Below are positions 1 through 64,000 of a stretch of DNA of 64,000 bases, piece after piece. Source of the DNA: Comamonadaceae bacterium (lineage in GTDB: Bacteria; Pseudomonadota; Gammaproteobacteria; Burkholderiales; Burkholderiaceae_C); contig CANBVJ010000001.1 of assembly GCA_947372865.1 (NCBI GenBank), positions 1 to 64,000 of the forward strand, in the 5' to 3' direction. The notes under the pieces were generated by a model. The model made no database searches. It was not told the origin of the DNA and saw only the letters and a program-made list of their open reading frames with translations. Positions within the stretch are counted from its first letter, which is position 1; each line of letters starts with the position of its first letter. The position numbers and the translations under genes are program-made.

Positions 1-3
1 TTT

Positions 4-32
4 TTCACGCCTAAAAAACGAGCAAGTACAAT
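4..32 (+). promoter_or_regulatory. Candidate sigma70 promoter of the tRNA-Ile gene
   Basis: A TACAAT hexamer at 27-32 (5/6 to the -10 consensus) lies about 10 nt before the tRNA 5' end. TTCACG at 4-9 (4/6 to the -35 consensus) is separated from it by 17 nt. The site is on the chromosomal side of the integration junction, so the host promoter would drive the intron-containing tRNA. Called from spacing and consensus only. Confidence 0.45.
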
Positions 33-73
33 CAGTTTTATGGGGCGTTAGCTCAGTTGGTTAGAGCAGAGGA

Positions 74-79
74 CTCATA
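74..79 (+). repeat. Putative attL crossover core CTCATA
   Basis: These six bases span the anticodon and the first intron base. They recur at 10459-10464 at the start of the displaced tRNA 3' half. Sequence before the core matches tRNA only here; after the core, tRNA is continuous only at the right copy. This is the exchange point expected for an integrase that uses an anticodon-loop site. The core is short, so its exact borders are inferred. Confidence 0.6.
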
Positions 80-288
80 TTTTTCAAATGTGCCTTGCGC
101 GAGGAAACTGCGTAAGGGATGGTGTCAAATTCGGTGAAACCTAAGTGTGGCAACACATACGGCAATGCCGAGCGAAGCTTAGTGCGAAAGCGCTTTGAAC
201 GTGTAGAGACTTGACGGCACCCGCCTAAGTTGAGCAATCAATATGGTGAAGGCAAAGTCCAGAGAGTGGCGAAAGTCACACAAATCAG
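79..288 (+). ncRNA. Group I intron (Azoarcus-type, IC3-like) in the tRNA-Ile anticodon loop
   Basis: The 210-nt insert lies between anticodon position 3 (T78) and AA of the anticodon loop. This is the same site as the known ~205-nt Azoarcus tRNA-Ile intron. P1 can form from exon CAT plus ATT (76-81) and AATGTG (88-93), placing the conserved T-G wobble at the 5' splice site. The last intron base is G288 (omega G). The core resembles the Azoarcus ribozyme throughout: GTGCC and AAGGGATGG near the start, GGTGAAACCTAAG, TAGAGACTTGACGGCACC, then AAAGTCCAGAGAGTGGCGAAAG. The GACT and AGTCC segments fit P7 and its guanosine site. There is no internal ORF or homing endonuclease, so mobility must come from elsewhere. 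The position next to an integrase suggests co-transfer with the island. Confidence 0.95.
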
Positions 289-334
289 AATCCTTTGGTC
301 GACAGTTCAAGTCTGTCACGCCCTACCAACGATG

Positions 335-367
335 AAGAGGACTGTGTAAAAGCAGTCCTCTTTTTTT
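335..367 (+). terminator. Rho-independent terminator after tRNA-Ile
   Basis: A 10-bp perfect stem (335-344 with 353-362) has an 8-nt loop and runs into seven T. It lies directly after the tRNA CCA end, on the island side of the junction, so the island brings a terminator as well as the tRNA 3' half. Confidence 0.88.
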
Positions 368-427
368 ATTTCGGCACTACACACTTACTTGGTTGCTCTT
401 TTTTGGGTTTGAAATTAAAGTCCATTG

Positions 428-1846
428 ATGTCAGCCAAACTTGAAACAACGCACGTAGTCTCAGAAAACGAAATCGTCGTTTACCTGCGTGAGCGCAGTT
501 CAATTTGGCAATGCCGCTACAAAGTTGATGGTGTTTGGCAACGGGCTTCAACTAAAGAGCGCAAGTTGAAGGATGCCAAAGAAGTAGCCAAAACTCTCAG
601 GATTCGTGCAGAAATTCGCAAGCACGACAACCTGCCTGTCATCACACGCAAGTTTAGGGATGTTGCAAAACTTGCTATCCAGCGTATGGAGCAGAAGATT
701 GCCAACGGTGATGGCAAAGTCTCGTTTAAAGATTACATACGGATCATCACCGACTACCTGATTCCAATTCTTGGCAACAGGCTGATCACAAACATTGACA
801 ACGCGGCCCTTGATCACTTGGATGCTGAACGCATCAAGATGATGGACAGGGCGCCAAGTAAAAGCACGTTGCTGAGTCAAAACGCCGCGTTGAATTTGGT
901 TTTTGATGAAGCTGTACTGCGTAACTTTTTAACTGAACTCAATCGGCCGAAGCTGGAAGCCAAAGGCAAGAAAAGCACCCGTCACCCAGCTTTTGAGTTG
1001 AATGAACTTCAAGCCGTTCTCAACAACTTTGAAGAATGGATTGAGCGGGCACGCAACGACCATAGCAAAGAGATGCGCCAAATAATGCGCGACTATGTAG
1101 AGATGCTGGTCGATACGGGGGCACGTCCCGGCAAAGAGCTGATGAACGTGAAATGGAAGCAGATCAAATTTTCGATGGACCCCATTGAGATCGACACAGG
1201 AAAGAGCCTTGTCGTGAAGGATGGGCCAAAAGAAAAAATAGTGCTCACCGATCTCCGACGCATTGTTGAAATGACTGTTTCGGGGAAAACAGGAGCCCGT
1301 CAAATTATCGGTCGGTCGCCTACGGTCAGAGTGCTGGAGAGAATTGCACGTCGCGTTTATGGCGTGAAGAATTCAGTCTCTGATCCCTTCAAAGATGTGA
1401 TTACGCCGAACAATGATGACTATGTGTTGCGAACCAAGTCAAAGAAGCAAGATGTGAGTTCAGCTTTTCAACATATGTTGGAAAGGTACTTGGAAGAACA
1501 TAACTTGCTTTATGACCCAATGACAGAAACGAACCGCGTGTTCTACAGTTTCAGGCATACATATGCAACGCTGGCACTGACGCACGACAAGGTGCCAATT
1601 CACACCCTTGCCAAACAGATGGGCACCAGTGTGCTGATGATCGAGCGTCATTACTCACACTTGAAAGTCATACAGGCCGTTGAGCAGTTAAGCGGTGCAG
1701 AGACTCGTAAAAGAATTGCCTCTGCGTCAACGGTTGAAGAAATATATCAATCTGCAAAAGTAAAAAATAATTCAGACTCAGAAACGAAGATGCCAGCCGC
1801 TAAAAAAGCTGTGCTCAAAAAATCTAAAAAACTAAATTTAAATTAG
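428..1846 (+). CDS. Tyrosine recombinase/integrase of the island
   Basis: The 472-aa product has the layout of phage and island integrases: a Lys/Arg-rich N-terminal part, a helical core-binding domain (about residues 60-190) and a C-terminal catalytic domain. Visible motifs are Arg in TGARPGKEL (about residue 236), the box II Arg in FYSFRHTYAT, and the nucleophile Tyr in ERHYSHL. The first His of the usual HxxR box is Tyr, and the GH of LGH is GT; both changes occur in some island integrases. The C-terminus is a Lys-rich tail. ATG at 428 is preferred over an in-frame TTG at 425. Placement just after the tRNA indicates that it catalyses integration and excision at the anticodon-loop site. Confidence 0.9.
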   Translation: MSAKLETTHVVSENEIVVYLRERSSIWQCRYKVDGVWQRASTKERKLKDAKEVAKTLRIRAEIRKHDNLPVITRKFRDVAKLAIQRMEQKIANGDGKVSFKDYIRIITDYLIPILGNRLITNIDNAALDHLDAERIKMMDRAPSKSTLLSQNAALNLVFDEAVLRNFLTELNRPKLEAKGKKSTRHPAFELNELQAVLNNFEEWIERARNDHSKEMRQIMRDYVEMLVDTGARPGKELMNVKWKQIKFSMDPIEIDTGKSLVVKDGPKEKIVLTDLRRIVEMTVSGKTGARQIIGRSPTVRVLERIARRVYGVKNSVSDPFKDVITPNNDDYVLRTKSKKQDVSSAFQHMLERYLEEHNLLYDPMTETNRVFYSFRHTYATLALTHDKVPIHTLAKQMGTSVLMIERHYSHLKVIQAVEQLSGAETRKRIASASTVEEIYQSAKVKNNSDSETKMPAAKKAVLKKSKKLNLN

Positions 1847-1937
1847 CCATCGGTACACCGCCAAAATGACAGGACTTCGGTTGCTCATTTGATGTGATGA
1901 ACTAATACTGTATTCACACAGTAAAGGAATACACACA

Positions 1938-2303
1938 ATGATCACAGAAGATGAATTACTAAAGAACCTTAAACATTTCACAGGTTCAGATCATTTAGCC
2001 AGATTGACCCGAAGTGTATTGTTGACTGAGGGTACGAGATATCTAGCAGAAGCAGCAGAGTGTTTTTGGTTGCTTGATATTTACGCATCGCATTTATCAG
2101 GAATTGATAGCGACAAAGAAGGTTTTACTTGTTTGAAGCTTTCCAAAAAAAACAGGTTGACTTCAGTATTGATTGAAGATGGAAACGGCAGGGTGCTTGC
2201 AAAGCAGAATATTGAATACACAGATTTCCCACTAAGCGCCATCACTCTGTATGGGTGCTGGGCTGGTGATTTTTGGGTTCTGATGCTACCTAGCGAATAC
2301 TGA
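1938..2303 (+). CDS. DUF6876-like mobile-element protein
   Basis: A 121-aa soluble protein with an AAAGGA ribosome site upstream. It begins with a 'LLKNLKHFTGSD' segment, followed by 'YLAEAAECFWLLDIYASH' and ends 'GDFWVLMLPSEY'. This order is familiar from the DUF6876 family found on plasmids and islands. The biochemical function is unknown. It stands alone between the integrase and a convergent gene. The family assignment is from memory of the motif pattern. Confidence 0.7.
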   Translation: MITEDELLKNLKHFTGSDHLARLTRSVLLTEGTRYLAEAAECFWLLDIYASHLSGIDSDKEGFTCLKLSKKNRLTSVLIEDGNGRVLAKQNIEYTDFPLSAITLYGCWAGDFWVLMLPSEY

Positions 2304-2549
2304 TCATTTAATCCAATTATTAGCGCTCAAAAGCACGTCAAAAACGCCCAACAGCGGAGCAACAAAATGCCGATAAACCGTGTCGCAAGCGGAAATGAAA
2401 ACGACAGCGTATAGGGCATTTCCGTTACGGCGCAGGCGAAGAGAAGGTTTTGGCTGAAGTCTGGATTGGCGCCTATTTCAGGTCAGGCCATTTGCGGTGA
2501 ATTGACCTAGGTGCCAAGTACCGCATAATTAATTTATACCCGTAAGAAC

Positions 2550-2572
2550 GCTCCATCCGTATTGGATGGAGC
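2550..2572. terminator. Hairpin between convergent genes
   Basis: Perfect 9-bp stem GCTCCATCC / GGATGGAGC with a 5-nt loop, just past the 3' end of the minus-strand gene that ends at 2590. No long T run follows on either strand, so a role in termination is only plausible. The rest of the 2304-2589 interval shows no gene. Confidence 0.4.
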
Positions 2573-2589
2573 TTGGTCCCGAAAGATTG

Positions 2590-3030
2590 TTATTTCGTAA
2601 ATCCAGCCTTTAGCTTTTCGCTTGCTTGGCTGATGGCGTCATCCAGTTCCCCGGCCAGTACGGCTGTTTTGATAACGTCCAGTGTCGCAACGAGGTCTTT
2701 GTCGCTGGCGAGCTCTACAGCCCACTTATTTTTTGCCAATTCCAACACTTTAGCGCCGTAGCGGACGCTAAGCGATAACTTGCCGTTTTCGCCTGTAAAC
2801 CACCAGCATTTGACGCGCTTGTTGGTCTCGACTTGCTTGCGTTCACCTGTCTCCCGGTCTGTCACTGTCCGAAACTTGATGGGAGCGAACTGGGTGCCTG
2901 CCTGCTGTGCTTTGGCCAATTCCGCCTGCTCCCATAAACGCTTGACCAGTTTGTTACGGCGTTGCTGTACTTGAGAAATGTTGAATGGTTTTTGAGCTGC
3001 TGTGAGCTTGAGAGTTGCGAGGGTTGTCAT
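2590..3030 (-). CDS. DUF6641-like protein
   Basis: A 146-aa basic protein starting MTTLATLKL. It carries the series NKLVKRLWEQ, LAKAQQAGTQFAP, KFRTV and KRVKCWWFTGENGKLSLSVRYG, recognisable as the DUF6641 family of plasmids and genomic islands. Function is unknown; the charged N-terminal helices and WWF(T) strand region could bind nucleic acid, but that is a guess. AAGG lies 8 nt before the ATG at 3030, which fits better than the in-frame ATG at 3036. Confidence 0.75.
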   Translation of the reverse strand: MTTLATLKLTAAQKPFNISQVQQRRNKLVKRLWEQAELAKAQQAGTQFAPIKFRTVTDRETGERKQVETNKRVKCWWFTGENGKLSLSVRYGAKVLELAKNKWAVELASDKDLVATLDVIKTAVLAGELDDAISQASEKLKAGFTK

Positions 3031-3154
3031 ATGCATTGCCTTTCAGATGTTGTTAATGCGTAGACAACTTTAAGTTCGGTCGCCAACGAAGAGCAACCGA
3101 AGTCCGTTCAGATTTTCGGGTCATTAAATATCGTGAATATTTAAAAATCAGATA

Positions 3155-4363
3155 TTACGGATTAGTTGCAGTAATCAGGCTATCGAAAAGCCTTCTTGAT
3201 CTTAGTGTTCGCATTCCATTCACACGTACAGGGTCTGCTGTATGGATAACAAGTACGGATTTTGAATCACGATCAACAAATACATATTGGCCATATGATC
3301 CAACCATAGCGTACCGACCAGTACTTTTTTGCAGCCAAAATTGGTATCCATATCCTGATAACTTGTCTGCTTGATCGTACTTAAATCCTTCCGGTTGCCT
3401 CTCCACATTTGTCGCCTGATCAATGTACTCTGCTGACAGCACACGCCGACCGTTAATTTCGCCCATATTGGCAAGCATTACAGCAACTTTTGCATAGTCA
3501 ACTTGAGTTGCATTAAATCCAGAATGGCCTAATGAATTACCTTCACTATCTGTTTCCCAATACGCGTCAGCCTCTGCACCGATCGGCTCCCAAAGTTTCT
3601 CTTGTGTGTATTGACAGACACTTTTACCAGTTGCACCACGAATTACTTCGGCCAGCACGGCAGTTTCTATGCTTGCATAGTTAAACTTTTTACCCTCGTT
3701 AGAACTTGTACGTTGCCACTGGTTAAGTGTTTTTGGGACGCTGGAAGTTGAATTATTACGTAGTAAGTCGTCAAAAACAGAGGCATCTCCTCTACCTGTG
3801 TGTGGCTCTGAATATGGGAGGCCCGAAGACATCCGAAGTAGCGATCTGATTTTTATTTTGCTGTAGCTTGATTCATTAATTCGATCTGTATATTTTGAAA
3901 CAGGATCATCAAGACTAGTTATCAATCCTTCATCGAGTGCAATACCAATCAAAATGCTGGTTATTGACTTACCAGCCGAAAAGGATGCAAATAGATCATC
4001 AGCTCGCCGTTCGTATTGGTAATGCTGATCGATAACCTTGCCGTCTCGCACAAACATAAGTCCCATTACATTGTTCTTTTCGAGATGCTCTTTCAATGTG
4101 TAATTGAAAATTAATTCGTATTTTGTGTTCGATAAGTCACGAGGGGCAGGTGGCAATGGTACTGGAGTAGATGACTTGGCAACTTTGCAGGTTGGCGTTA
4201 TCTCCGCCATATGTGTAAACATTCCAACTTGGTGTGTCGTGCCTCGAACAAACGAAGTAGGTATTGGGTAGCGCTTGTCTCGTTCTTCGTGTTCTATAAA
4301 CTGGGCGTTCGACAAATTCGCGACAACTAGGAGCAACAAACCAAGCGATTTTTTCATACGCAT
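3155..4363 (-). CDS. Exported serine hydrolase of the beta-lactamase (class C/esterase) family
   Basis: 402 aa with a signal peptide (charged MRMKKS, hydrophobic LGLLLLVVANL, then SNAQF). The penicillin-binding/esterase fold motifs are present: SxxK as S129-A-G-K132, and Y229-A-S231 at the place of Tyr-x-Asn. A terminal beta-strand reading VLVIHTADP stands where the KTG motif is found. Such proteins act as periplasmic or surface esterases, amidases or D-aminopeptidases; resistance to beta-lactams is not implied. Substrate unknown. It is cargo of the island and has no operon partner. An in-frame ATG at 4357 is an alternative start. Confidence 0.85.
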   Translation of the reverse strand: MRMKKSLGLLLLVVANLSNAQFIEHEERDKRYPIPTSFVRGTTHQVGMFTHMAEITPTCKVAKSSTPVPLPPAPRDLSNTKYELIFNYTLKEHLEKNNVMGLMFVRDGKVIDQHYQYERRADDLFASFSAGKSITSILIGIALDEGLITSLDDPVSKYTDRINESSYSKIKIRSLLRMSSGLPYSEPHTGRGDASVFDDLLRNNSTSSVPKTLNQWQRTSSNEGKKFNYASIETAVLAEVIRGATGKSVCQYTQEKLWEPIGAEADAYWETDSEGNSLGHSGFNATQVDYAKVAVMLANMGEINGRRVLSAEYIDQATNVERQPEGFKYDQADKLSGYGYQFWLQKSTGRYAMVGSYGQYVFVDRDSKSVLVIHTADPVRVNGMRTLRSRRLFDSLITATNP

Positions 4364-4454
4364 TCTTTAGCTACAAGAGTTGATTCAGTGTACGTTCTTG
4401 AGTCGGCTCGCGCAACGAGTATTGATGCACCCCTGCACCAAAAGTGCGAACACT

Positions 4455-4631
4455 TCAAGTCGCGCCAATATTGGCTAAGCTGATCTGAGCCTTCTTCAGC
4501 TTCTGCCGCTCTCGTTCCGCTTTAAGATTTTTGGCCGCCGTGTCCTTTTGTCGCTTGAGTCCGTCAATGCGTGATTGATCGGGTGTTGTCGGTGCGATTG
4601 GTTTGATACCAGTAATTTCGTTGATTTTCAT
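4455..4631 (-). CDS. Small basic coiled-coil-like protein
   Basis: 58 aa, starting MKINEITGIKPI. Residues 15-50 are almost entirely charged and helical, with many Lys, Arg and Gln, and resemble small phage or plasmid proteins of unknown function. The frame overlaps the end of the upstream gene if the TTG at 4649 is used. ATG at 4631 is preferred, 10 nt after that gene's stop. Co-transcription with the gene at 4642-5007 is likely. Confidence 0.5.
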   Translation of the reverse strand: MKINEITGIKPIAPTTPDQSRIDGLKRQKDTAAKNLKAERERQKLKKAQISLANIGAT

Positions 4632-4641
4632 ACCGCCATCC

Positions 4642-5007
4642 TCAACCAATCAGTACAGGTAGTGCTGTGTAGTGATCGCCATCATTGCGCATCTGCACAG
4701 CAGCAACGGCTTTGATGATCATTCGTCGCACCGCCATATTTCCGGTATTGATGTGTTGCATTCGATCAGCAATTTCTTCCGTAATTTTGATCAATGCCTT
4801 CTTTATCTCACGGCAAGGTGTGTGTGTCTGTTTGTATGTCAGCACCTCAGCTAGGTGTATGAGTGCATTTGTTGATAGATCAAGGTTTTGCGCAATGATG
4901 CTGCCGTAATAACCTTCACTTTTTCCGCAGTACCTGCTAAATCGACGTACTGTCATATCTGGAATGGCTTTTTGAGTCAGCTCATATATATCTTTTGTGG
5001 ATTTCAT
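4642..5007 (-). CDS. Small protein of unknown function, possible DNA-binding
   Basis: A 121-aa protein with a strong AAGGAGA ribosome site 7 nt before ATG. The N-terminal half (residues 10-55) reads VRRFSRYCGKSEGYYGSIIAQNLDLSTNALIHLAEVL, a helix-turn-helix-like arrangement reminiscent of DUF6626 and other small repressor-like proteins. The remainder is helical. It reads away from the palindrome-rich region at 5008-5924, consistent with an island regulator acting there. The family is not certain. Confidence 0.6.
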   Translation of the reverse strand: MKSTKDIYELTQKAIPDMTVRRFSRYCGKSEGYYGSIIAQNLDLSTNALIHLAEVLTYKQTHTPCREIKKALIKITEEIADRMQHINTGNMAVRRMIIKAVAAVQMRNDGDHYTALPVLIG

Positions 5008-5347
5008 ATCTTCTCCTTTGTTCTTATTGTTAGAGTTTGCTTGCGCAAACTGCGATTTCTTTTAGCTAGCGCTAAAATCATCGCTTGTTTTTTTAATTTA
5101 TTTAATATGTATAATTTATTTAGTACTCATTTACTAGGAAGCATATGCCACGCCTTGCGGCGCAACAACTTTTACTGAGGTTTTATTCATACTGCATACA
5201 CACAACTTGATTTAACAAGAAAGGTCGGTTTTGCGATCGCCTTTTAAGTGCGTGTCTTACGCAAGCAATAGACGGCCTATGCAGCAGCCGGTGTCTATGC
5301 TTTGTGGGGTACTTGCAATGCAAGCGTGGCTCTCCCACTCACTATTT

Positions 5348-5368
5348 GTCAAGTGCTAAGCACTTGAC
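5348..5368. promoter_or_regulatory. Perfect 21-bp palindrome, possible operator
   Basis: GTCAAGTGCT-A-AGCACTTGAC is perfectly symmetric around one base and is not followed by a T run. This makes a protein-binding site more likely than a terminator. The candidate binder is the small protein encoded at 4642-5007; this is inference. Confidence 0.35.
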
Positions 5369-5500
5369 GGGAAACTGTTAAGACGATAGCAAACGTACCA
5401 TTCACTTTTCGTTTTTTTAAAATAATTAAAAATTTTATATAGTGAATCCACCTAGATTCCAGGCAGGTTTAAAGCTCTCGTACATCATACGGAGAGTGCT

Positions 5501-5557
5501 ATGAATCAGCGCAACAAGCTACGCTTTCTTTACCGTCTCACTTCAGAACGGATTTAG
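5501..5557 (+). CDS. Possible 18-aa peptide
   Basis: ATG is preceded by GGAGAG at a good distance and opens an 18-codon frame, MNQRNKLRFLYRLTSERI, then TAG. It is strongly basic. It could be a leader peptide, a remnant, or chance. Reported because the ribosome site is good and the region is otherwise empty. Confidence 0.2.
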   Translation: MNQRNKLRFLYRLTSERI

Positions 5558-5754
5558 CAGCACAATTCAATCGGCGTGCAACCTTTTGAAATTACAGTAA
5601 TGTAATTTGCATCTTGTTATGTATAAGTTATTTATGCTTATATCTATATTATGCCAATTTACAAGCTAAAAAGCAAGCTTTTGGGGGTGTGGGTAGCGCA
5701 GGCCTGATATAAGCGCTTGTAGGGCTTTTTACAGGGTTTGGTAATTTCCAAGTA

Positions 5755-5790
5755 AAAAACCAAAGCTTTTATGTAAAAGCTTTGGTTTTT
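5755..5790. terminator. Bidirectional terminator with 17-bp arms
   Basis: Arms AAAAACCAAAGCTTTTA (5755-5771) and TAAAAGCTTTGGTTTTT (5774-5790) are perfect complements with a 2-nt loop. They carry A and T runs at both ends, so the hairpin can stop transcription either way. It insulates the recombinase gene that starts 135 nt later. Confidence 0.75.
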
Positions 5791-5924
5791 CTGTTCATTT
5801 CCATCGAAATCCCTTGAAAATCTCGTATTTTTACCCAGAAAAATAGACCAAAAAACAGGTAGGAATTAATAAACAAAGAATATATGCTTAATACACACAA
5901 AAACTTATATTTAGGAGATTACAT

Positions 5925-6500
5925 ATGTCTAAGCAAGCCAAAACACTCACAGCGCAAGAAATCCGTCGAGTTTTGGACTATTTGGCAACGCGCAAGCATA
6001 GCGAACGCAACCGCGCAATGCTTTTAACGATGTACTACGCAGGTCTTCGCGTAAAAGAGTGCGCAGCACTGCGCTATGACGACGTAATTGATCTTGAAGG
6101 AAAAATCAGGGCTGAGATACGTCTGAGCCCCGAACAAACAAAAGGCAGTAAAGCAGGGACTGTTTTTGTCAGCGAAAAACTTCGCAAGGAGCTACACGCT
6201 TACGTCAAAGCAGTACCGCCAAACGCGCTGACAGATAAGTTGTTTTATTCACAGAAGCGACCCGCAGACGGATGGAACAGCAACACGCTCTGCCAATTCT
6301 TCCATCACTTGTTTAAGCGTGTTGGCATTGAAGGTGCATCTAGTCACAGCCCACGCCGCACACTGATTACAAATTTAGCAGATAAAGGCGTGTCTGTGAG
6401 AGTGCTTCAAAGCATCGCACGGCACGCCAATATTTCAACTACTCAGGCTTACATCGACGTTAATGACGAGATGAAACGCAGGGCGATTGAGTTGGTTTAG
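5925..6500 (+). CDS. Small tyrosine recombinase (catalytic domain only)
   Basis: 191 aa, the size of FimB/FimE-type recombinases, lacking a full core-binding domain. All active-site motifs are present: Arg in AGLRVKEC (about residue 43), Lys in TKGS, HxxR in SHSPRRT, His in ARHANIS, and Tyr in TQAYIDV. TTAGGAG lies 8 nt upstream of ATG. It may invert a DNA segment, resolve dimers, or assist the main integrase. No inverted-repeat pair that it could act on was identified by eye. Confidence 0.88.
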   Translation: MSKQAKTLTAQEIRRVLDYLATRKHSERNRAMLLTMYYAGLRVKECAALRYDDVIDLEGKIRAEIRLSPEQTKGSKAGTVFVSEKLRKELHAYVKAVPPNALTDKLFYSQKRPADGWNSNTLCQFFHHLFKRVGIEGASSHSPRRTLITNLADKGVSVRVLQSIARHANISTTQAYIDVNDEMKRRAIELV

Positions 6501-6629
6501 ATTTTTAATAGTCACCCCTACACCCAGTCATTTTTAATTCCATTTGCGAGACGGCTACACGGATTTTTACGATGCGGCTGTAGGGCGTTTTCAATGCAGA
6601 TGTAGCGCATAAAATCATCCAGAGTTAAA

Positions 6630-7505
6630 TTAATTTATTTCCAGCTGACTAACTTTGCCAGTTTTAATGATTGCTGCAATTTCCGCCATAACTTCCTTTT
6701 CCTTACCTCTAAACCCGTGTTGGGTAAGCGCTTCGCAGACACCACCCTGAAAGCCACCACCGCCGGAAACAGTGACTAATGGAGTGTCAAATTTCCCTGC
6801 AATAGCTTTGGCGCTCGCATATGGGGTCAAGCTACAAGGATCGTTAACGTGATGGATAAAGAAATGAATTGCCGATGGTTTTTTGTAGTCAAAACCAGCA
6901 AGCTCTTTGTATGAATTTCTTGCATATGGTTCAGTAATTGCAGCGGTATGAATTGCACCTGCGTAAGCAGTTGGATTGTGTAAGGGCATAAACGATGATG
7001 AAATCGTCCCCATACTGGTACCAACAAGCCAAACATCGCGAATTGATGGTGTACGTTTTTTGACTTCAAAAATCAGCTTATCTACGTCTTCTTGTCTTTC
7101 TTTCGATGCCTGATAACCACTTGAGCAATAATCACCGCCTTCGCTTTGGCAATCAACAATCAAAGTCGCAATAGACTCATCCGGCAAAAACCTTCTTGCT
7201 CGAATTAAAAAATTACCAGTCAATTTAGATGATGCCATTACGCCGTTTTCAACAACGGGCCTAACGACCGAAGGGTAACCCGGAAGTAGGACGGCAAGTT
7301 TAATAGGCTTATCTGATCCAATTTTGGTTGAAAAAACACCAGTCTGTTTTTTGCTACCTGACAGGTCAACAGCAATTAACTCCTCGTTTAAACCTTGAGC
7401 GTGAACAGGAATGCTTTGCGCTGAAGCTGGTATGCCATTTGTACTTAAAGACAAAGCAACTCCAACTGCTGCAAGCATCCGTATATAGGATTGATGTTTT
7501 TTCAT
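6630..7505 (-). CDS. Exported alpha/beta hydrolase
   Basis: 291 aa. The signal peptide ends near PASAQS (about residue 30). The fold is recognisable from LPGYP, the nucleophile elbow G-T-S164-M-G, Asp in HVND222PC and His in TQH263GF, giving a full Ser-Asp-His triad. Cys pairs (119/127 and 224/257) could form disulfides in the periplasm. Substrate unknown; an esterase or lipase-like activity is likely. It is unlinked to the serine hydrolase at 3155, but both are island-borne exported hydrolases. Confidence 0.8.
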   Translation of the reverse strand: MKKHQSYIRMLAAVGVALSLSTNGIPASAQSIPVHAQGLNEELIAVDLSGSKKQTGVFSTKIGSDKPIKLAVLLPGYPSVVRPVVENGVMASSKLTGNFLIRARRFLPDESIATLIVDCQSEGGDYCSSGYQASKERQEDVDKLIFEVKKRTPSIRDVWLVGTSMGTISSSFMPLHNPTAYAGAIHTAAITEPYARNSYKELAGFDYKKPSAIHFFIHHVNDPCSLTPYASAKAIAGKFDTPLVTVSGGGGFQGGVCEALTQHGFRGKEKEVMAEIAAIIKTGKVSQLEIN

Positions 7506-7706
7506 TTGTTCACTTCATTTGAATGAGATTTAATCGCACTCAGTTCGCTTGAAATTTGGTTTTTTATTAGTGTCGCACGGCTTTGTCCACGGCCACCTTG
7601 AACGACAACTTGCTGTATTACTGCCCAATGCTTGCTAACAAGTTAACCATCAGCTTTGAGTGAATTAACATTTTTTAAATTTATAGGATTTTGCATATTA
7701 AAAAAA

Positions 7707-7730
7707 ACAAGCCAGCAATCGCTGGCTTGT
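7707..7730 (-). terminator. Rho-independent terminator of the lipoprotein gene
   Basis: A 10-bp perfect stem ACAAGCCAGC / GCTGGCTTGT with a 4-nt loop. Read on the minus strand it is followed by a run of T (the A run at about 7700-7706). It lies 11 nt past the stop codon of the lipoprotein gene at 7741-9828. Confidence 0.85.
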
Positions 7731-7740
7731 TTGCCTCAAA

Positions 7741-9828
7741 TCAATACTGACGTAGCTGTGAGTAAATCTGAAGCCCATCAATAGTTCGGGAGCGGACTTG
7801 CACGGTACCAGAATCGGGTGTACTGCCAGCGTTGATCCAGCTTGAACCTGTTTTGCACGCAGGCGAACCTGTAGCGGTGCAATCAAGCGATTGTGTAAGT
7901 CGCCCAATTGGTATCCGGTTGTTACTTGTTGCTGAAAGGCCTTTTGACCAATAAAGTGCTGCAGAGAAAACCTGCGAAGTACCCAATTGATCCCAGCCAA
8001 CCGTATAAGTGTCGTTCCCGGTCAATGAGCCGTTGAACGCGTCAAAATCAGTGTTATTGATTGCAGGGAAATTAACTTTGACAACACTATCCATAGTCAA
8101 TACAGGATAAGACACTCGGTTCACGTACGTCCGTATTGTTCCATCGCTGTATGTCAGTTCAAAGGTGTAGGGCTCACCTGTCTTTATCACACTCAACTCG
8201 TTATCGGTCAAATAATTCCCGCTGTTCCATCCAGCCATATATGAAGGAACCGACGCGCTTGGTGTGTATGATCCAACTGGATTATCATTGTATGCAAGTC
8301 TAATAACTCCGGCACACCCTGCAGCATTAGGTGTCGTAGAAAGGTACGGGGTTGTGATGACACTGGGGAATTCTATATTCAAATATCCACCACAAACGTT
8401 GTAGGTAGATGCTGTACTTGAAGTAACACCGATACTTGCCGTGGCGGCCCGATTGAGTTTATTAGCAAAGTACACTCCACCGACAGGAAGGCCACGTCCC
8501 TTCACGACGGCTTTGACCACATATTTTTTATTTACACCAGTACTAATTGATCTGACGCTGTAGGCATTTACATAAAGATTAAGACCAGTTTCATACCGGA
8601 TAGAACCTGTATTGATATTTTTGATTTTTTGGACAACGGGCTCAGCATAAGTGCTTGCATCACGCTGATTTCCTGAGAATTTATATTTTTGGGATGTTGG
8701 ATCGTATGAGGCGATTATGTAATTACCTCCTATGGAATCACCGAGTTGCCCAATTGAGTTGTCTGAGTATTTAATTGGAAATTTAACGTACCATTTATTT
8801 TGACTCACACCCCTTATTGTTGTTGGGGTTAGAAATTGTAAGTTATCATAAGCCGCATTAGTTAGCATATAACCGAACATACCAAGGCAATATGTATTAT
8901 TATTTACGCAACTCGATGTGCTGTCTATCCAATAATAACCATTATGTTTAAAGTCGCTGGTGGCTAATCCGTCGCAATCGGTAGCTAAGATCCAAACTGG
9001 ATTCCCCGATGTGGCACTCTGAGTAGCTCGCGACGCCGCTGGCAATGCAAAACAGGAGTTGAGTTTTGTTAGTAATGCTTGTAGATTGTTTGCACTCAGC
9101 ACCGATGTTGGAGCTGGGAGATTGTTACTTGCATTTGCCGCAGGTAGTTGGCCCACTGAAAGTTGCGTCAGCGTGACACCTGCCGTAGCGACCTGACCGT
9201 TTGTGTATTCGCCCAGCAAATCAGTTAAGGCTTGACCTTCACTTGTACCCAGAACGACTTGACCATTGGGTAATACTTGAGCGTTGACGTTATCCAATAG
9301 TGCGTCATAGTTGCTGTTGAATGTGCCAGAGATCAGATCCGATGTTGCATTAAACGAACTCACAACCGTTGATAGCGCTGCCGAGTATGCATTTACCGCA
9401 GCACTGATCGTTGTACTGGTTAGGCTGTTTCCTGCAGACAATGTGATGGGATTGCCGTCAGCAGATAAATTAGCTGCGATTGCGTTCGTAATCTGGTTTA
9501 CGTTAGCTGTGCCACCAGATGAGACCGACACCAAAGTTGTTGTGCTGTCTCCTACTTGCCCAATCGCTTTGATCGTGAATGGTGCTGAAAACCGCGTCAT
9601 ATCAATGTTGGTCAGACTGTACGCACCGGATGCATCTGTCGTGGTCGTGCCTGCAAGCTGCCCCCTGGAATCGTAGATTTCCACCGTACCCAAGGCCATA
9701 GGTGCACCCATTGCAACGGTGCCAGACAAGTTTAATTGGCCAATGGGTGCAGAGCCTGAGCCACCACCGCAAGCACTAAGAAGAGCTAGTGCCGATGCTG
9801 CCAGGGTATTTTTGATTGTTGTCTTCAT
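7741..9828 (-). CDS. Large surface lipoprotein with a carboxypeptidase-regulatory-like domain
   Basis: 695 aa from ATG 9828; the open frame extends further upstream but lacks lipoprotein features. The N-terminus is a type II signal with lipobox LLSAC followed by GGGSGS, so it should be lipidated, with a flexible linker. Residues about 25-90 (GTVAMGAPMALGTVEIYDSRGQLAGTTTT..., with GAYSLTNID) form a CarboxypepD_reg-like beta-sandwich. The rest is Ser/Thr/Asn/Tyr-rich with scattered Cys and no recognised domain, typical of outer-membrane-anchored binding proteins. The role is unknown. The first residues after Cys are Gly, so there is no inner-membrane retention Asp. Confidence 0.75.
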   Translation of the reverse strand: MKTTIKNTLAASALALLSACGGGSGSAPIGQLNLSGTVAMGAPMALGTVEIYDSRGQLAGTTTTDASGAYSLTNIDMTRFSAPFTIKAIGQVGDSTTTLVSVSSGGTANVNQITNAIAANLSADGNPITLSAGNSLTSTTISAAVNAYSAALSTVVSSFNATSDLISGTFNSNYDALLDNVNAQVLPNGQVVLGTSEGQALTDLLGEYTNGQVATAGVTLTQLSVGQLPAANASNNLPAPTSVLSANNLQALLTKLNSCFALPAASRATQSATSGNPVWILATDCDGLATSDFKHNGYYWIDSTSSCVNNNTYCLGMFGYMLTNAAYDNLQFLTPTTIRGVSQNKWYVKFPIKYSDNSIGQLGDSIGGNYIIASYDPTSQKYKFSGNQRDASTYAEPVVQKIKNINTGSIRYETGLNLYVNAYSVRSISTGVNKKYVVKAVVKGRGLPVGGVYFANKLNRAATASIGVTSSTASTYNVCGGYLNIEFPSVITTPYLSTTPNAAGCAGVIRLAYNDNPVGSYTPSASVPSYMAGWNSGNYLTDNELSVIKTGEPYTFELTYSDGTIRTYVNRVSYPVLTMDSVVKVNFPAINNTDFDAFNGSLTGNDTYTVGWDQLGTSQVFSAALYWSKGLSATSNNRIPIGRLTQSLDCTATGSPACKTGSSWINAGSTPDSGTVQVRSRTIDGLQIYSQLRQY

Positions 9829-9983
9829 TTTGTGTCTTTTGGTGAAAATGGAAAAATTAACACAAGTGTTTTTTAACATAGCTTGTATCAATGAGCAACA
9901 AAAATTTGGTCGAACCTGCCCATCCCCCGTAAGCTGATACCTACTACTACAAAAGTTATGAGCATCCAATTGGCATTTTTTTT

Positions 9984-10250
9984 GGCAGGTTTGCCACCTC
10001 TGATACGGGCCAGACGATTCAGAAAATTTCTGACACAACTAGCATCTCATCTGATGGCATAACCTACACAAAGATGGGCTCTACAACTGTTGGTAGTGAT
10101 GGTTCGGTGTTCTCGCAGATGGGCAGTTTCAGCACTGATGGCAGTACACGAATGGGCAGCACTGCAACGGGTTTAGGTGCTGTGTTCAATGATCGTAAAG
10201 AAGATAAATTTGGTTTTGACGATGACGATGACGATGATGACAAGTGGTAA
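9984..10250 (+). pseudogene. Remnant of a GSDG-repeat protein gene with poly-Asp tail
   Basis: One frame reads a coherent repetitive protein: repeats of the type QKISDTTSISSDG, TKMGSTTVGSDG and SQMGSFSTDG, then a charged end with eight Asp and DKW, stop TAA at 10248. Similar short 'IGdTTfgSDG' repeat proteins occur in mobile elements. The coherent frame starts near 9984 without an initiation codon. The first in-frame ATG is 10074, which would give 58 aa. It is therefore most likely the 3' part of a gene truncated at the island end. Confidence 0.5.
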
Positions 10251-10458
10251 GGCGTTTACACTTAGGGGTTGCTGGCAGTTATTGCGTATCGCCATAGTGA
10301 TGAATGAGAGGTTTTTGCAGCGTAAAAGTGCTGTGAAACAAAAAAGTTTGAAGTTATTTTTAACTAAAAACGACGCAGTTCACTACACACTTTGCTACAC
10401 ACCTGATAAATTACGTTGTAAGCTTTTGATTTATAACGATATTTTATTTGTGAGACTT

Positions 10459-10503
10459 CTCATAATCCTTTGGTCGAGTGTTCAAGTCACTCACGCCCTA
10501 CCA
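10459..10503 (+). repeat. attR: displaced 3' half of tRNA-Ile(CAU), intronless
   Basis: 45 nt from CTCAT of the anticodon loop through the encoded CCA. Compared with the left copy, AATCCTTTGGTCGA, TTCAAGT and TCACGCCCTACCA are identical, but the T stem is GAGTG/CACTC instead of GACAG/CTGTC. There is no 5' half, so it is not a functional tRNA. It most likely is the original chromosomal 3' end displaced by insertion. It shows that the pre-insertion tRNA had no intron at this place. Confidence 0.85.
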
Positions 10504-10585
10504 TTTATCGGCCCAGGTGGCCTGCGTGAAGCCTGTTGTTCTCTCGGACGATGGGCTTTTTTTCTGGTTAATCTGCCTGCGAACC

Positions 10586-11842
10586 ATGCCCCCACCCCTT
10601 TCACAGCCCCTGCCGACCGTTCCTACGCAAGTGCCGGCGCCGGCAGATGTGCTGCTGCCGCGCGGTGCCATCGCGGCCCTGTCGGTGGCGGCGTTTGGCA
10701 GCGGCATGTCGCTGCGGGTGATGGACGCCATGCTGCCCCGGCTGGCAGCAGAGTTCTCTTTGACCCTGGGGGCTGCGGCCTCGGTGATTACGGTGTTCGC
10801 CGTGGCCTATGGGGTTGCGCAATTGTTGTTTGGGCCCTTGGGCGACCGCTTTGGCAAATACCGGGTGGTGGCGCTGGGATGCTTGGCGTGCGCACTGACG
10901 ACGGTGGCTTGCGCCCTGGCGCCCAGCTTTGGTCTTTTGTTGCTGGCGCGCACTTTGGCTGGGGCCACGGCGGCGTCCATCATTCCGCTGTCCATGGCCT
11001 GGATTGGCGACGTCATCGCCTACGAGCGGCGCCAGCCGGTACTTGCGCGCTTTTTGATCGGGCAAATTCTGGGCCTTTCGGGGGGCGTGGCCTTGGGTGG
11101 TTACGCCGCTGACCATCTGCAATGGCGCACGCCTTTTTTACTGATAGCGCTGGTGTTCTTGCTGATTGCTGCCTGGCTGCTGGTGCTCAACCGGCGTCTG
11201 CCGCTGCGGGCGCGTCAGCACCGCCAGGGCGAAGGCTCTGCCATGGTGCGCATGGTGTCCGAGTTTGGCCAGGTGCTGGCGCTGCCCTGGGCGCGTGTGA
11301 TTTTGGCCACGGTGTTTGCGGAAGGGGCGTTTTTGTACGGCTCCTTTGCCTTCATGGTTTCGCATTTGCACCAGTTGCACGCCATCTCGCTCTCTGCGGC
11401 CGGTCAGGTGGTGATGCTTTATGGCTTGGGCGGATTGTTGTTTGCGTTTGCCGCACCCGGCCTGGTGCGCCGCCTGGGCGAGGTCGGATTGTGCAAGTGG
11501 GGCGGCATCCTGGTGGCACTGGCGTTTTTGGTGGTGGCTTTGGCCGATGCCTGGTGGTGGTCGGTGCCCGCCTGCTTTGTGGCCGGTCTGGGTTTTTACA
11601 TGCTCCACAACACCTTGCAAATCAATGCCACGCAGATGGCGCCTGAGCGCCGGGGCGCGGCGGTGGCGGCGTTCGCCTCTTGCTTCTTTATCGGCCAATC
11701 GGTGGGTATTGCGGCCAACGGCCAGCTCATTGCGCTGGTGGGAACCACCGGCATCATTGTGTTGGGCGCCCTCGGTGTGTGGCTGGTGTCCTGGAACTTT
11801 GTCAGGCTCCTTCGCCTAAAGCGCCAGCGGGCAGACCAATAG
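10586..11842 (+). CDS. MFS transporter
   Basis: 418 aa with about 12 hydrophobic segments. The MFS loop 2-3 signature appears as GPLGDRFGKYRV (about residues 88-99), and ARTLAGATAASIIPLSMAWIGD follows in TM4-5. The closest style is the drug:H+ antiporter/Bcr-like branch, exporting small molecules across the inner membrane; substrate unknown. ATG 10586 was chosen because the upstream extension covers the tRNA remnant. It is the first chromosomal gene right of the island. Confidence 0.88.
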   Translation: MPPPLSQPLPTVPTQVPAPADVLLPRGAIAALSVAAFGSGMSLRVMDAMLPRLAAEFSLTLGAAASVITVFAVAYGVAQLLFGPLGDRFGKYRVVALGCLACALTTVACALAPSFGLLLLARTLAGATAASIIPLSMAWIGDVIAYERRQPVLARFLIGQILGLSGGVALGGYAADHLQWRTPFLLIALVFLLIAAWLLVLNRRLPLRARQHRQGEGSAMVRMVSEFGQVLALPWARVILATVFAEGAFLYGSFAFMVSHLHQLHAISLSAAGQVVMLYGLGGLLFAFAAPGLVRRLGEVGLCKWGGILVALAFLVVALADAWWWSVPACFVAGLGFYMLHNTLQINATQMAPERRGAAVAAFASCFFIGQSVGIAANGQLIALVGTTGIIVLGALGVWLVSWNFVRLLRLKRQRADQ

Positions 11843-11922
11843 CAAGCGGGTTTGTTCGTGCGGGCAGTGGCCCATGATCGGCAGTTACGATAGGCTCCAG
11901 CCCTTCCTTCTTTTCCCAATCT

Positions 11923-12831
11923 ATGAACCACAACCCCGCCCGGGGCATCTTCTACCTGTGCCTGGGTGTGTTGGTGTTCTCGTTGCAAGACGCCATCGTC
12001 AAACAAGTCAGCGGCGCCTATCCGCTGACGCAGGTGGTGTTTATCCGCTCCTGTGTGGCCTTGCCGATTTTGTTGTGGCTGGTGCAGCGCGACCAGGGGT
12101 GGCGCTCTATTTTTTCCTCGCCTTGGGGGCCGCTCATGGCACGCGCGGCCATCATGCTGGGGGCTTACACCGCGTATTACATGGCCTTTCCGGCGCTGCC
12201 TTTGGCTGATGCAGTGGCGCTGTATTTCACGGTGCCGCTGTTTGTCACTGCGCTGGCCGGGCCGTTTTTGGGGGAGCGTTCGGGCTGGCGCGTGTGGGCG
12301 GCGGTGCTTTTGGGTTTTGTCGGGGTGATGGTGATGCTGCAACCGGGCAGTGGCCTGTTTGAGCCTGCGGCGCTTTTGTCGCTCTTGTCGGCCGCCTTGT
12401 ACGGATCGGCCATGCTGATTGCGCGCAAATTTGGCACCAGCTTGTCGGCGGCGGTGATGGCGTTTTTTCAGAACGCGTTTTTCTTGCTTGGTTCGGGCGT
12501 GGCAGCGCTGCTGTTTCATTGCCTGGACGTGGCGCAGTCGTCGCACCCCAGCGTGTCATTTTTGGTGCGGCCCTGGGTGCCGGTGGTGCCAGGCGACGGT
12601 TTGTTGATGGCTGTGGCCGGCGTGGTGTCGGCGGTGGGCACGGTGCTCTTGACCAACGCCTACCGGGTGGCGCGCGCCAGCACGGTTACGCCGTTTGAGT
12701 ACACCGGCATTTTGTGGGCGCCGCTATGGGGCTTTTTGTTCTTTAGCGAAGTGCCGCGCGCCACCACCGTGGCTGGCGCGGCAGTGATTGTGGTGGCCGG
12801 TTTGCTGGCGCTGCGCGCGTCCAAGGCATAA
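11923..12831 (+). CDS. DMT-family transporter (two EamA domains)
   Basis: 302 aa with ten predicted membrane segments in two homologous EamA halves. The first opens with LGVLVFSLQDAIVKQVSG and FIRSCVALPIL; the second ends with the typical GAAVIVVAGLLALRASK. Members export or import amino acids and other metabolites; the substrate cannot be told. It lies 80 nt after the MFS gene and may be co-transcribed. Confidence 0.88.
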   Translation: MNHNPARGIFYLCLGVLVFSLQDAIVKQVSGAYPLTQVVFIRSCVALPILLWLVQRDQGWRSIFSSPWGPLMARAAIMLGAYTAYYMAFPALPLADAVALYFTVPLFVTALAGPFLGERSGWRVWAAVLLGFVGVMVMLQPGSGLFEPAALLSLLSAALYGSAMLIARKFGTSLSAAVMAFFQNAFFLLGSGVAALLFHCLDVAQSSHPSVSFLVRPWVPVVPGDGLLMAVAGVVSAVGTVLLTNAYRVARASTVTPFEYTGILWAPLWGFLFFSEVPRATTVAGAAVIVVAGLLALRASKA

Positions 12832-12832
12832 A

Positions 12833-12865
12833 AAAAGCCCGGCGCCGCGTGGGGGCCAGGCTTTT
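12833..12865. terminator. Terminator between convergent genes
   Basis: AAAAGCC pairs with GGCTTTT, with further pairing of GGC inside. A and T runs on both sides suit termination of the DMT gene (+) and the SCP2 gene (-). Confidence 0.7.
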
Positions 12866-12898
12866 GGTTCGGCCGCGCAGGCCGACAAAAAGTGCGCT

Positions 12899-13195
12899 TT
12901 AGACCACGCTTTGCAGCTTCATGGCCACGCTCATGTCGCCTGCCACCTTGAGCTTGCCGCTCATGAAGCCGCTCACCGCGTTGAGGTTGCCGTCCATCAT
13001 GGCTTGCAGGTTTTCCAGGCTGACGGTCACGGTGCAGTCGGTCTCGCGGTCGGTGTTGGACACGCTGTTGGGGGTGGACGCGCCGTCAAGCACGATCACG
13101 CCGTCGCTGCCGCAGTCAAATTTGAGGGTGGCGTCCAGGCCGCTGTCAGCGCCCATTTTGTTGCGGATGGACTGGGTAATGGTTTCGAGGCTCAT
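12899..13195 (-). CDS. SCP2 sterol-binding domain protein
   Basis: A 98-aa stand-alone SCP2 domain. The series VIVLDG, DCTVTVSLENLQAMMDGNLNA and FMSGKLKVAGDMSVAMKL matches the family. SCP2 domains bind lipids or acyl-CoA in a hydrophobic tunnel. It sits next to acyl-CoA carboxylase genes transcribed in the opposite direction, which fits a lipid-handling role. Confidence 0.92.
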   Translation of the reverse strand: MSLETITQSIRNKMGADSGLDATLKFDCGSDGVIVLDGASTPNSVSNTDRETDCTVTVSLENLQAMMDGNLNAVSGFMSGKLKVAGDMSVAMKLQSVV

Positions 13196-13384
13196 AGGGG
13201 TTTCCTTGGGTTGACCGATGGCAGGGCTTTCATTGTAATTAGGCTTCGGTGGCCCCGTACAGTGCTGTCTCCTTGGTGTCGTTCACACCCCGGGGCCAGC
13301 CTTCAGAATGCGACGACGGCCCGCCAACGCCATCCATTTCAACTGTCCGGGTTTGTTCCCCTTGTGCTGCAAAGGTCTGAGTTC

Positions 13385-15028
13385 ATGCCCCCCGTTCCCT
13401 CCCCCGTTGCGCACCGTCCTAACGCCCTGCGTTCCCAGGTCAATCCGCGCAGCCCTGCGTTTGCCGCCAACGTTCAGCGCATGCAGGCGCTGCTTGACGA
13501 GGTCAACCGCCTGCAGGCGCAGGTGATTGCCGAGTCCGAGTCCAAACGCGCCAAGTTTGAGCAGCGCAACCAATTGCTGCCGCGCGAGCGCCTGGCGCGT
13601 CTCTTGGACCGGGGCACGCCTTTTCTGGAACTCAGCCGCCTGGCTGGCCTGAAGATGCACGACGACGACGGCAAAAAGTCGGTGCTGGGCGGCGGCTCGA
13701 TTGTGGGCATCGGCGTGGTGGCGGGCAAACGCTGCCTGGTGTCGGTCAACGACAGCGCGGTCAAAGGCGGCACGGTGGCGCCCATGGGCCTGCGCAAGGC
13801 GCTGCGGGCCCAGCAAATTGCGCTGGAGAACAAGCTGCCCATGGTCAACCTGGTGGAAAGCGGCGGCGCCAATTTGCTTTACCAGGCCGAGATTTTTGTT
13901 GAAGGCGGGCGTAGCTTTGCCAACCAGGCGCGCATGTCGGCGGCCGGGCTGCCGCAAATCTCGGTGGTACACGGCTCGTCCACGGCCGGCGGGGCGTATT
14001 TGCCGGGCTTGTCGGACTACGTAATCTTGGTGCGCGGGCGCTCAAACATCTTTTTGGCTGGCCCCCCGCTGGTCAAAGCCGCCGTGGGCGAAGACTGCAC
14101 CGAAGACGAGCTGGGCGGCGCTGAAACCCATGCCCAAGTCACCGGCCTGGGCGAATACCTGTGCGAGGACGACGCCCACGCCATCGCCATGGCGCGCGAG
14201 GTGCTGGACAAACTGCGTTGGGACATGGTGGCGGCGCCTGTCGCCTGGCAAGAACCGCTGTTTGACGAACAAGAGCTCATGGGCATCGTGCCAGCCGACG
14301 AGCGCGAACCCTACGACGTGCGCGAGGTGATCGCCCGGCTGGTGGACGGCTCTGACTTTCTGGAGTTCAAGGCCAGTTACGCGCCCGAGATGATGTGCGG
14401 CCACGCCCGCGTGCAGGGCCAGTTGGTCGGCATCTTGGGCAACAACGGCCCGATCCAGCCTGCGGGTTCGACCAAGGCGGCGCAGTTCATCCAGTTGTGC
14501 GACCAAAGCGGCACGCCGCTGGTCTTTTTGCAAAACACCACCGGCTATATGGTGGGCTCGGTGGCCGAGCGCGCCGGGGCCATCAAGCATGGCTCCAAAA
14601 TGATCCAGGCCGTGGCCAATGCGCGGGTGGCCAAGTTCACTTTTGTGCTGGGCGGCTCGTTTGGCGCGGGCAACTACGGCATGTGCGGGCGCGGTTTTGA
14701 TCCGCGCTTTATCTTCGCCTGGCCCACGGCGCGCACCGCCGTGATGGGCGGGGCGCAGGCGGCCAGGGTGATGGACATCGTCAACCGCAGCAAGATGGAG
14801 CGCAGCGGCGAAGTGCCCAATGAAGAGGCCCTGCAAGCCATGTCTGATGGCTTGCGCCAGCGGCTTGACAAAGAATCGACCGCCCTGTTTGGCACCGCCC
14901 GCCTGTGGGACGACGGCATCATTGACCCGCGCGACACCCGCCGCGTACTGGGCCTGTGCCTGGCGCTGGCTGCCGAGGCCGACCAACGCAGCCTGCGCCC
15001 CAACACCTTTGGTGTGGCGCGCATGTAG
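13385..15028 (+). CDS. Acyl-CoA carboxylase carboxyltransferase subunit (methylcrotonyl- or geranyl-CoA type)
   Basis: 547 aa, about the length of MccB/AtuC. It transfers CO2 from carboxybiotin to an unsaturated acyl-CoA. Diagnostic segments: NLVESGGANLLYQAE and HGSSTAGGAYLPGLSDY in the N-terminal crotonase-like half; FLQNTTGYMVGSVAERAGAIKHG, GGSFGAGNYGMCGRGFDPRF and TAVMGGAQAARVM in the C-terminal half. The NTTGY wording and GRGFDPRF lean toward geranyl-CoA carboxylase rather than methylcrotonyl-CoA carboxylase; this is judged from memory. The partner biotin subunit follows after 23 nt. ATG 13385 was chosen because the upstream frame is unrelated. Confidence 0.85.
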   Translation: MPPVPSPVAHRPNALRSQVNPRSPAFAANVQRMQALLDEVNRLQAQVIAESESKRAKFEQRNQLLPRERLARLLDRGTPFLELSRLAGLKMHDDDGKKSVLGGGSIVGIGVVAGKRCLVSVNDSAVKGGTVAPMGLRKALRAQQIALENKLPMVNLVESGGANLLYQAEIFVEGGRSFANQARMSAAGLPQISVVHGSSTAGGAYLPGLSDYVILVRGRSNIFLAGPPLVKAAVGEDCTEDELGGAETHAQVTGLGEYLCEDDAHAIAMAREVLDKLRWDMVAAPVAWQEPLFDEQELMGIVPADEREPYDVREVIARLVDGSDFLEFKASYAPEMMCGHARVQGQLVGILGNNGPIQPAGSTKAAQFIQLCDQSGTPLVFLQNTTGYMVGSVAERAGAIKHGSKMIQAVANARVAKFTFVLGGSFGAGNYGMCGRGFDPRFIFAWPTARTAVMGGAQAARVMDIVNRSKMERSGEVPNEEALQAMSDGLRQRLDKESTALFGTARLWDDGIIDPRDTRRVLGLCLALAAEADQRSLRPNTFGVARM

Positions 15029-15051
15029 GCCTGCCGCATTCCATTACCACC

Positions 15052-17061
15052 ATGACTTTTTCCAAAATCCTCATCGCCAACCGGGGCGAAATCGCCTGCC
15101 GCGTCATCCGCACCGCACGCAGCCTGGGCTACGCCACCGTGGCCGTGTTCAGCGACGCTGACCGGCACGCACTGCATGTGCGCCAGGCCGACAGCGCGGT
15201 GCACATTGGCGGCTCTAGCGCCGCCGACTCGTATCTGCGCATTGACGCCATCCTCGACGCCGCCCGGCGCAGCGGCGCCGACGCGGTGCACCCCGGCTAC
15301 GGCTTTTTGAGCGAAAACCCCGACTTTGCCCAGGCCTGCCTGGACGCTGGGCTGGTGTTTATCGGCCCGCCGCCTGCGGCCATGCGCGCCATGGGCGACA
15401 AGGCGCTGGCCAAGCGCCGCATGCAAGACGCCGGCGTGCCCTGCGCCCCCGGCTATCTGGGCGCGCCTGAGGACGACGACGCGCTCTTGATCGCCCAAGG
15501 GCTGGAGCTGGGTTTTCCGCTGCTGGTCAAGGCCACGGCGGGCGGCGGCGGGCGGGGCATGCGCCGCGCCGACGCTGCGCAAGATTTGCCCGCCGCCATC
15601 GAAGGCGCCCGGCGCGAGGCCCTGAGCGCCTTTGGCAACGGCACTTTGATGTTGGAGCGCCTGATTGATAACGGCCGCCATATTGAGATTCAGGTGTTTG
15701 CTGACCAGCGCGGTGGCGCCGTGCACCTGGGCGAGCGCGACTGCACCGCCCAGCGCCGCCGCCAAAAGGTGATTGAAGAGGCGCCTTCGCCCATCGTGGG
15801 CCCCGCGCAGCGTGCCGCCATGGGCGCGGACGCCGTAGCCGCCGCGCTGGCCGTGGGCTACCAGGGTGCGGGCACGGTGGAATTTATCGTGGACGCCCAG
15901 GGGCGCCACTACTTTTTGGAAATGAACACCCGGCTACAAGTGGAGCACCCAGTAACCGAACTCATTACCGGGCTGGACCTGGTGGAATGGCAACTGCGCG
16001 TGGCCGCGAGCGAACCGCTCCCACTGGCGCAGGCCGACATTCGCTTTGCTGGCCACGCCATAGAGGCGCGCCTGTACGCCGAAGACCCCTACGCCGGCTT
16101 TGCGCCGCAAACCGGACAGGTGCTGTGGTGGAAGCCCCAGGCGGCTTTGACCTCAGGCGTGCGCATCGACCACGGCCTGCAAGAAGGCGACATCGTGTCG
16201 CCCTATTACGACCCGATGGTGGCTAAGGTCATCGCCTATGGCCGCGACCGGGGCGACGCCATTCGCCGCCTGCGCGCCGCGCTGGCCCACACGCCGCTCT
16301 TGGGCCTGCGCAACAACAGCCGCTTTTTGGCCGACCTGCTGGCCCATCCCGACTTTGCCGATGCGCAGATGACCACCACACGCATCGACGAATGGGCGGA
16401 GCGGGGCGCCGCGCTCTTGCAAGCCCCGCAGCCCAGCGACACCGCCTGGCTGGCGGCCGCGCTGGCGCTGCTGGCTGCGCAGGGCCACAGTTGGCGCAGC
16501 GACAGCGTGGCCGCGTTTGACATGGGCCTGCAATGCGGCGAGCAGCTTCGCCGCCTGCGCCTGCACCCGGACCGCCATGGCGGCGTGGCCATCACGCTAT
16601 TGGCCCATGAAGCGGAAGAGGGCGCCGCGCCCACGCAGGTGCAAGCCAGCGTGCTGAGTTTTGAGGCCGGGCAACTGCGCTTTGCGCTCGACGGTGTGGT
16701 GCAAAGCGCGGTGACGCTGATTGCGAGTGCGCAAGTGGGCACGCAAGTGCATTTGGCGCTGGGTGGCGACTGCTTTGTGATCCACGAGCCATCGGCCTTT
16801 CCGGCGTCGCACAGCGCGCAAGACCCCGGACGCGCCCGCGCCCCGGTGGCTGGCAAAGTCAGCCGCGTGCTGGTGGCCCCAGGCGACGCGGTGGTCTTGG
16901 GCCAGCAACTGCTGTGCGTCGAAGCCATGAAGATGGAAATGTGGCTCTGCGCTCAAGCGCCGGGCACGGTCAGCGCGCTGCACGTGCAGAGCGGCGACCA
17001 GGTCGAATCCGGCGCGCTGCTGGCTGAAATCACGGTGGCAGACGCCACCCCCGCGCAATAA
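15052..17061 (+). CDS. Biotin carboxylase/biotin carrier subunit of the acyl-CoA carboxylase
   Basis: 669 aa. The ATP-grasp biotin carboxylase part (residues 1-450) shows KILIANRGEIACRVIRTA, GYGFLSEN, KATAGGGGRGMR and EMNTRLQVEHPVTE. A middle BT-like region follows, and a biotinyl domain near the end has the Lys in EAMKMEMW. It carboxylates biotin with ATP and bicarbonate and hands CO2 to the subunit encoded upstream. The whole architecture equals MccA/AtuF. The acyl-CoA dehydrogenase and hydratase normally present in leucine or terpene clusters are absent here. Confidence 0.92.
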   Translation: MTFSKILIANRGEIACRVIRTARSLGYATVAVFSDADRHALHVRQADSAVHIGGSSAADSYLRIDAILDAARRSGADAVHPGYGFLSENPDFAQACLDAGLVFIGPPPAAMRAMGDKALAKRRMQDAGVPCAPGYLGAPEDDDALLIAQGLELGFPLLVKATAGGGGRGMRRADAAQDLPAAIEGARREALSAFGNGTLMLERLIDNGRHIEIQVFADQRGGAVHLGERDCTAQRRRQKVIEEAPSPIVGPAQRAAMGADAVAAALAVGYQGAGTVEFIVDAQGRHYFLEMNTRLQVEHPVTELITGLDLVEWQLRVAASEPLPLAQADIRFAGHAIEARLYAEDPYAGFAPQTGQVLWWKPQAALTSGVRIDHGLQEGDIVSPYYDPMVAKVIAYGRDRGDAIRRLRAALAHTPLLGLRNNSRFLADLLAHPDFADAQMTTTRIDEWAERGAALLQAPQPSDTAWLAAALALLAAQGHSWRSDSVAAFDMGLQCGEQLRRLRLHPDRHGGVAITLLAHEAEEGAAPTQVQASVLSFEAGQLRFALDGVVQSAVTLIASAQVGTQVHLALGGDCFVIHEPSAFPASHSAQDPGRARAPVAGKVSRVLVAPGDAVVLGQQLLCVEAMKMEMWLCAQAPGTVSALHVQSGDQVESGALLAEITVADATPAQ

Positions 17062-17092
17062 ATCAACCCAATTATCAGAAAGCCCCAAGCCC

Positions 17093-17959
17093 ATGGACAA
17101 AGCCATACTCACCTGCGCGCTCACTGGCGTGCTGACCGACCCCGCCCAGCACCCCGTGCCGGTCACGCCCGCCCAAATGGCCGCCGAGGCGCGCGACGCC
17201 TTTAACGCGGGCGCCAGCGTCATGCACGTGCATGTGCGCCAGCAGGGCGCCGGCATGGGCCATTTGCCCTCGTGGGACCCAGACGTGATGGAAGAAGTGG
17301 TGGGTGCCATTCGCGACGCCTGCCCCGGCGTCATCATCAACCTGACCACTGGCGTGGTGGGCAAAGACATCAGCGGCCCGCTGGACTGCATCCGCCGCAT
17401 CCAACCCGAAATCGCCGCCTGCAACGCCGGCAGCCTGAACTACCTCAAGATCAAGGACAACGGCCAATGGGCCTGGCCGCCCTTGGTGTTTGACAACCCG
17501 GTGGCCAAGGTGCAGCAGTTTTTGGACGTCATGGCCGAATGCGGTACCCACCCCGAATTTGAGTGCTTTGACGTGGGCATCGTGCGCTCGGTCACCATGT
17601 ACCTCAAGGCCGGCATGCTCAAACCCGGCATGGGCCGCGCCGAATACAACCTGGTCATGGGGGTGGCTTCGGGCATGCCCTGCGACGCCGAGCTGCTGGC
17701 GCTGCTGCCCAGGTGGATGGCGCCGGACAGCATCTGGCAAAGCACCCTGATCGGCCGCGCCGAGATCTGGCCCGTGCACCAAAAGACGGCCGACATGGGC
17801 GGCATGCTGCGCACCGGCCTAGAAGACACCTTTTACCTGCCCAATGGTGAGCGCGCCAGCGGTAACGGCGCCCTCATCACCGAACTTGCACTTTGCGCCC
17901 AACGCGCCGGCCGCGCCATTGCCAGCCCCAAAGAAGCTAGAGCACTTTTAAACTTGTGA
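17093..17959 (+). CDS. BKACE-family (DUF849) beta-keto acid cleavage enzyme
   Basis: 288 aa TIM barrel. LTCALTG at the N-terminus, GASVMHVHVR (zinc-ligand His pair), INLTTG and the E-C-F-D-V-G strand are family marks. BKACE enzymes condense a beta-keto acid with acetyl-CoA to give a CoA ester and acetoacetate (3-keto-5-aminohexanoate cleavage is the founding reaction). Linked 31 nt after the carboxylase alpha subunit, it may cleave a keto acid of the same pathway. The exact substrate is unknown. Confidence 0.87.
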   Translation: MDKAILTCALTGVLTDPAQHPVPVTPAQMAAEARDAFNAGASVMHVHVRQQGAGMGHLPSWDPDVMEEVVGAIRDACPGVIINLTTGVVGKDISGPLDCIRRIQPEIAACNAGSLNYLKIKDNGQWAWPPLVFDNPVAKVQQFLDVMAECGTHPEFECFDVGIVRSVTMYLKAGMLKPGMGRAEYNLVMGVASGMPCDAELLALLPRWMAPDSIWQSTLIGRAEIWPVHQKTADMGGMLRTGLEDTFYLPNGERASGNGALITELALCAQRAGRAIASPKEARALLNL

Positions 17960-17975
17960 TAGACTACACAGCTTC

Positions 17976-18052
17976 GCGGCTGTAGCTCAGTTGGATAGAG
18001 TACTTGGCTACGAACCAAGGGGTCGTGGGTTCAATTCCTGCCAGCCGCACCA
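17976..18052 (+). tRNA. tRNA-Arg(ACG)
   Basis: 77-nt cloverleaf: acceptor GCGGCTG/CAGCCGC, anticodon stem CTTGG/CCAAG, loop CTACGAA with anticodon ACG (wobble A becomes inosine), T arm GTGGG TTCAATT CCTGC, and encoded CCA. Confidence 0.95.
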
Positions 18053-18057
18053 AACGT

Positions 18058-18092
18058 AAACCCCTCAAACAGAGATGTTTGAGGGGTTTTTC
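18058..18092 (+). terminator. Terminator after tRNA-Arg
   Basis: Perfect 14-bp stem AAACCCCTCAAACA / TGTTTGAGGGGTTT with GAGA tetraloop (18072-18075) and a T run, directly behind the tRNA. Confidence 0.93.
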
Positions 18093-18724
18093 GTTTGTGC
18101 TCACCACGCCCCTCGACACGCGGGCGCTTCAAAAAAATATCTCCAAGTAAACGCGCAACTCCGCAACCAGGGGCGCACATGCCTAGCCCTATTGATGCCA
18201 TGCATCAGACCTCGTTCTTTGCCCGTCAGCTTTTAAGTTCGACTCTCACGACACGCTGCTGTTTGCGGACGTAATTGGCTTCAGGCTTGCGTCCCCCTTG
18301 CATGGATATGTACCGCTCAAAATTTTTAAATTTTCTGATTTAAATCAGAAAATTATTACAAGTGGCACCATTTTTTGGCGTCCAATGTTCATTGAATTGG
18401 TGAGTCTGTTTCCTCGGATATGATGATGAATATAAAAAGTATTTTATGAAACTATAAAAATTTGCATAAGAAAAAAATGGTGTTTTTCAAAATCGAAAGT
18501 CAGTTTTTTGGCATACAACGGACAAGTTGCAACTTGCATGGCCGGTGCTCAATGACGAACCCCTGCCACCGGCGGTGTGTGTCACCCGTAGCCAGACTCA
18601 CGCGTTACATCGACGGAAAACGCCCTCACTCCAGCCCAGCGCTTGTCCGCCATGGCTGGCCCCGGGTCACCGGGCGTTGGGACTGGGCATTTGGTTCATC
18701 AATATTTGGAAGTGCCAGTCCTCC
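18093..18724. other. Intergenic leader before the O-antigen locus, with a 26-bp palindrome
   Basis: About 630 nt without a convincing gene. It becomes AT-rich from 18320. At 18329-18354 lies a perfect 26-bp palindrome (arm AATTTTCTGATTT), a likely operator or structured site. The promoter for the wzz-rfaH pair should be here, but no clear -35/-10 pair was settled. Confidence 0.4.
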
Positions 18725-19840
18725 ATGAACCCATCCGAAAACACCTCCGAAATCGCGCCATGCGCGCCGGTCGAAGCCGAGGTCAGCCTTCTGGACCTGC
18801 TCCATGTCGTGGTCGTCAACCTCCGCTTGCTGCTGGGCGGTCCCTTGTTGGCCGGGCTTATTGCACTCGCAATAAGTTTCGCGTTAACTCCCACATTCAC
18901 GGCTAGTACGACTTTTGTGCCGCCGCAGTCGCCCGTCGGGACGGTCTCTGCGCTAAAGAGTCGCGCAGTCCTTGACGCCCTGGTCGCCCGTTTTGATCTG
19001 GTGAAGCGCTATGAGCAAAAGTCCCTCCCTGACGCCGCCAAGGCGTTAGAGCAGCACGCCCGCGCCAAGCAGGGCAAAGACGGCGTGATCACGGTGGACG
19101 TTGAAGACGAAGACCCCGAGTTTGCGGCGGCCCTTGCTAACGCACATGTCGAGGAGCTGGGCACCTTGCTTCGTCGGATGACGGCGACCGAGGCCCGCCA
19201 GCGGCGCCTTTACTTCGAGTCGCTGCTCGCGGCGACCAAGAGCAATCTCAGCGCCGCTGAGCGCGCATTGGGCGCCAAGGGCCTAAGTGCTGATGTGCTG
19301 AAGTCCAGCACTAAGGAAGCTGTAGAGGTCTTGGCCCGGCTTCAGGCGGCTATTGCTGCGCAGGAAACCAAGCTCGTTAGCATGCGCAGCTACCTCGCCG
19401 AGTCCGCGGTCGAATTCAGGCAGGCCCAGTCAGACATGGTCGCCATGCGCGCCCAGTATGCCCAAAGTGAATCTGCTGCCCCTGCGCCCGCAATTGGCGG
19501 TGACGTCGCTTACACCACGCGGTACCGCGAGTTCAAGTACCAGCAGGCGCTGCTAGAGTTGCTTTCACGCCAGTACGAGACCGCCCGCCTAGACGAGAGC
19601 CGCGATCTGGTCGTTATTCAGGTCTTGGACCCCGCTGTGGCCTCGGAGCTCAAAAGCAAACCCAAGAGGGCTCAAATTGCTGCCCTGGTCGCCTTGGGTA
19701 CCGGCTTTGTGCTGCTTCTGTTTGTGTTCATCCGTCAGGGTCTGCGCGGTGCGAATACCGACGTCGTTTCTGCTCAGAAACTGCATCGCCTGCGCCGAGC
19801 GTGGCGCATATCTCTGGGGTTAGAGCGGGGGGCGCCATGA
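18725..19840 (+). CDS. wzz: Wzz-like polysaccharide co-polymerase (chain-length regulator)
   Basis: 371 aa with the Wzz topology: an N-terminal membrane segment (about residues 35-57, GGPLLAGLIALAISFAL), a long helical periplasmic part with coiled-coil stretches (residues 140-270), and a C-terminal membrane segment (LVALGTGFVLLLFVFI). A cytoplasmic tail follows. It sets the length distribution of O-antigen made by Wzy. The Pro-rich motif before TM2 is weak (SKPKRAQ). The stop overlaps the start of the next gene, so the two are translationally coupled. Confidence 0.8.
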   Translation: MNPSENTSEIAPCAPVEAEVSLLDLLHVVVVNLRLLLGGPLLAGLIALAISFALTPTFTASTTFVPPQSPVGTVSALKSRAVLDALVARFDLVKRYEQKSLPDAAKALEQHARAKQGKDGVITVDVEDEDPEFAAALANAHVEELGTLLRRMTATEARQRRLYFESLLAATKSNLSAAERALGAKGLSADVLKSSTKEAVEVLARLQAAIAAQETKLVSMRSYLAESAVEFRQAQSDMVAMRAQYAQSESAAPAPAIGGDVAYTTRYREFKYQQALLELLSRQYETARLDESRDLVVIQVLDPAVASELKSKPKRAQIAALVALGTGFVLLLFVFIRQGLRGANTDVVSAQKLHRLRRAWRISLGLERGAP

Positions 19841-20385
19841 GTGCCATGCGTTCTGCGGGCACCCAATCATTGTCGGCTCCGATTGCGGTTTATGAATGGC
19901 ACTTGGTTCACACCAAGGTCCGTCAAGAGCGCTGCGCCAAGGAGAACCTTGAACGCCAAGGCTTAACCTGCTTCATGCCCGAAGTACGCACCGAGCGGCT
20001 GCGCCGGGGTGCCTTGACCGTGCTCGACGAGCCGCTCTTCCCGCGTTACCTGTTTATTCGGGTCGACTCCGGGTTGGAGTCGCGAGGCTGGGGCGTAGTG
20101 CGCTCCACTCTGGGCGTGAGCCGATTGGTCACCTTTGGTAACCAGCCAGCAAAAGTCAGCGATGCCCTAGTATGCGCAATTCGCCTTCAGGCTGAAGACG
20201 CAACGGCGCCGCGGCCTTATTTTGAGTTCGGAGAGCCGCTGCGTGTCACCGAGGGTCCATTTGCTGGGCTTGATGCGGTTTGCCAGATGGCTGACGCGCA
20301 GGGTAGGGTAATGCTCTTGCTGGAGATACTGAGTCGGCCCGTGCGACTCTCTATCGCCCCTGCCAGCCTGCAGCGGGTCGGCTGA
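19837..20385 (+). CDS. rfaH: RfaH-like transcription antiterminator (NusG paralogue)
   Basis: 182 aa. The NGN domain (residues 15-110) has WHLVHTKVRQERCAKENLERQG, FMPEV, and PLFPRYLFIRVD. The C-terminal KOW-like part has RVTEGPFAGLDAVCQM. RfaH paralogues load onto paused RNA polymerase at ops sites and suppress termination in long surface-polysaccharide operons. An ops-like sequence 165 nt downstream at 20550-20560 supports this role. The ATG overlaps the wzz stop by 4 nt. Confidence 0.9.
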   Translation: MSAMRSAGTQSLSAPIAVYEWHLVHTKVRQERCAKENLERQGLTCFMPEVRTERLRRGALTVLDEPLFPRYLFIRVDSGLESRGWGVVRSTLGVSRLVTFGNQPAKVSDALVCAIRLQAEDATAPRPYFEFGEPLRVTEGPFAGLDAVCQMADAQGRVMLLLEILSRPVRLSIAPASLQRVG

Positions 20386-20549
20386 GATGTAACCCGGCGA
20401 CGGGTGCATGTTGGGAATTGTTGTGAGGCGTAAGTAGGTCGAGTTGTCATTTCATGGTTACAAGGTGCAGGGTTAAAATTTCCTGCCGTCTTGGCCGCCG
20501 GGCGCTAATTCGCACGGGGTTCAAATGGGTGTCGCGGATTTCGCTGCAT

Positions 20550-20560
20550 TGCGGTAGCTT
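20550..20560 (+). promoter_or_regulatory. ops-like element in the leader of the O-antigen operon
   Basis: TGCGGTAGCTT matches the RfaH ops consensus GGCGGTAG-N-N-T except for the first base. It lies between the RfaH-like gene and the first sugar gene, in a ~410-nt untranslated leader (20386-20797). A JUMPstart-like piece, TAGCTGTTAG, follows near 20590. Inferred function: RNA polymerase pauses and recruits the adjacent RfaH-like protein. Confidence 0.65.
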
Positions 20561-20634
20561 GCGCCAGCGGCAGGAGGATCGCGAATGAATAGCTGTTAGC
20601 GGAATTGCTTGTTTCAATTTTTAGGAGTATTTCA

Positions 20635-20775
20635 TTGACAGTCATCGTCCCTAGTCACTTGCTGGTCGCGGTCAGCAGTTGCGTCGAGCAGGTAAAGCGC
20701 ATCGCTTCTGTAACCAAAAGCGAGGACGATGTAGTGCACCTGAAGTTACTTATGGGCACGTGTCCATTACTTTGA
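20635..20775 (+). CDS. Possible 46-aa leader ORF
   Basis: TTG at 20635 is preceded by AGGAG at 9 nt and opens 46 codons ending 22 nt before the fcl ATG. No family is recognised. It could be a translated leader that couples ribosomes to the operon, or chance. Other content of the 20386-20797 leader is the ops-like site. Confidence 0.2.
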
Positions 20776-20797
20776 TTTGAGCGAAGTAATCGATTTA

Positions 20798-21775
20798 ATG
20801 TTCTCACCAGTCTCCAAAATTTACGTCGCAGGCCATCGTGGCATGGTGGGTAGCGCCATCATCCGCGCGCTGGCAACGCAGGATCAGACCCAACTCGTCA
20901 TCCGCACCCATGCTGCGCTGGACCTGACCAACCAAGCTGCGGTGCAAGCCTTCTTCCAAAAAGAAAAGCCCACCCAGGTTTACCTGGCCGCAGCCAAGGT
21001 CGGCGGTATTCACGCCAACAACACCTACCCGGCAGACTTTATCTACCAAAACCTGATGGTGCAAGCCAACGTGATTGACGCGGCTTTCAAGAACGGCGTT
21101 CAAAAACTCTTGTTCTTAGGCTCTAGCTGTATTTACCCCAAGCTCGCCCCGCAGCCCATGGCAGAGGGCGCCTTGCTCACCGGCCCGCTAGAGCCCACCA
21201 ACGAGCCCTACGCCATTGCCAAGATCGCCGGTATCAAGCTGTGCGAGAGTTACAACCGCCAATATGGCGTGAGCCACGGCATTGACTACCGCAGCGTCAT
21301 GCCCACCAACCTGTATGGCCCGGGTGACAACTACCACCCCGAAAACAGCCACGTCATCCCCGCCTTGATCCGCCGCTTTCATGAAGCCAAAGTGGCCAAT
21401 GCCCCCACCGTCACCATCTGGGGCAGCGGCACACCCAGGCGCGAGTTTTTATATGTAGACGACATGGCAGCCGCCAGCATTCACGTGATGAACCTGCCCC
21501 AAGCCACTTACGCGCAGCACACCAGCCCCATGCAAAGCCACATCAACGTCGGCTTCGGCGAAGACATCACCATTAAAGAACTCGCCTTGGCAGTAGGCAA
21601 AACTGTCGGCTTCTCGGGCAACATCGACTTTGACACCAGCAAACCCGACGGTTCTCCCCGCAAACTGATGGACAGCGCCCGGCTGAATGCCCTGGGTTGG
21701 CAAGCCCAAGTGGGCCTGGAAGCCGGCCTCGCAGCTGCTTACAAAGATTTTCAAGCCGCGTCATTGCGAGCGTAG
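20798..21775 (+). CDS. fcl: GDP-L-fucose synthase
   Basis: 325 aa SDR enzyme. Rossmann motif GHRGMVGS, active-site SSCIYP, and YAIAK (YxxxK) are all present. It converts GDP-4-keto-6-deoxymannose, made by the next gene's product, into GDP-L-fucose by epimerisation and NADPH reduction. An in-frame TTG at 20777 would add seven residues; ATG matches the usual N-terminus better. It is the first gene of the sugar operon. Confidence 0.93.
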
Positions 21776-21807
21776 CGCGGCAATCCACCGATATTTCCAT
21801 ACCACCC

Positions 21808-22899
21808 ATGACAACACCCCTCAAAGTAGCCCTAATCACCGGCGTCACCGGCCAAGACGGCTCCTACCTAGCCGAATTTCTGCTGGAAAAAGGCTACACC
21901 GTCCACGGCATCAAACGCCGGGCCAGCTCGTTCAACACCCAGCGTGTAGACCACATCTACCAAGACCCGCACGTAGACAACGCCCGCTTCAAACTGCATT
22001 ACGGCGACTTAAGCGACAGCAGCAACCTGACCCGCATCATTCAAGAAACGCAGCCCGACGAGATCTACAACCTGGGCGCCCAAAGCCACGTGGCCGTCAG
22101 TTTCGAGTCCCCCGAGTACACCGCCGACGTAGACGGCATGGGCACCCTGCGCATTCTGGAAGCCATTCGCATCCTGGGCCTGGAAAAGAAAACCCGCTTT
22201 TACCAAGCCAGTACCAGCGAACTCTACGGCCTGGTGCAAGAAACCCCGCAACGCGAGACCACGCCGTTTTACCCGCGCAGCCCTTACGCTGTGGCCAAGC
22301 TTTACGCTTACTGGATCACGGTTAACTACCGTGAGGCTTACGGCATGTACGCTTGCAACGGCATCTTGTTCAACCATGAAAGCCCACGCCGGGGCGAAAC
22401 CTTCGTCACCCGAAAAATCACCCGCGGCCTTGCCAATATCAGCCAAGGCCTGGAAGACTGCCTTTACATGGGCAACATTGATGCTCTGCGCGACTGGGGA
22501 CACGCAAAAGACTATGTGCGTATGCAATGGATGATGCTGCAGCAAAACACGGCGGAAGATTTTGTGATCGCCACCGGCGTGCAATACAGCGTGCGCCAGT
22601 TTATTGAATGGACGGCCGCAGCATTAGGGATGCAAATACGCTGGGAAGGAACAGGCGTCAACGAAGTGGGCTACGTCGAAGGCAAGGCCATTGTCCGCAT
22701 CGACCCGCGTTACTTTCGCCCCACCGAAGTCGAAACCCTGCTCGGCGATCCCAGCAAAGCCAAACAAAAACTAGGCTGGGTGCCAGAGATTACTGCGCAA
22801 GAGATGTGTGCCGAGATGGTAGCTGCTGATCTGGCCCAAGCCAAACAACACGCGCTGCTCAAGGCCAACGGCTATAGCGTCAACGTGAGTGTGGAGTAA
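21808..22899 (+). CDS. gmd: GDP-mannose 4,6-dehydratase
   Basis: 363 aa. [22 protein letters not shown] is the Gmd N-terminus, with [15 protein letters not shown] (Thr/Ser and Glu catalytic) and YAVAK following, and [17 protein letters not shown]. It makes GDP-4-keto-6-deoxy-D-mannose for Fcl. A short intergenic gap (32 nt) separates it from fcl; rfbF starts 3 nt after its stop. Confidence 0.96.
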
Positions 22900-22902
22900 G
22901 CA

Positions 22903-23676
22903 ATGAAAGCAGTCATCCTAGCCGGCGGCTTGGGAACCCGCATATCCGAAGAGACCTCTACCCGGCCCAAACCGATGATCGAAATTGGCGGTAAGCCCAT
23001 TTTGTGGCACATCCTGAAGACCTATTCCTACCACGGAATTAATGATTTCATAATCTGCTGTGGTTACAAGGGCTATGTCATCAAGGAGTACTTTGCCAAT
23101 TACTTTTTGCATATGTCTGACGTTACTTTTGACATGAGCAAGAACAGCATGGAAGTGCACCAGCGCAACGCCGAACCATGGAAAGTCACACTGGTCGATA
23201 CTGGAGATGAAACCATGACAGGAGGTCGGGTCAAGCGCATTGCTAACTATGTCAAAAATGAAGAGGCCTTTTGTATGACCTATGGCGATGGTGTGGGTGA
23301 TGTTGACATCACCGCGTTACTGGCCTTTCATAAGGCGCAAAACGTCAAAGCAACCCTGACTGCCACCATTCCTCCAGGCCGCTTTGGCGCGCTGGACCTT
23401 AGCGGCAACAAGGTCAACAGCTTTATGGAAAAGCCCAAGGGCGATGGTGCCATGATCAACGGCGGCTTCTTCGTGCTGTCACCTCAGGTGATGGACTACA
23501 TCACGGACGACAGCACTACCTGGGAGCGCGAGCCACTGGAACTATTGGCGCGAGAGGGCAACTTATCTGCTTACCCGCACCACGGCTTCTGGCAACCCAT
23601 GGACACCTTGCGTGACAAAAACCACCTTGAAGAACTGTGGCAGTCTGGAAAAGCGCCCTGGAAGGTGTGGGCATGA
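22903..23676 (+). CDS. rfbF: Glucose-1-phosphate cytidylyltransferase
   Basis: 257 aa nucleotidyltransferase. The signature [31 protein letters not shown] is at residues 6-36, with catalytic Asp in [10 protein letters not shown]. It forms CDP-glucose from CTP and glucose-1-phosphate, the entry to CDP-3,6-dideoxyhexoses. Overlaps the next start by 4 nt. Confidence 0.95.
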
Positions 23677-24746
23677 ACCCCGCTTTTTGGCACGGTAAAC
23701 GCGTCTTGCTTACCGGGCATACCGGCTTCAAGGGCAGCTGGCTCAGTCTCTGGCTGCAGTCCTTGGGCGCGCAATTGACAGGCTACGCCTTGGCGCCACC
23801 CACCAATCCCAGTTTGTTCGAGATTGCTGAAGTCGCGCAAGGTATGACCAGCGTGATCGGCGACATCCGTGATTTGGTTAAATTGCAAGCTGTTTTTGCC
23901 GAGAATCGCCCTGAGATCGTCATCCATATGGCGGCGCAACCGCTGGTGCGCTATTCCTACCAAAACCCGGTTGAAACTTACGCCACCAACGTGATGGGTA
24001 CGGTGCACTTACTGGAGGCCGTGCGCCAAACCCCGGGCGTCAAAGCCGTGGTAAACATCACCACTGACAAATGCTACGAGAACAGGGAATGGGTTTGGGG
24101 TTATCGTGAAAACGAGCCCATGGGAGGTTTTGACCCCTACAGCAACAGCAAAGGTTGCGCTGAGCTCGTTAGCGCGGCTTACAGGTCATCCTTTTTTAAT
24201 GTCGATAGATACGCCCAGCATGGGGTCGCCACCGCCACCGTACGCGCCGGCAATGTCATTGGCGGCGGCGACTGGGCGCAAGATCGCCTGATCCCCGATA
24301 TCCTTACGGCCTTCGAGCAGGGCCGCAAGGTTGACATTCGCAACCCGCACGCCATCCGCCCGTGGCAGCACGTTGTGGAGCCTTTGCGCGGTTACCTCAC
24401 ATTGGCCGAGCAACTGTATGAGCACGGCCCCAGCTTCGGCGAAGGCTGGAACTTTGGCCCTAATGATGAAGATGCCAAGCCAGTTGGCTGGATTGTTGAG
24501 AAAATGGCAGAGTTGTGGGGTGCTGATGCACGGTGGCAAATTGACACTGGCGCACATCCGCACGAGGCCCACTACCTCAAACTCGATATTTCTAAGGCAC
24601 GCAGCCGGCTGGACTGGCACCCCGCCCTTCGTTTAAAAGATGCCTTGGCGCTCATCATTGACTGGGCCAAGCAGCGACGGTCAGGCGCGAACATGCGCCA
24701 ACTCACACTGGCTCAGTTGCAAGCCTATCAAGCCCTAACCCAGTAA
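23673..24746 (+). CDS. rfbG: CDP-glucose 4,6-dehydratase
   Basis: 357 aa [46 protein letters not shown] and YSNSK (YxxxK) are hallmarks. It yields CDP-4-keto-6-deoxyglucose, the substrate of RfbH. ATG overlaps the rfbF stop, supporting this start over an upstream one in frame. Confidence 0.95.
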
Positions 24747-24775
24747 TTCCCGCTTAACAAAAATTGACTATCTCT

Positions 24776-26098
24776 ATGGAAAACGGCAAAACACAAGCAT
24801 TGCGCGAGCAAATCGCCAAACTCGTTAACGAATATGCAGCCATCGCACTAGCGCCACAGCCATTTTTGCCTGGCCTGACCGTGGTCCCGCCCTCCGGAAA
24901 AGTTATCGGAGCTGAAGAGCTCAAGAACATGGTGGAGGCATCCTTGGATGGCTGGCTCACCACGGGCCGATTTAACGCCGAGTTCGAGAAAAAGCTTGCT
25001 GCGTTTATTGGCATCAAACATCTCATTACCGTCAATTCCGGCTCATCGGCTAACTTGGTTGCCTTCAGCACGCTCACTTCGCCCAAGCTGGGTGACAGAG
25101 CTATTCAAAAAGGCGATGAAGTCATCGGCGTAGCGGCGGGCTTTCCCACCACCGTCAACCCGATCCTCCAGTTCGGCGCTGTCCCGGTGTTTGTGGATGT
25201 AGACCGGCTTACCCACAACATTGACGCGACGAAAATTGAAGCTGCTATTGGCCCAAAAACCAAAGCCATCATGCTGGCGCACTCGCTGGGCAACCCGTTT
25301 AACCTCGATGTCGTTACGGCCCTGTGCAAAAAATACAATTTGTGGTTGATAGAAGATTGTTGCGACGCACTGGGCACCACCTACCGTGGCCAAATGGTTG
25401 GGACCTTCGGCGATATCGGCACACTCAGCTTCTACCCCGCACACCACATCACGATGGGGGAGGGCGGTGCGGTTTTTACGAACAATGATGAACTTAAAAC
25501 CATCGCCGAGAGCTTTCGTGACTGGGGACGCGACTGCTACTGTGCCCCAGGCAAGGACAATACCTGCGGCAAACGCTTTTGCCAAAAACTGGGCAAGTTG
25601 CCCGAGGGCTACGACCACAAGTACACCTATGGCCATCTTGGCTACAACCTCAAGATCACTGACATGCAAGCCGCTTGCGGTTTGGCCCAATTGGACAAAG
25701 CCCCGGCCTTCATTCAGGCTCGCAAAGACAACTTCGCTTTCTTAAAAGCGAGGTTGAAGGATTGTGAAGAGTTCTTGCACCTGCCAGAACCAACGGAGCA
25801 CTCAGACCCATCATGGTTTGGCTTTCCGATCACCCTGAAAGACAACTGCCCTGTCACGCGACTGGACTTGTTGACTTATCTAGATCAAAACAAAGTCGGC
25901 ACGCGTTTGCTTTTTGCCGGCAACCTGACCTGCCAGCCTTATATGCAGGGGGCTAATTACCGCGTGAGCGGTGACTTGACCAATACGGACAATGTGATGA
26001 ACAACACGTTCTGGATTGGTGTGCAGCCGGCCTTGACGCGAGAGATGCTGGAGTTTGCTGCGAAAAAAATAGAAACTTATTTGGGCGTAAATTTTTAA
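24776..26098 (+). CDS. rfbH: CDP-4-keto-6-deoxyglucose 3-dehydrase (E1)
   Basis: 440 aa member of the aminotransferase fold that uses PMP and a [2Fe-2S] cluster for C-3 deoxygenation. The usual PLP Lys is His, as in [14 protein letters not shown]. Cys ligands are seen in [16 protein letters not shown]. It needs an E3 reductase (RfbI/AscD), which is not encoded in this window. ATG 24776 preferred over TTG 24764. Confidence 0.95.
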
Positions 26099-26115
26099 AT
26101 TAAGCGACTATTGCC

Positions 26116-26997
26116 TTGAAAATCCTATTGACCGGTGCCAGTGGCTTTTTAGGGAGCGCGCTAGCCCTTCATTGGCTTAGTGCGGGGCATCAAGTGGCCT
26201 TGCTGCTGAGGCCCACCTCTCAGTTACATAGGCTGCGCGGATTAGATGCGTTGTTCCAAATCGGGCGCTGCACAACCGATGCAGAAATAGATGCCTTCGT
26301 AAGCCGGGTTCAACCAGAGGTTGTTGTACATACGGCGTGCGTTTATGGTCGCCAAGCTGAAACAAGCCTCCAAATTATTGACGCCAATCTACGTCTTGGA
26401 CTGGTTATCTTGCAGGCATTACAGCGCGCATCACAATCAGTAACTTTTATTAATACCGGAAGCGCCTTAGATCCCGAGGTAAGTCCATATGCATTAAGTA
26501 AACGCCAATTTACTCAATGGGGGGAAATGTTTTCGACGAAGTCAGAGGGAAGATTAAGTTTTGTAAACGTATTGCTCCAGCACATGTACGGCCCCGGTGA
26601 CGATACCTCTAAGTTCAGTACGCACGTTCTGCACTCATGCCATCGTAACGACCCAGTACTAAAGCTCACCGCCGGCGAGCAGGCGCGCGACTTTATCTAC
26701 ATTGAAGATGTTGTGAGCGCCTATGACACATTGTTGATGCAACGTCACCAGCTAGACACCGTGCAGAATATTGACGTCGGCACCGGCGTTGCCCCCACCA
26801 TTCGGCAATTTGTCGAAAACGTTCATCGGCTGACAGGGTCCAGTACCGAATTAATTTTCGGTGCGTTACCTTATCGCGGCAACGAAGCCATGCACTGCCT
26901 TGCCAACGTGGCGCCAATGGCGCAACTCGGCTGGCATCCCGCGTTTGATCTGATAGCTGGGCTTAAAAAAACGATAGAAATGGAATTTAAAAAATGA
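26116..26997 (+). CDS. rfbS: CDP-paratose synthase-like NAD-dependent 4-reductase
   Basis: 293 aa SDR starting at [15 protein letters not shown] is the nucleotide site and YALSK the YxxxK. It lies between rfbH and the CDP-paratose 2-epimerase. In the tyvelose pathway the missing step there is reduction of CDP-3,6-dideoxy-4-ketoglucose to CDP-paratose, so the position strongly suggests RfbS. Overlaps the next gene by 4 nt. An abequose-type (RfbJ) specificity is unlikely given the epimerase beside it. Confidence 0.75.
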
Positions 26998-28013
26998 AAC
27001 TCCTTATTACCGGCGGCTGCGGCTTTTTAGGCAGTAACCTCGCATCAGACGCGTTGGCCCGTGGCGATGAGCTGGTCGTGTTTGATAATCTCTACCGCAA
27101 CGGCTCGCGTGAAAACCTTACATGGCTGAAAACCCAAGGTAGTTTCACATTTGAGCATGGGGACATCCGCAACCAAAACGACATAACCCGCGTAATTAAA
27201 GAATTTAAGCCTGATGCAATCTTTCATCTAGCTGGTCAAGTTGCCATGACCACCTCCATTACTAACCCACGGATGGACTTTGAAGTCAATGTGATGGGGA
27301 CAATCAATCTGTTGGAAGCCGTGCGCCAATATGCGGCTAACGCCACGGTGGTGTATTCATCCACAAACAAAGTCTATGGTGATCTAGAGCAATACACATA
27401 CGTTGAAACTGAGTCGCGCTATCAGTGCGTTGAGCATCCAAATGGCATCAACGAGGAGACACAGCTTAGTTTTCATTCACCCTATGGCTGCTCTAAAGGA
27501 GCCGCAGACCAGTACATGCTTGATTATGCTCGCATTTTCGGACTTAAGACCGTGGTTTTCCGGCATTCATCAATGTATGGCGGTCGGCAGTTTGCTACTT
27601 ACGATCAAGGGTGGGTGGGCTGGTTCTGTCAAAAAACGATGGAAACCAAAAAAGGTCTGATCAGTGAGCCTTTTTCCATATCAGGTACCGGTAAGCAAGT
27701 ACGTGACGTGCTCCATGCGGATGATATGAAACGGCTTTATATGGCTGCGATTAATAATATTGATAGGGCCAACGGACAGGTCTTTAATATCGGCGGTGGC
27801 ATTGCCAATAGTTTATCGTTGCTGGAGCTGTTCGCCATGCTGGAAAAAATGGCAAGCGTAGAACTTAGCTACGTCAAACTACCTGTTCGCGAGAGTGATC
27901 AGCGCGTTTTCGTATCGGACGTTTCCAAAGCCCTAAGTCTGCTTTCATGGAAGCCATCAGTAAATGCATCTAAAGGAGTGAGTCAAATGCTCGATTGGGT
28001 GGATACAATTTAA
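26994..28013 (+). CDS. rfbE: CDP-paratose 2-epimerase (CDP-tyvelose synthesis)
   Basis: 339 aa. It matches the Salmonella/Yersinia enzyme along its whole length as remembered: [88 protein letters not shown]. The length is typical. It epimerises C-2 of CDP-paratose to CDP-tyvelose. This makes tyvelose (3,6-dideoxy-D-mannose) a probable O-antigen sugar of this strain. Confidence 0.95.
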
Positions 28014-28040
28014 CGTTGAGATAATTGGAACAAAAAAGGT

Positions 28041-29327
28041 ATGCCGCTTCACATTCCTAAATACCTTTTTATTGCTGGCAGTGCATGGGTTAGCCGTGTT
28101 GTTACGGCATTTGTTCAACTTTTTAGCGTCCGAATACTGATGGACAGTTTGGGGTTGGAGAACTACGCTGTATTTGCGCTTCTAACTGGACTTGCGGCTT
28201 GGTTTATGCTTGCGGATTTAGGGATAGGATTTAGTATACAAAACTACATTTCTGAATCTCGCGTAAAAAATCAGAGCTACGACGATTTAATTTTTGCGGG
28301 TAGTTTACTTGCGATTATCTTGCTTTTTTTAACAGTCATATTACTTTATTTCATCAGTCCGATAATTGCACCAATATTGCTCAGAAATATTGTATTTTTA
28401 AGCGAAAAAGAAAAAGTAAAATTACTATTTCTTACCGGCTCCCTATCAATTGGGTTTGCGGTGGGGGGCGTAGTTTATAAAGTATGGTACGCCGAACAAA
28501 GAGGTTATCTATCTAATATAGTCCCAGCTATCTCGTCGATTGTTGGCCTTGGATGCTTGCTATTTTTAAGCCAATTTCCAATGGTCCATCGACTGCAGCT
28601 AAGCTTAATTGCAGTTCTTGCACCGCCAGCGGCTATTCCTATTCTAGTGATTTTACTGAGACAAAAAAGAGCAGATTTTGGAAGGCTAAAGAAAACCCTT
28701 ATTGGGAAATTTAAAATAATAATTACGAGAGGTTTGCATTTTTGGCTATTTGCCATCATGGCAGCTTGCGTACTTCAAGTTGACTATATTATACTTTCAC
28801 AATTCGCGCAAGCTAGCGATATTGCTTCGTATAACTTATCGACTAAAATATTTGGTTTCTTATTTTATGTGTATAGTGCCATATTGCTTTCTCTGTGGCC
28901 TATATTTGCAGAGTCAATAGCGAGGCAGGAGTGGGGTATTGTTGGGGGCTACCTTCGGAAGTATCTAACCATAGGTATTGTCTTCATGATTTTTAGCACG
29001 TTGGTGCTCGCATGGCTTATGCCTTTTGTGCTTGAAATTCTGGCCCCTGGGAAAAATGTAATTGCTCCCGTAGGCCTCATTGTAAGCCTTGGTCTTTACC
29101 AAGTAATCAGAGTGTGGACTGATACATTCGCTGTCATACTGCAAAGTAGTAGCAATATGAAGCCGTTTTGGATATGTGTGCCGATACAAGGTTTTCTGAG
29201 TATTTATTTCCAATGGTTGCTTGCTCCTATCTTTGGAGTCTATGGTATTGTTTTTGGGTTAATTTTTTCCTACCTCCTTACCGTATCCTGGGTGTTGCCA
29301 TTATCTGTTTGGCGAAGTCACAAATAA
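28041..29327 (+). CDS. wzx: O-antigen flippase
   Basis: 428 aa, very hydrophobic, about 12 membrane helices, MATE/MOP polysaccharide-flippase style (SRVVTAFVQLFSVRILMDSLGLENYAVFALLTGL at the N-terminus). It would move undecaprenyl-linked O-units to the periplasm. AT-rich codon use marks the start of the transferred core of the O-antigen cluster. Confidence 0.88.
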   Translation: MPLHIPKYLFIAGSAWVSRVVTAFVQLFSVRILMDSLGLENYAVFALLTGLAAWFMLADLGIGFSIQNYISESRVKNQSYDDLIFAGSLLAIILLFLTVILLYFISPIIAPILLRNIVFLSEKEKVKLLFLTGSLSIGFAVGGVVYKVWYAEQRGYLSNIVPAISSIVGLGCLLFLSQFPMVHRLQLSLIAVLAPPAAIPILVILLRQKRADFGRLKKTLIGKFKIIITRGLHFWLFAIMAACVLQVDYIILSQFAQASDIASYNLSTKIFGFLFYVYSAILLSLWPIFAESIARQEWGIVGGYLRKYLTIGIVFMIFSTLVLAWLMPFVLEILAPGKNVIAPVGLIVSLGLYQVIRVWTDTFAVILQSSSNMKPFWICVPIQGFLSIYFQWLLAPIFGVYGIVFGLIFSYLLTVSWVLPLSVWRSHK

Positions 29328-29333
29328 TAAATT

Positions 29334-30398
29334 ATGAAAAATTCCTTGTCTATTTGTATTCCAACTTACAACAGAGCGGAATATTTGGATCAAACAATAT
29401 CAAGCATCGTTAAACAAATTGATGCCGATCTCATTGATATAGTAGAGATTTGCATTAGCGATAATGCATCACAAGACAATACAGAGCAGGTTGTACAGAA
29501 ATGGCAAAAGAACACCGAAAATAGTATAAAAATTGTATTTTCGCGTAATGAAGTTAACTTAGGGGCCGATAATAACTATCTTCGGGCTGTCAGTCTTGCA
29601 TCAGGCGACTATTGCTGGTTATTCGGAAGTGATGATGCAATGTATCCGAATGCATTAAAATTGGTTTTAATGCATTTAAAAAATGACCCCGCTATAATTC
29701 TTGGTAATAGGATGGTTTGTAATGAATTCCTTTTGCCAATGCATATTCAAAAATGGTGTAAAAATTCTAAAAAAACAAGAGTAATTGATTTTTCTATCGA
29801 GGATGCTGTACTGGAATACCTTAAAAGTGCAAAACACCTGGGTGCTATTTTTAGTTATTTAAGCACTATCGTTGTGAAAAGAAAATTCTGGGATGATGTG
29901 ATTATGGATCCTGCATTTATCGGAGGTGCATACTCGCATGTATTTAAGTTGATGAGTATATTATTGGAAGGGCGCGAGTTACTATATTTGGACAAAGTTG
30001 TCGTCAGTTGCAGAACAGGTAATGATAGTTTTATGTCAAACGGGCTTGTCAGCCGTGTCTTGCTGGACTTTGATGGATACGAGACATTGGCTGAAAAATT
30101 ACTATCGGATCGCCCATTTGTTAAAAAAGAATTCTTAAACGTACTGACGCGTGAACACTCAGGATTTACATCGTTGGTAAAAGTGTTTTCTGTCATAAAT
30201 CAAGATAGTGACAGGGACTCATTTAGAGCAAGATTGAAATCACTCGGTTTTAATAGCACAATAGTATCGCTAGCTTTACTAGTCGGTAAATCATCTCTTT
30301 TGAAATTTACTCTGACCCGAGATGTTCTTCATTTTTTACTTAAAAAATACCGTATTGGATTGGGCAAAATTAAGAGGTTTAGTGGTGAAGATATTTAA
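29334..30398 (+). CDS. Family 2 glycosyltransferase, possibly tyvelosyl/abequosyl-type
   Basis: 354 aa. GT-A fold start LSICIPTYNRAEYLDQTI, nucleotide-binding ISDNASQDN, and SDDAMYP as DxD equivalent. The N-terminus resembles the Salmonella dideoxyhexosyltransferase WbaV/RfbV, and the CDP-tyvelose genes are next door, so transfer of tyvelose is plausible. Specificity not proven. It starts 6 nt after wzx. Confidence 0.8.
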   Translation: MKNSLSICIPTYNRAEYLDQTISSIVKQIDADLIDIVEICISDNASQDNTEQVVQKWQKNTENSIKIVFSRNEVNLGADNNYLRAVSLASGDYCWLFGSDDAMYPNALKLVLMHLKNDPAIILGNRMVCNEFLLPMHIQKWCKNSKKTRVIDFSIEDAVLEYLKSAKHLGAIFSYLSTIVVKRKFWDDVIMDPAFIGGAYSHVFKLMSILLEGRELLYLDKVVVSCRTGNDSFMSNGLVSRVLLDFDGYETLAEKLLSDRPFVKKEFLNVLTREHSGFTSLVKVFSVINQDSDRDSFRARLKSLGFNSTIVSLALLVGKSSLLKFTLTRDVLHFLLKKYRIGLGKIKRFSGEDI

Positions 30399-30473
30399 CC
30401 CAAGCCGATTTAGCGATTTACTAATACGAGAGCCTCGGACATAGCCACTATCAACGGTCAAGATGGCCTAGCA

Positions 30474-31745
30474 ATGACAATACTCTATTTTATTAATATC
30501 GCTATCGCGTTCTTATTGTTATTTTGGCCCGCTTGGTTCTCTATCTATCGCTTGCGGCTACCCGCTTTAAATCCTTTTACAATTGCATTGACTGCGACTA
30601 TCCCTATAGATTTGATGAAGCTTTTTCTAGGGCCATTGTATTTAATGGATGATGGTCTTGAGGGTGTGTCGTATCAATTCGCCATTTTAATGGGTAATTT
30701 ATATATTGCCTCGCAATTAATTGCAGTGTTGGTTGCCTTTCGCTTTTCAAAATCAATTGGGATACTAAAATATCTGCCTCTTAGTAAAATTTCGTTAAGT
30801 AATAATGACTTTAAAAGAATCGGAATTATTTATTTTTTATTATTCATGGTTGTTTTTTATTTGCTTGCTAGTGCTGAGTTTGGGGTTTTAAATTGGCTTT
30901 CTAACCCTCGCGAAGGTTATCAACTCTATCGAGTCGGACACGGGCAGTGGTACGCGTTAGCGATTTCCTTCTTGGCAGTTTCTTTTTTGTCTTTTTTATT
31001 ATATTGCCGTCGACCCCTGGCATTAGTTTTTACGACATTTGCATTTATTGTGGTTTCATCCATGCTGGGTTCTAAGGGTATTATAATTCAGTATTTTCTG
31101 ACGGGATTAATTTTCTTATACTTTATAAAATGGCGGAACTTGCATGTTGTATTATTGATTGGCTTGCCATTAATTTTTCTGCTTGCAATTTATAATTTAT
31201 ATTTGGCTATTGGGTCGGATTTTGATTTGTCTAGCATTTATTCGTACTTTGATTATTATAAAAATGCCGCAATGTATTATGAGGCTTATTTTAACAATGA
31301 AATTGAATTGTTTGACGGCGTCGTTTTCATAACAAACTTATGGGGATATGTTCCCCGCAGTCTGTGGCCTGACAAGCCATATGTTTGGGGTGTTGTTAAT
31401 GTGGTGGAATATTTTTACCCAGGTCAAGCCGAGCTAACTAGTACACCGGCTTTTGGGGGCGCAGTTGAGCAGTTCTCTGATTTTGGTATACCGGGCGTTA
31501 TATTTTTTGGGTTAATTAATTCGCAGGCTTTATTTATGGGGTTCGCTTCATACATTTTATTTTCGTCCCCATTTAAAATTCATGGTTATATAAATGTCCC
31601 GACGTTTCTAATACTGCTGATTCAGTTCGGACCAATGTTCGGTTTTTTTATACCGGGTCTCCTTTACTTTATTTTATTGGCGTTACTGACTGACTCTATT
31701 TTGCTTGTTAAAAAAAATGAAGGTATTATGCGAAGGCTCGTTTGA
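30474..31745 (+). CDS. wzy: O-antigen polymerase
   Basis: 423 aa, about 11 membrane helices with a large periplasmic loop (about residues 230-330). Low sequence conservation but the composition, size and position between wzx and glycosyltransferases are those of Wzy. The segment PRSLWPDKPYVWG is typical of the oligosaccharide repeat-unit polymerase family. Strongly AT-rich. Confidence 0.82.
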   Translation: MTILYFINIAIAFLLLFWPAWFSIYRLRLPALNPFTIALTATIPIDLMKLFLGPLYLMDDGLEGVSYQFAILMGNLYIASQLIAVLVAFRFSKSIGILKYLPLSKISLSNNDFKRIGIIYFLLFMVVFYLLASAEFGVLNWLSNPREGYQLYRVGHGQWYALAISFLAVSFLSFLLYCRRPLALVFTTFAFIVVSSMLGSKGIIIQYFLTGLIFLYFIKWRNLHVVLLIGLPLIFLLAIYNLYLAIGSDFDLSSIYSYFDYYKNAAMYYEAYFNNEIELFDGVVFITNLWGYVPRSLWPDKPYVWGVVNVVEYFYPGQAELTSTPAFGGAVEQFSDFGIPGVIFFGLINSQALFMGFASYILFSSPFKIHGYINVPTFLILLIQFGPMFGFFIPGLLYFILLALLTDSILLVKKNEGIMRRLV

Positions 31746-31777
31746 TATTTAGAGTGCATTACTGGGGGTAAATATTT

Positions 31778-32635
31778 GTGAAGAAAGTTGTGGTTACGCT
31801 TAAAGCTTATGGCGATTTTATAATCGCATACCAGTCACTTAGGCAGTGTGAAATGCTTGACGGACAAGATGGTATTCAACTTTATGCAGGCTCGCATATT
31901 AGCGGATTGTTAAACGCCTTAGGTCCCGGTAAGCAACACGTTAGGTTGATTGGGCCAAGTGATATGACTGATGTACCAGCCGCGTTTAACGTGCGGCTTA
32001 ATGGAAAGATGGCGGCCTTGCGTAGCCTTATTTCTTTGCGATGTGCACTGGCGCCGTTGGCAAGAGACCATCAGTTTGTTTTCGACCAACTTGGATGGCG
32101 TGAGAAATTCATCGCGGGGCGCGGTAAACCACTGTGCCTCGATCAGGACTATAAAAATATTTACCTGGCTTACGAGGAGTTCTTTAGGCAAGGTGGATAC
32201 ACCTTGATTCCCCAAAGAGCATCAATGCCTACAAGTTCGATAAAGAATGCTGTGATAGTGCCGGGTAGTAGAGTACGTTCGAAGGTTATTCCGGCGCCAG
32301 TAATATCAACTATACGGGAAAAACTCCTATTGAATGGAATAAGTACGACTGTATTGCTGATAGAAGGTGAGCCCATTGATGTACCCGCAGATGTAAAAAC
32401 CGTAATTTTGCCAAGATTTTTTAATTTGTTAATTGAGGCCTTGCGTGAGAGCGATCTGGTGATTAGTGCGGATAGTCTTTCTGCCCATTTGGGTGAGTTC
32501 CTTGAAAAGCCAACTTTTGTTCTAAATAATGCTCCTAACTCTTACTGGCTTCCTAAGTCGGCCTATTTGACTGGCGCAAATGCAACGTTTAGTGAACTTG
32601 TCCCATTTTCAAATTGGCTGAGTTCAATTGCTTAA
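31778..32635 (+). CDS. Family 9-like (heptosyltransferase-type) glycosyltransferase
   Basis: 285 aa from GTG. The C-terminal half is GT9-like (VIVPGSRVRSK; SDLVISADSLSAHLGEFLEKPTFVLNN), as in ADP-heptose:LPS heptosyltransferases. The N-terminus VVVTLKAYGDFIIAYQSL fits the same fold. It probably adds a heptose or a related sugar. Downstream heptose-synthesis genes in this locus are consistent with this. Confidence 0.7.
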   Translation: MKKVVVTLKAYGDFIIAYQSLRQCEMLDGQDGIQLYAGSHISGLLNALGPGKQHVRLIGPSDMTDVPAAFNVRLNGKMAALRSLISLRCALAPLARDHQFVFDQLGWREKFIAGRGKPLCLDQDYKNIYLAYEEFFRQGGYTLIPQRASMPTSSIKNAVIVPGSRVRSKVIPAPVISTIREKLLLNGISTTVLLIEGEPIDVPADVKTVILPRFFNLLIEALRESDLVISADSLSAHLGEFLEKPTFVLNNAPNSYWLPKSAYLTGANATFSELVPFSNWLSSIA

Positions 32636-32741
32636 TTGTTTGAGTCGTGTGTGGGATTGCCCTATGACTTTTGGCCGATAATAATTTGTCAAAAGAATAT
32701 ATTGATGAATTTATATGCCTTAGAAATACTCGTTGAAAAAT

Positions 32742-33497
32742 ATGAAAATTAGTGTTGTCACAGTCTGCTATAACTCAGCTTTAACGCTGGGCGAAACGTT
32801 AAATTCGGTGCGCTGGCAAACGTATCCGAATATTGAACACATCATCATTGATGGCGGATCGACGGACAATACGCTGGCACTTATCCATTCCAAAGGCCCG
32901 CATGTTGTCAAGCTTATTTCCGAAATTGACGGCGGCATTTACGATGCTATGAATAAGGGGGTCCGGCTTGCAACTGGCGAAATAATATGCTTTTTAAATG
33001 CGGATGATTTCTATAAAGACAGGGATGTCTTGGCGCGGGTGGCAAAGGCGATGGAAGCAGAGCAACTTGATGCTTTGTACGGCGATGTGGAGTTTTTCCG
33101 CCCCGGCAATCCAGATGTTGTTGTCCGGCGCTACAACTCGGGCCGGTTTACGGCAGGTAGGCTGGGTTGGGGATGGATGCCCGCACACCCGGCATTGTTC
33201 GTTCGCAGCGCTTTGTTCGAGCGATATGGCATGTTTTGCACAGAGTATCGTATTGCCGGTGATTTTGAGTTCATCGCCAGAGTTTTTAAGCACTCTCATT
33301 TGCGTCATCGGCACTTGCCTGAATTTTTAGTGCGCATGCAAATGGGGGGTATTAGTACCAGTGGTTTGCGAGCAACTCTGTTGCTAAATCGCGAGATGAT
33401 GCGTGCTTGTCGGTCCAATGCTATTCCGACCAATTGGTTCAAGATGTTGATGCGCTATCCATTAAAGGCATTAGAGTTTTTCCGGACAGCAGTTTGA
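32742..33497 (+). CDS. Family 2 glycosyltransferase
   Basis: 251 aa. MKISVVTVCYNSALTLGETLNSVRWQTYPNIEHIIIDGGSTDNT and FLNADDFY (DxD) are hallmarks of WcaA-like enzymes. ATG 32742 lies 9 nt inside a longer TTG frame. Codon usage is moving back to GC-richer here. Sugar specificity unknown. Confidence 0.88.
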   Translation: MKISVVTVCYNSALTLGETLNSVRWQTYPNIEHIIIDGGSTDNTLALIHSKGPHVVKLISEIDGGIYDAMNKGVRLATGEIICFLNADDFYKDRDVLARVAKAMEAEQLDALYGDVEFFRPGNPDVVVRRYNSGRFTAGRLGWGWMPAHPALFVRSALFERYGMFCTEYRIAGDFEFIARVFKHSHLRHRHLPEFLVRMQMGGISTSGLRATLLLNREMMRACRSNAIPTNWFKMLMRYPLKALEFFRTAV

Positions 33498-33517
33498 CTG
33501 CGTTTCAAGGAGTAGGC

Positions 33518-34411
33518 TTGAGTTTGTTAATTACTGGCGGCAGCGGTTTTGTTGGCCGGGCACTCGTCAAACGATTAGATGGGTTGCCTATGCGCCTTGC
33601 CACACGGGCGGACTCTGCAAGTTGGAGCAAAGTGCTTGACGGCATCACTGCGGTCGTTCACCTGGCGGCCCGCGTGCATGTCATGCATGACACCGAAACC
33701 TACCCGCTCACAGCGTTCAGAGCCGTAAATGTGGACGCCACTTTGCTCTTAGCCCGCAGAGCTGCCACCGCAGGGGTCAAACGCTTTGTGTTCATCAGCT
33801 CGGTCAAGGTTAATGGCGAGAGTACGCCGCCCGGACGAGCGTTCACCGAAACAGATGCACCCAACCCGCAAGATGCCTACGGCCAAAGCAAGTATGAAGC
33901 TGAGTATGGATTGCGACAAATCGCTGTTGAAACCGGAATGGAGGTCGTCATAATCCGTCCCCCTTTGGTTTATGGTCCCGGCGTTAAGGCTAACTTTGCG
34001 GCCCTCATGAGCGCAGTGCAGCGTGGCTGGCCCTTGCCGCTGGGCACAGTGCATAACCAGCGCAGCTTGGTTGCGCTGGACAACTTAGTCGATTTGATCT
34101 TCACCTGTATCGCTCACCCTCAAGCCGGTAACCAGACGTTTTTGATTAGTGATGGGCAAGACCTTTCGACCACTGAGCTGGTGCGCAGCATGGCGCGCGC
34201 GGCAGGCGTGCCTTCCCGTTTGTTTCCGGTGCCGGTATGGGCCTTGCGGGTCGGTGCTACCGTGGTGGGCAAAAGCGATTCGGTTCAGCGCTTGTGCGGT
34301 AATCTGCAGGTGGACATTTCGAAAGCGCGCAATTTGTTGGGTTGGGTGCCACCGATTACCGTCGAAGAGGGCTTAAGTTTGGCAATGCGCGGCCTGGTCG
34401 CTAAAGCTTGA
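33518..34411 (+). CDS. SDR sugar reductase/epimerase (WbpV/WreQ-like, QuiNAc pathway)
   Basis: 297 aa from TTG, with AAGGAG 6 nt upstream; a start further upstream would overlap the glycosyltransferase. LLITGGSGFVG, HLAARVHVMHD, FISSVKVNGE and YGQSK are present. This subgroup commonly reduces UDP-4-keto-6-deoxy-GlcNAc to UDP-QuiNAc, and a WbpM-type dehydratase that makes that intermediate is encoded at 37227. The initiating transferase WbpL that usually follows is not here. Confidence 0.7.
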   Translation: MSLLITGGSGFVGRALVKRLDGLPMRLATRADSASWSKVLDGITAVVHLAARVHVMHDTETYPLTAFRAVNVDATLLLARRAATAGVKRFVFISSVKVNGESTPPGRAFTETDAPNPQDAYGQSKYEAEYGLRQIAVETGMEVVIIRPPLVYGPGVKANFAALMSAVQRGWPLPLGTVHNQRSLVALDNLVDLIFTCIAHPQAGNQTFLISDGQDLSTTELVRSMARAAGVPSRLFPVPVWALRVGATVVGKSDSVQRLCGNLQVDISKARNLLGWVPPITVEEGLSLAMRGLVAKA

Positions 34412-34460
34412 TTCCAAGAATAGATTGGTTTGAAGTTAATTTTTATAAATGTAAAACAGC

Positions 34461-35444
34461 ATGATTATCATCACAGGCGCTACAGGTTTTATCGGTTCTA
34501 ATATCGTCGCAGACTTTAACGAGCATGGTCGCACAGACTTACTGCTCATCGACGATCTTGGCACCCATGATAAATGGAAGAACATTGCCAATCGGAAGTT
34601 TCTTAATTTAATTGATTACCGTGATCTCGACGCGCTTTCAAAACACCTCCCCGGTAAGGCCGATGCTGTGTTTCACATGGGCGCTAACTCGTCAACCACT
34701 TCAACTGATGGTGACGAAATTCTTCGGGTCAACTTGCACTCCTCTATGTATTGGTGGAACTGGTGTACACGCACGGGAACGCCTTTAATCTATGCCTCGT
34801 CCGCGGCTACTTATGGTGATGGGCATCAGAACTTCAACGATAATCAGAGTTTGGAGGAGCTCGATAAGTTAACGCCGCTGAATTTGTATGGTTGGTCTAA
34901 ACACCAGTTTGATAAATGGGCTGTGGAGCGTGCGAGCGAAGGCAATTCCCCGCCGCAATGGGCCGGGATGAAGTTTTTTAACGTCTACGGGCCAAATGAG
35001 TACCACAAGGGCGATATGCGGAGCTTGGTGGCAAAAAATACAGAGTTGATCGCGCGTGGCGAAACTATTAAGCTGTTTAAGTCACACAAGGATGGGTATG
35101 CTGATGGCGCTCAGTTGCGTGACTTCGTCTATGTCAAGGACTGCACTACGGCAATGTTGTGGCTTATTGGAAATTCAAAGCCAAGCGGATTATTTAACAT
35201 GGGTACCGGCAAAGCTAGGTCATTCGTAGATCTGATGAATGCCATTGGCCGTGCGCTAGGTAAGAGGGTGAATATTGATTTTGTAGATATGCCGGAAAGC
35301 ATTCGTCCGAATTATCAATACTTCACCGAGGCCAATAATGAAAAACTAAAGTTATTGGGCGCTTTGGGGGCGGCCCATTCGCTCGAGGATGGGGTTTTTG
35401 ATTACGTGAACTCCTATCTCACGAAAGCTAATAAATATAGATGA
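34461..35444 (+). CDS. hldD: ADP-L-glycero-D-manno-heptose 6-epimerase
   Basis: 327 aa SDR. MIIITGATGFIGSNIVADFNEHG and DDLGTHDKW are HldD-specific, and YGWSK is the YxxxK motif. It makes the heptose donor for LPS inner core. Together with gmhA and hldE1 it completes three of the heptose steps in one operon. Confidence 0.93.
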   Translation: MIIITGATGFIGSNIVADFNEHGRTDLLLIDDLGTHDKWKNIANRKFLNLIDYRDLDALSKHLPGKADAVFHMGANSSTTSTDGDEILRVNLHSSMYWWNWCTRTGTPLIYASSAATYGDGHQNFNDNQSLEELDKLTPLNLYGWSKHQFDKWAVERASEGNSPPQWAGMKFFNVYGPNEYHKGDMRSLVAKNTELIARGETIKLFKSHKDGYADGAQLRDFVYVKDCTTAMLWLIGNSKPSGLFNMGTGKARSFVDLMNAIGRALGKRVNIDFVDMPESIRPNYQYFTEANNEKLKLLGALGAAHSLEDGVFDYVNSYLTKANKYR

Positions 35445-35493
35445 TCTTAAAATTAAATGTAATTACTTTTTAAGTTTAATATTTTACCGCAAT

Positions 35494-36063
35494 ATGAATT
35501 CGCTCTTTAAAATCAACTTGGCTGAACAAATCGCACTCTTGCAGGCGCTGGGTCCGCTAGATTCTTCCATTGCAAGAGCCGTATCACTCGCTGCCCAGAC
35601 ATTGCGGGCTGGCGGGAAATTGATGTTTTGCGGCAACGGCGGTTCTGCGGCTGACTGTCAGCACTTGGCTGCGGAGCTAACTGGACGGTTCATTAAAGAT
35701 CGACGCCCACTCGCGGCAATTGCTCTTTCGACAGATACATCGGCGATTACCTGCATCGGTAACGACTATTCGTTCGATGAAGTTTTTGCTCGTCAAGTGC
35801 AAGGTTTGGGCCGTGCCGGGGATGTCTTGATCGCTATTTCTACCTCGGGCAACTCACGAAACGTGATTCGCGCTGTTGAGGAGTCCCGCGCTGCAGGAAT
35901 GTATGTCATTGGCCTTCTTGGCCGCGATGGCGGTGCAGTGAACAAATTGTGCGATGTAGCTATCGTCGTGCCAAGTCAGGTGACCGCACGCATCCAAGAG
36001 TCTCATATTCTGATCGGTCATACGCTGTGCGGAATGATTGAGCAACAGTTAGGTTTGGTTTGA
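35494..36063 (+). CDS. gmhA: Phosphoheptose isomerase
   Basis: 189 aa SIS-domain enzyme. GNGGSAADCQHLAAELTGRF and STSGNSRN are signature. Converts sedoheptulose-7-phosphate to D-glycero-D-manno-heptose-7-phosphate. Stop overlaps the next TTG start. Confidence 0.95.
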   Translation: MNSLFKINLAEQIALLQALGPLDSSIARAVSLAAQTLRAGGKLMFCGNGGSAADCQHLAAELTGRFIKDRRPLAAIALSTDTSAITCIGNDYSFDEVFARQVQGLGRAGDVLIAISTSGNSRNVIRAVEESRAAGMYVIGLLGRDGGAVNKLCDVAIVVPSQVTARIQESHILIGHTLCGMIEQQLGLV

Positions 36064-37010
36064 GAGTCGCAATAGCCCCCCTTAATCCCCACAGAGAGGC
36101 TCTGGCTGCTTGCCGGGTTTTGGTGGTGGGTGATGTGATGCTGGACCGATATTGGTTCGGTGATGTTGACCGCATCTCCCCCGAGGCTCCTGTGCCCGTG
36201 CTACTTGTTACGCGCGAACAGGAGCGATTGGGCGGGGCTGCCAACGTGGCGCTGAACGTCAAGACACTTGGTGGGCAGGTTACGCTGCTCAGTATGGTGG
36301 GGCAAGATGAGCCAGCACATCGGCTGACCGATCTCCTTCGGGCGCAGGGCGTTAACGCGGTGTTGGGCCAAGATCCTCGCTTGCAGACCATCGTCAAGCT
36401 AAGACTGATCGGTCGTTCACAGCAACTCATGCGCGTGGATTTCGAACAGGAGCCAGACCATGAGGTGCTTTCACAGATGCTGGCTGACTTCGAACGTGAA
36501 TTGCCTAGGCATGATGTTGTTCTCTTCTCGGACTACGGGAAGGGCGGGCTCGCACACATTTCGCGCATGATTGAGCTTGCGCGTATCGTCGGCAAGCCTG
36601 TACTGGTTGATCCCAAGGGGTCGGATTATTCGCGCTACGCGGGCGCCAGTGTGGTCACGCCCAACCGCGCGGAGTTGCGGCAGGTGGTTGGCGCTTGGCA
36701 AGACGAGACTGATTTGCACAGAAAGGCCGATGCCCTGCGCGTTAATCTGGGCCTTCAGGCGCTGTTGCTGACTCGCTCCGAGGAAGGGATGTCTCTGTTT
36801 CAGGCTGACAGAGTGGAGCATGTTAAAGCGCAGGTTCGAGAGGTCGCCGATGTCACCGGCGCTGGTGACACCGTGATTGCAACCCTTGCTTTGATGCTTT
36901 GCTGTGGCTTAAGCATGGCGCAGTCCATGGAAATATCCAATCGCGCTGGCGGTCTGGTTGTGTCAAAGTTCGGGACATCCACCGTAAGTTACGACGAGCT
37001 GTTTGTATGA
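36060..37010 (+). CDS. rfaE1: D-beta-D-heptose 7-phosphate kinase (monofunctional HldE N-domain)
   Basis: 316 aa PfkB-family kinase starting at TTG overlapping the gmhA stop. GDVMLDRYWFGDVDRISPEAPVPV, NRAEL and GAGDTVIATLAL (anion hole, catalytic Asp) are clear. Escherichia coli HldE has an extra C-terminal adenylyltransferase; it is missing here, so that activity must be encoded elsewhere. Confidence 0.93.
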   Translation: MRVAIAPLNPHREALAACRVLVVGDVMLDRYWFGDVDRISPEAPVPVLLVTREQERLGGAANVALNVKTLGGQVTLLSMVGQDEPAHRLTDLLRAQGVNAVLGQDPRLQTIVKLRLIGRSQQLMRVDFEQEPDHEVLSQMLADFERELPRHDVVLFSDYGKGGLAHISRMIELARIVGKPVLVDPKGSDYSRYAGASVVTPNRAELRQVVGAWQDETDLHRKADALRVNLGLQALLLTRSEEGMSLFQADRVEHVKAQVREVADVTGAGDTVIATLALMLCCGLSMAQSMEISNRAGGLVVSKFGTSTVSYDELFV

Positions 37011-37226
37011 CCCGCTTGGAGGAAAAGGTCTGCGCGTAAGCTGAATTGCACTTCCTCTGGGACGCGTTGCACCGTCGGCCCCTGAATTGCTGCCACTTTG
37101 CGGATAGCTGATCGGTGCAGTTAATTTGAACCCTAGAGTCAAGCTACCAGGTAAGGGCCCGATGGAGTGTCGCACTGAGTTTCTGGCTTGCACAACAAAC
37201 CACTATCACAAACCGACCAATACCCA

Positions 37227-39224
37227 ATGACCACCCAATTCGCCCGCTGGGCAATGCCCGTACTGACGCTGCCTCGTTCGGCCAAGCGGGGACTTGTCTT
37301 GGCGCTTGACGTAGGCCTATGTGTAATGAGCGTCTGGTTCGCCTATTACCTGCGTCTTGGGGAATTTGTGCCCCTTTCTAGCGCGCCCATTTTGGCTGTT
37401 GTGGCGGCGCTGGCCCTTTCCGTGCCTATTTTTGTGGTTTCAGGCTTGTACCGGGCTATCTTTCGTTACAGCGGCCTGCCGGCCATGCTCACGATGGCGC
37501 GCGCGCTGGGGGTCTACGGGCTGCTTTACGCTGCGGTGTTCACCGCAATGGGTGTAGACGGCGTACCCCGCACGGTGGGCTTGATTCAGCCCATGTTGTT
37601 GCTTTTGTTCGTGGGTTCGTCTCGGGCGCTTGCGCGCGTTTGGATAGGCGATGTGCACCGCACCAAGCGTGAAAGAGCGTCTTTGCGCCAAGTGCTGATT
37701 TATGGCGCTGGAAGCGCCGGGCGCCAACTGGCTGCCGCGATGGCCAACGGGCAGGAGCTGCGCGTGGTGGGCTACTTGGACGACGACGAGCGGCTGCGCG
37801 GGCAGGTGCTCAATGGCTTGCCCATTCATTACCCCGCCGACTTGCCCGGTATTTTGGAAGTGCGCCCGGTCACTGATGTGTTGTTGGCCCTGCCCAACCT
37901 ATCGCGCCACCGGCGTAACGACATACTCGCCTCGCTGCTGCCCTATCGGCTGGCCGTGCGTACCTTGCCGGCGATGGCCGACCTGGCGGCTGGCCGGGTG
38001 AGTTTGAGCGACGTGCAGGAGCTTGACGTAGATGACCTGTTGGGGCGTGAGCCGGTCAAACCCAATGGGCTCTTGCTCAACCGCAACACGCGCGACAAGG
38101 TGGTGCTGGTAACCGGTGCGGGCGGCAGCATAGGCAGCGAGCTCTGCCGCCAGATTCTGAAGACCGGCCCGAGGCTGCTGCTGCTGGTAGAGATGAGCGA
38201 GTTCGCGCTGTACCAAGTGCACCAGGACTTGTTGGCCCTGGCCGGCGGTACCGCTGATGGCTCGGCGCGTTTGGCCGAAGCAAAGGTGGATGCGGGTATA
38301 GAAATCGTGCCGCTCCTGGCCTCGGTCTGCGATGAGGACCGGATGCACGAAATCATGGACACCTGGCGGCCCGACACCGTCTACCACGCCGCCGCTTATA
38401 AGCATGTGCCGATGGTGGAGCACAACCCCGCGCAGGGCGTGCGCAACAACGTCTGGGGCACGCGGGTGTGCGCCGAGGCGGCCACACTCTGCGGTGTCCG
38501 GAACTTCGTGCTGATCAGCACCGACAAGGCGGTGCGCCCTACCAATGTGATGGGCGCGACCAAGCGCCTGGCCGAGATGGTGCTGCAGGCCCTGGCCGAA
38601 CGCGGCCAGGCGACGCCTGGTGGCACGGTGTTCTCGATGGTGCGCTTTGGCAACGTGCTGGGCTCTAGCGGCTCGGTGGTGCCGCTTTTTCGCCAGCAGA
38701 TCAAGGACGGCGGGCCCATTACCTTGACCCATGCCGACATTACGCGCTACTTCATGAGTATTCCCGAGGCGGCGCAACTGGTGATTCAGGCCGGTGCCAT
38801 GGCCAGCGGCGGCGACGTGTTCGTGCTGGACATGGGGCAGCCCGTGCGCATCTACGACCTGGCAAGCCGCATGGTGGAACTCAGCGGCCTGGTGGTAAAG
38901 AACGAGGCCAACCCCGACGGCGATATTGAACTCTGCGTCACTGGCTTGCGCCCCGGCGAAAAGCTTTACGAAGAGCTGCTCATTGGCGACAACCCAGAAC
39001 CCACGCAGCATCCCCGCATCATGGCGGCGCACGAGGACTTTCTGCCTTGGGGACGACTGAGCCAGCAGCTCGACGCACTGGGCATGGCGCTGGGCGTGAA
39101 CGACGTACCGGTGATCCGGCGCATGCTGGGGCAACTGGTGCCGGGCTACCAGCCGATGGGCGATGTGGTGGACTGGGTGCACATGGCGCAGGAGCGCGAG
39201 GCGCCGCAGGCCGACTTGGGTTAA
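37227..39224 (+). CDS. wbpM: WbpM/CapD-type UDP-GlcNAc 4,6-dehydratase
   Basis: 665 aa. Four N-terminal membrane helices (residues 20-115), a first Rossmann-like domain (YGAGSAGRQLA) and the catalytic SDR domain (VLVTGAGGSIGSELCRQI; STDKAVRPTNVMGATKR). It forms UDP-4-keto-6-deoxy-GlcNAc, precursor of UDP-QuiNAc and others, at the inner membrane. The 176 nt before it holds no gene. It ends tail to tail with the next gene, with a 4-nt overlap. ATG 37227 was chosen over an upstream in-frame TTG at 37188. Confidence 0.93.
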   Translation: MTTQFARWAMPVLTLPRSAKRGLVLALDVGLCVMSVWFAYYLRLGEFVPLSSAPILAVVAALALSVPIFVVSGLYRAIFRYSGLPAMLTMARALGVYGLLYAAVFTAMGVDGVPRTVGLIQPMLLLLFVGSSRALARVWIGDVHRTKRERASLRQVLIYGAGSAGRQLAAAMANGQELRVVGYLDDDERLRGQVLNGLPIHYPADLPGILEVRPVTDVLLALPNLSRHRRNDILASLLPYRLAVRTLPAMADLAAGRVSLSDVQELDVDDLLGREPVKPNGLLLNRNTRDKVVLVTGAGGSIGSELCRQILKTGPRLLLLVEMSEFALYQVHQDLLALAGGTADGSARLAEAKVDAGIEIVPLLASVCDEDRMHEIMDTWRPDTVYHAAAYKHVPMVEHNPAQGVRNNVWGTRVCAEAATLCGVRNFVLISTDKAVRPTNVMGATKRLAEMVLQALAERGQATPGGTVFSMVRFGNVLGSSGSVVPLFRQQIKDGGPITLTHADITRYFMSIPEAAQLVIQAGAMASGGDVFVLDMGQPVRIYDLASRMVELSGLVVKNEANPDGDIELCVTGLRPGEKLYEELLIGDNPEPTQHPRIMAAHEDFLPWGRLSQQLDALGMALGVNDVPVIRRMLGQLVPGYQPMGDVVDWVHMAQEREAPQADLG

Positions 39225-40123
39225 GGCCCTTCGCCCCCCACCAGTCCAAGCCTCCCATACTCCCCCCGCTTCATCTCCAAATACTCAGCCCGCCCCAACT
39301 CGTGCAGCTGCTGCGGATAGCGCTCGGTCTCGTCGTACCAGCAGGGCGCCATTTGGGCAAAGCGCTGGGCAGAGGCTTCGGTGCCTGCAAACTGCAGGCC
39401 GCAGCTTAAGGCCATAAAGTAGCGCATGGTGTTGCGCTCAATAATGCCGCGCACGCCGCCCACAAACTGCGCGTCGGCGGGGCGGTTGGCCTCACTGGGC
39501 GGGGCCTGTTCTTTGCTGAATCCCACTTTGCCCCGCCCCAGTGTTTGCAGGTACACACCCGTGGCCAGGCGCCCGGCCAGGCTGCTGCGGTAGCTGTAGT
39601 GCAGGTGGATAAACGATTTGCGCGCGCCCAAGGCAATGGCCTGCACGCGCAGCGTGCCGTCCTTGGTGCCCAGGGGGCCAGTGGCAGAGCTCAAGTGCGT
39701 CTCCAGCACGGCGGCTTGCGGGGCCGATGTCTCAAACCTGAAATCCATGGGCGTGGTGCTGGCCAGCGCCTGCGGGCCTTTGGTGCCCATGCGCATTTGC
39801 AGGGCGGGCGCTTCGTCTTGGCGGCCCACGATGCAGCTTTTGGTGTTGCTGATTAGCAGCAAGATTTCGCACCAGCGCTGCGGGCTGCGGTTGACCAGCT
39901 CCAGGCTGGCCAGTGGCACGTCCAGCGTGGCATAAATATCGCCGCTCAGGCGCTCGGACGCTTCGGTCGAATCAAGCACCAGTTCGCGTTGAAACGGGCT
40001 TTGCACCAGGCGCGGCTGCAGGCTGCGGTACAAGCTTTGCATTTCGCCCAAGTCCGCACTGTGGGCAAGCGTCGCCAGCACGGCGCCTAAATACAACAAA
40101 AAAAGCCGGGCCAAAGTTTGCAT
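39221..40123 (-). CDS. Exported protein of unknown function
   Basis: 300 aa. Signal peptide (LARLFLLYLGAVLATLAHSAD, cut after HSA). The mature part has no recognised motif; it is rich in beta-forming residues and has several Cys (WCEILLL, SCIVG, SCGLQF, PCWYDE) that could form disulfides. GC-rich codon use shows it is chromosomal, outside the O-antigen transfer. ATG 40123 was chosen because it directly precedes the signal peptide; the upstream frame reads into promoter DNA. Confidence 0.6.
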   Translation of the reverse strand: MQTLARLFLLYLGAVLATLAHSADLGEMQSLYRSLQPRLVQSPFQRELVLDSTEASERLSGDIYATLDVPLASLELVNRSPQRWCEILLLISNTKSCIVGRQDEAPALQMRMGTKGPQALASTTPMDFRFETSAPQAAVLETHLSSATGPLGTKDGTLRVQAIALGARKSFIHLHYSYRSSLAGRLATGVYLQTLGRGKVGFSKEQAPPSEANRPADAQFVGGVRGIIERNTMRYFMALSCGLQFAGTEASAQRFAQMAPCWYDETERYPQQLHELGRAEYLEMKRGEYGRLGLVGGEGP

Positions 40124-40352
40124 GGTTCGCGTCACGATCTGTAAACATGCGCAGCGCATGTGGCGCTATCTTGCACCGGTTTGCCCCCATATCCGCTGCT
40201 TGTTGGACCCAATCTGGCCGCTTCGTGCGCTGCGTCAATGCCCGAGCGGGGGCCACAGCGCTAATGCGGGGCCCCGTTGAAGGGGCGTTTCTGGTGGTAG
40301 GCTCAAAGCTGTCATCAACACGTCACCGTTTGCTTGGATCGAGACCCCCGCC

Positions 40353-41585
40353 GTGCCCGAAAAAGTTGTCGTCAAAAACCTCTACAAAGTCTATGGCTCC
40401 GAGCCGGGGCGCGCCATGGACATGCTGCGCGCTGGCCAGACCAAAGACCAGATTTTTCAACAGACCGGCATGGTCGTTGGCGTGACAGACGCCAGCTTTG
40501 CGGTCAACGAGGGCGAGATATTTGTCCTGATGGGCCTGTCGGGCTCGGGCAAGTCCACGCTGATTCGCCTGCTCAACCGCTTGGTGGAACCCACGCATGG
40601 GCAAATTTTGCTGGGTGGCCAAGACGTGGCCGCTATGAGCAAGAAAGCGCTGATCGCGCTGCGGCGCAAAGACCTGGCCATGGTGTTCCAGTCGTTTGCG
40701 TTGTTGCCGCACCTGTCGGTGCTGCAAAACACCGCCTTTGGCCTGGAAGTCGCCGGCGTGGACCGCAAGGCGCGTGAGCGCCGCGCCATGGAAGTGCTCG
40801 ACCAGGTGGGCTTGCGCACCTTTGCGCACCAGATGCCCGCAGCCCTTTCAGGCGGCATGCAGCAGCGCGTGGGTCTGGCGCGCGCGCTGGCGGTAGACCC
40901 GTCGCTCATGCTGATGGACGAGGCGTTTTCGGCGCTAGACCCGCTCAAACGCACTGAAATGCAAGAACTATTGCTGCAACTGCAAAAAGAGCAGCAGCGC
41001 ACCATTGTGTTTGTGTCGCATGACCTGGACGAGGCCTTTCATATTGGCAACCGCATCGCCATCATGGAAGGCGGGCGCATTGTGCAAGTGGGCACGCCCG
41101 CCGAAATCTTGCGCAACCCCAGCGACGCTTATGTGCGCGCCTTCTTCAAAGGCGTCGACGTCAAAAAATACCTCTTGGCCCAAGACGTGGCCCGCATGGA
41201 CGAAACCCTGCTGATTCGCCCCAGCGCAGACGCCCGTGCCGACATGGCGCAGGCGGTGGAGCAGCTGCGCCAGACTCGGCGCAACTACGCCTTTGTGGTG
41301 GGCAACGACGCGCGCCTGCGTGGCGGTGTGTCGCTGGACACGCTCTTGCGCGGCCTGGAGTCGGGCGCCAGCAGCCTGGACGGCCTGTATTTGGACGACA
41401 TGGGCCCGGTGCCCGCCGCCCTGAGCCTGAACGCGCTGATCGGGCGCATCGTGCGCCATCCGCTGCCGCTTCCGGTGGTGGACGCGCAGCAGCGCTACCT
41501 GGGTGCGGTGACGCAAACGGTGTTGCTGCAAAAAATGGTGGACATTGACACAGACGCGCAAATAGGGGAGGCCGGCGATGAGTGA
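40353..41585 (+). CDS. proV: Glycine betaine/proline ABC transporter, ATP-binding subunit
   Basis: 410 aa from GTG. Quaternary-amine transporter ATPase: Walker A GLSGSGKST, signature LSGGMQQRVGLARAL, Walker B LMLMDEAF, switch His in VSHDLDEA, and two C-terminal CBS motifs (residues about 275-400) that sense ionic strength in OpuA/ProV. Overlaps proW by 8 nt. It drives uptake of betaine or choline. Confidence 0.94.
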   Translation: MPEKVVVKNLYKVYGSEPGRAMDMLRAGQTKDQIFQQTGMVVGVTDASFAVNEGEIFVLMGLSGSGKSTLIRLLNRLVEPTHGQILLGGQDVAAMSKKALIALRRKDLAMVFQSFALLPHLSVLQNTAFGLEVAGVDRKARERRAMEVLDQVGLRTFAHQMPAALSGGMQQRVGLARALAVDPSLMLMDEAFSALDPLKRTEMQELLLQLQKEQQRTIVFVSHDLDEAFHIGNRIAIMEGGRIVQVGTPAEILRNPSDAYVRAFFKGVDVKKYLLAQDVARMDETLLIRPSADARADMAQAVEQLRQTRRNYAFVVGNDARLRGGVSLDTLLRGLESGASSLDGLYLDDMGPVPAALSLNALIGRIVRHPLPLPVVDAQQRYLGAVTQTVLLQKMVDIDTDAQIGEAGDE

Positions 41586-42465
41586 GTTTCTGCCTTTGGG
41601 CGAATGGGTGGACCGGGGCGTCAAATTCGTCATCGACAACGACGGCGGCACGCTGGAGCGCCTGGGCTCGGGCATTGGCAGCTTTACCGAAACCATTGAG
41701 CTGGCGCTGCAGGCGCTGCCCGTAGGCGTGGTGGCTGGCGTGCTGGTGCTGACCGCCTGGTGGCGCGTGGGCTGGCAGTTTGCGCTGTTTTGCCTGGCGT
41801 GCTGCTTTGTGATTTACGACACCGGCTTTTGGCCCCAGACCATGGTGACGCTGGCCTTGGTGTTTGCCGCCACCTTTATCAGCCTGCTGCTCGGGCTGCC
41901 GCTGGGCATTGGGGTGGCGGCCAGCCGCCGCATGGCTGCGGTGGTGCGCCCCACGCTGGACTTTATGCAAACCATGCCGGCCTTTGTTTACCTGATACCG
42001 GCGGCCATGCTGTTTGGCCTGGGCCGCGTGCCCGGCGTGCTGGCCACGGTGATATTTGCCATGCCGCCCGTGGTGCGCCTGACCAGCCTGGGCATCCGGC
42101 AGGTCAACAAAGAGCAGGTCGAAGCCGGCATTACTTTTGGCTGCACGCCGCTGCAAGTGCTGTTCAAGGTGCAGATTCCGGGCGCCATGCCGTCCATCAT
42201 GGCGGGCATCAACCAGACCATCATGATGGCCTTGTCCATGGTCATCATTGCGTCCATGGTGGGGGCAGGGGGCTTGGGCAACGACGTGCTGGCCAGCATC
42301 CAGCGTCTCGATATTGGCCTGGGCTTTGAGTCGGGCCTGGCCGTGGTGCTGCTGGCCATCATGCTGGACCGCATTACCGAGACTTTTGGCAGCGCGCAGC
42401 CCCGGCGCAGCTGGCGCGCCAAACTCGGCCTGGGCGAGCGTGCGAAAAGCGCAGACCGGCCATGA
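41578..42465 (+). CDS. proW: Glycine betaine/proline ABC transporter, permease
   Basis: 295 aa with six to seven membrane helices. The EAA loop is present (VEAGITFGCTPLQVLFKVQIPGAMPSIMAGINQTIMMALSMVIIASMVGAGGLG). Forms the channel for the ATPase upstream. The substrate-binding subunit is encoded 9 kb downstream at 51459. Confidence 0.94.
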   Translation: MSEFLPLGEWVDRGVKFVIDNDGGTLERLGSGIGSFTETIELALQALPVGVVAGVLVLTAWWRVGWQFALFCLACCFVIYDTGFWPQTMVTLALVFAATFISLLLGLPLGIGVAASRRMAAVVRPTLDFMQTMPAFVYLIPAAMLFGLGRVPGVLATVIFAMPPVVRLTSLGIRQVNKEQVEAGITFGCTPLQVLFKVQIPGAMPSIMAGINQTIMMALSMVIIASMVGAGGLGNDVLASIQRLDIGLGFESGLAVVLLAIMLDRITETFGSAQPRRSWRAKLGLGERAKSADRP

Positions 42466-43484
42466 GAGCGGCCCCCGCTACCCACCTCAGCAGCGCGGGC
42501 GTGCACCGCTTTGTGTTTTTGACTCTGCCCAATTACTCGCTGATTGCGCTCTCCAGCGCAGTGGAGGCCCTGCGCATGGCTAACCGCGTGGCCAAAAAAG
42601 AGATTTACCAGTGGACACTGGCCAGCATGGACGGCACACCCGTGCCCGCCAGCAACGGCCTGTCCATGGCGCCCACCGTGGCGCTGGACGACGCTGGCCC
42701 GGCGCAAATCGTGTTCGTCTGCGGCGGCGTGGACATCGAGGCCGCCTGCACCAGCGAGGTGATAGCGGCGCTGCGCCGCCTGGCCCAGCGGCAGATGGCC
42801 CTGGGGTCTTTGTGCACCGGCGGCTATGTGCTGGCCAAGGCTGGGCTGCTGGACAAATACAAGGCGGTGGTGCACTGGGAAAACATGTCCGCGCTGGAAG
42901 AACAGTTTCCCAAAGTGATTTTTTCGCGCCAGCTGTTTGCTATTGACCGCGACCGCTACACCTGCTCGGGCGGTGTAGCGCCGCTGGATTTGATGCTCAA
43001 CATCATCCAGGGCCACCTGGGGCGCGACGTGGCGCCCATGATCTCAGAGCAGTTCATCCTAGACCGCATCCGCAACGACCAAGACCGCCAGCACGTGCCG
43101 CTGATGGCGCGCGTAGGCCTGTTCCACGAAAACCTTATTGAGGCCGCCGCCCTGATGGAGGCCAATCTGGAAGAGCCCCTGTCCTTGGACGAGATTGCCG
43201 ACTTGGTGGGCGTGTCGCGCCGCCAGATCGAGCGCCTTTTCAAACGCTACGTGGGCGAGGTGCCCACCAAGTACTACCTGGACATGCGCCTGCGCCGCGC
43301 CCGCAGCCTGCTGCTGCAAACCGCCATGTCGGTGATGGAAGTGGCCGTGGCCTGCGGCTTTCAGTCGCCACCGCATTTTTCCAAGTGCTACCGCGACCTG
43401 TTTGGCCACACCCCCAGCGCCGAACGGCGCAACAGCCGCCTGGCTTTGTTGGCGCCGGTATCCAGCAAAGGAAGCCTCTCTTAG
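42462..43484 (+). CDS. gbdR: GbdR-like transcriptional regulator (GlxA/AraC family)
   Basis: 340 aa. N-terminal DJ-1/PfpI-like sensor domain (residues 10-180, FVFLTLPNYSLIALSSAVEALRMANRV; CTGGYVLAKAG) and a C-terminal AraC helix-turn-helix pair (LDEIADLVGVSRRQIERLFKRYVGE; VMEVAVACGFQSPPHFSKCYRDLFG). In Pseudomonas GbdR senses betaine/dimethylglycine and activates betaine catabolism, including purU. Overlap with proW (ATGA) and the surrounding genes make the same role likely here. Confidence 0.85.
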   Translation: MRAAPATHLSSAGVHRFVFLTLPNYSLIALSSAVEALRMANRVAKKEIYQWTLASMDGTPVPASNGLSMAPTVALDDAGPAQIVFVCGGVDIEAACTSEVIAALRRLAQRQMALGSLCTGGYVLAKAGLLDKYKAVVHWENMSALEEQFPKVIFSRQLFAIDRDRYTCSGGVAPLDLMLNIIQGHLGRDVAPMISEQFILDRIRNDQDRQHVPLMARVGLFHENLIEAAALMEANLEEPLSLDEIADLVGVSRRQIERLFKRYVGEVPTKYYLDMRLRRARSLLLQTAMSVMEVAVACGFQSPPHFSKCYRDLFGHTPSAERRNSRLALLAPVSSKGSLS

Positions 43485-43542
43485 AGTGGTGTTTCACATG
43501 CGCGGTATTTGAGTTAGTCCGGACTTCATTTCCCCCCCCCTA

Positions 43543-43778
43543 TCCCCCCAGCCCCCTTTCCACCCCAGCGGGGTGGAAAGGGGGAGCTAACAGCCACATT
43601 TGTTTTTTCGCTTTGGCTAGGGCACCACTGGCCACTTCTGTGGGAATTCGGCTAATGGCCTATATATCGTGCAAGGAGTGGGTGTACCGCCTGTAGAAGG
43701 CTAGCCGAAGCGACGAAGCCAAATGTGGCTGTTTGGCCCCCCTCTCTCGCCCGCTGGGCGAGAGAGGGGTTGGGGGAG
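43543..43778. repeat. BIME/MITE-like inverted pair of hairpin repeats
   Basis: Left arm 43543-43620 and right arm 43701-43778 are inverted, imperfect copies. Each has a GC hairpin (43552-43584: 15-bp perfect stem, loop AGC; 43739-43769: 14-bp perfect stem, loop GCT), then AACAGCCACATTTG, then CGCTT(T/C)GGCTAG. The two halves face each other across an 80-nt centre. Such paired palindromes are REP/BIME or non-autonomous transposon-like elements. The 43485-43875 interval holds no gene. Confidence 0.75.
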
Positions 43779-43875
43779 AGAGTGGGCAAAAAGCGCCGCA
43801 ACGCAAATACAACTTTCCCCCCGCGAGGATTTGACGTAAAGCCAAGCGCGCAGAGAGCCGCGCGCCGACGCCGTC

Positions 43876-44751
43876 TTAGCGAAACACCACAGTACGGCTG
43901 CCGTTCAAGAACACCCGGCGCTCGATGTGAAAGCGCAAGGCGGTGGCCAGCGCGCGGCACTCGGAGTCGCGTCCGGCAGAAGCCAGCTTTTCTGGGGTGT
44001 AAGTGTGGTCCACGCGCTCGACAAACTGCTCGATGATTGGGCCTTCGTCCAGGTCGGCGGTCACATAGTGCGCCGTGGCGCCCGTGAGCTTGACGCCGCG
44101 CGTGTGCGCTTGGTGGTAAGGCTTTGCACCCTTGAAACCGGGCAAGAACGAGTGGTGGATGTTCATGGCGCGCCCGCGCAGGTTGCGGCACAGCTCGTCA
44201 GACAGCACTTGCATATAGCGCGCCAGCACCACCAGCTCGCTTTGCGTTTCTTCCACGATGGCCAGCAGGCGTGCCTCTTGGGCTGCTTTGGTGTCAGGCG
44301 TCACTGGCAGGTGGACATAAGGAATGCCGTGCGACTCCACCAAGGCTTTCAGGTCGGGGTGGTTGGACACCACGGTGGTGATGTCCATATTGAGCTCGCC
44401 AGTGCGCTGGCGGTACAGCAGGTCAACCAGGCAGTGGTCAAATTTGGACACCATGATCAGCACGCGCGGCTTTTTGGTGCCGTCGTAGATCGACCATTCC
44501 ATTTGCTCTTTGGTGGCGACTTCTTCAAACTGCGCGCGCAACGCGTCCAGCGCCGGGGTGTGGTCCGGGTCGGCGTAGAAAGTGACGCGCACGAAAAAAC
44601 GCTCGCTCAGGATGTCGTCAAACTGCTGCATATCGGTGATGTAGCAGCGCCGAGAGGCCAAAAACCCCGACACCGCCGCCACCGTGCCCAGGCGACTGGC
44701 GCAACTGGCGTTCAAGATGTAATGCGGTTTGCCTTCGAGAGCGACGGACAT
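43876..44751 (-). CDS. purU: Formyltetrahydrofolate deformylase
   Basis: 291 aa. N-terminal ACT domain (residues 5-85) and formyl-hydrolase domain with NHPDLK, HHSFLPGFKGAKPYHQAHTRGVKLTGATAHYV and LDEGPIIEQ. It releases formate and THF from 10-formyl-THF. In betaine degraders it is the exit of the one-carbon route. Divergent from the corrinoid operon. Confidence 0.95.
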   Translation of the reverse strand: MSVALEGKPHYILNASCASRLGTVAAVSGFLASRRCYITDMQQFDDILSERFFVRVTFYADPDHTPALDALRAQFEEVATKEQMEWSIYDGTKKPRVLIMVSKFDHCLVDLLYRQRTGELNMDITTVVSNHPDLKALVESHGIPYVHLPVTPDTKAAQEARLLAIVEETQSELVVLARYMQVLSDELCRNLRGRAMNIHHSFLPGFKGAKPYHQAHTRGVKLTGATAHYVTADLDEGPIIEQFVERVDHTYTPEKLASAGRDSECRALATALRFHIERRVFLNGSRTVVFR

Positions 44752-45056
44752 GGGTGTTTTCTCCTTATGTTTTCAGTGGGCGGGGCCGGCGAACGGCTCC
44801 TGTGCGGTGGCTGCAGTCTATGGATTCCAAGCCCGCAATGTTATCTGGCCGCGACGGCAATTTCCCCTCGGACGACGCCACGCCTGCCCAGGGCAGCAAT
44901 TGTTTGCATTGGCTTCACCCTCAGGGCGCCTGTCGTCTCGCGACAATCGCAAGTCGCTAAACTGTCAGCCGTTCAGTCTCGCGACTCGTACATTGCAATC
45001 ACATTTGCGCAGCCCTTGTAGGGGGTGCGCCAGAAACCAACCCTAAGGAGTTAGCC
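44752..45056. other. Divergent regulatory interval between purU and the corrinoid operon
   Basis: 305 nt without a gene. The decamer GTCTCGCGAC occurs twice in the same direction, at 44935-44944 and 44976-44985, 41 bp apart (about four helical turns). These are candidate activator sites, possibly for the GbdR-like protein. No cobalamin riboswitch was seen. Confidence 0.4.
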
Positions 45057-45758
45057 GTGGCTGAAGAATTTGACGACCTGGACCTGAACACGCTCAATGA
45101 CGAAGAATTGACCGAGCAGGTCCACGACGACTTGTACAACGGCCTGCGTGAAGAAGTGGTGGAAGCCACCAACATCTTGCTCGGACGCGGCTGGACTGCT
45201 GCCCGCGTGCTGGACGACGCTCTGGTTGAAGGCATGCGCATTGTGGGCGTGGACTTCCGTGACGGTATTTTGTTTGTGCCCGAAGTGCTGCTGGCGGCCA
45301 ACGCCATGAAGGGCGGCATGGAAATTTTGCGCCCTTTGCTGGCCGAAACCGGCGTGGAACCCATCGGCAAGATGGTGATCGGCACCGTCAAGGGCGATAT
45401 TCACGACATTGGCAAAAACCTGGTCGGCATGATGATGGAGGGCGCAGGCTTTGAAGTCATTGACCTGGGCATCAACAACCCCGTTGAGAAATACCTCGCT
45501 GCGCTCGAAGAGCACAAGCCCGACATTTTGGGCCTGTCCGCCTTGCTGACCACCACCATGCCTTACATGAAGGTCGTCATCGACACCCTGAAAGAAAAAG
45601 GCCTGCGCGACGACTTTATCGTGCTGGTGGGCGGCGCCCCGCTGAACGAAGAGTTCGGCAAAGCTGTGGGCGCGGACGCCTATTGCCGCGACGCCGGTAT
45701 TGCGGTGGAAACCGCCAAAACCCTGATCGCTGCCCGCCGCGCGGCTGCAGCGGCCTAA
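45057..45758 (+). CDS. Corrinoid (B12-binding) methyl-carrier protein
   Basis: 233 aa from GTG, AAGGAG 7 nt before. N-terminal helical cap (residues 15-95) and C-terminal Rossmann domain with base-off signature D114-x-H116-x-x-G119 in KGDIHDIGKN, plus SALLTTTM and VGGAPLN. It is the MtbC/MtgC type: His binds cobalt, and methyl groups pass from a substrate methyltransferase to THF. It heads an operon with its accessory proteins. Confidence 0.94.
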   Translation: MAEEFDDLDLNTLNDEELTEQVHDDLYNGLREEVVEATNILLGRGWTAARVLDDALVEGMRIVGVDFRDGILFVPEVLLAANAMKGGMEILRPLLAETGVEPIGKMVIGTVKGDIHDIGKNLVGMMMEGAGFEVIDLGINNPVEKYLAALEEHKPDILGLSALLTTTMPYMKVVIDTLKEKGLRDDFIVLVGGAPLNEEFGKAVGADAYCRDAGIAVETAKTLIAARRAAAAA

Positions 45759-45779
45759 ACCGCCCACCGGCTTCAAGCC

Positions 45780-46397
45780 ATGGCTGCAGCGGCAAACACC
45801 TTGGTGATTGCCTGCGGCGCCCTGGCCAAAGAGATCGTGGCGCTGCGCCAGGCCAACGGCTGGTCGCACATGGACGTGAGCTGCCTGCCTGCAGAACTGC
45901 ACAACCGCCCCGAAAAAATTCCGGCAGCGGTGCGCGAAAAAATCCAGCGTTTCAAGGGCCGCTACGCCCATCTGTTTGTGGCCTATGCCGACTGCGGCAC
46001 GGGTGGCCTGTTGGACGTGGTGCTGGCCGAAGAGGGTGTAGAGCGCATTGCCGGAGCGCATTGCTACGAGTTTTACGCGGGCGCCAAGGTATTTGAGCAG
46101 TTGGCGGAGCAGGAAATTGGCACCTTTTACCTGACCGATTTTTTGCTGCGGCATTTTGAGCGCCTCATCATCCACGGCCTGGGCATCGACAAGCACCCGC
46201 AGTTGCTGCCGGTGTATTTTGGCAATTACAAAAAGCTGGTGTATCTGGCCCAGACCGAGAGCGCCGAAGGGCGCACGCTGGGGCAGCGCGCCGCCGACCG
46301 GCTCGGGCTGGCGTTTGAATACCGGCTGACCGGCTACGGCGAGCTTGATAGCAGCTTGCGGCAAGTTAATGAGAAAGTGATCCAATGGCAAAACTGA
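45780..46397 (+). CDS. DUF1638 protein
   Basis: 205 aa. CGALAKEIVALRQ, YADCGTGGLLD and ITGAHCYEFYAG-like wording mark DUF1638. The biochemical role is not established; the gene is regularly found with corrinoid methyltransferase systems, and conserved Cys (CGA, DCG, HCYE) suggest a metal- or corrinoid-related job. Overlaps the next gene by 13 nt. Confidence 0.85.
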   Translation: MAAAANTLVIACGALAKEIVALRQANGWSHMDVSCLPAELHNRPEKIPAAVREKIQRFKGRYAHLFVAYADCGTGGLLDVVLAEEGVERIAGAHCYEFYAGAKVFEQLAEQEIGTFYLTDFLLRHFERLIIHGLGIDKHPQLLPVYFGNYKKLVYLAQTESAEGRTLGQRAADRLGLAFEYRLTGYGELDSSLRQVNEKVIQWQN

Positions 46398-46750
46398 TTG
46401 TGATTTCGTGGCGCGACATTCCCGCGCAAGTGGTCGTCAAACGCGGGCGCGAGACCGGCAAGGTGCAGCTTTCGCACCGTTTTCAAGAAGCGGTAGACCG
46501 CGCCGCCATGCGCGCGGGCAAGGCCAGTTCGGGCGACTACCTGGCCGATTGGAAACGCAGCGACCCCACCGAATGCGGCGACGACATCCAGGCCGAGGCC
46601 AATGCCTGCGCCGAGCGGCTTGAGGCCCAGTACTCGGACGACGACTTGCTGCGCATCATCCGCGCCCATGGCGTGGACACCACGCTGGCTGCGCCCACGG
46701 TCATTTCGTCCGAAGAATCCAGCGTGCCGCTGCCCGAGGGAGAAGTCTGA
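46385..46750 (+). CDS. 'Virulence factor' domain small protein (PF13769-like)
   Basis: 121 aa. KLIVISWRDIPAQVVVKRGRETGKVQLSHRFQEAVDRAAMRAGK is the family N-terminus. The family name is historical; in one-carbon clusters like this it is a small conserved partner of DUF1638 and MetV/MetF proteins. Function unknown. The start overlaps DUF1638 and its TGA overlaps the next ATG, so translation is tightly coupled. Confidence 0.85.
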   Translation: MAKLIVISWRDIPAQVVVKRGRETGKVQLSHRFQEAVDRAAMRAGKASSGDYLADWKRSDPTECGDDIQAEANACAERLEAQYSDDDLLRIIRAHGVDTTLAAPTVISSEESSVPLPEGEV

Positions 46751-47199
46751 TGTACGCGGTACGCCGTTGGTCGGTGCGCCATGCGCGCGGGCTGGAAATT
46801 TTTTACCAAGGCTTTGAGCGCGCCTTTGTGGCCCTGCATCCGCTGTGGAAGGCCATCGGCTACGAGCGCCTGGAAAAACCGGTGGCCGTGGTGGAAAAAG
46901 CCGTCAAAGGCCTTTTGTTTGACTGCCAGATGTGCGGCCAGTGCGCGCTCAGTTCTACCGGCATGTCGTGCTCCATGAACTGTCCCAAAACCCTGCGCAA
47001 CGGCCCTTGTGGCGGCGTGCGGGCCGACGGCAACTGTGAAGTCAAGCCCGAGATGCGTTGTGTGTGGGTAGAAGCCTATGCCGGAAGCCAGCGCATGGCG
47101 GCAGGCAAAGAGGCGATCAAGGTGGTGCAGTTTGCGGTGGACGGGCGCCTGAAGGGCAAGTCTTCGTGGCTGAAAGTGGCGCGCGAGAAAAACGCATAA
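46750..47199 (+). CDS. metV: MetV-type methylenetetrahydrofolate reductase C-terminal domain protein
   Basis: 149 aa. Eight Cys in residues 59-104 (59, 62, 65, 74, 78, 87, 96, 104; FDCQMCGQCAL, SCSMNCPKTLRNGPCGG) form the MTHFR_C/MetV zinc or Fe-S region. In acetogens MetV pairs with MetF in a ferredoxin- or NADH-linked MTHFR that can run toward oxidation. Here it lies immediately before a metF-like gene. Unusual for a betaproteobacterium. Confidence 0.88.
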   Translation: MYAVRRWSVRHARGLEIFYQGFERAFVALHPLWKAIGYERLEKPVAVVEKAVKGLLFDCQMCGQCALSSTGMSCSMNCPKTLRNGPCGGVRADGNCEVKPEMRCVWVEAYAGSQRMAAGKEAIKVVQFAVDGRLKGKSSWLKVAREKNA

Positions 47200-47208
47200 A
47201 GGCAAACC

Positions 47209-48261
47209 ATGAGATTTGACGACGAACCCGTTCCCGGCTACCCGCTGCCCATTCTTCCCGGCCACACCTCGCCCGGGCGCCTGGAGCGCGTGCTGCGCAG
47301 CGGCGCTTTTGCCATTACCGCCGAGATGGAGCCGCCAGATTCCGCCAACCCCGAAGACGTGTACCGCCGCGCCCGCGTGTTTGACGGTTATGCCGACGCC
47401 ATCAACGCCACCGACGGCAGCGGCGCCAACTGCCATATGTCGAGCCTGGCGGTGTGCGCGCTTCTCACCCGCGTGGGGTATGCCCCGGTGATGCAAATCT
47501 CTTGCCGCGACAAAAACCGCATCGCCATTCAGGGCGACATCCTGGGTGGTGCCGCCATGGGCGTGTGCAATATGCTGTGCCTGAGCGGCGACGGCGTGCA
47601 AGCCGGCGACCACCCGCAGGCCAAACCGGTGTTTGACCTGGACTGCATGTCGCTCTTGGAAATTGGCCGGGACATGCGCGACGAACACCGTTTCCAAAGC
47701 GGGCGCAAGGTCACGTTTGCGCCGCGCGTGTTTTTGGGCGCAGCCGCCAACCCGTTTGTGCAGCCCTTTGACTGGCGCGCCCAGCGCCTGGCCAAAAAAG
47801 TGGCTGCAGGCGCCCAGTTCATCCAGACCCAATACTGCTACGACATGCCGCGCCTGCGCACCTATATGAAAGAGGTCGAAGACCTGGGGCTCTTGGACAA
47901 AGTATTCATTCTGGTGGGCGTGGGCCCTATGCGTTCGGCCAAGGTGGCCGAATGGATGCGCAGCAACGTGCCCGGCGTGCACATTCCAGACGCCGTCATC
48001 AAGCGCATGGCGGGCGCCGAAAAACCGGCCGCCGAGGGGCGCAAGATTTGCACCGAGATCATGCAAGAGGTCAAAGAGATCAAGGGCGTGGCCGGTGTGC
48101 ACATCATGGCCTACCGCCAAGAAGATGCGGTGCCCGAGATGGTGCAAAATTCTGGCGTCCTGCAAGGCCGCGTGCCCTGGTACCCCGGACGCGACGGCGC
48201 CGACGCCGAGCTGCATTACACCCCGGCCCCCAGCGTGCCTGCCGCACCGCAAGCGGCCTAA
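47209..48261 (+). CDS. metF: Methylenetetrahydrofolate reductase (MetV-partnered)
   Basis: 350 aa TIM barrel. ITAEMEPPDSANPEDVYRRA, DGSGANCHMSS, ISCRDKNRIAIQGDILGGAAMGVCNMLCLSGDGVQ, and QFIQTQYCYD are MTHFR segments. Given the corrinoid context, it likely oxidises methyl-THF to methylene-THF, opposite to the biosynthetic direction. A separate biosynthetic metF probably exists elsewhere. Confidence 0.9.
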   Translation: MRFDDEPVPGYPLPILPGHTSPGRLERVLRSGAFAITAEMEPPDSANPEDVYRRARVFDGYADAINATDGSGANCHMSSLAVCALLTRVGYAPVMQISCRDKNRIAIQGDILGGAAMGVCNMLCLSGDGVQAGDHPQAKPVFDLDCMSLLEIGRDMRDEHRFQSGRKVTFAPRVFLGAAANPFVQPFDWRAQRLAKKVAAGAQFIQTQYCYDMPRLRTYMKEVEDLGLLDKVFILVGVGPMRSAKVAEWMRSNVPGVHIPDAVIKRMAGAEKPAAEGRKICTEIMQEVKEIKGVAGVHIMAYRQEDAVPEMVQNSGVLQGRVPWYPGRDGADAELHYTPAPSVPAAPQAA

Positions 48262-48315
48262 GGGCCCAGACTTTTTTCACTCCCCTTTTTATTGTTCACA
48301 TCACAAGGATTCAGC

Positions 48316-49230
48316 GTGACCGACACCATCATCAGCTCCGCAACGCGCGAAGTCATCATCGGCTTTGACCGTCCCTTCGTCATCATCGGCGAGCGCATCA
48401 ACCCCACGGGCCGCAAAATCATGGCCGCAGAGATGATGGCCGGCGACTACAGCCGCGTCATTGCCGACGCGCTGGCCCAGGTCGAAGCGGGCGCCCACAT
48501 GCTGGACGTGAACGCCGGCATTCCCCTGGCCGATGAGCCCGGCATGCTGGCCAAGGCCATCCAGCTCGTGCAGTCTGTCACTGACGTACCGCTGAGCATT
48601 GACTCGTCCATCGTCGCCGCGCTCGAAGCCGGTTTGGCGGTGTACAAAGGCAAGGCGCTGGTTAATTCGGTGACGGGTGAAGAAGACCGCCTGGAAACCG
48701 TGCTGCCCCTGGTCAAGAAATACGGTGCTGCTGTGGTGGCCATTTCCAACGATGAGACCGGCATTTCCCAAGACCCGGACGTGCGTTTTGCCGTGGCCAA
48801 AAAGATTGTGGAGCGCGCGTCTGACTACGGCATTCCGGCCTGCGACATCGTGGTCGATCCGCTGGTCATGCCCATTGGCGCCATCAACCAGGCAGGCGTG
48901 CAAGTCATGCGCCTGGTGCACCGTTTGCGTACCGAACTGAAAGTCAACACCACCTGCGGCGCCTCCAACGTGAGCTTTGGCTTGCCCGAGCGCAACGGTG
49001 TCAATTCCGCTTTCCTAACCATGGCGATTGCTGCGGGCATGACCAGCGCCATCACCAACCCCATGCACGCCGAGGTGGTCAAGGCCATCATGGGCGCGGA
49101 CGTGATGATGGGCCACGACCCAGACTGCATGCGCTGGATCCGCAAATTCCGCGCAGACCCGGTGATGGGCGCCGATGGCGAAATGGGTCGGGGCCGCCGC
49201 GAAGGTGGCAGCCGCCGCCGCGCGAGCTGA
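48316..49230 (+). CDS. Methyltetrahydrofolate:corrinoid methyltransferase (MtgA/AcsE-like)
   Basis: 304 aa from GTG with AAGGA upstream. DHPS-like TIM barrel: IIGERINPTGRKI, MLDVNAGIPLADE, PLSIDSS, NSVTGEE, NTTCGASNVSFGLP. It moves methyl groups between the corrinoid protein and THF. The last ~20 residues (GRGRREGGSRRRAS) form an Arg/Gly-rich tail not part of the barrel. Confidence 0.92.
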   Translation: MTDTIISSATREVIIGFDRPFVIIGERINPTGRKIMAAEMMAGDYSRVIADALAQVEAGAHMLDVNAGIPLADEPGMLAKAIQLVQSVTDVPLSIDSSIVAALEAGLAVYKGKALVNSVTGEEDRLETVLPLVKKYGAAVVAISNDETGISQDPDVRFAVAKKIVERASDYGIPACDIVVDPLVMPIGAINQAGVQVMRLVHRLRTELKVNTTCGASNVSFGLPERNGVNSAFLTMAIAAGMTSAITNPMHAEVVKAIMGADVMMGHDPDCMRWIRKFRADPVMGADGEMGRGRREGGSRRRAS

Positions 49231-49286
49231 TCCGCGCAAGGCCTTAACGCCTTCCCTTAACGCCTTTAATAGCTGGGAGCTTATTT

Positions 49287-51323
49287 GTGAGTGGTCAAGA
49301 TGCCTTGGTAGTTTTCACCCCCTCGGGGCGGCGTGGCCGTTTTCCGCTGGGATCGTCCTTGCTGCAAGCGGCGCGCTCTTTGGGCGTGGACATTGATTCG
49401 GTCTGCGGTGGCCGCGGCATTTGCGGCCGCTGCCAGGTGCTGGTGGCCGAAGGTGAGTTTTCCAAGCACGGCGTCACCTCTTGCGTGGACAACCTGTCGC
49501 CCGTCTCGGCGGTAGAGCAGGAATACTGCGCCACCCAGCCCATGGCGCCGGGGCGACGCCTGTCGTGTTCGGCCCAGGTCTTGGGCGACCTGGTGATTGA
49601 CGTGCCGTCATCCAGCCAAGTGCACAAGCAAGTGGTGCGCAAGGCCGCCGAGGCGCTGGACATTGAACTTGACCCCCTGGTGCGCCTGCACTATGTGGAA
49701 GTGCAAGAGCCCGACATGCACGACCCGTCCGGCGATTTGCGCCGCCTGGAAGACGCGCTGGACTTTGAATGGCAGCTCAGCGATTTGTCCTGCGACGTGC
49801 TGGTCTTGCAGCAACTGCAAACCGCGCTGCGCGCCGGTGCCTGGAAAGTGACCGTTGCGGTGCACGCGGGCAAACAAATTATTGCGGTGTGGCCCGGTTT
49901 TAAAGAGCATGTTTACGGCCTGGCGGTGGACGTGGGTTCCACCACCATTGCCGCGCACCTGTGCAATTTGGCCTCGGGCGAAGTGGTGGCATCTGCCGGG
50001 GTGATGAACCCGCAAATCCGCTTTGGCGAAGACCTGATGAGCCGCGTCTCTTACGTCATGATGAATCCCGGCGGCGAGGTGGAAATGACCGCTGCGGTGC
50101 GCGCGGCGCTCAATGAACTGGCAGTGGACGTGGCCGCGCAGGCTGGTATTTCGCCGCAAGACATTCTGGAAGCCACCTTTGTGGGCAACCCCATCATGCA
50201 TCACCTGCTGCTGGGCATAAACCCGGTGGAACTCGGTGGCGCGCCCTTTGCGTTGGCCACGGACCGGGCGATTACTTTGTGGGCGGTGGAGATTGACTTT
50301 GCCATCCACCGCAACGCGCGCATTTACGTGCTGCCTTGCATTGCCGGCCACGTGGGCGCGGATACGGCGGGCGTGATTCTGGCCGAGCGCCCGGACCTGA
50401 ACGACAAGATCACCCTGCTGGTGGACGTGGGGACGAATGCCGAAATTGTGCTGGGCAACAACCAGCGCCTGCTGGCCTGTTCCAGCCCCACCGGTCCGGC
50501 TTTTGAAGGCGCTCAAATCAGTTGCGGCCAGCGCGCCGCACCCGGCGCCATTGAGCGCGTGCGCATTGACCCGGTCACGCTGGAGCCACGCTTCAAGGTG
50601 ATTGGCTCGGACCTGTGGTCTGACGACCCCGGCTTTGACGCCGCAGTGGCTGCCACCGGTGTGACTGGCGTGTGCGGCTCGGGCATTATTGAGGCGCTGG
50701 CCGAGATGTATTTGGCCGGCATCATCCGCCACGACGGCGTCATCAACGGCGACCTGTCCGCGCGCAACCCGCGCATTCAGCCCGATGGCCGCACCTTCTC
50801 ATACGAGCTGTACCGCGCCACCGCAGACGCGCCGCCCCTTAAGGTGATGCAAAACGACGTGCGCGCCATCCAGTTGGGCAAGGCGGCTTTGTACGCCGGT
50901 GTGCGCCTGTTGATGGAGCGCATGGGCGTGCAGACCGTGGACCGCATTCGCCTGGCCGGTGCATTTGGCAGCCACATTGACGTGAAATACGCCATGGTGC
51001 TGGGCATGATTCCCGACTGCGTTTTGAGCGAAGTGAGTTCGGCCGGCAACGCCGCAGGCACGGGCGCGCGCATTGCGCTACTGGACCAGCGCGCGCGCGG
51101 CGACATTGAAGCGCTGGTGCGCCGGGTAGAAAAAATCGAGACGGCGGTGGAACCACGCTTCCAGGAAATTTTTGTCGAAGCCATGGCCTTGCCGCATTTG
51201 ACCGACCCGTTTGTCGAGTTGCGCAAGGTGGTCAAGCTGCCCGAGCGCGTGGCCATCAACAACGAGCAAAACGCCCGCAGCCGCCGGGGGCCGCGTGCGC
51301 GTGCGCCAGACGCTGCCGCTTAA
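49287..51323 (+). CDS. Corrinoid activation protein (RACo/ASKHA type)
   Basis: 678 aa from GTG. N-terminal plant-type ferredoxin with [2Fe-2S] Cys 40, 46, 49 and 94, a linker, then the ASKHA ATPase fold (LAVDVGSTTIAAHLCNL; LLVDVGTNAEIVLGN; AGAFGSHIDVKYAMVLGMIPD). Such proteins reductively reactivate Co(II) corrinoid at the cost of ATP. An Arg-rich C-terminal tail (ARSRRGPRARAPD) is present. It ends the corrinoid operon. Confidence 0.92.
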   Translation: MSGQDALVVFTPSGRRGRFPLGSSLLQAARSLGVDIDSVCGGRGICGRCQVLVAEGEFSKHGVTSCVDNLSPVSAVEQEYCATQPMAPGRRLSCSAQVLGDLVIDVPSSSQVHKQVVRKAAEALDIELDPLVRLHYVEVQEPDMHDPSGDLRRLEDALDFEWQLSDLSCDVLVLQQLQTALRAGAWKVTVAVHAGKQIIAVWPGFKEHVYGLAVDVGSTTIAAHLCNLASGEVVASAGVMNPQIRFGEDLMSRVSYVMMNPGGEVEMTAAVRAALNELAVDVAAQAGISPQDILEATFVGNPIMHHLLLGINPVELGGAPFALATDRAITLWAVEIDFAIHRNARIYVLPCIAGHVGADTAGVILAERPDLNDKITLLVDVGTNAEIVLGNNQRLLACSSPTGPAFEGAQISCGQRAAPGAIERVRIDPVTLEPRFKVIGSDLWSDDPGFDAAVAATGVTGVCGSGIIEALAEMYLAGIIRHDGVINGDLSARNPRIQPDGRTFSYELYRATADAPPLKVMQNDVRAIQLGKAALYAGVRLLMERMGVQTVDRIRLAGAFGSHIDVKYAMVLGMIPDCVLSEVSSAGNAAGTGARIALLDQRARGDIEALVRRVEKIETAVEPRFQEIFVEAMALPHLTDPFVELRKVVKLPERVAINNEQNARSRRGPRARAPDAAA

Positions 51324-51458
51324 ATCCAGATTTGGAAAGCAAATTCACGGGTAGCCGCGCGGTTGAGGCCAAAAACGCGGCATAAACCCGGTATAAAGGC
51401 GCTGTCCGTAAGGGCTACAACAGAGTGCGATGGGTTTATTCAATTACCAGGAGTTCGT

Positions 51459-52400
51459 ATGACGATGATGAAAAAGCTTGCAGTAGTTGCCGCTGTCATG
51501 GCAATGGGTACACAGTTCGCGATGGCCGAAGAAGCCAGTTGCAAGACTGTGCGTTTTGCCGACGTGGGCTGGAGCGATATTGCTGCTACCACCGGCATGG
51601 CTTCTGTGGTGCTAGAAGGTTTGGGCTACAAGCCCACCGTCACCATGGCCTCTATCCCAATTGCCTTTGCCGGCATGAAGAAAAAACAGATTGACGTGTT
51701 TTTGGGCTATTGGAACCCGTCCATGACGCCGCAGATCGAGCCCTTCATCAAGTCGGGCGACATCAAGGTCTTGGACACGCCCAACCTGGTCGGCGCCAAA
51801 TACACCCTGGCTGTGCCTACCTATTTGTACAACAAGGGCCTGAAAACCTTTGCCGACATCGCCAAGTTTGAGAAAGACCTGGGCGGCAAGATTTACGGCA
51901 TTGAGCCCGGCAACGACGGCAACGCGCTGATCGCCGGCATGATCAAGGAAAACAAGTTTGGCTTGAAGAGCTTCAAGATGGTCGAATCAAGTGAGGCCGG
52001 CATGCTGGTCGAAGCCCAACGCGCCATCAAGAGCGAGAAAGCCATCGTCTTCCTGGGCTGGGAACCCCACCCCATGAACGTGCAGATGAAGATGAGCTAC
52101 CTGGCCGGTGGCGACGACGTGTTTGGCCCCAATCTGGGTGAAGCCAAGGTTTACACCGCCGTTCCTACTTCGTACGAAGCGCGCTGCCCCAATGTCGGCG
52201 CTTTGCTGAAAAACCTGCAGTTCTCCACCGACATGGAAAACCAGGTGATGGGCCCGATTCTCAAGAAGGTCAAGCCCAACAAGGCCGCAGCCGACTTCAT
52301 CAAGGCCAACCCGGCTGTGTTGGACAAGTGGCTCACTGGCGTCAAAACCTTTGACGGCAAAGAAGGCTTGTCCGCAGTCAAGGCGGCGTTGAAGATCTAA
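51459..52400 (+). CDS. proX: Glycine betaine-type ABC transporter substrate-binding protein
   Basis: 313 aa. Signal peptide MTMMKKLAVVAAVMAMGTQFAMAEE. The OpuAC/ChoX-like fold shows RFADVGWSDIAATTGMAS, LGYWNPSM and a WEPHPMN loop; aromatic residues for cation-pi capture of a quaternary amine are likely (W in GWSDI and YWNP). It has its own terminator and is probably the periplasmic receptor for ProVW. CAGGAG 7 nt before ATG. Confidence 0.92.
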   Translation: MTMMKKLAVVAAVMAMGTQFAMAEEASCKTVRFADVGWSDIAATTGMASVVLEGLGYKPTVTMASIPIAFAGMKKKQIDVFLGYWNPSMTPQIEPFIKSGDIKVLDTPNLVGAKYTLAVPTYLYNKGLKTFADIAKFEKDLGGKIYGIEPGNDGNALIAGMIKENKFGLKSFKMVESSEAGMLVEAQRAIKSEKAIVFLGWEPHPMNVQMKMSYLAGGDDVFGPNLGEAKVYTAVPTSYEARCPNVGALLKNLQFSTDMENQVMGPILKKVKPNKAAADFIKANPAVLDKWLTGVKTFDGKEGLSAVKAALKI

Positions 52401-52478
52401 ACCATCTTGGACGGGTGCCGCCGGCGTTGAAGCTGGTGGCGGGGCCTGCGGTGTAATCCGCAGCAGGCCCCCACAGCA

Positions 52479-52517
52479 ACTCCGACTCAGCGTGGCTTGG
52501 GTCGGGGTTGTTTTTTT
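52479..52517 (+). terminator. Terminator after the betaine-binding protein gene
   Basis: 10-bp stem (52479-52488 with 52499-52508, two G-T pairs) then TGTTTTTTT. It separates the binding protein from betB. Confidence 0.8.
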
Positions 52518-52541
52518 GGTGCAAGGGAAAAGTAAATAGCA

Positions 52542-54017
52542 ATGGAAACGGCAGGCGATATGAGCGAAGCAACAATCAGCAGTTTTGTGGACGGCAAGCC
52601 CCTGGTGGGCGGCGGTGAGGCCTTTGTGTCGCTCAACCCAGCCACCGGCGCGGTGCTAGCGCATTTGCACGACGCCGACGCCGCCGATGTGGACGCGGCG
52701 GTTGCCGCCGCGCAAGCCGGCTTTGAAGTGTGGTCCGCCATGACGGCCACCGAGCGCGGCCGCATCCTGCGCCGCGCCGCCGACCTGCTGCGCAGCCGCA
52801 ACGACGAACTCGCCGCCCTTGAAGTACAAGACTGCGGCAAGCCCCTGCAGGAAGCGCTGGTGGTGGACGTGATGAGCGGCGCCGACTGCATCGAATACTT
52901 CGCCGGTGCCGCTGCGACGCTGACCGGCCAGCAATACCCCCTGAAAAACGCTTTTGCGTACACCCGCAAGGAGCCGCTGGGCGTGTGCGTGGGCATTGGC
53001 GCCTGGAACTACCCCCTGCAAATCGCCTGCTGGAAGTCCGCCCCCGCGCTGGCCGCTGGCAACGCCATGATTTTCAAACCCTCGGAGCTGACCCCGGCCA
53101 CTGCCGTCAAGCTGGCCGAGATTTACCTGGAAGCTGGCGTGCCCCCGGGCGTGTTCAACGTGCTGCAAGGCCGCGGCACGACCGGCGCCATGCTGGCGGC
53201 CCACGAAGGCGTGGCCAAGGTGTCGGTCACCGGCTCGGTGCCCACCGGCAAAAAAGTAATGCAAACCGCTGCCGGAACGCTCAAGCGCGTGACCATGGAA
53301 CTCGGCGGCAAGTCGCCCCTGGTCATTTTTGACGACGCTGATCTGGAGCAGGCCGTGGCCGCTGCCATGATGGGCAACTTCTACACCCAGGGCGAGGTCT
53401 GCACCAATTGCACCCGCGTGTTCGTACAACGCGGCATTGCCGACAAGTTCCTCGCCCGGTTGAAAGAGCGCACGCTGCTGCTGCGGGTGGGCAACCCGAT
53501 GGACCCCGAGACTGAAGTGGGTGCGCTCATCTCAGACGCCCACACCGCCAAGGTGATGGACTACATCGCCAGCGGCGTGTCCGAAGGCGCCACGCTGGTG
53601 TGTGGCGGCGGCCGAGTGGCGGTGGACGGCCAGGGCAGCAACTTTGTGGCGCCCACCATCTTTGCCGATTGCAAGGACGACATGCGCATCGTGCGTGAAG
53701 AGATTTTTGGACCCGTACTGTCGATGCTGACCTTTGACACGGAAGAAGAGGCCATTGCCCGCGCCAACCATTCCCGCTTCGGCCTAGCCGCAGGCGTGTT
53801 CACCACCAACTTGCAAAAAGGCCACCGGGTGGCGGGCAAGTTGAAGGCCGGCATTTGCTGGATCAACAACTACAACATCACGCCCATCGAGATGCCCTTT
53901 GGCGGCGTGGGCGAGTCCGGCATTGGTTCTGAGAACAGCATGACCGCGCTAGACCACTACACGCAGCTCAAGACCGTGTACGTCGAAATGGGCGAGGTTT
54001 GGACGGGTTACCGCTAA
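52542..54017 (+). CDS. betB: Betaine aldehyde dehydrogenase
   Basis: 491 aa NAD-dependent aldehyde dehydrogenase. GAWNYPLQIACWKSAPALAAGNAMIFKPSELTP, MELGGKSP (catalytic Glu) and the Cys-bearing QGEVCTNCTRV. It oxidises betaine aldehyde to glycine betaine. The alternative ATG at 52560 would remove 6 residues. No betI repressor is in the window, so control may be by the GbdR-like protein. Confidence 0.93.
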   Translation: METAGDMSEATISSFVDGKPLVGGGEAFVSLNPATGAVLAHLHDADAADVDAAVAAAQAGFEVWSAMTATERGRILRRAADLLRSRNDELAALEVQDCGKPLQEALVVDVMSGADCIEYFAGAAATLTGQQYPLKNAFAYTRKEPLGVCVGIGAWNYPLQIACWKSAPALAAGNAMIFKPSELTPATAVKLAEIYLEAGVPPGVFNVLQGRGTTGAMLAAHEGVAKVSVTGSVPTGKKVMQTAAGTLKRVTMELGGKSPLVIFDDADLEQAVAAAMMGNFYTQGEVCTNCTRVFVQRGIADKFLARLKERTLLLRVGNPMDPETEVGALISDAHTAKVMDYIASGVSEGATLVCGGGRVAVDGQGSNFVAPTIFADCKDDMRIVREEIFGPVLSMLTFDTEEEAIARANHSRFGLAAGVFTTNLQKGHRVAGKLKAGICWINNYNITPIEMPFGGVGESGIGSENSMTALDHYTQLKTVYVEMGEVWTGYR

Positions 54018-54483
54018 CTGCTTAATGGCTCCCCCCATTTGTTCCGGCCCAAGTACGCTTTTCGGATGTTTAGGAATTCAGTCACTGGCGGACGCAGGGC
54101 GCCATGGCACTCAGCGCCGTTCTTGTCCCCCGGCCTGCGGCCTCCTCCTTTACCTCACTGCGCTGAGCGCCATGCCGCCCTGCGTCGGCAAGCGCTGTTG
54201 GTGCACCAAGGCAATTCAGAGATGGTTCCCGCAGGCAATGTGCACTCGGCGCCCCAATGCAATTCATCCATGGCGCGCCAGCACCTCACGATGCCGAGGG
54301 AGTCGGGGTGGACGGCGCAGCGAGGTAAAAGGGGAGCCCGCAGGGCGGAGGACACGAGCGAAGCCGTCCACCCCGGCTCCCTCGACGTACAAAACCATCC
54401 CCGGCTCCTAAGCGTACAGAACCGTCCGCACGCCGAAACAACAGATCCAGACCAGGCAACTTAGTTAGCGCCACAATCAAGAC
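54018..54483. repeat. Intergenic pair of inverted REP-like hairpin repeats
   Basis: Two long imperfect palindromes: arms 54091-54117 / 54160-54186 (25 of 27 paired, 42-nt loop) and 54296-54316 / 54363-54383 (20 of 21 paired). The loop of one resembles the reverse complement of the other (TGTCC, CCTGCGG, TTTACCTC in common), so they are inverted members of one family. No gene is seen in the interval. Confidence 0.65.
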
Positions 54484-56151
54484 ATGCAAACAGAATTCGA
54501 CTACATCATCGTGGGCGCCGGTTCAGCCGGTTGCGTCCTGGCCAACCGCCTGAGCGAAGACGCAGAGGTACAAGTGCTGCTGATTGAGGCCGGTGGCAAC
54601 GACCACAGCATCTTTATCCACATGCCCTCGGCCTTGTCCTACCCCATGGCCAACGAGAAATACACCTGGATGTACGAGTCCGAGCCTGAGCCGTTTATGA
54701 ACAACCGGCGCATCCACTGCCCGCGCGGCAAGGTCATTGGCGGCTCCTCGTCCATCAACGGCATGGTCTACATCCGGGGCAATGCGCTCGACTACGAAGG
54801 CTGGGCGCTGCAAAGCGGCATGGAAGACTGGTCGTATGCCCACTGCCTGCCGTATTTCAAGAAGTCCGAAACGCGCGCCAAGGGCGGCGACGCCTACCGG
54901 GGCGATTCCGGCCCATTGAATGTGAGCACCGGCGCGGGCCGCAACCCCTTGTACAGCGCCTTTATTGACGCTGGCAAACAGGCGGGCTACCCCGTCACCG
55001 AAGACATGAACGGCTACCAGCAAGAAGGACTGGGGCCCATGGACATGACCACGCACAAAGGCCGGCGCTGGAGCACCGCCATGGCCTACCTGCGTCCGGC
55101 GCTCAAGCGCAAGAACCTGACATTGCAGAAAAACAGCTTCGTCACCCGCGTGGTGACCGAAGGCCCGGCGGGCAACCCGCGCGCGGTGGGTGTGGATCTC
55201 TTAAACGATGGGCAGGCGCAGCAGTTCCGCGCCCGGCGCGAAGTCATTTTGTCGGGCGGCGCCATCAATTCGCCGCAGCTCTTGCAGCTCTCTGGCATCG
55301 GCAACCCAGCCGAATTGCAGGCCTTGGGCCTGGACGTGGTCGCACCCTTGCGCGGTGTGGGCGAAAACCTGCAAGACCATCTGGAAACCTATGTGCAATA
55401 CGCCTGCACCAAGCCCATCACCCTGTATTCGGCCATGGGCCCGCTGGCCAAACTCAAGATCGGCATCGAATGGATCTTGTTTGGCAGTGGCCTGGGCGCG
55501 ACCAACCACTTCGAGTCCGGCGGCTTTATCCGCAGTGAAGCCGGTGTCAAACAGCCCGATTTGCAGTACCACTTTTTGCCCCTGGCGGTACGCTACGACG
55601 GCAACTCGCCCGCGTCCTGCCACGGCTTTCAGGCCCATGTGGGCCCCATGCGCCCCACCAGCCGCGGCCACGTCAAGATCACAAGTACCGACCCGCTGCA
55701 AGCGCCCCGCATCATCTTCAACTACATGGGCACCGAGCAAGACCGCCGCGAAATGCGCGCCGGCGTGCGCCTGACGCGCGAAATCTTTGCCCAGCACGCG
55801 TTTGACGAATTTCGGGGCGAAGAAATGTCGCCAGGGCCGCAAGTGCAAACCGACGCCGAAATCGACGAACACATCCGCAACAGCGCCGAGACCGCCTACC
55901 ACCCCAGCGGCACCTGCCGCATGGGCACCGACGCCCTGGCCGTGACCGACCCGCAAGGCCGGGTCCACGGCGTGCGCGGCCTGCGCGTGGTGGACGCGTC
56001 CATCATGCCGCTGGTGGTGAGCGGCAACCTGAACGTGCCCACCATCATGATGGCCGAAAAAATCGCCGATCTGATCCGTGGCCGCACGCCGCTGCCCGCC
56101 TCAGACGCGCCGTATTTTGTGCACCCGAACTGGGAAACGCAGCAGCGCTAA
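54484..56151 (+). CDS. betA: Choline dehydrogenase
   Basis: 555 aa GMC oxidoreductase: FAD site IIVGAGSAGCVLANRLSE, GKVIGGSSSINGMVYIRG, LSGGAINSPQLLQLSGIG and YHPSGTCRMG near the active-site His. It oxidises choline to betaine aldehyde at the membrane, feeding BetB. The repeat interval separates it from betB, unlike typical bet operons. Confidence 0.93.
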   Translation: MQTEFDYIIVGAGSAGCVLANRLSEDAEVQVLLIEAGGNDHSIFIHMPSALSYPMANEKYTWMYESEPEPFMNNRRIHCPRGKVIGGSSSINGMVYIRGNALDYEGWALQSGMEDWSYAHCLPYFKKSETRAKGGDAYRGDSGPLNVSTGAGRNPLYSAFIDAGKQAGYPVTEDMNGYQQEGLGPMDMTTHKGRRWSTAMAYLRPALKRKNLTLQKNSFVTRVVTEGPAGNPRAVGVDLLNDGQAQQFRARREVILSGGAINSPQLLQLSGIGNPAELQALGLDVVAPLRGVGENLQDHLETYVQYACTKPITLYSAMGPLAKLKIGIEWILFGSGLGATNHFESGGFIRSEAGVKQPDLQYHFLPLAVRYDGNSPASCHGFQAHVGPMRPTSRGHVKITSTDPLQAPRIIFNYMGTEQDRREMRAGVRLTREIFAQHAFDEFRGEEMSPGPQVQTDAEIDEHIRNSAETAYHPSGTCRMGTDALAVTDPQGRVHGVRGLRVVDASIMPLVVSGNLNVPTIMMAEKIADLIRGRTPLPASDAPYFVHPNWETQQR

Positions 56152-56205
56152 CCGCGCCGGGGGAGGGAGGGGCGCTTTTTGCGGCCCTGCGCTAAAATCA
56201 ATCAC

Positions 56206-56290
56206 TTCCGAGGAGCGTTGCAGTTCATGTTGATGAACGAGGCTCGGGGCGACTGGCGCAATGCCGGTCGGATGTAACGGCGCTCACCCA
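56206..56290 (+). promoter_or_regulatory. SAH (S-adenosylhomocysteine) riboswitch
   Basis: The conserved string CCGAGGAGCG-TTGCA opens the element (56208 on). GAACGAGGCTCGGGGC follows a hairpin, and the end is AACGGCGCTCACC (56276-56288). These are the signature blocks of the SAH riboswitch. The ligand turns on genes that recycle SAH and homocysteine. It controls the homocysteine methyltransferase gene starting 72 nt downstream. Confidence 0.93.
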
Positions 56291-56362
56291 CGCAAACGGT
56301 GCGGTGAATGCGAGTTTTTCAACCCTCCGCTGCGTGGCCACCCTTTATTTAGTGAGTGAGCC

Positions 56363-57493
56363 ATGACCACCTTCGTTTCTGCGCCGTCCCAAGACGCAAC
56401 CAGCAACCGCTTTACCCATTTGCTGGCCACCCGCCCTTGGCTGCTGGCCGATGGCGCCACCGGCAGCAACCTGTTTGACGTGGGCCTGATGTCGGGCGAC
56501 GCGCCCGAGCTATGGAACACCGAGCACCCCGAGCGCATCACCAAGCTGCACCAAGACTTTGTAGACGCAGGCGCTGACATCATTTTGACCAACAGCTTTG
56601 GCGGCACCGTTTACCGCCTCAAACTGCACAACGCCCAGGGCCGCATGGCCGAACTCAACACCCGCGCCGCGCAAATCGCCCGCAAGGTAGCGGACGCCAG
56701 TGGCCGCACCGTGGCCGTGGCCGGCAGCATGGGCCCCACTGGCGAAATCATGGAGCCCATTGGCCCGCTGACCTTTGATCAAGCCAAGGCCGCCTTTGCC
56801 GAGCAGGCGCTGGCGCTGGCCGCTGGCGGCGCCGACGTGCTGTGGATCGAGACTATGTCTTCGCGCGAAGAGGTCGAAGCCGCCGTGGCCGGTGCTGCCG
56901 TGGCGAACCTGCCCATCGTCTGCACCCTGAGCTTTGACACCAATGGCCGCACCATGATGGGCATCTCGCCCAGCGACTTCTCGGGTATCGAGAAGACCCT
57001 CAGCCCCCGCCTGGCCGCCTGTGGCACCAACTGCGGCGTGGGCGCGTCAGAGGTTGTGGCCTGCATTCACAACCTGGCCGAGGCCATGGGCCCCGAGGTG
57101 GTGCTGGTGGCCAAGGGCAACTGCGGCATTCCCCAGTACGTGGAGGGCGCGATTTGCTACAACGGCACGCCCGAGATCATGGCCAACTACGCCCGCATGG
57201 CGCTCGACGCAGGCGCCCGCATCATCGGCGGCTGCTGCGGCACCTCGGCCAAGCACTTGCGCGCCATGCGCGACGCGCTGGACGCGCATACCAAAAGCGC
57301 CAGCCCGACCTTGGAGGCGATTGTCAGCAATTTGGGTGAAGTGTCTACCGGCGCGCGTGCGCAGTGGGGTGGCGAGCAAAGCCGCCTGGGCGGCGCCGCA
57401 CCTGGCGCTAACCTGGCGCGTGGGCGTGGTGGCCGCAGCCGCCGCAGTGGCAGCGACGCCTCAGGCGACGCGGCCCCGGAAGTTGCCCCCTGA
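56363..57493 (+). CDS. Homocysteine S-methyltransferase, BHMT-like
   Basis: 376 aa. The homocysteine methyltransferase barrel with ADGATGSNLFDVGL, TNSFGGTVYRL, NCGVGASE (C224) and the zinc pair GGCCGTSAKH (C291, C292). In this betaine cluster it likely transfers a methyl from betaine to homocysteine; an alternative is the N-terminal module of a split MetH. The tail from residue 332 is Arg/Gly/Ala-rich. Preceded by the SAH riboswitch, tying expression to SAH. Confidence 0.82.
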   Translation: MTTFVSAPSQDATSNRFTHLLATRPWLLADGATGSNLFDVGLMSGDAPELWNTEHPERITKLHQDFVDAGADIILTNSFGGTVYRLKLHNAQGRMAELNTRAAQIARKVADASGRTVAVAGSMGPTGEIMEPIGPLTFDQAKAAFAEQALALAAGGADVLWIETMSSREEVEAAVAGAAVANLPIVCTLSFDTNGRTMMGISPSDFSGIEKTLSPRLAACGTNCGVGASEVVACIHNLAEAMGPEVVLVAKGNCGIPQYVEGAICYNGTPEIMANYARMALDAGARIIGGCCGTSAKHLRAMRDALDAHTKSASPTLEAIVSNLGEVSTGARAQWGGEQSRLGGAAPGANLARGRGGRSRRSGSDASGDAAPEVAP

Positions 57494-57665
57494 ATACGCG
57501 GCGTCTTAGCGTGTATTGCGCTGGTATAGAATCAAGGGCTTGCCTGAAATTGGTTGGCGCCTGAGCGATAAGCTCTTGCAGCCCTCCGTTTAATAGGCAA
57601 TGTGCACGTTTGCAGCAGTTCCAGCCGCAATCGCAAGTTCAAATTATTCTTTAGGAAATTTAAAA

Positions 57666-57932
57666 ATGATCGCATCCAGCATCAAAGCTGCAGTTGTCAA
57701 AGACAACGCCCGCCAAGCCGGTGACACCGGTAGCCCAGAAGTGCAAGTCGCGCTGCTGACCGCCCGTATCAACGAACTCACCCCCCACTTCAAGACCCAC
57801 GCCAAAGACCACCATGGTCGCCGTGGTCTGTTGCGCATGGTGAGCCGCCGCCGTAAATTGCTCGACTACCTCAAGGGCAAAGACGCCAGCCGTTACGTTG
57901 CACTGATCGCCAAATTGGGCCTGCGCAAGTAA
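57666..57932 (+). CDS. rpsO: 30S ribosomal protein S15
   Basis: 88 aa, standard length. [51 protein letters not shown] is the S15 core. ATG 57666, TTAGGA 10 nt upstream. rpsO-pnp is the conserved order. Confidence 0.98.
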
Positions 57933-57951
57933 GCGACAAAAACAGAACAAG

Positions 57952-57986
57952 CGCCTGAGTTAGGTCACTAGCTCAGGCGTTTTTTA
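57952..57986 (+). terminator. Terminator after rpsO
   Basis: 8-bp stem CGCCTGAG / CTCAGGCG (57952-57959, 57972-57979) then seven T, between rpsO and pnp. Confidence 0.9.
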
Positions 57987-58161
57987 CTTCGGAGACGGCT
58001 AAAACAGTACGAAGCTGTGTCATTCCAGCGCAATTTTTGCCAAGTGGCGCTGGAATGGCATCGTGGACTGTGAAGTTGAAACCGGGCTTGGGCGAGGTGG
58101 CCTGCACCTCCCGTTGACTCCTGATGGGCCTTTGTGGGCCCGCTGAAAACCGAGATTCACC

Positions 58162-60291
58162 ATGACAATGTTCAAAAAAGTTAGCAAAACCTTCCAATGG
58201 GGCCAGCACACGGTCACCATGGAAACCGGCGAAATCGCCCGCCAATCCACCGGCGCTGTGCTGTTGGACATGGACGGCACCGTGGTTTTGGCCACCGTGG
58301 TCGCCAAGACCGAAGGCAAAGCCGGCCAAGACTTCTTCCCCCTGACGGTGGATTACCTTGAGAAAAGCTACGCCGCAGGCAAAATCCCCGGCAGCTTCTT
58401 CAAGCGCGAAGGCCGCCCCAGCGAGTTCGAAACACTCACCAGCCGCCTGATCGACCGCCCGATTCGCCCCCTGTTCCCCGAAGGCTTCTTCAACGAAGTG
58501 CATGTCGTGGTCCACACCGTGTCCCTGAACCCTGAAGTTGACGCCGACATCGCCGCCCTGATCGCAGTGAGCGCCGCGTTGTCCATCAGCGGCGTGCCTT
58601 TCAACGGCCCCATCGGCGCAGCCCGCGTGGGTTACGTCAACGGTGAATATGTGCTGAACCCAGGCCAGACCCAGCGCAAGGACTCCATTCTTGACTTGGT
58701 CGTCGCCGGTACCGAAGCCGCCGTGCTGATGGTGGAGTCTGAAGCGCAGCAACTGTCCGAAGAAATCATGCTCGGCGCCGTGGTGTTCGGTCACGAGCAA
58801 GGCAATATTGCCGTCAACGCCATTCACGACCTGGTGCGTGAAGCTGGCAAACCGCTGTGGGACTGGAAAGCCCCCGCCAAGGACGAAGCGCTGATCGCCA
58901 AGATCGACGTGCTCGCCAAGGACAAGCTGGTTGCCGCCTACCAAATCCGCAACAAGCAAGCCCGCACCCAGGCTTGCCGCAGCGCGTACTCCGACGTCAT
59001 GTCGGCCCTCAAGGCCGAAGGCGCGTCGTTTGACAGCGTGGCGGTTGAAGGCTTGTTGTTCGAAATCGAAGCCAAGATCGTGCGCAGCCAGATTCTGGCC
59101 GGCGAGCCCCGCATTGACGGCCGCGACACCCGCACCGTGCGCGCCATTGAAATCCGCAACGGCGTGCTGCCCCGCACCCACGGTTCTGCCCTGTTCACAC
59201 GCGGCGAAACCCAGGCCCTGGTCGTTACGACCCTGGGCACCGAGCGCGACGCACAACGTATCGACGCATTGAGCGGCGACTACGAAGACCGTTTCATGCT
59301 GCACTACAACATGCCTCCGTTCGCCACGGGCGAAACCGGTCGCGTGGGTACGCCAAAACGCCGCGAAATCGGCCACGGCCGTCTGGCCAAGCGCGCGCTG
59401 ATCGCCTGCTTGCCTTCCAAGGAGGACTTCCCCTACACCATGCGTGTGGTGTCGGAAATCACCGAGTCCAATGGTTCCTCAAGCATGGCTTCGGTCTGTG
59501 GCGGCTGCTTGTCCTTGATGGACGCTGGCGTTCCCATGAAAGCGCATGTGGCCGGTATCGCCATGGGCCTGATCAAGGAAGACAACCGCTTTGCGGTGCT
59601 GACCGACATCCTGGGTGACGAAGACCACCTGGGGGACATGGACTTCAAGGTTGCCGGTACCACCAACGGTATTACCGCGCTGCAAATGGACATCAAAATC
59701 CAGGGCATTACCAAGGAAATCATGCAAGTCGCTCTGGCCCAGGCCAAGGAAGCACGCATGCACATTCTGGGCAAGATGCAAGAAGCCATGGCTGAGGCAA
59801 AAACCGAAGTGTCCAACTTCGCCCCCCGCCTGTTCACCATGAAGATCAACCCCGAGAAGATCCGTGACGTCATCGGCAAGGGCGGCGCCGTGATTCGCGC
59901 GCTGACCGAAGAGACCGGCACGCAGATCAATATCGAGGAAGACGGCACCATCACCATTGCGTCCAGCGACCCCGCCAAGGCCGAAGAAGCCAAGCGCCGC
60001 ATCGAGCAGATCACCGCCGAAGTGGAAATTGGCAAGACCTACGAAGGCCCGATCACCAAGATCTTGGACTTCGGCGCATTGGTCAACCTGATGCCCGGCA
60101 AAGATGGTTTGCTGCACATCAGCCAGATCTCGCACGACCGCGTGGAAAAGGTCACAGACTACCTGACCGAAGGCCAGATCGTCAAAGTCAAGGTTTTGGA
60201 AACCGACGAAAAAGGCCGCATCAAGCTGTCGATGAAGGCTTTGTTGGACCGTCCTTCTCACGGCGGCAACGGCCACGGCGACCACGCTTAA
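58162..60291 (+). CDS. pnp: Polynucleotide phosphorylase
   Basis: 709 aa. Two RNase PH cores, KH domain ([24 protein letters not shown]) and C-terminal S1 domain ([18 protein letters not shown]). Degrades mRNA 3'-5' with phosphate; degradosome partner. ATG 58162 fits the family (TMFKKV). Confidence 0.98.
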
Positions 60292-60314
60292 ATAGCGTAG
60301 CCCACGGGTACAAG

Positions 60315-60349
60315 ACGCACGCTGGCGCTATGCAAGAGCGTGCGTTTTT
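60315..60349 (+). terminator. Terminator after pnp
   Basis: Perfect 9-bp stem ACGCACGCT / AGCGTGCGT (60315-60323, 60337-60345), followed by T run. Confidence 0.88.
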
Positions 60350-60361
60350 ACTTGAAAGCCT

Positions 60362-61357
60362 ATGAAAGCCATTGAAATCTCCTCCTTCGGTGCGCCCGAT
60401 GTGCTGCGTCTGGCCGATCGGCCAGCGCCCGTGCCTGGCGTGGGCGAGGTGCTGATCCAGGTCAGCGCCAGCGGCATCAACCGGCCCGACGTGCTGCAGC
60501 GCCTGGGGCATTACCCCGCGCCTGCCGGTGCGTCGGACATTCCGGGGCTCGAAGTGGCGGGCGTCATCGTCTCGGGCGACGCCCAGGCCATGGCGGCTGC
60601 GCACTTAAAAGTGGGTGACCGCGTCTGTGCGCTGGTGACGGGCGGCGGCTACGCCGAACTGTGCGTGGCGCCTGCCGCGCAGTGTTTGCCCATTCCCGAG
60701 GGTTTGACCGATCTGGAGGCCGCAGGCCTGCCAGAGACGTATTTCACGGTCTGGAGCAATGTGTTTGACCGAGGGCGCCTGCAAGCAGGTGAGACCTTGT
60801 TGGTGCAAGGCGGCTCCAGCGGTATTGGCGTGACCGCCATCCAAATGGCCAAAGCCATGGGTGCGACCGTGATCGTTACCGCAGGCAGTGACGACAAGTG
60901 CGCCGCTTGCCTGGCGCTGGGCGCGGACCACGCCATCAACTACAAAACCCAGGACTTTGAGGCCGAGGCGCTGCGCCTGACCCAAGGCCGCGGCGTGGAC
61001 GTGGTGTTGGACATGGTGGCCGGGGCCTATGTGGCCAAAGAACTCAACTGCCTGGCCGAAGACGGCCGCCTGGTGATCATCGCGGTGCAAGGCGGCTTGC
61101 AAGCCGAGGTCAATGCCGGCCTGGTGATGCGCCGGCGCCTGACCGTGACCGGTTCGACCTTGCGCGTGCGGCCCGTGGCTTTCAAGGCCGCGATTGCCCA
61201 GGCGCTGTTGCGCCAGGTGTGGCCGCTGCTGGCCAATGGCCGTATCAAGCCGGTGGTGCACGCGGTGTTTGCCGCAGCAGACGCCGCGAAGGCGCACGCC
61301 GCCATGGAAGCCAGCGCCCACGTGGGCAAAATCGTTCTGGATTGGAGCAAACCATGA
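60362..61357 (+). CDS. NAD(P)H:quinone oxidoreductase (PIG3-like MDR)
   Basis: 331 aa medium-chain reductase without catalytic zinc Cys. [48 protein letters not shown] and [21 protein letters not shown] (NADPH site). Reduces quinones. TGA overlaps the tpiA ATG. Confidence 0.92.
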
Positions 61358-62094
61358 AGAAGCTGATTGCAGGCAACTGGAAAATGAACGGCTCGCTGGA
61401 CGCCAATGAGGCCCTGGTGGCTGCGCTCTTGAAAGATGCGCAGCCCTGGACCTGCGATGTGGCCGTCTGCGCGCCTGCGCCCTATCTGGCGCAACTGCAC
61501 ACCTTGCTCAAGGGCAGCCGCCTGGACCTGGGTGCGCAAGACCTGTCCGTACACGAGAGCGGCGCCTTTACCGGCGAAGTGTCGGCGGCCATGCTCAAAG
61601 AGTTTGGCGTGCGCTACTGCATCGTCGGCCATTCAGAACGCCGCCAGTACCACCAGGAAAGCGACGCCACCGTGGCCCTCAAAGCGCAACGCGCGCTGGC
61701 CGCAGGCATTACGCCTATCGTCTGCGTGGGCGAGACCTTGGCGCAGCGCGAGGCAGGGCAGACCGAAGAGGTCGTCAAGCGCCAACTGGCCGCCGTGGTG
61801 CACACCAACGGCCACTGCATCAGCGAGATCGTGCTCGCCTATGAGCCGGTATGGGCCATTGGCACGGGCAAGACCGCCAGCCCCGAGGAAGCGCAGCACG
61901 TGCACCACGTATTGCGCGCACAGTTGCAAGCCGCCAGCCAGCACGCCGATCGGGTGCGCATTCTGTACGGCGGCAGCATGAATGCCAGCAACGCGCAAGC
62001 CTTGCTGGCCCAGCCAGATATTGACGGCGGCCTGATTGGCGGCGCGGCGCTGAATGCGGCGGCCTTTTTGTCCATTGTTGCGGCGGCCCATTAA
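61354..62094 (+). CDS. tpiA: Triosephosphate isomerase
   Basis: 246 aa. [11 protein letters not shown], catalytic His in IVGHSERR and Glu in [14 protein letters not shown], phosphate loop YGGSMNASN. Start overlaps the upstream stop (ATGA), so the longer frame was rejected. Confidence 0.97.
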
Positions 62095-62130
62095 GGCACG
62101 CCGCAGGGTTTTGAATTTAGGAGTGAACAG

Positions 62131-62481
62131 ATGAGCTACGTGGTTACGATTATTTTGACGGTCCAGATGATTTCGGCGATTGCCATGATTGGCCTGATCC
62201 TGGTGCAACACGGCAAGGGCGCCGACATGGGCGCAGCCTTTGGCAGCGGCAGCTCGGGCAGCCTGTTTGGCGCCAGCGGCAGTGCCAACTTTTTGTCGCG
62301 CACCACGGCCGTGCTGGCCACGGTGTTTTTCGTTTGCACTCTGGCGCTGGCCTATTTTGGCAACTTGCGTCCCAGCAGTTCGGGCAGTGTGCTCGAAGGT
62401 GCTGCCGCAGTGGCTCCGGCTGCAGCGGCCAGCGCACCAGCCGCACCGGCATCGGGCGCGGCGCAAATTCCGGCCAACTGA
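62131..62481 (+). CDS. secG: Preprotein translocase subunit SecG
   Basis: 116 aa. Two membrane segments with the SecG loop LVQHGKGADMGAAFGSGSSGSLFG between them and an Ala/Pro-rich tail. TTAGGAG upstream. Follows tpiA as in many proteobacteria. Confidence 0.95.
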   Translation: MSYVVTIILTVQMISAIAMIGLILVQHGKGADMGAAFGSGSSGSLFGASGSANFLSRTTAVLATVFFVCTLALAYFGNLRPSSSGSVLEGAAAVAPAAAASAPAAPASGAAQIPAN

Positions 62482-62592
62482 TTCGCAATTTGCACACCAC
62501 GGTCACTTTGGCCGTATAAACTGCCAGCCAAATCCAACTGCCATCGGCGAGCCGCTGCGGTTGGCGGTGCAACCAAGTAGGCGAGGGTAGCA

Positions 62593-63696
62593 ATGGCAAA
62601 AGGCATGATTTTGGCGGCGGGGCAGGGCACCCGCGTGCGGCCGCTCACGCGCGATCTTCCCAAACCGATGGTGCCTATTTTGGGCAAACCGGTCATGGAG
62701 TACCTGATCGAGCACCTGGCGCGCCACGGCATTACCGAGATCATGGTCAATGTCGCCTACCACCACCAGAAAATCGAAGAATACTTTGGCGACGGCAGCC
62801 GCTGGGGCGTCGAAATCGGCTATTCCTACGAAGGTGTGCGCGACCACGGCGACGTAGTGCCCCGGCCTATGGGTTCGGCCGGCGGAATGCGCCGCATCCA
62901 GGATTTCAGCGGCTTTTTTGACCAAACCACTTTGGTACTGTGCGGCGACGCGCTGATCGACCTCGACATCACCGCCGCCATTGCCGAGCACCACGCCAAG
63001 GGCGCGGTCGCCAGCTTGGTGGCGCTTGATGTGCCCTTGGCCGAAGTCAGCTCGTATGGCGTGGTGCTGGCCGCGCCCGACGGGCGCATTGAATCGTTTC
63101 AAGAAAAACCGTCGCCCCAAGAAGCCAAGTCCACCCTGGCCAGTACCGGCGTCTATATTTTTGAGCCGCAAGTGCTGGACCTGGTGCCGCCGGGGCGGGT
63201 CTACGACATCGGCGCCGAGCTGTTTCCGCAGTTGGTGGCGCAAAAGTTGCCGTTTTTTGTGCAAAACCGCCCCTTCCACTGGATCGACATTGGCCGGGTG
63301 AGCGACTACTGGTCGGTGCTGCAGCGCGTGCTCAAGGGCGAAGTGGCGGAGATGAAGATGCCGGGTAAGCAAGTGCGCCCCGGCGTGTGGGTGGGGCTAA
63401 ACACCTCTATCGACTGGGACCGCGTCAAGATTGAAGGCCCGGTCTATATTGGATCGAGCTGCCGCGTGGAAGCGGGCGCCACCATTACCGGCCCGGCCTG
63501 GATTGGCAACGGCAGCATCATCCGTTCGGGCGCACGCATCACGCGCAGTGTTTTGTTTGAATACACCCGCATTGCCGCCGACATGCATTTCAACGAGATG
63601 ATCGTCTCGCGCCACTACTGCGTGGACCGCCATGGTGACACCATGTACCGGGGCGACGACCACACCCAACTGCGCTGGGGCGACGCGCGGGCCTGA
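62593..63696 (+). CDS. NDP-sugar pyrophosphorylase (mannose-1-phosphate guanylyltransferase-like)
   Basis: 367 aa. Nucleotidyltransferase domain GMILAAGQGTRVRPLTRDLPKPMVPILGKPVMEYLIEHL and CGDALIDLDI, then left-handed beta-helix repeats (residues 260-320, GPVYIGSSCRVEAGATITGPAWIGNG). It could supply GDP-mannose for gmd/fcl, but it is 38 kb from them, and its nucleotide preference is not visible. Confidence 0.85.
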   Translation: MAKGMILAAGQGTRVRPLTRDLPKPMVPILGKPVMEYLIEHLARHGITEIMVNVAYHHQKIEEYFGDGSRWGVEIGYSYEGVRDHGDVVPRPMGSAGGMRRIQDFSGFFDQTTLVLCGDALIDLDITAAIAEHHAKGAVASLVALDVPLAEVSSYGVVLAAPDGRIESFQEKPSPQEAKSTLASTGVYIFEPQVLDLVPPGRVYDIGAELFPQLVAQKLPFFVQNRPFHWIDIGRVSDYWSVLQRVLKGEVAEMKMPGKQVRPGVWVGLNTSIDWDRVKIEGPVYIGSSCRVEAGATITGPAWIGNGSIIRSGARITRSVLFEYTRIAADMHFNEMIVSRHYCVDRHGDTMYRGDDHTQLRWGDARA

Positions 63697-63717
63697 GGCG
63701 GTGACGAAAAAAGGGTG

Positions 63718-63794
63718 TGGTCGGGGTGAGAGGATTCGAACCTCCGGTCTCTACGTCCCGAACGTAGCGCTTTACCAGACTAAGCTACACCCCG
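63718..63794 (-). tRNA. tRNA-Pro(CGG)
   Basis: 77 nt. Acceptor CGGGGTG/CACCCCG, anticodon arm CTACG TTCGGGA CGTAG with anticodon CGG, T arm TTCGAAT, CCA encoded (63718-63720). Confidence 0.95.
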
Positions 63795-63913
63795 CGGTGT
63801 GCCAGCAAGCGGTGCCTCGCGCACTTGCTTGCTGTTTGAGCCCGAAATTCTACCAATTGCGCAGCCCCGTTTTGTGCGCCAACCACCCACCGACTCTCAA
63901 AAATGCACCCGCC

Positions 63914-64000
63914 TCAGAGTGGCAAGGAGCGCAGGGTTTCGTAGGTCTTCTTGAGCCAGTGCTTGGCCCGCTGGCGTTCCAGCAAACCCAGGGAGTCCGC
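63914..64000 (-). CDS. C-terminal end of an unidentified protein (gene runs off the window)
   Basis: The last 28 codons before TGA read an Arg/Lys-rich amphipathic helix, ending TLRSLPL. Codon use is GC-rich and matches the chromosome. Too little to name. Confidence 0.5.
   Translation of the reverse strand, partial: ADSLGLLERQRAKHWLKKTYETLRSLPL

Follow-up and report, generated by a model that had tools for sequence, protein, structure and literature searches.

An integrative element estimated at about 10.6 kb in a Comamonadaceae genome very probably breaks the host's tRNA-Ile(CAU) gene and replaces it with a copy of its own, in an architecture where rescue depends on the splicing of a group I intron. 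On this reading of the sequence, the element's tyrosine integrase, INT1, would have recombined the host gene's anticodon loop with an attP carrying CTCATAATC. The tRNA gene on the element would be transcribed, its intron would splice itself out, and the spliced tRNA, modified by TilS (whose match exceeds its cut-off), would take the lost tRNA's place. The intron would part the two halves of the target site in DNA and would be removed only in RNA.

The split host gene and its replacement

The window, as we call the whole 64,000-nucleotide stretch that was analyzed, begins inside the island, and the island's left end is therefore absent from it; the element would start upstream. Window positions 1-149 (plus strand) are exactly identical over 149 bases to contig C46 (minus strand), which continues upstream with 105 bases of the element's left end. 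Beyond these, still outside the window, comes the 5′ half of the host's tRNA-Ile(CAU) gene, at C46:255-295 (minus strand). We infer that C46 is joined to C1 because of the overlap and because a single contig of Limnohabitans sp. B9-3 (L060), an isolate whose INT1 is 98.5% identical, shows the same order. The break in the host gene falls in the anticodon loop; the displaced 3′ half, which starts with CTCATA, lies at 10459-10503 (plus strand; 45/45 bases match the native gene). Comparison of C46 with the right junction gives a 9-bp common core, CTCATAATC, in the anticodon loop (10459-10467, plus strand, at the right junction). The host tRNA is rebuilt at neither end: the left junction on C46 reads CTCATAATCTATTATT, and the right junction is a bare 3′ half. 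When joined, the host halves match an unsplit, intronless native gene at 77/77 bases in at least seven same-genus genomes among the matches listed for 41 genomes.

The host 5′ half lies 187 bp upstream of the tRNA 5′ part at position 42, with the element's left end and its two repeats in between. Because that half was found on C46, the gene at 42-328 is no hybrid of host and element; judged by its sequence, it is an additional, complete gene that the element carries, with an intron, 146 bp inside the left end. Its 5′ exon (42-78, plus strand; 38/38 bases with the native query) and its 3′ exon (289-328, plus strand, with CCA) join into a 77-nt tRNA with anticodon CAT, which the host gene shares and which, from likeness to Ile2 tRNAs, we take to be read as Ile rather than Met. 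Behind it stands a terminator-like hairpin with a T run (334-367, plus strand); at its counterpart in L060 (2866-2895) a terminator scan found one against 0.5 expected, and a promoter scan near the L060 replacement tRNA found none. By eye, a TACAAT can be read roughly 10 bases ahead of several copies of the replacement tRNA. The genes beside the tRNAs are presumably hrcA, rpoD and others, named by eye from their translations. No full-length, native-like tRNA copy above 84% was among the matches listed for the host assembly and six other genomes of the same layout (7/7), the match at 84% being a tRNA-Lys, and the supply of tRNA-Ile(CAU) therefore appears to hang on the element-borne, intron-bearing gene.

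These results bear out part of a preliminary description of this DNA. It had read a tRNA interrupted after T78 by an intron (79-288) and followed by an integrase, with which the coordinates, the RF00028 match and the PF00589 match agree, and it was right about the bare 3′ half starting with CTCATA, an intronless native tRNA, a crossover in the anticodon loop and an intron carried along on the element. Its claim that the host depends on a ribozyme-bearing tRNA holds as an apparent dependence, but that tRNA is whole and element-borne, not a hybrid. Its placing of the crossover at the 5′ splice site, through a shared CTCATA, gives way to the 9-bp core, and the element brought a whole tRNA gene rather than just an intron and a 3′ exon. 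We also considered, and rejected, that the crossover fell within the 14 bases AATCCTTTGGTCGA and that its target was a native gene with an intron: the native genes matched contain none, and C46 holds the host 5′ half.

The intron, the integrases and the cargo

The predicted group I intron (79-288, plus strand) interrupts the anticodon loop after U36. RF00028 covers it over the full model (E 1.5e-9) with a score of 42.4 bits, short of the 50 set as the gathering cut-off. A U precedes the 5′ splice site, a G ends the intron, and the predicted fold of 71-100 has a P1-like hairpin that pairs with the 5′ exon. The intron is probably self-splicing. No ORF of at least 80 aa overlaps 79-288, and a homing endonuclease gene is absent from the intron. 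Bacterial tRNA-Ile(CAU) group I introns of the Azoarcus type sit after U36, are about 200 nt long and leave no room for an endonuclease gene. The present intron is like them in insertion after U36, in its length of about 200 nt and in the lack of space for an endonuclease gene, a likeness of position and size only, and it differs in sitting on an integrative element. Crystal structures of the Azoarcus-type intron are mentioned in excerpted text of PMC3984707.

INT1 (425-1846, plus strand) adjoins the tRNA and matches PF00589 (E 1.6e-7) and the integrase family phrog_216. A DUF6876 protein (1938-2303, plus strand) follows it, as also in L058, L060 and L061, and a short second tyrosine recombinase, INT2 (5925-6500, plus strand), has relatives in several sister elements. 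The cargo, all on the minus strand, comprises a DUF6641 protein (2590-3036, from Pfam); a serine-hydrolase protein of the beta-lactamase family fold (PF00144, 3155-4363), for which no resistance role is implied; a small protein (4642-5007) and a larger one (6630-7505), both without a Pfam or PHROGs match; and a secreted-type protein with a weak CarboxypepD_reg match (7741-9831). Two CTACACAC repeats at the right end (10383-10402, plus strand) are putative integrase arm sites, and a single CTACACAC repeat at 377-384 (plus strand) may be what is left of the arm sites found behind the tRNA in conventional relatives. Among eight proteins compared with Pfam and six with PHROGs, the only phage functions were the integrases, with no phage structural gene. 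No INT1 relatives were matched among viral contigs or phage records, and the five matches among plasmid records were all below 33% identity.

Replacement loci in relatives and a possible role of the intron

In Limnohabitans parvus (L058), a tandem junction gives an attP-like site without an intron. This argues against the intron-carrying attP of the preliminary description, which had named such a finding beforehand as a refutation. The tandem elements of L. parvus and of Limnohabitans sp. Jir61 meet at their end core sequences and not in the replacement genes. We withdrew a reading of the second copy in L. parvus as the left-over of a lost element; some 62 kb beyond that copy there is a bare 3′ half accompanied by two repeats (L175), and a second, large element is therefore likelier.

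Long regions were examined at 38 places, a subset of the INT1 matches. The survey comprises 29 break-and-replace loci in 27 genomes. Tentatively, the likeliest function of the intron is to conceal the replacement gene from INT1, the integrase of the same element: a copy lacking the intron would leave attP and a perfect attB together on one molecule. Speaking for this role, 26 of the 29 replacement genes bear introns, which are of two unlike kinds and at two positions; an intron is present in 23/26 loci reached via the integrase; and the 21-mer target from the 5′ exon is altered in 25/26. On the integrase tree, an intron occurs in 18/21 replacement loci vs. 1/23 conventional loci, a contrast that shrinks to three independent pairs when kinship is allowed for (a weak sign test, median p 0.5). 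That tree has 60 rows, was made by a quick method and has many weak forks; the 16 rows outside the comparison are 13 without a type call and 3 of the kind "intron near," and partial or distant INT1 matches were left out (e.g., L083, L084, L095-L098, L101, L104, L105, L108, L138, L141 and L144).

Other loci speak against hiding. The intronless replacement at L193 (1 of the 29) has an intact target, a clear exception for which we dropped the statement that every replacement lacks one. The overlap is CTCATAA save for its last base, a one-base difference, in 18 of the 29 loci, the window included, and it is whole in L177 and L074. Natural variants of the overlap include CTCATAT, CTCATAG and CTCATAA with AATTTTG after it. 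Finally, L062 and L188 look as if integration had taken place where a gene with an intron has its 5′ splice junction; these two loci suggest that the intron's shielding leaks, and they argue against a strict shield.

The main rival, which is itself quite possible, is that the intron is a passenger: the captured tRNA gene had or gained an intron that plays no part in integration and that splicing makes harmless. Consistent with this, element-borne and chromosomal introns interleave (that of L127 in G382, in a gene without a nearby element, is 89-91% identical to the introns of two elements), and 13 of the 18 intron-bearing genomes, out of 103 in the genus, have no adjacent element in the sequence read. 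Moreover, L193, L062 and L188 indicate that a replacement can lack an intron and that an intron does not protect in every case. However, introns are far commoner in the replacement genes to which the integrase led (23/26) than across the genus (18/103), and the two other intronless replacements (2/29) have changed anticodon stems, although near relatives inflate these numbers; that two unlike introns occur also tells against a passenger.

It is unlikely that the intron, instead of sparing its own element, bars others that use the same loop from the sole tRNA-Ile(CAU) gene that remains. The tandem elements of L. parvus and Jir61, which met at end cores and not at replacement genes, fit such an exclusion of competitors, and the idea has been proposed for an archaeon (excerpted text of PMC3293823), but tandem insertion still occurs, and L062 and L188 resemble insertions into intron-bearing genes. 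Very improbable for the window is the model of the preliminary description, in which attP was CTCATA with intron and 3′ exon and 42-328 a host/element hybrid: the relative L210 (G559) has such a layout, its right junction being off the contig, but C46 holds the host 5′ half, the left end and its two repeats come between that half and position 42, and the attP-like junction is intron-free, all of which stand against it.

Bacterial tRNA group I introns sit in the anticodon region anyway, according to the part of PMC4090602 at hand, and their coincidence with an anticodon-loop crossover is therefore not very surprising, which also speaks against hiding. Returning to hiding from INT1 as the preferred role, one may go further, with more doubt, and suppose that tRNA-Ile(CAU) group I introns in these bacteria are kept as the DNA-level disguise of mobile elements; the elements would then be a chief means of their spread, and element-free intron genes in related genomes would be the left-overs of lost elements.

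Known systems and significance

The closest parallel is the tRNA-dependent lysogeny of actinobacteriophages, in which a host tRNA gene is broken and a replacement is brought (Guerrero-Bustamante and Hatfull 2024, PMC10865867, in excerpt). As there, a tyrosine integrase uses a host tRNA gene as attB, the element carries a tRNA of the same isotype, the common core is short (∼10 bp in the phages and 9 bp here) and no tRNA is rebuilt at the junction; the table in that excerpt includes a phage at tRNA-Ile2-CAT. In contrast, no intron is reported for the phage replacement tRNA in the excerpted text, whereas the replacement here is intron-bearing; moreover, no phage structural gene was seen among the proteins scanned here. 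Conventional tRNA-gene islands of the Islander type (PMC4383910, in part) likewise have a tyrosine integrase beside a tRNA and a displaced fragment at the far end, but they rebuild the split gene, whereas the present element does not and brings a whole one.

Protection by introns has been argued before. The Caldiarchaeum tRNA-Thr locus (Sugahara et al. 2012, PMC3293823, as excerpted) also has an orphan tRNA 5′ fragment, a recombinase element and an intron-bearing tRNA, and the study proposes a protective effect of the intron on the integrated element. An intron-carrying attP had thus been proposed for an archaeon. That intron is archaeal, protein-spliced and placed in attP by the authors' model, whereas here a group I ribozyme lies in a complete second gene and the attP is intron-free, as the L. 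parvus tandem junction indicates. Randau and Soll (2008), as cited in the excerpts of PMC4390854 and PMC4090602, argued for archaea that introns in tRNAs shield genes against integration; there too the intron parts the halves of the integrase target, but as a host defense, whereas here it would serve the mobile element.

What is new is that the replacement tRNA of an element otherwise of the tRNA-dependent type contains a ribozyme, the predicted group I intron. The loci form a bacterial set with natural controls, since related integrases occur on replacing as well as conventional elements, and the replacement genes are of three sorts: intron-bearing, recoded and intact. Some lie in cultured freshwater bacteria (Limnohabitans, Polynucleobacter). 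Such a set would make the question of intron protection testable. The arrangement could account for the spread of endonuclease-free tRNA introns, and a tRNA that appears essential would come to be governed by a mobile element's ribozyme.

The split host gene and the tRNA gene of the element

A complete tRNA gene interrupted by an intron lies at the left end of the window (42-328; exons 42-78 and 289-328, intron 79-288; read from the sequence). Its joined exons give a 77-base tRNA with the anticodon CAT, which ARAGORN labels Met and which we take to be tRNA-Ile(CAU) because it resembles the native gene as well as known Ile2 tRNAs. TilS scores over the curated cut-off in the host genome, and ATA makes up 69 of 645 Ile codons in a rough count over 32 window ORFs of at least 300 aa, some of them perhaps spurious. 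The Rfam group I model matches the intron over its full length (E 1.5e-9), but the 42.4 bits fall short of the gathering score, which is 50. In the predicted fold of 71-100, the last bases of the 5′ exon pair with the intron to form a P1-like hairpin, and an ORF scan found no ORF of at least 80 aa overlapping the intron. An SAH riboswitch also matches in the window (56204-56292, plus strand), its 48.6 bits exceeding the gathering score of 37. Downstream of the tRNA gene lie the tyrosine integrase INT1 (425-1846) and a bare tRNA 3′ half (10459-10503). A second, short tyrosine recombinase of 191 aa, INT2 (5925-6500, plus strand), has counterparts 45-67% identical to it in several sister elements.

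The end of another contig of the same assembly, C46, is identical to window positions 1-149 and extends further upstream. Beyond the overlap come 105 bases that are not tRNA and contain two CTACACAC repeats, followed by a second tRNA-Ile 5′ half, GGGGCG...GGACTCATAATC. Given this second 5′ half, the host tRNA gene is split between C46:255-295 and 10459-10503 of contig C1, whose first 64 kb are the window, and the gene at 42-328 is the element's own. The two host halves have CTCATAATC in common. The join of the two contigs is inferred from their overlap, but this order is also seen on a single contig of the isolate Limnohabitans sp. B9-3 (L060/L078), which carries the 5′ half, left end, intron-bearing tRNA, INT1, DUF6876, INT2, and bare 3′ half. 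Its INT1 is 98.5% identical to that of the window, and alignment of the two loci gives 92.8% over one stretch of 3.1 kb and 79.8% over another of 2.2 kb.

Attachment site and unbroken gene

The preliminary description had, as its simplest reading, placed the intron within attP. A tandem pair of elements in L. parvus II-B4 (L058) meets at AACTTCTCATAATCTATTTAAAATG, where one element's right end runs into the other's left end with no intron between them, which argues against that reading. With the junctions CTCATAAgC (L179) and CTCATAAcC (L062), the shared sequence shrinks to CTCATAA, which makes up the seven-base anticodon loop; a seven-base overlap is as expected for a tyrosine recombinase (PMC8371274). 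Both ends of the window's element bear CTACACAC repeats, and they can be aligned in part as an inverted pair.

The host halves joined make a 77-base gene that is found unbroken, intronless, and at 100% in 7 of 41 genomes among the matches listed, all of the same genus (G314, G321, G305, G317, G217, G299, and G301). For each of seven genomes with the replacement layout, where the element splits the host gene and carries a complete one, the matches listed include no full-length match to the native gene above 84%, in assemblies that may be incomplete; the 84% match is a tRNA-Lys.

INT1 relatives and types of locus

A search for INT1 homologues gave hits in 17 of the 103 genomes from the window's genus (E 1e-30). 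In a sample of the family the count was 6 of 399 genomes (1e-60), in the B9-3 genus 10 of 84 (1e-55), and in the Polynucleobacter genus 49 of 186 (1e-55). Many of these loci are conventional by layout, a tRNA-Lys, Met, Leu, or Asn gene being rebuilt by the element's 3′ half; at L083 and L094/L107, the gene so rebuilt is tRNA-Ile(CAU). Replacement-type loci number 29 in 27 genomes (26 tabulated plus L190, L192, and L206), leaving out a second copy in L. parvus. Soon after the tRNA of that second copy, a serine-recombinase-like protein, judged by eye, is encoded on the reverse strand (L176 of G189, from ∼570). An orphan 5′ half stands upstream in 24 of the 29, shortened in L132 and altered in L074; in the latter (2071-2111, genome G310), the loop reads GGATTCCTAATCC and the half is perhaps decaying. 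At the other five (L115, L185, L190, L192, and L206), a core junction with an adjoining element takes its place. The fetched pieces of three loci (L073, L132, and L133) hold no INT1 match, and INT1 in Polynucleobacter, up to ∼3 kb downstream, presumably belongs to the element.

In 21 of the 29 loci, an intron follows U36 of the replacement gene; in 5, a different one follows U33, and in 3 the gene is intronless; among the 26 found via the integrase, 23 have an intron. The U33 intron (L115, L132, L133, L195, and L209) is probably a group I intron of a second kind; the copies measured are 244-250 nt long, and the two tested match RF00028 at E <7e-5, under the gathering score. At L113 (1323-1397, minus strand), RF04354 (Plastid-ycf2) matches tRNA-Ile(CAU) in antisense below its gathering score; that family may contain trnI-CAU sequence.

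Role of the intron

The intron may serve to disguise the replacement tRNA gene from INT1, which is the explanation we favor, tentatively. Replacement genes, compared from the 5′ exon with the target CAGAGGA-CTCATAA-TCCTTTG, differ from it at 3 to 10 positions in 25 of the 26 tabulated loci and at none in L193, the only one of the 29 with an intact target. The intron changes the seven-base overlap in 24 of the 29: in the last base only in 18 (CTCATAT, as in the window, or CTCATAG), in two bases in L197, and in more in the 5 with the U33 intron. In four, the overlap is whole and one arm is changed (L177 and L074, where the intron starts AA; L179 and L086, which have no intron but a different anticodon stem). 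On the integrase tree, an intron accompanies 18 of 21 replacing rows vs. 1 of 23 conventional ones (Fisher p 2.8e-8, relatedness ignored). Only three independent pairs lie on supported branches, and the sign test is weak (median p 0.5); at least four changes between the two types are needed on the best tree.

Some loci speak against a disguise. In L062 (G184, reverse strand, ∼13600) and L188 (G756, 2388-2732), an element's right end is fused at CTCAT to an intron plus 3′ half; integration into an intron-bearing gene at the 5′ splice junction would be the simplest reading, and the overlap would then be CTCATAA for L062 or L188 and CTCATAG for its counterpart. L188 could alternatively be a left end of the kind proposed in the preliminary description, in which element-borne intron and 3′ exon complete a host 5′ half, but no arm repeats lie downstream. 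That layout is very unlikely in the window, whose host 5′ half is on C46, but is present in L210 (G559, 1886-2320): a tRNA 5′ half, intron, and 3′ half, two arm repeats, and INT1 at 47-49%, the right junction falling off the contig. From these three loci, therefore, the intron is not always protective.

That the intron is simply a passenger is a substantial possibility. The intron occurs in 18 of 103 genomes of the genus, 5 with the element layout and 13 with no element beside the gene in the stretch read, which for several ends with the contig. Six (G394, G357, G392, G389, G391, and G371; L117, L118, L119, L128, L129, and L130) have, in the stretch read, an element-free intron-bearing tRNA-Ile with a different tRNA body directly before tRNA-Arg(ACG). 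The G382 intron (L127) is 89-91% identical to the element introns of L074 and L091 and clusters with both at 99%. These observations would fit either the loss of elements whose intron stayed in place or the uptake of the intron by elements. Exclusion of competing elements is an improbable role for the intron.

An element-carried intron that protects its element has been proposed in Caldiarchaeum (PMC3293823), and the idea that introns protect tRNA genes comes from Randau and Soll, as cited in PMC4390854 and PMC4090602. In the literature searched, which included few subscription journals, we recognized no description of an element of this kind whose replacement tRNA contains a group I intron. 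The break-and-replace architecture itself is well supported. Break-and-replace integration is described in PMC10865867 as tRNA-dependent lysogeny, with one such phage using tRNA-Ile2-CAT, and the window's element probably integrates in this way.
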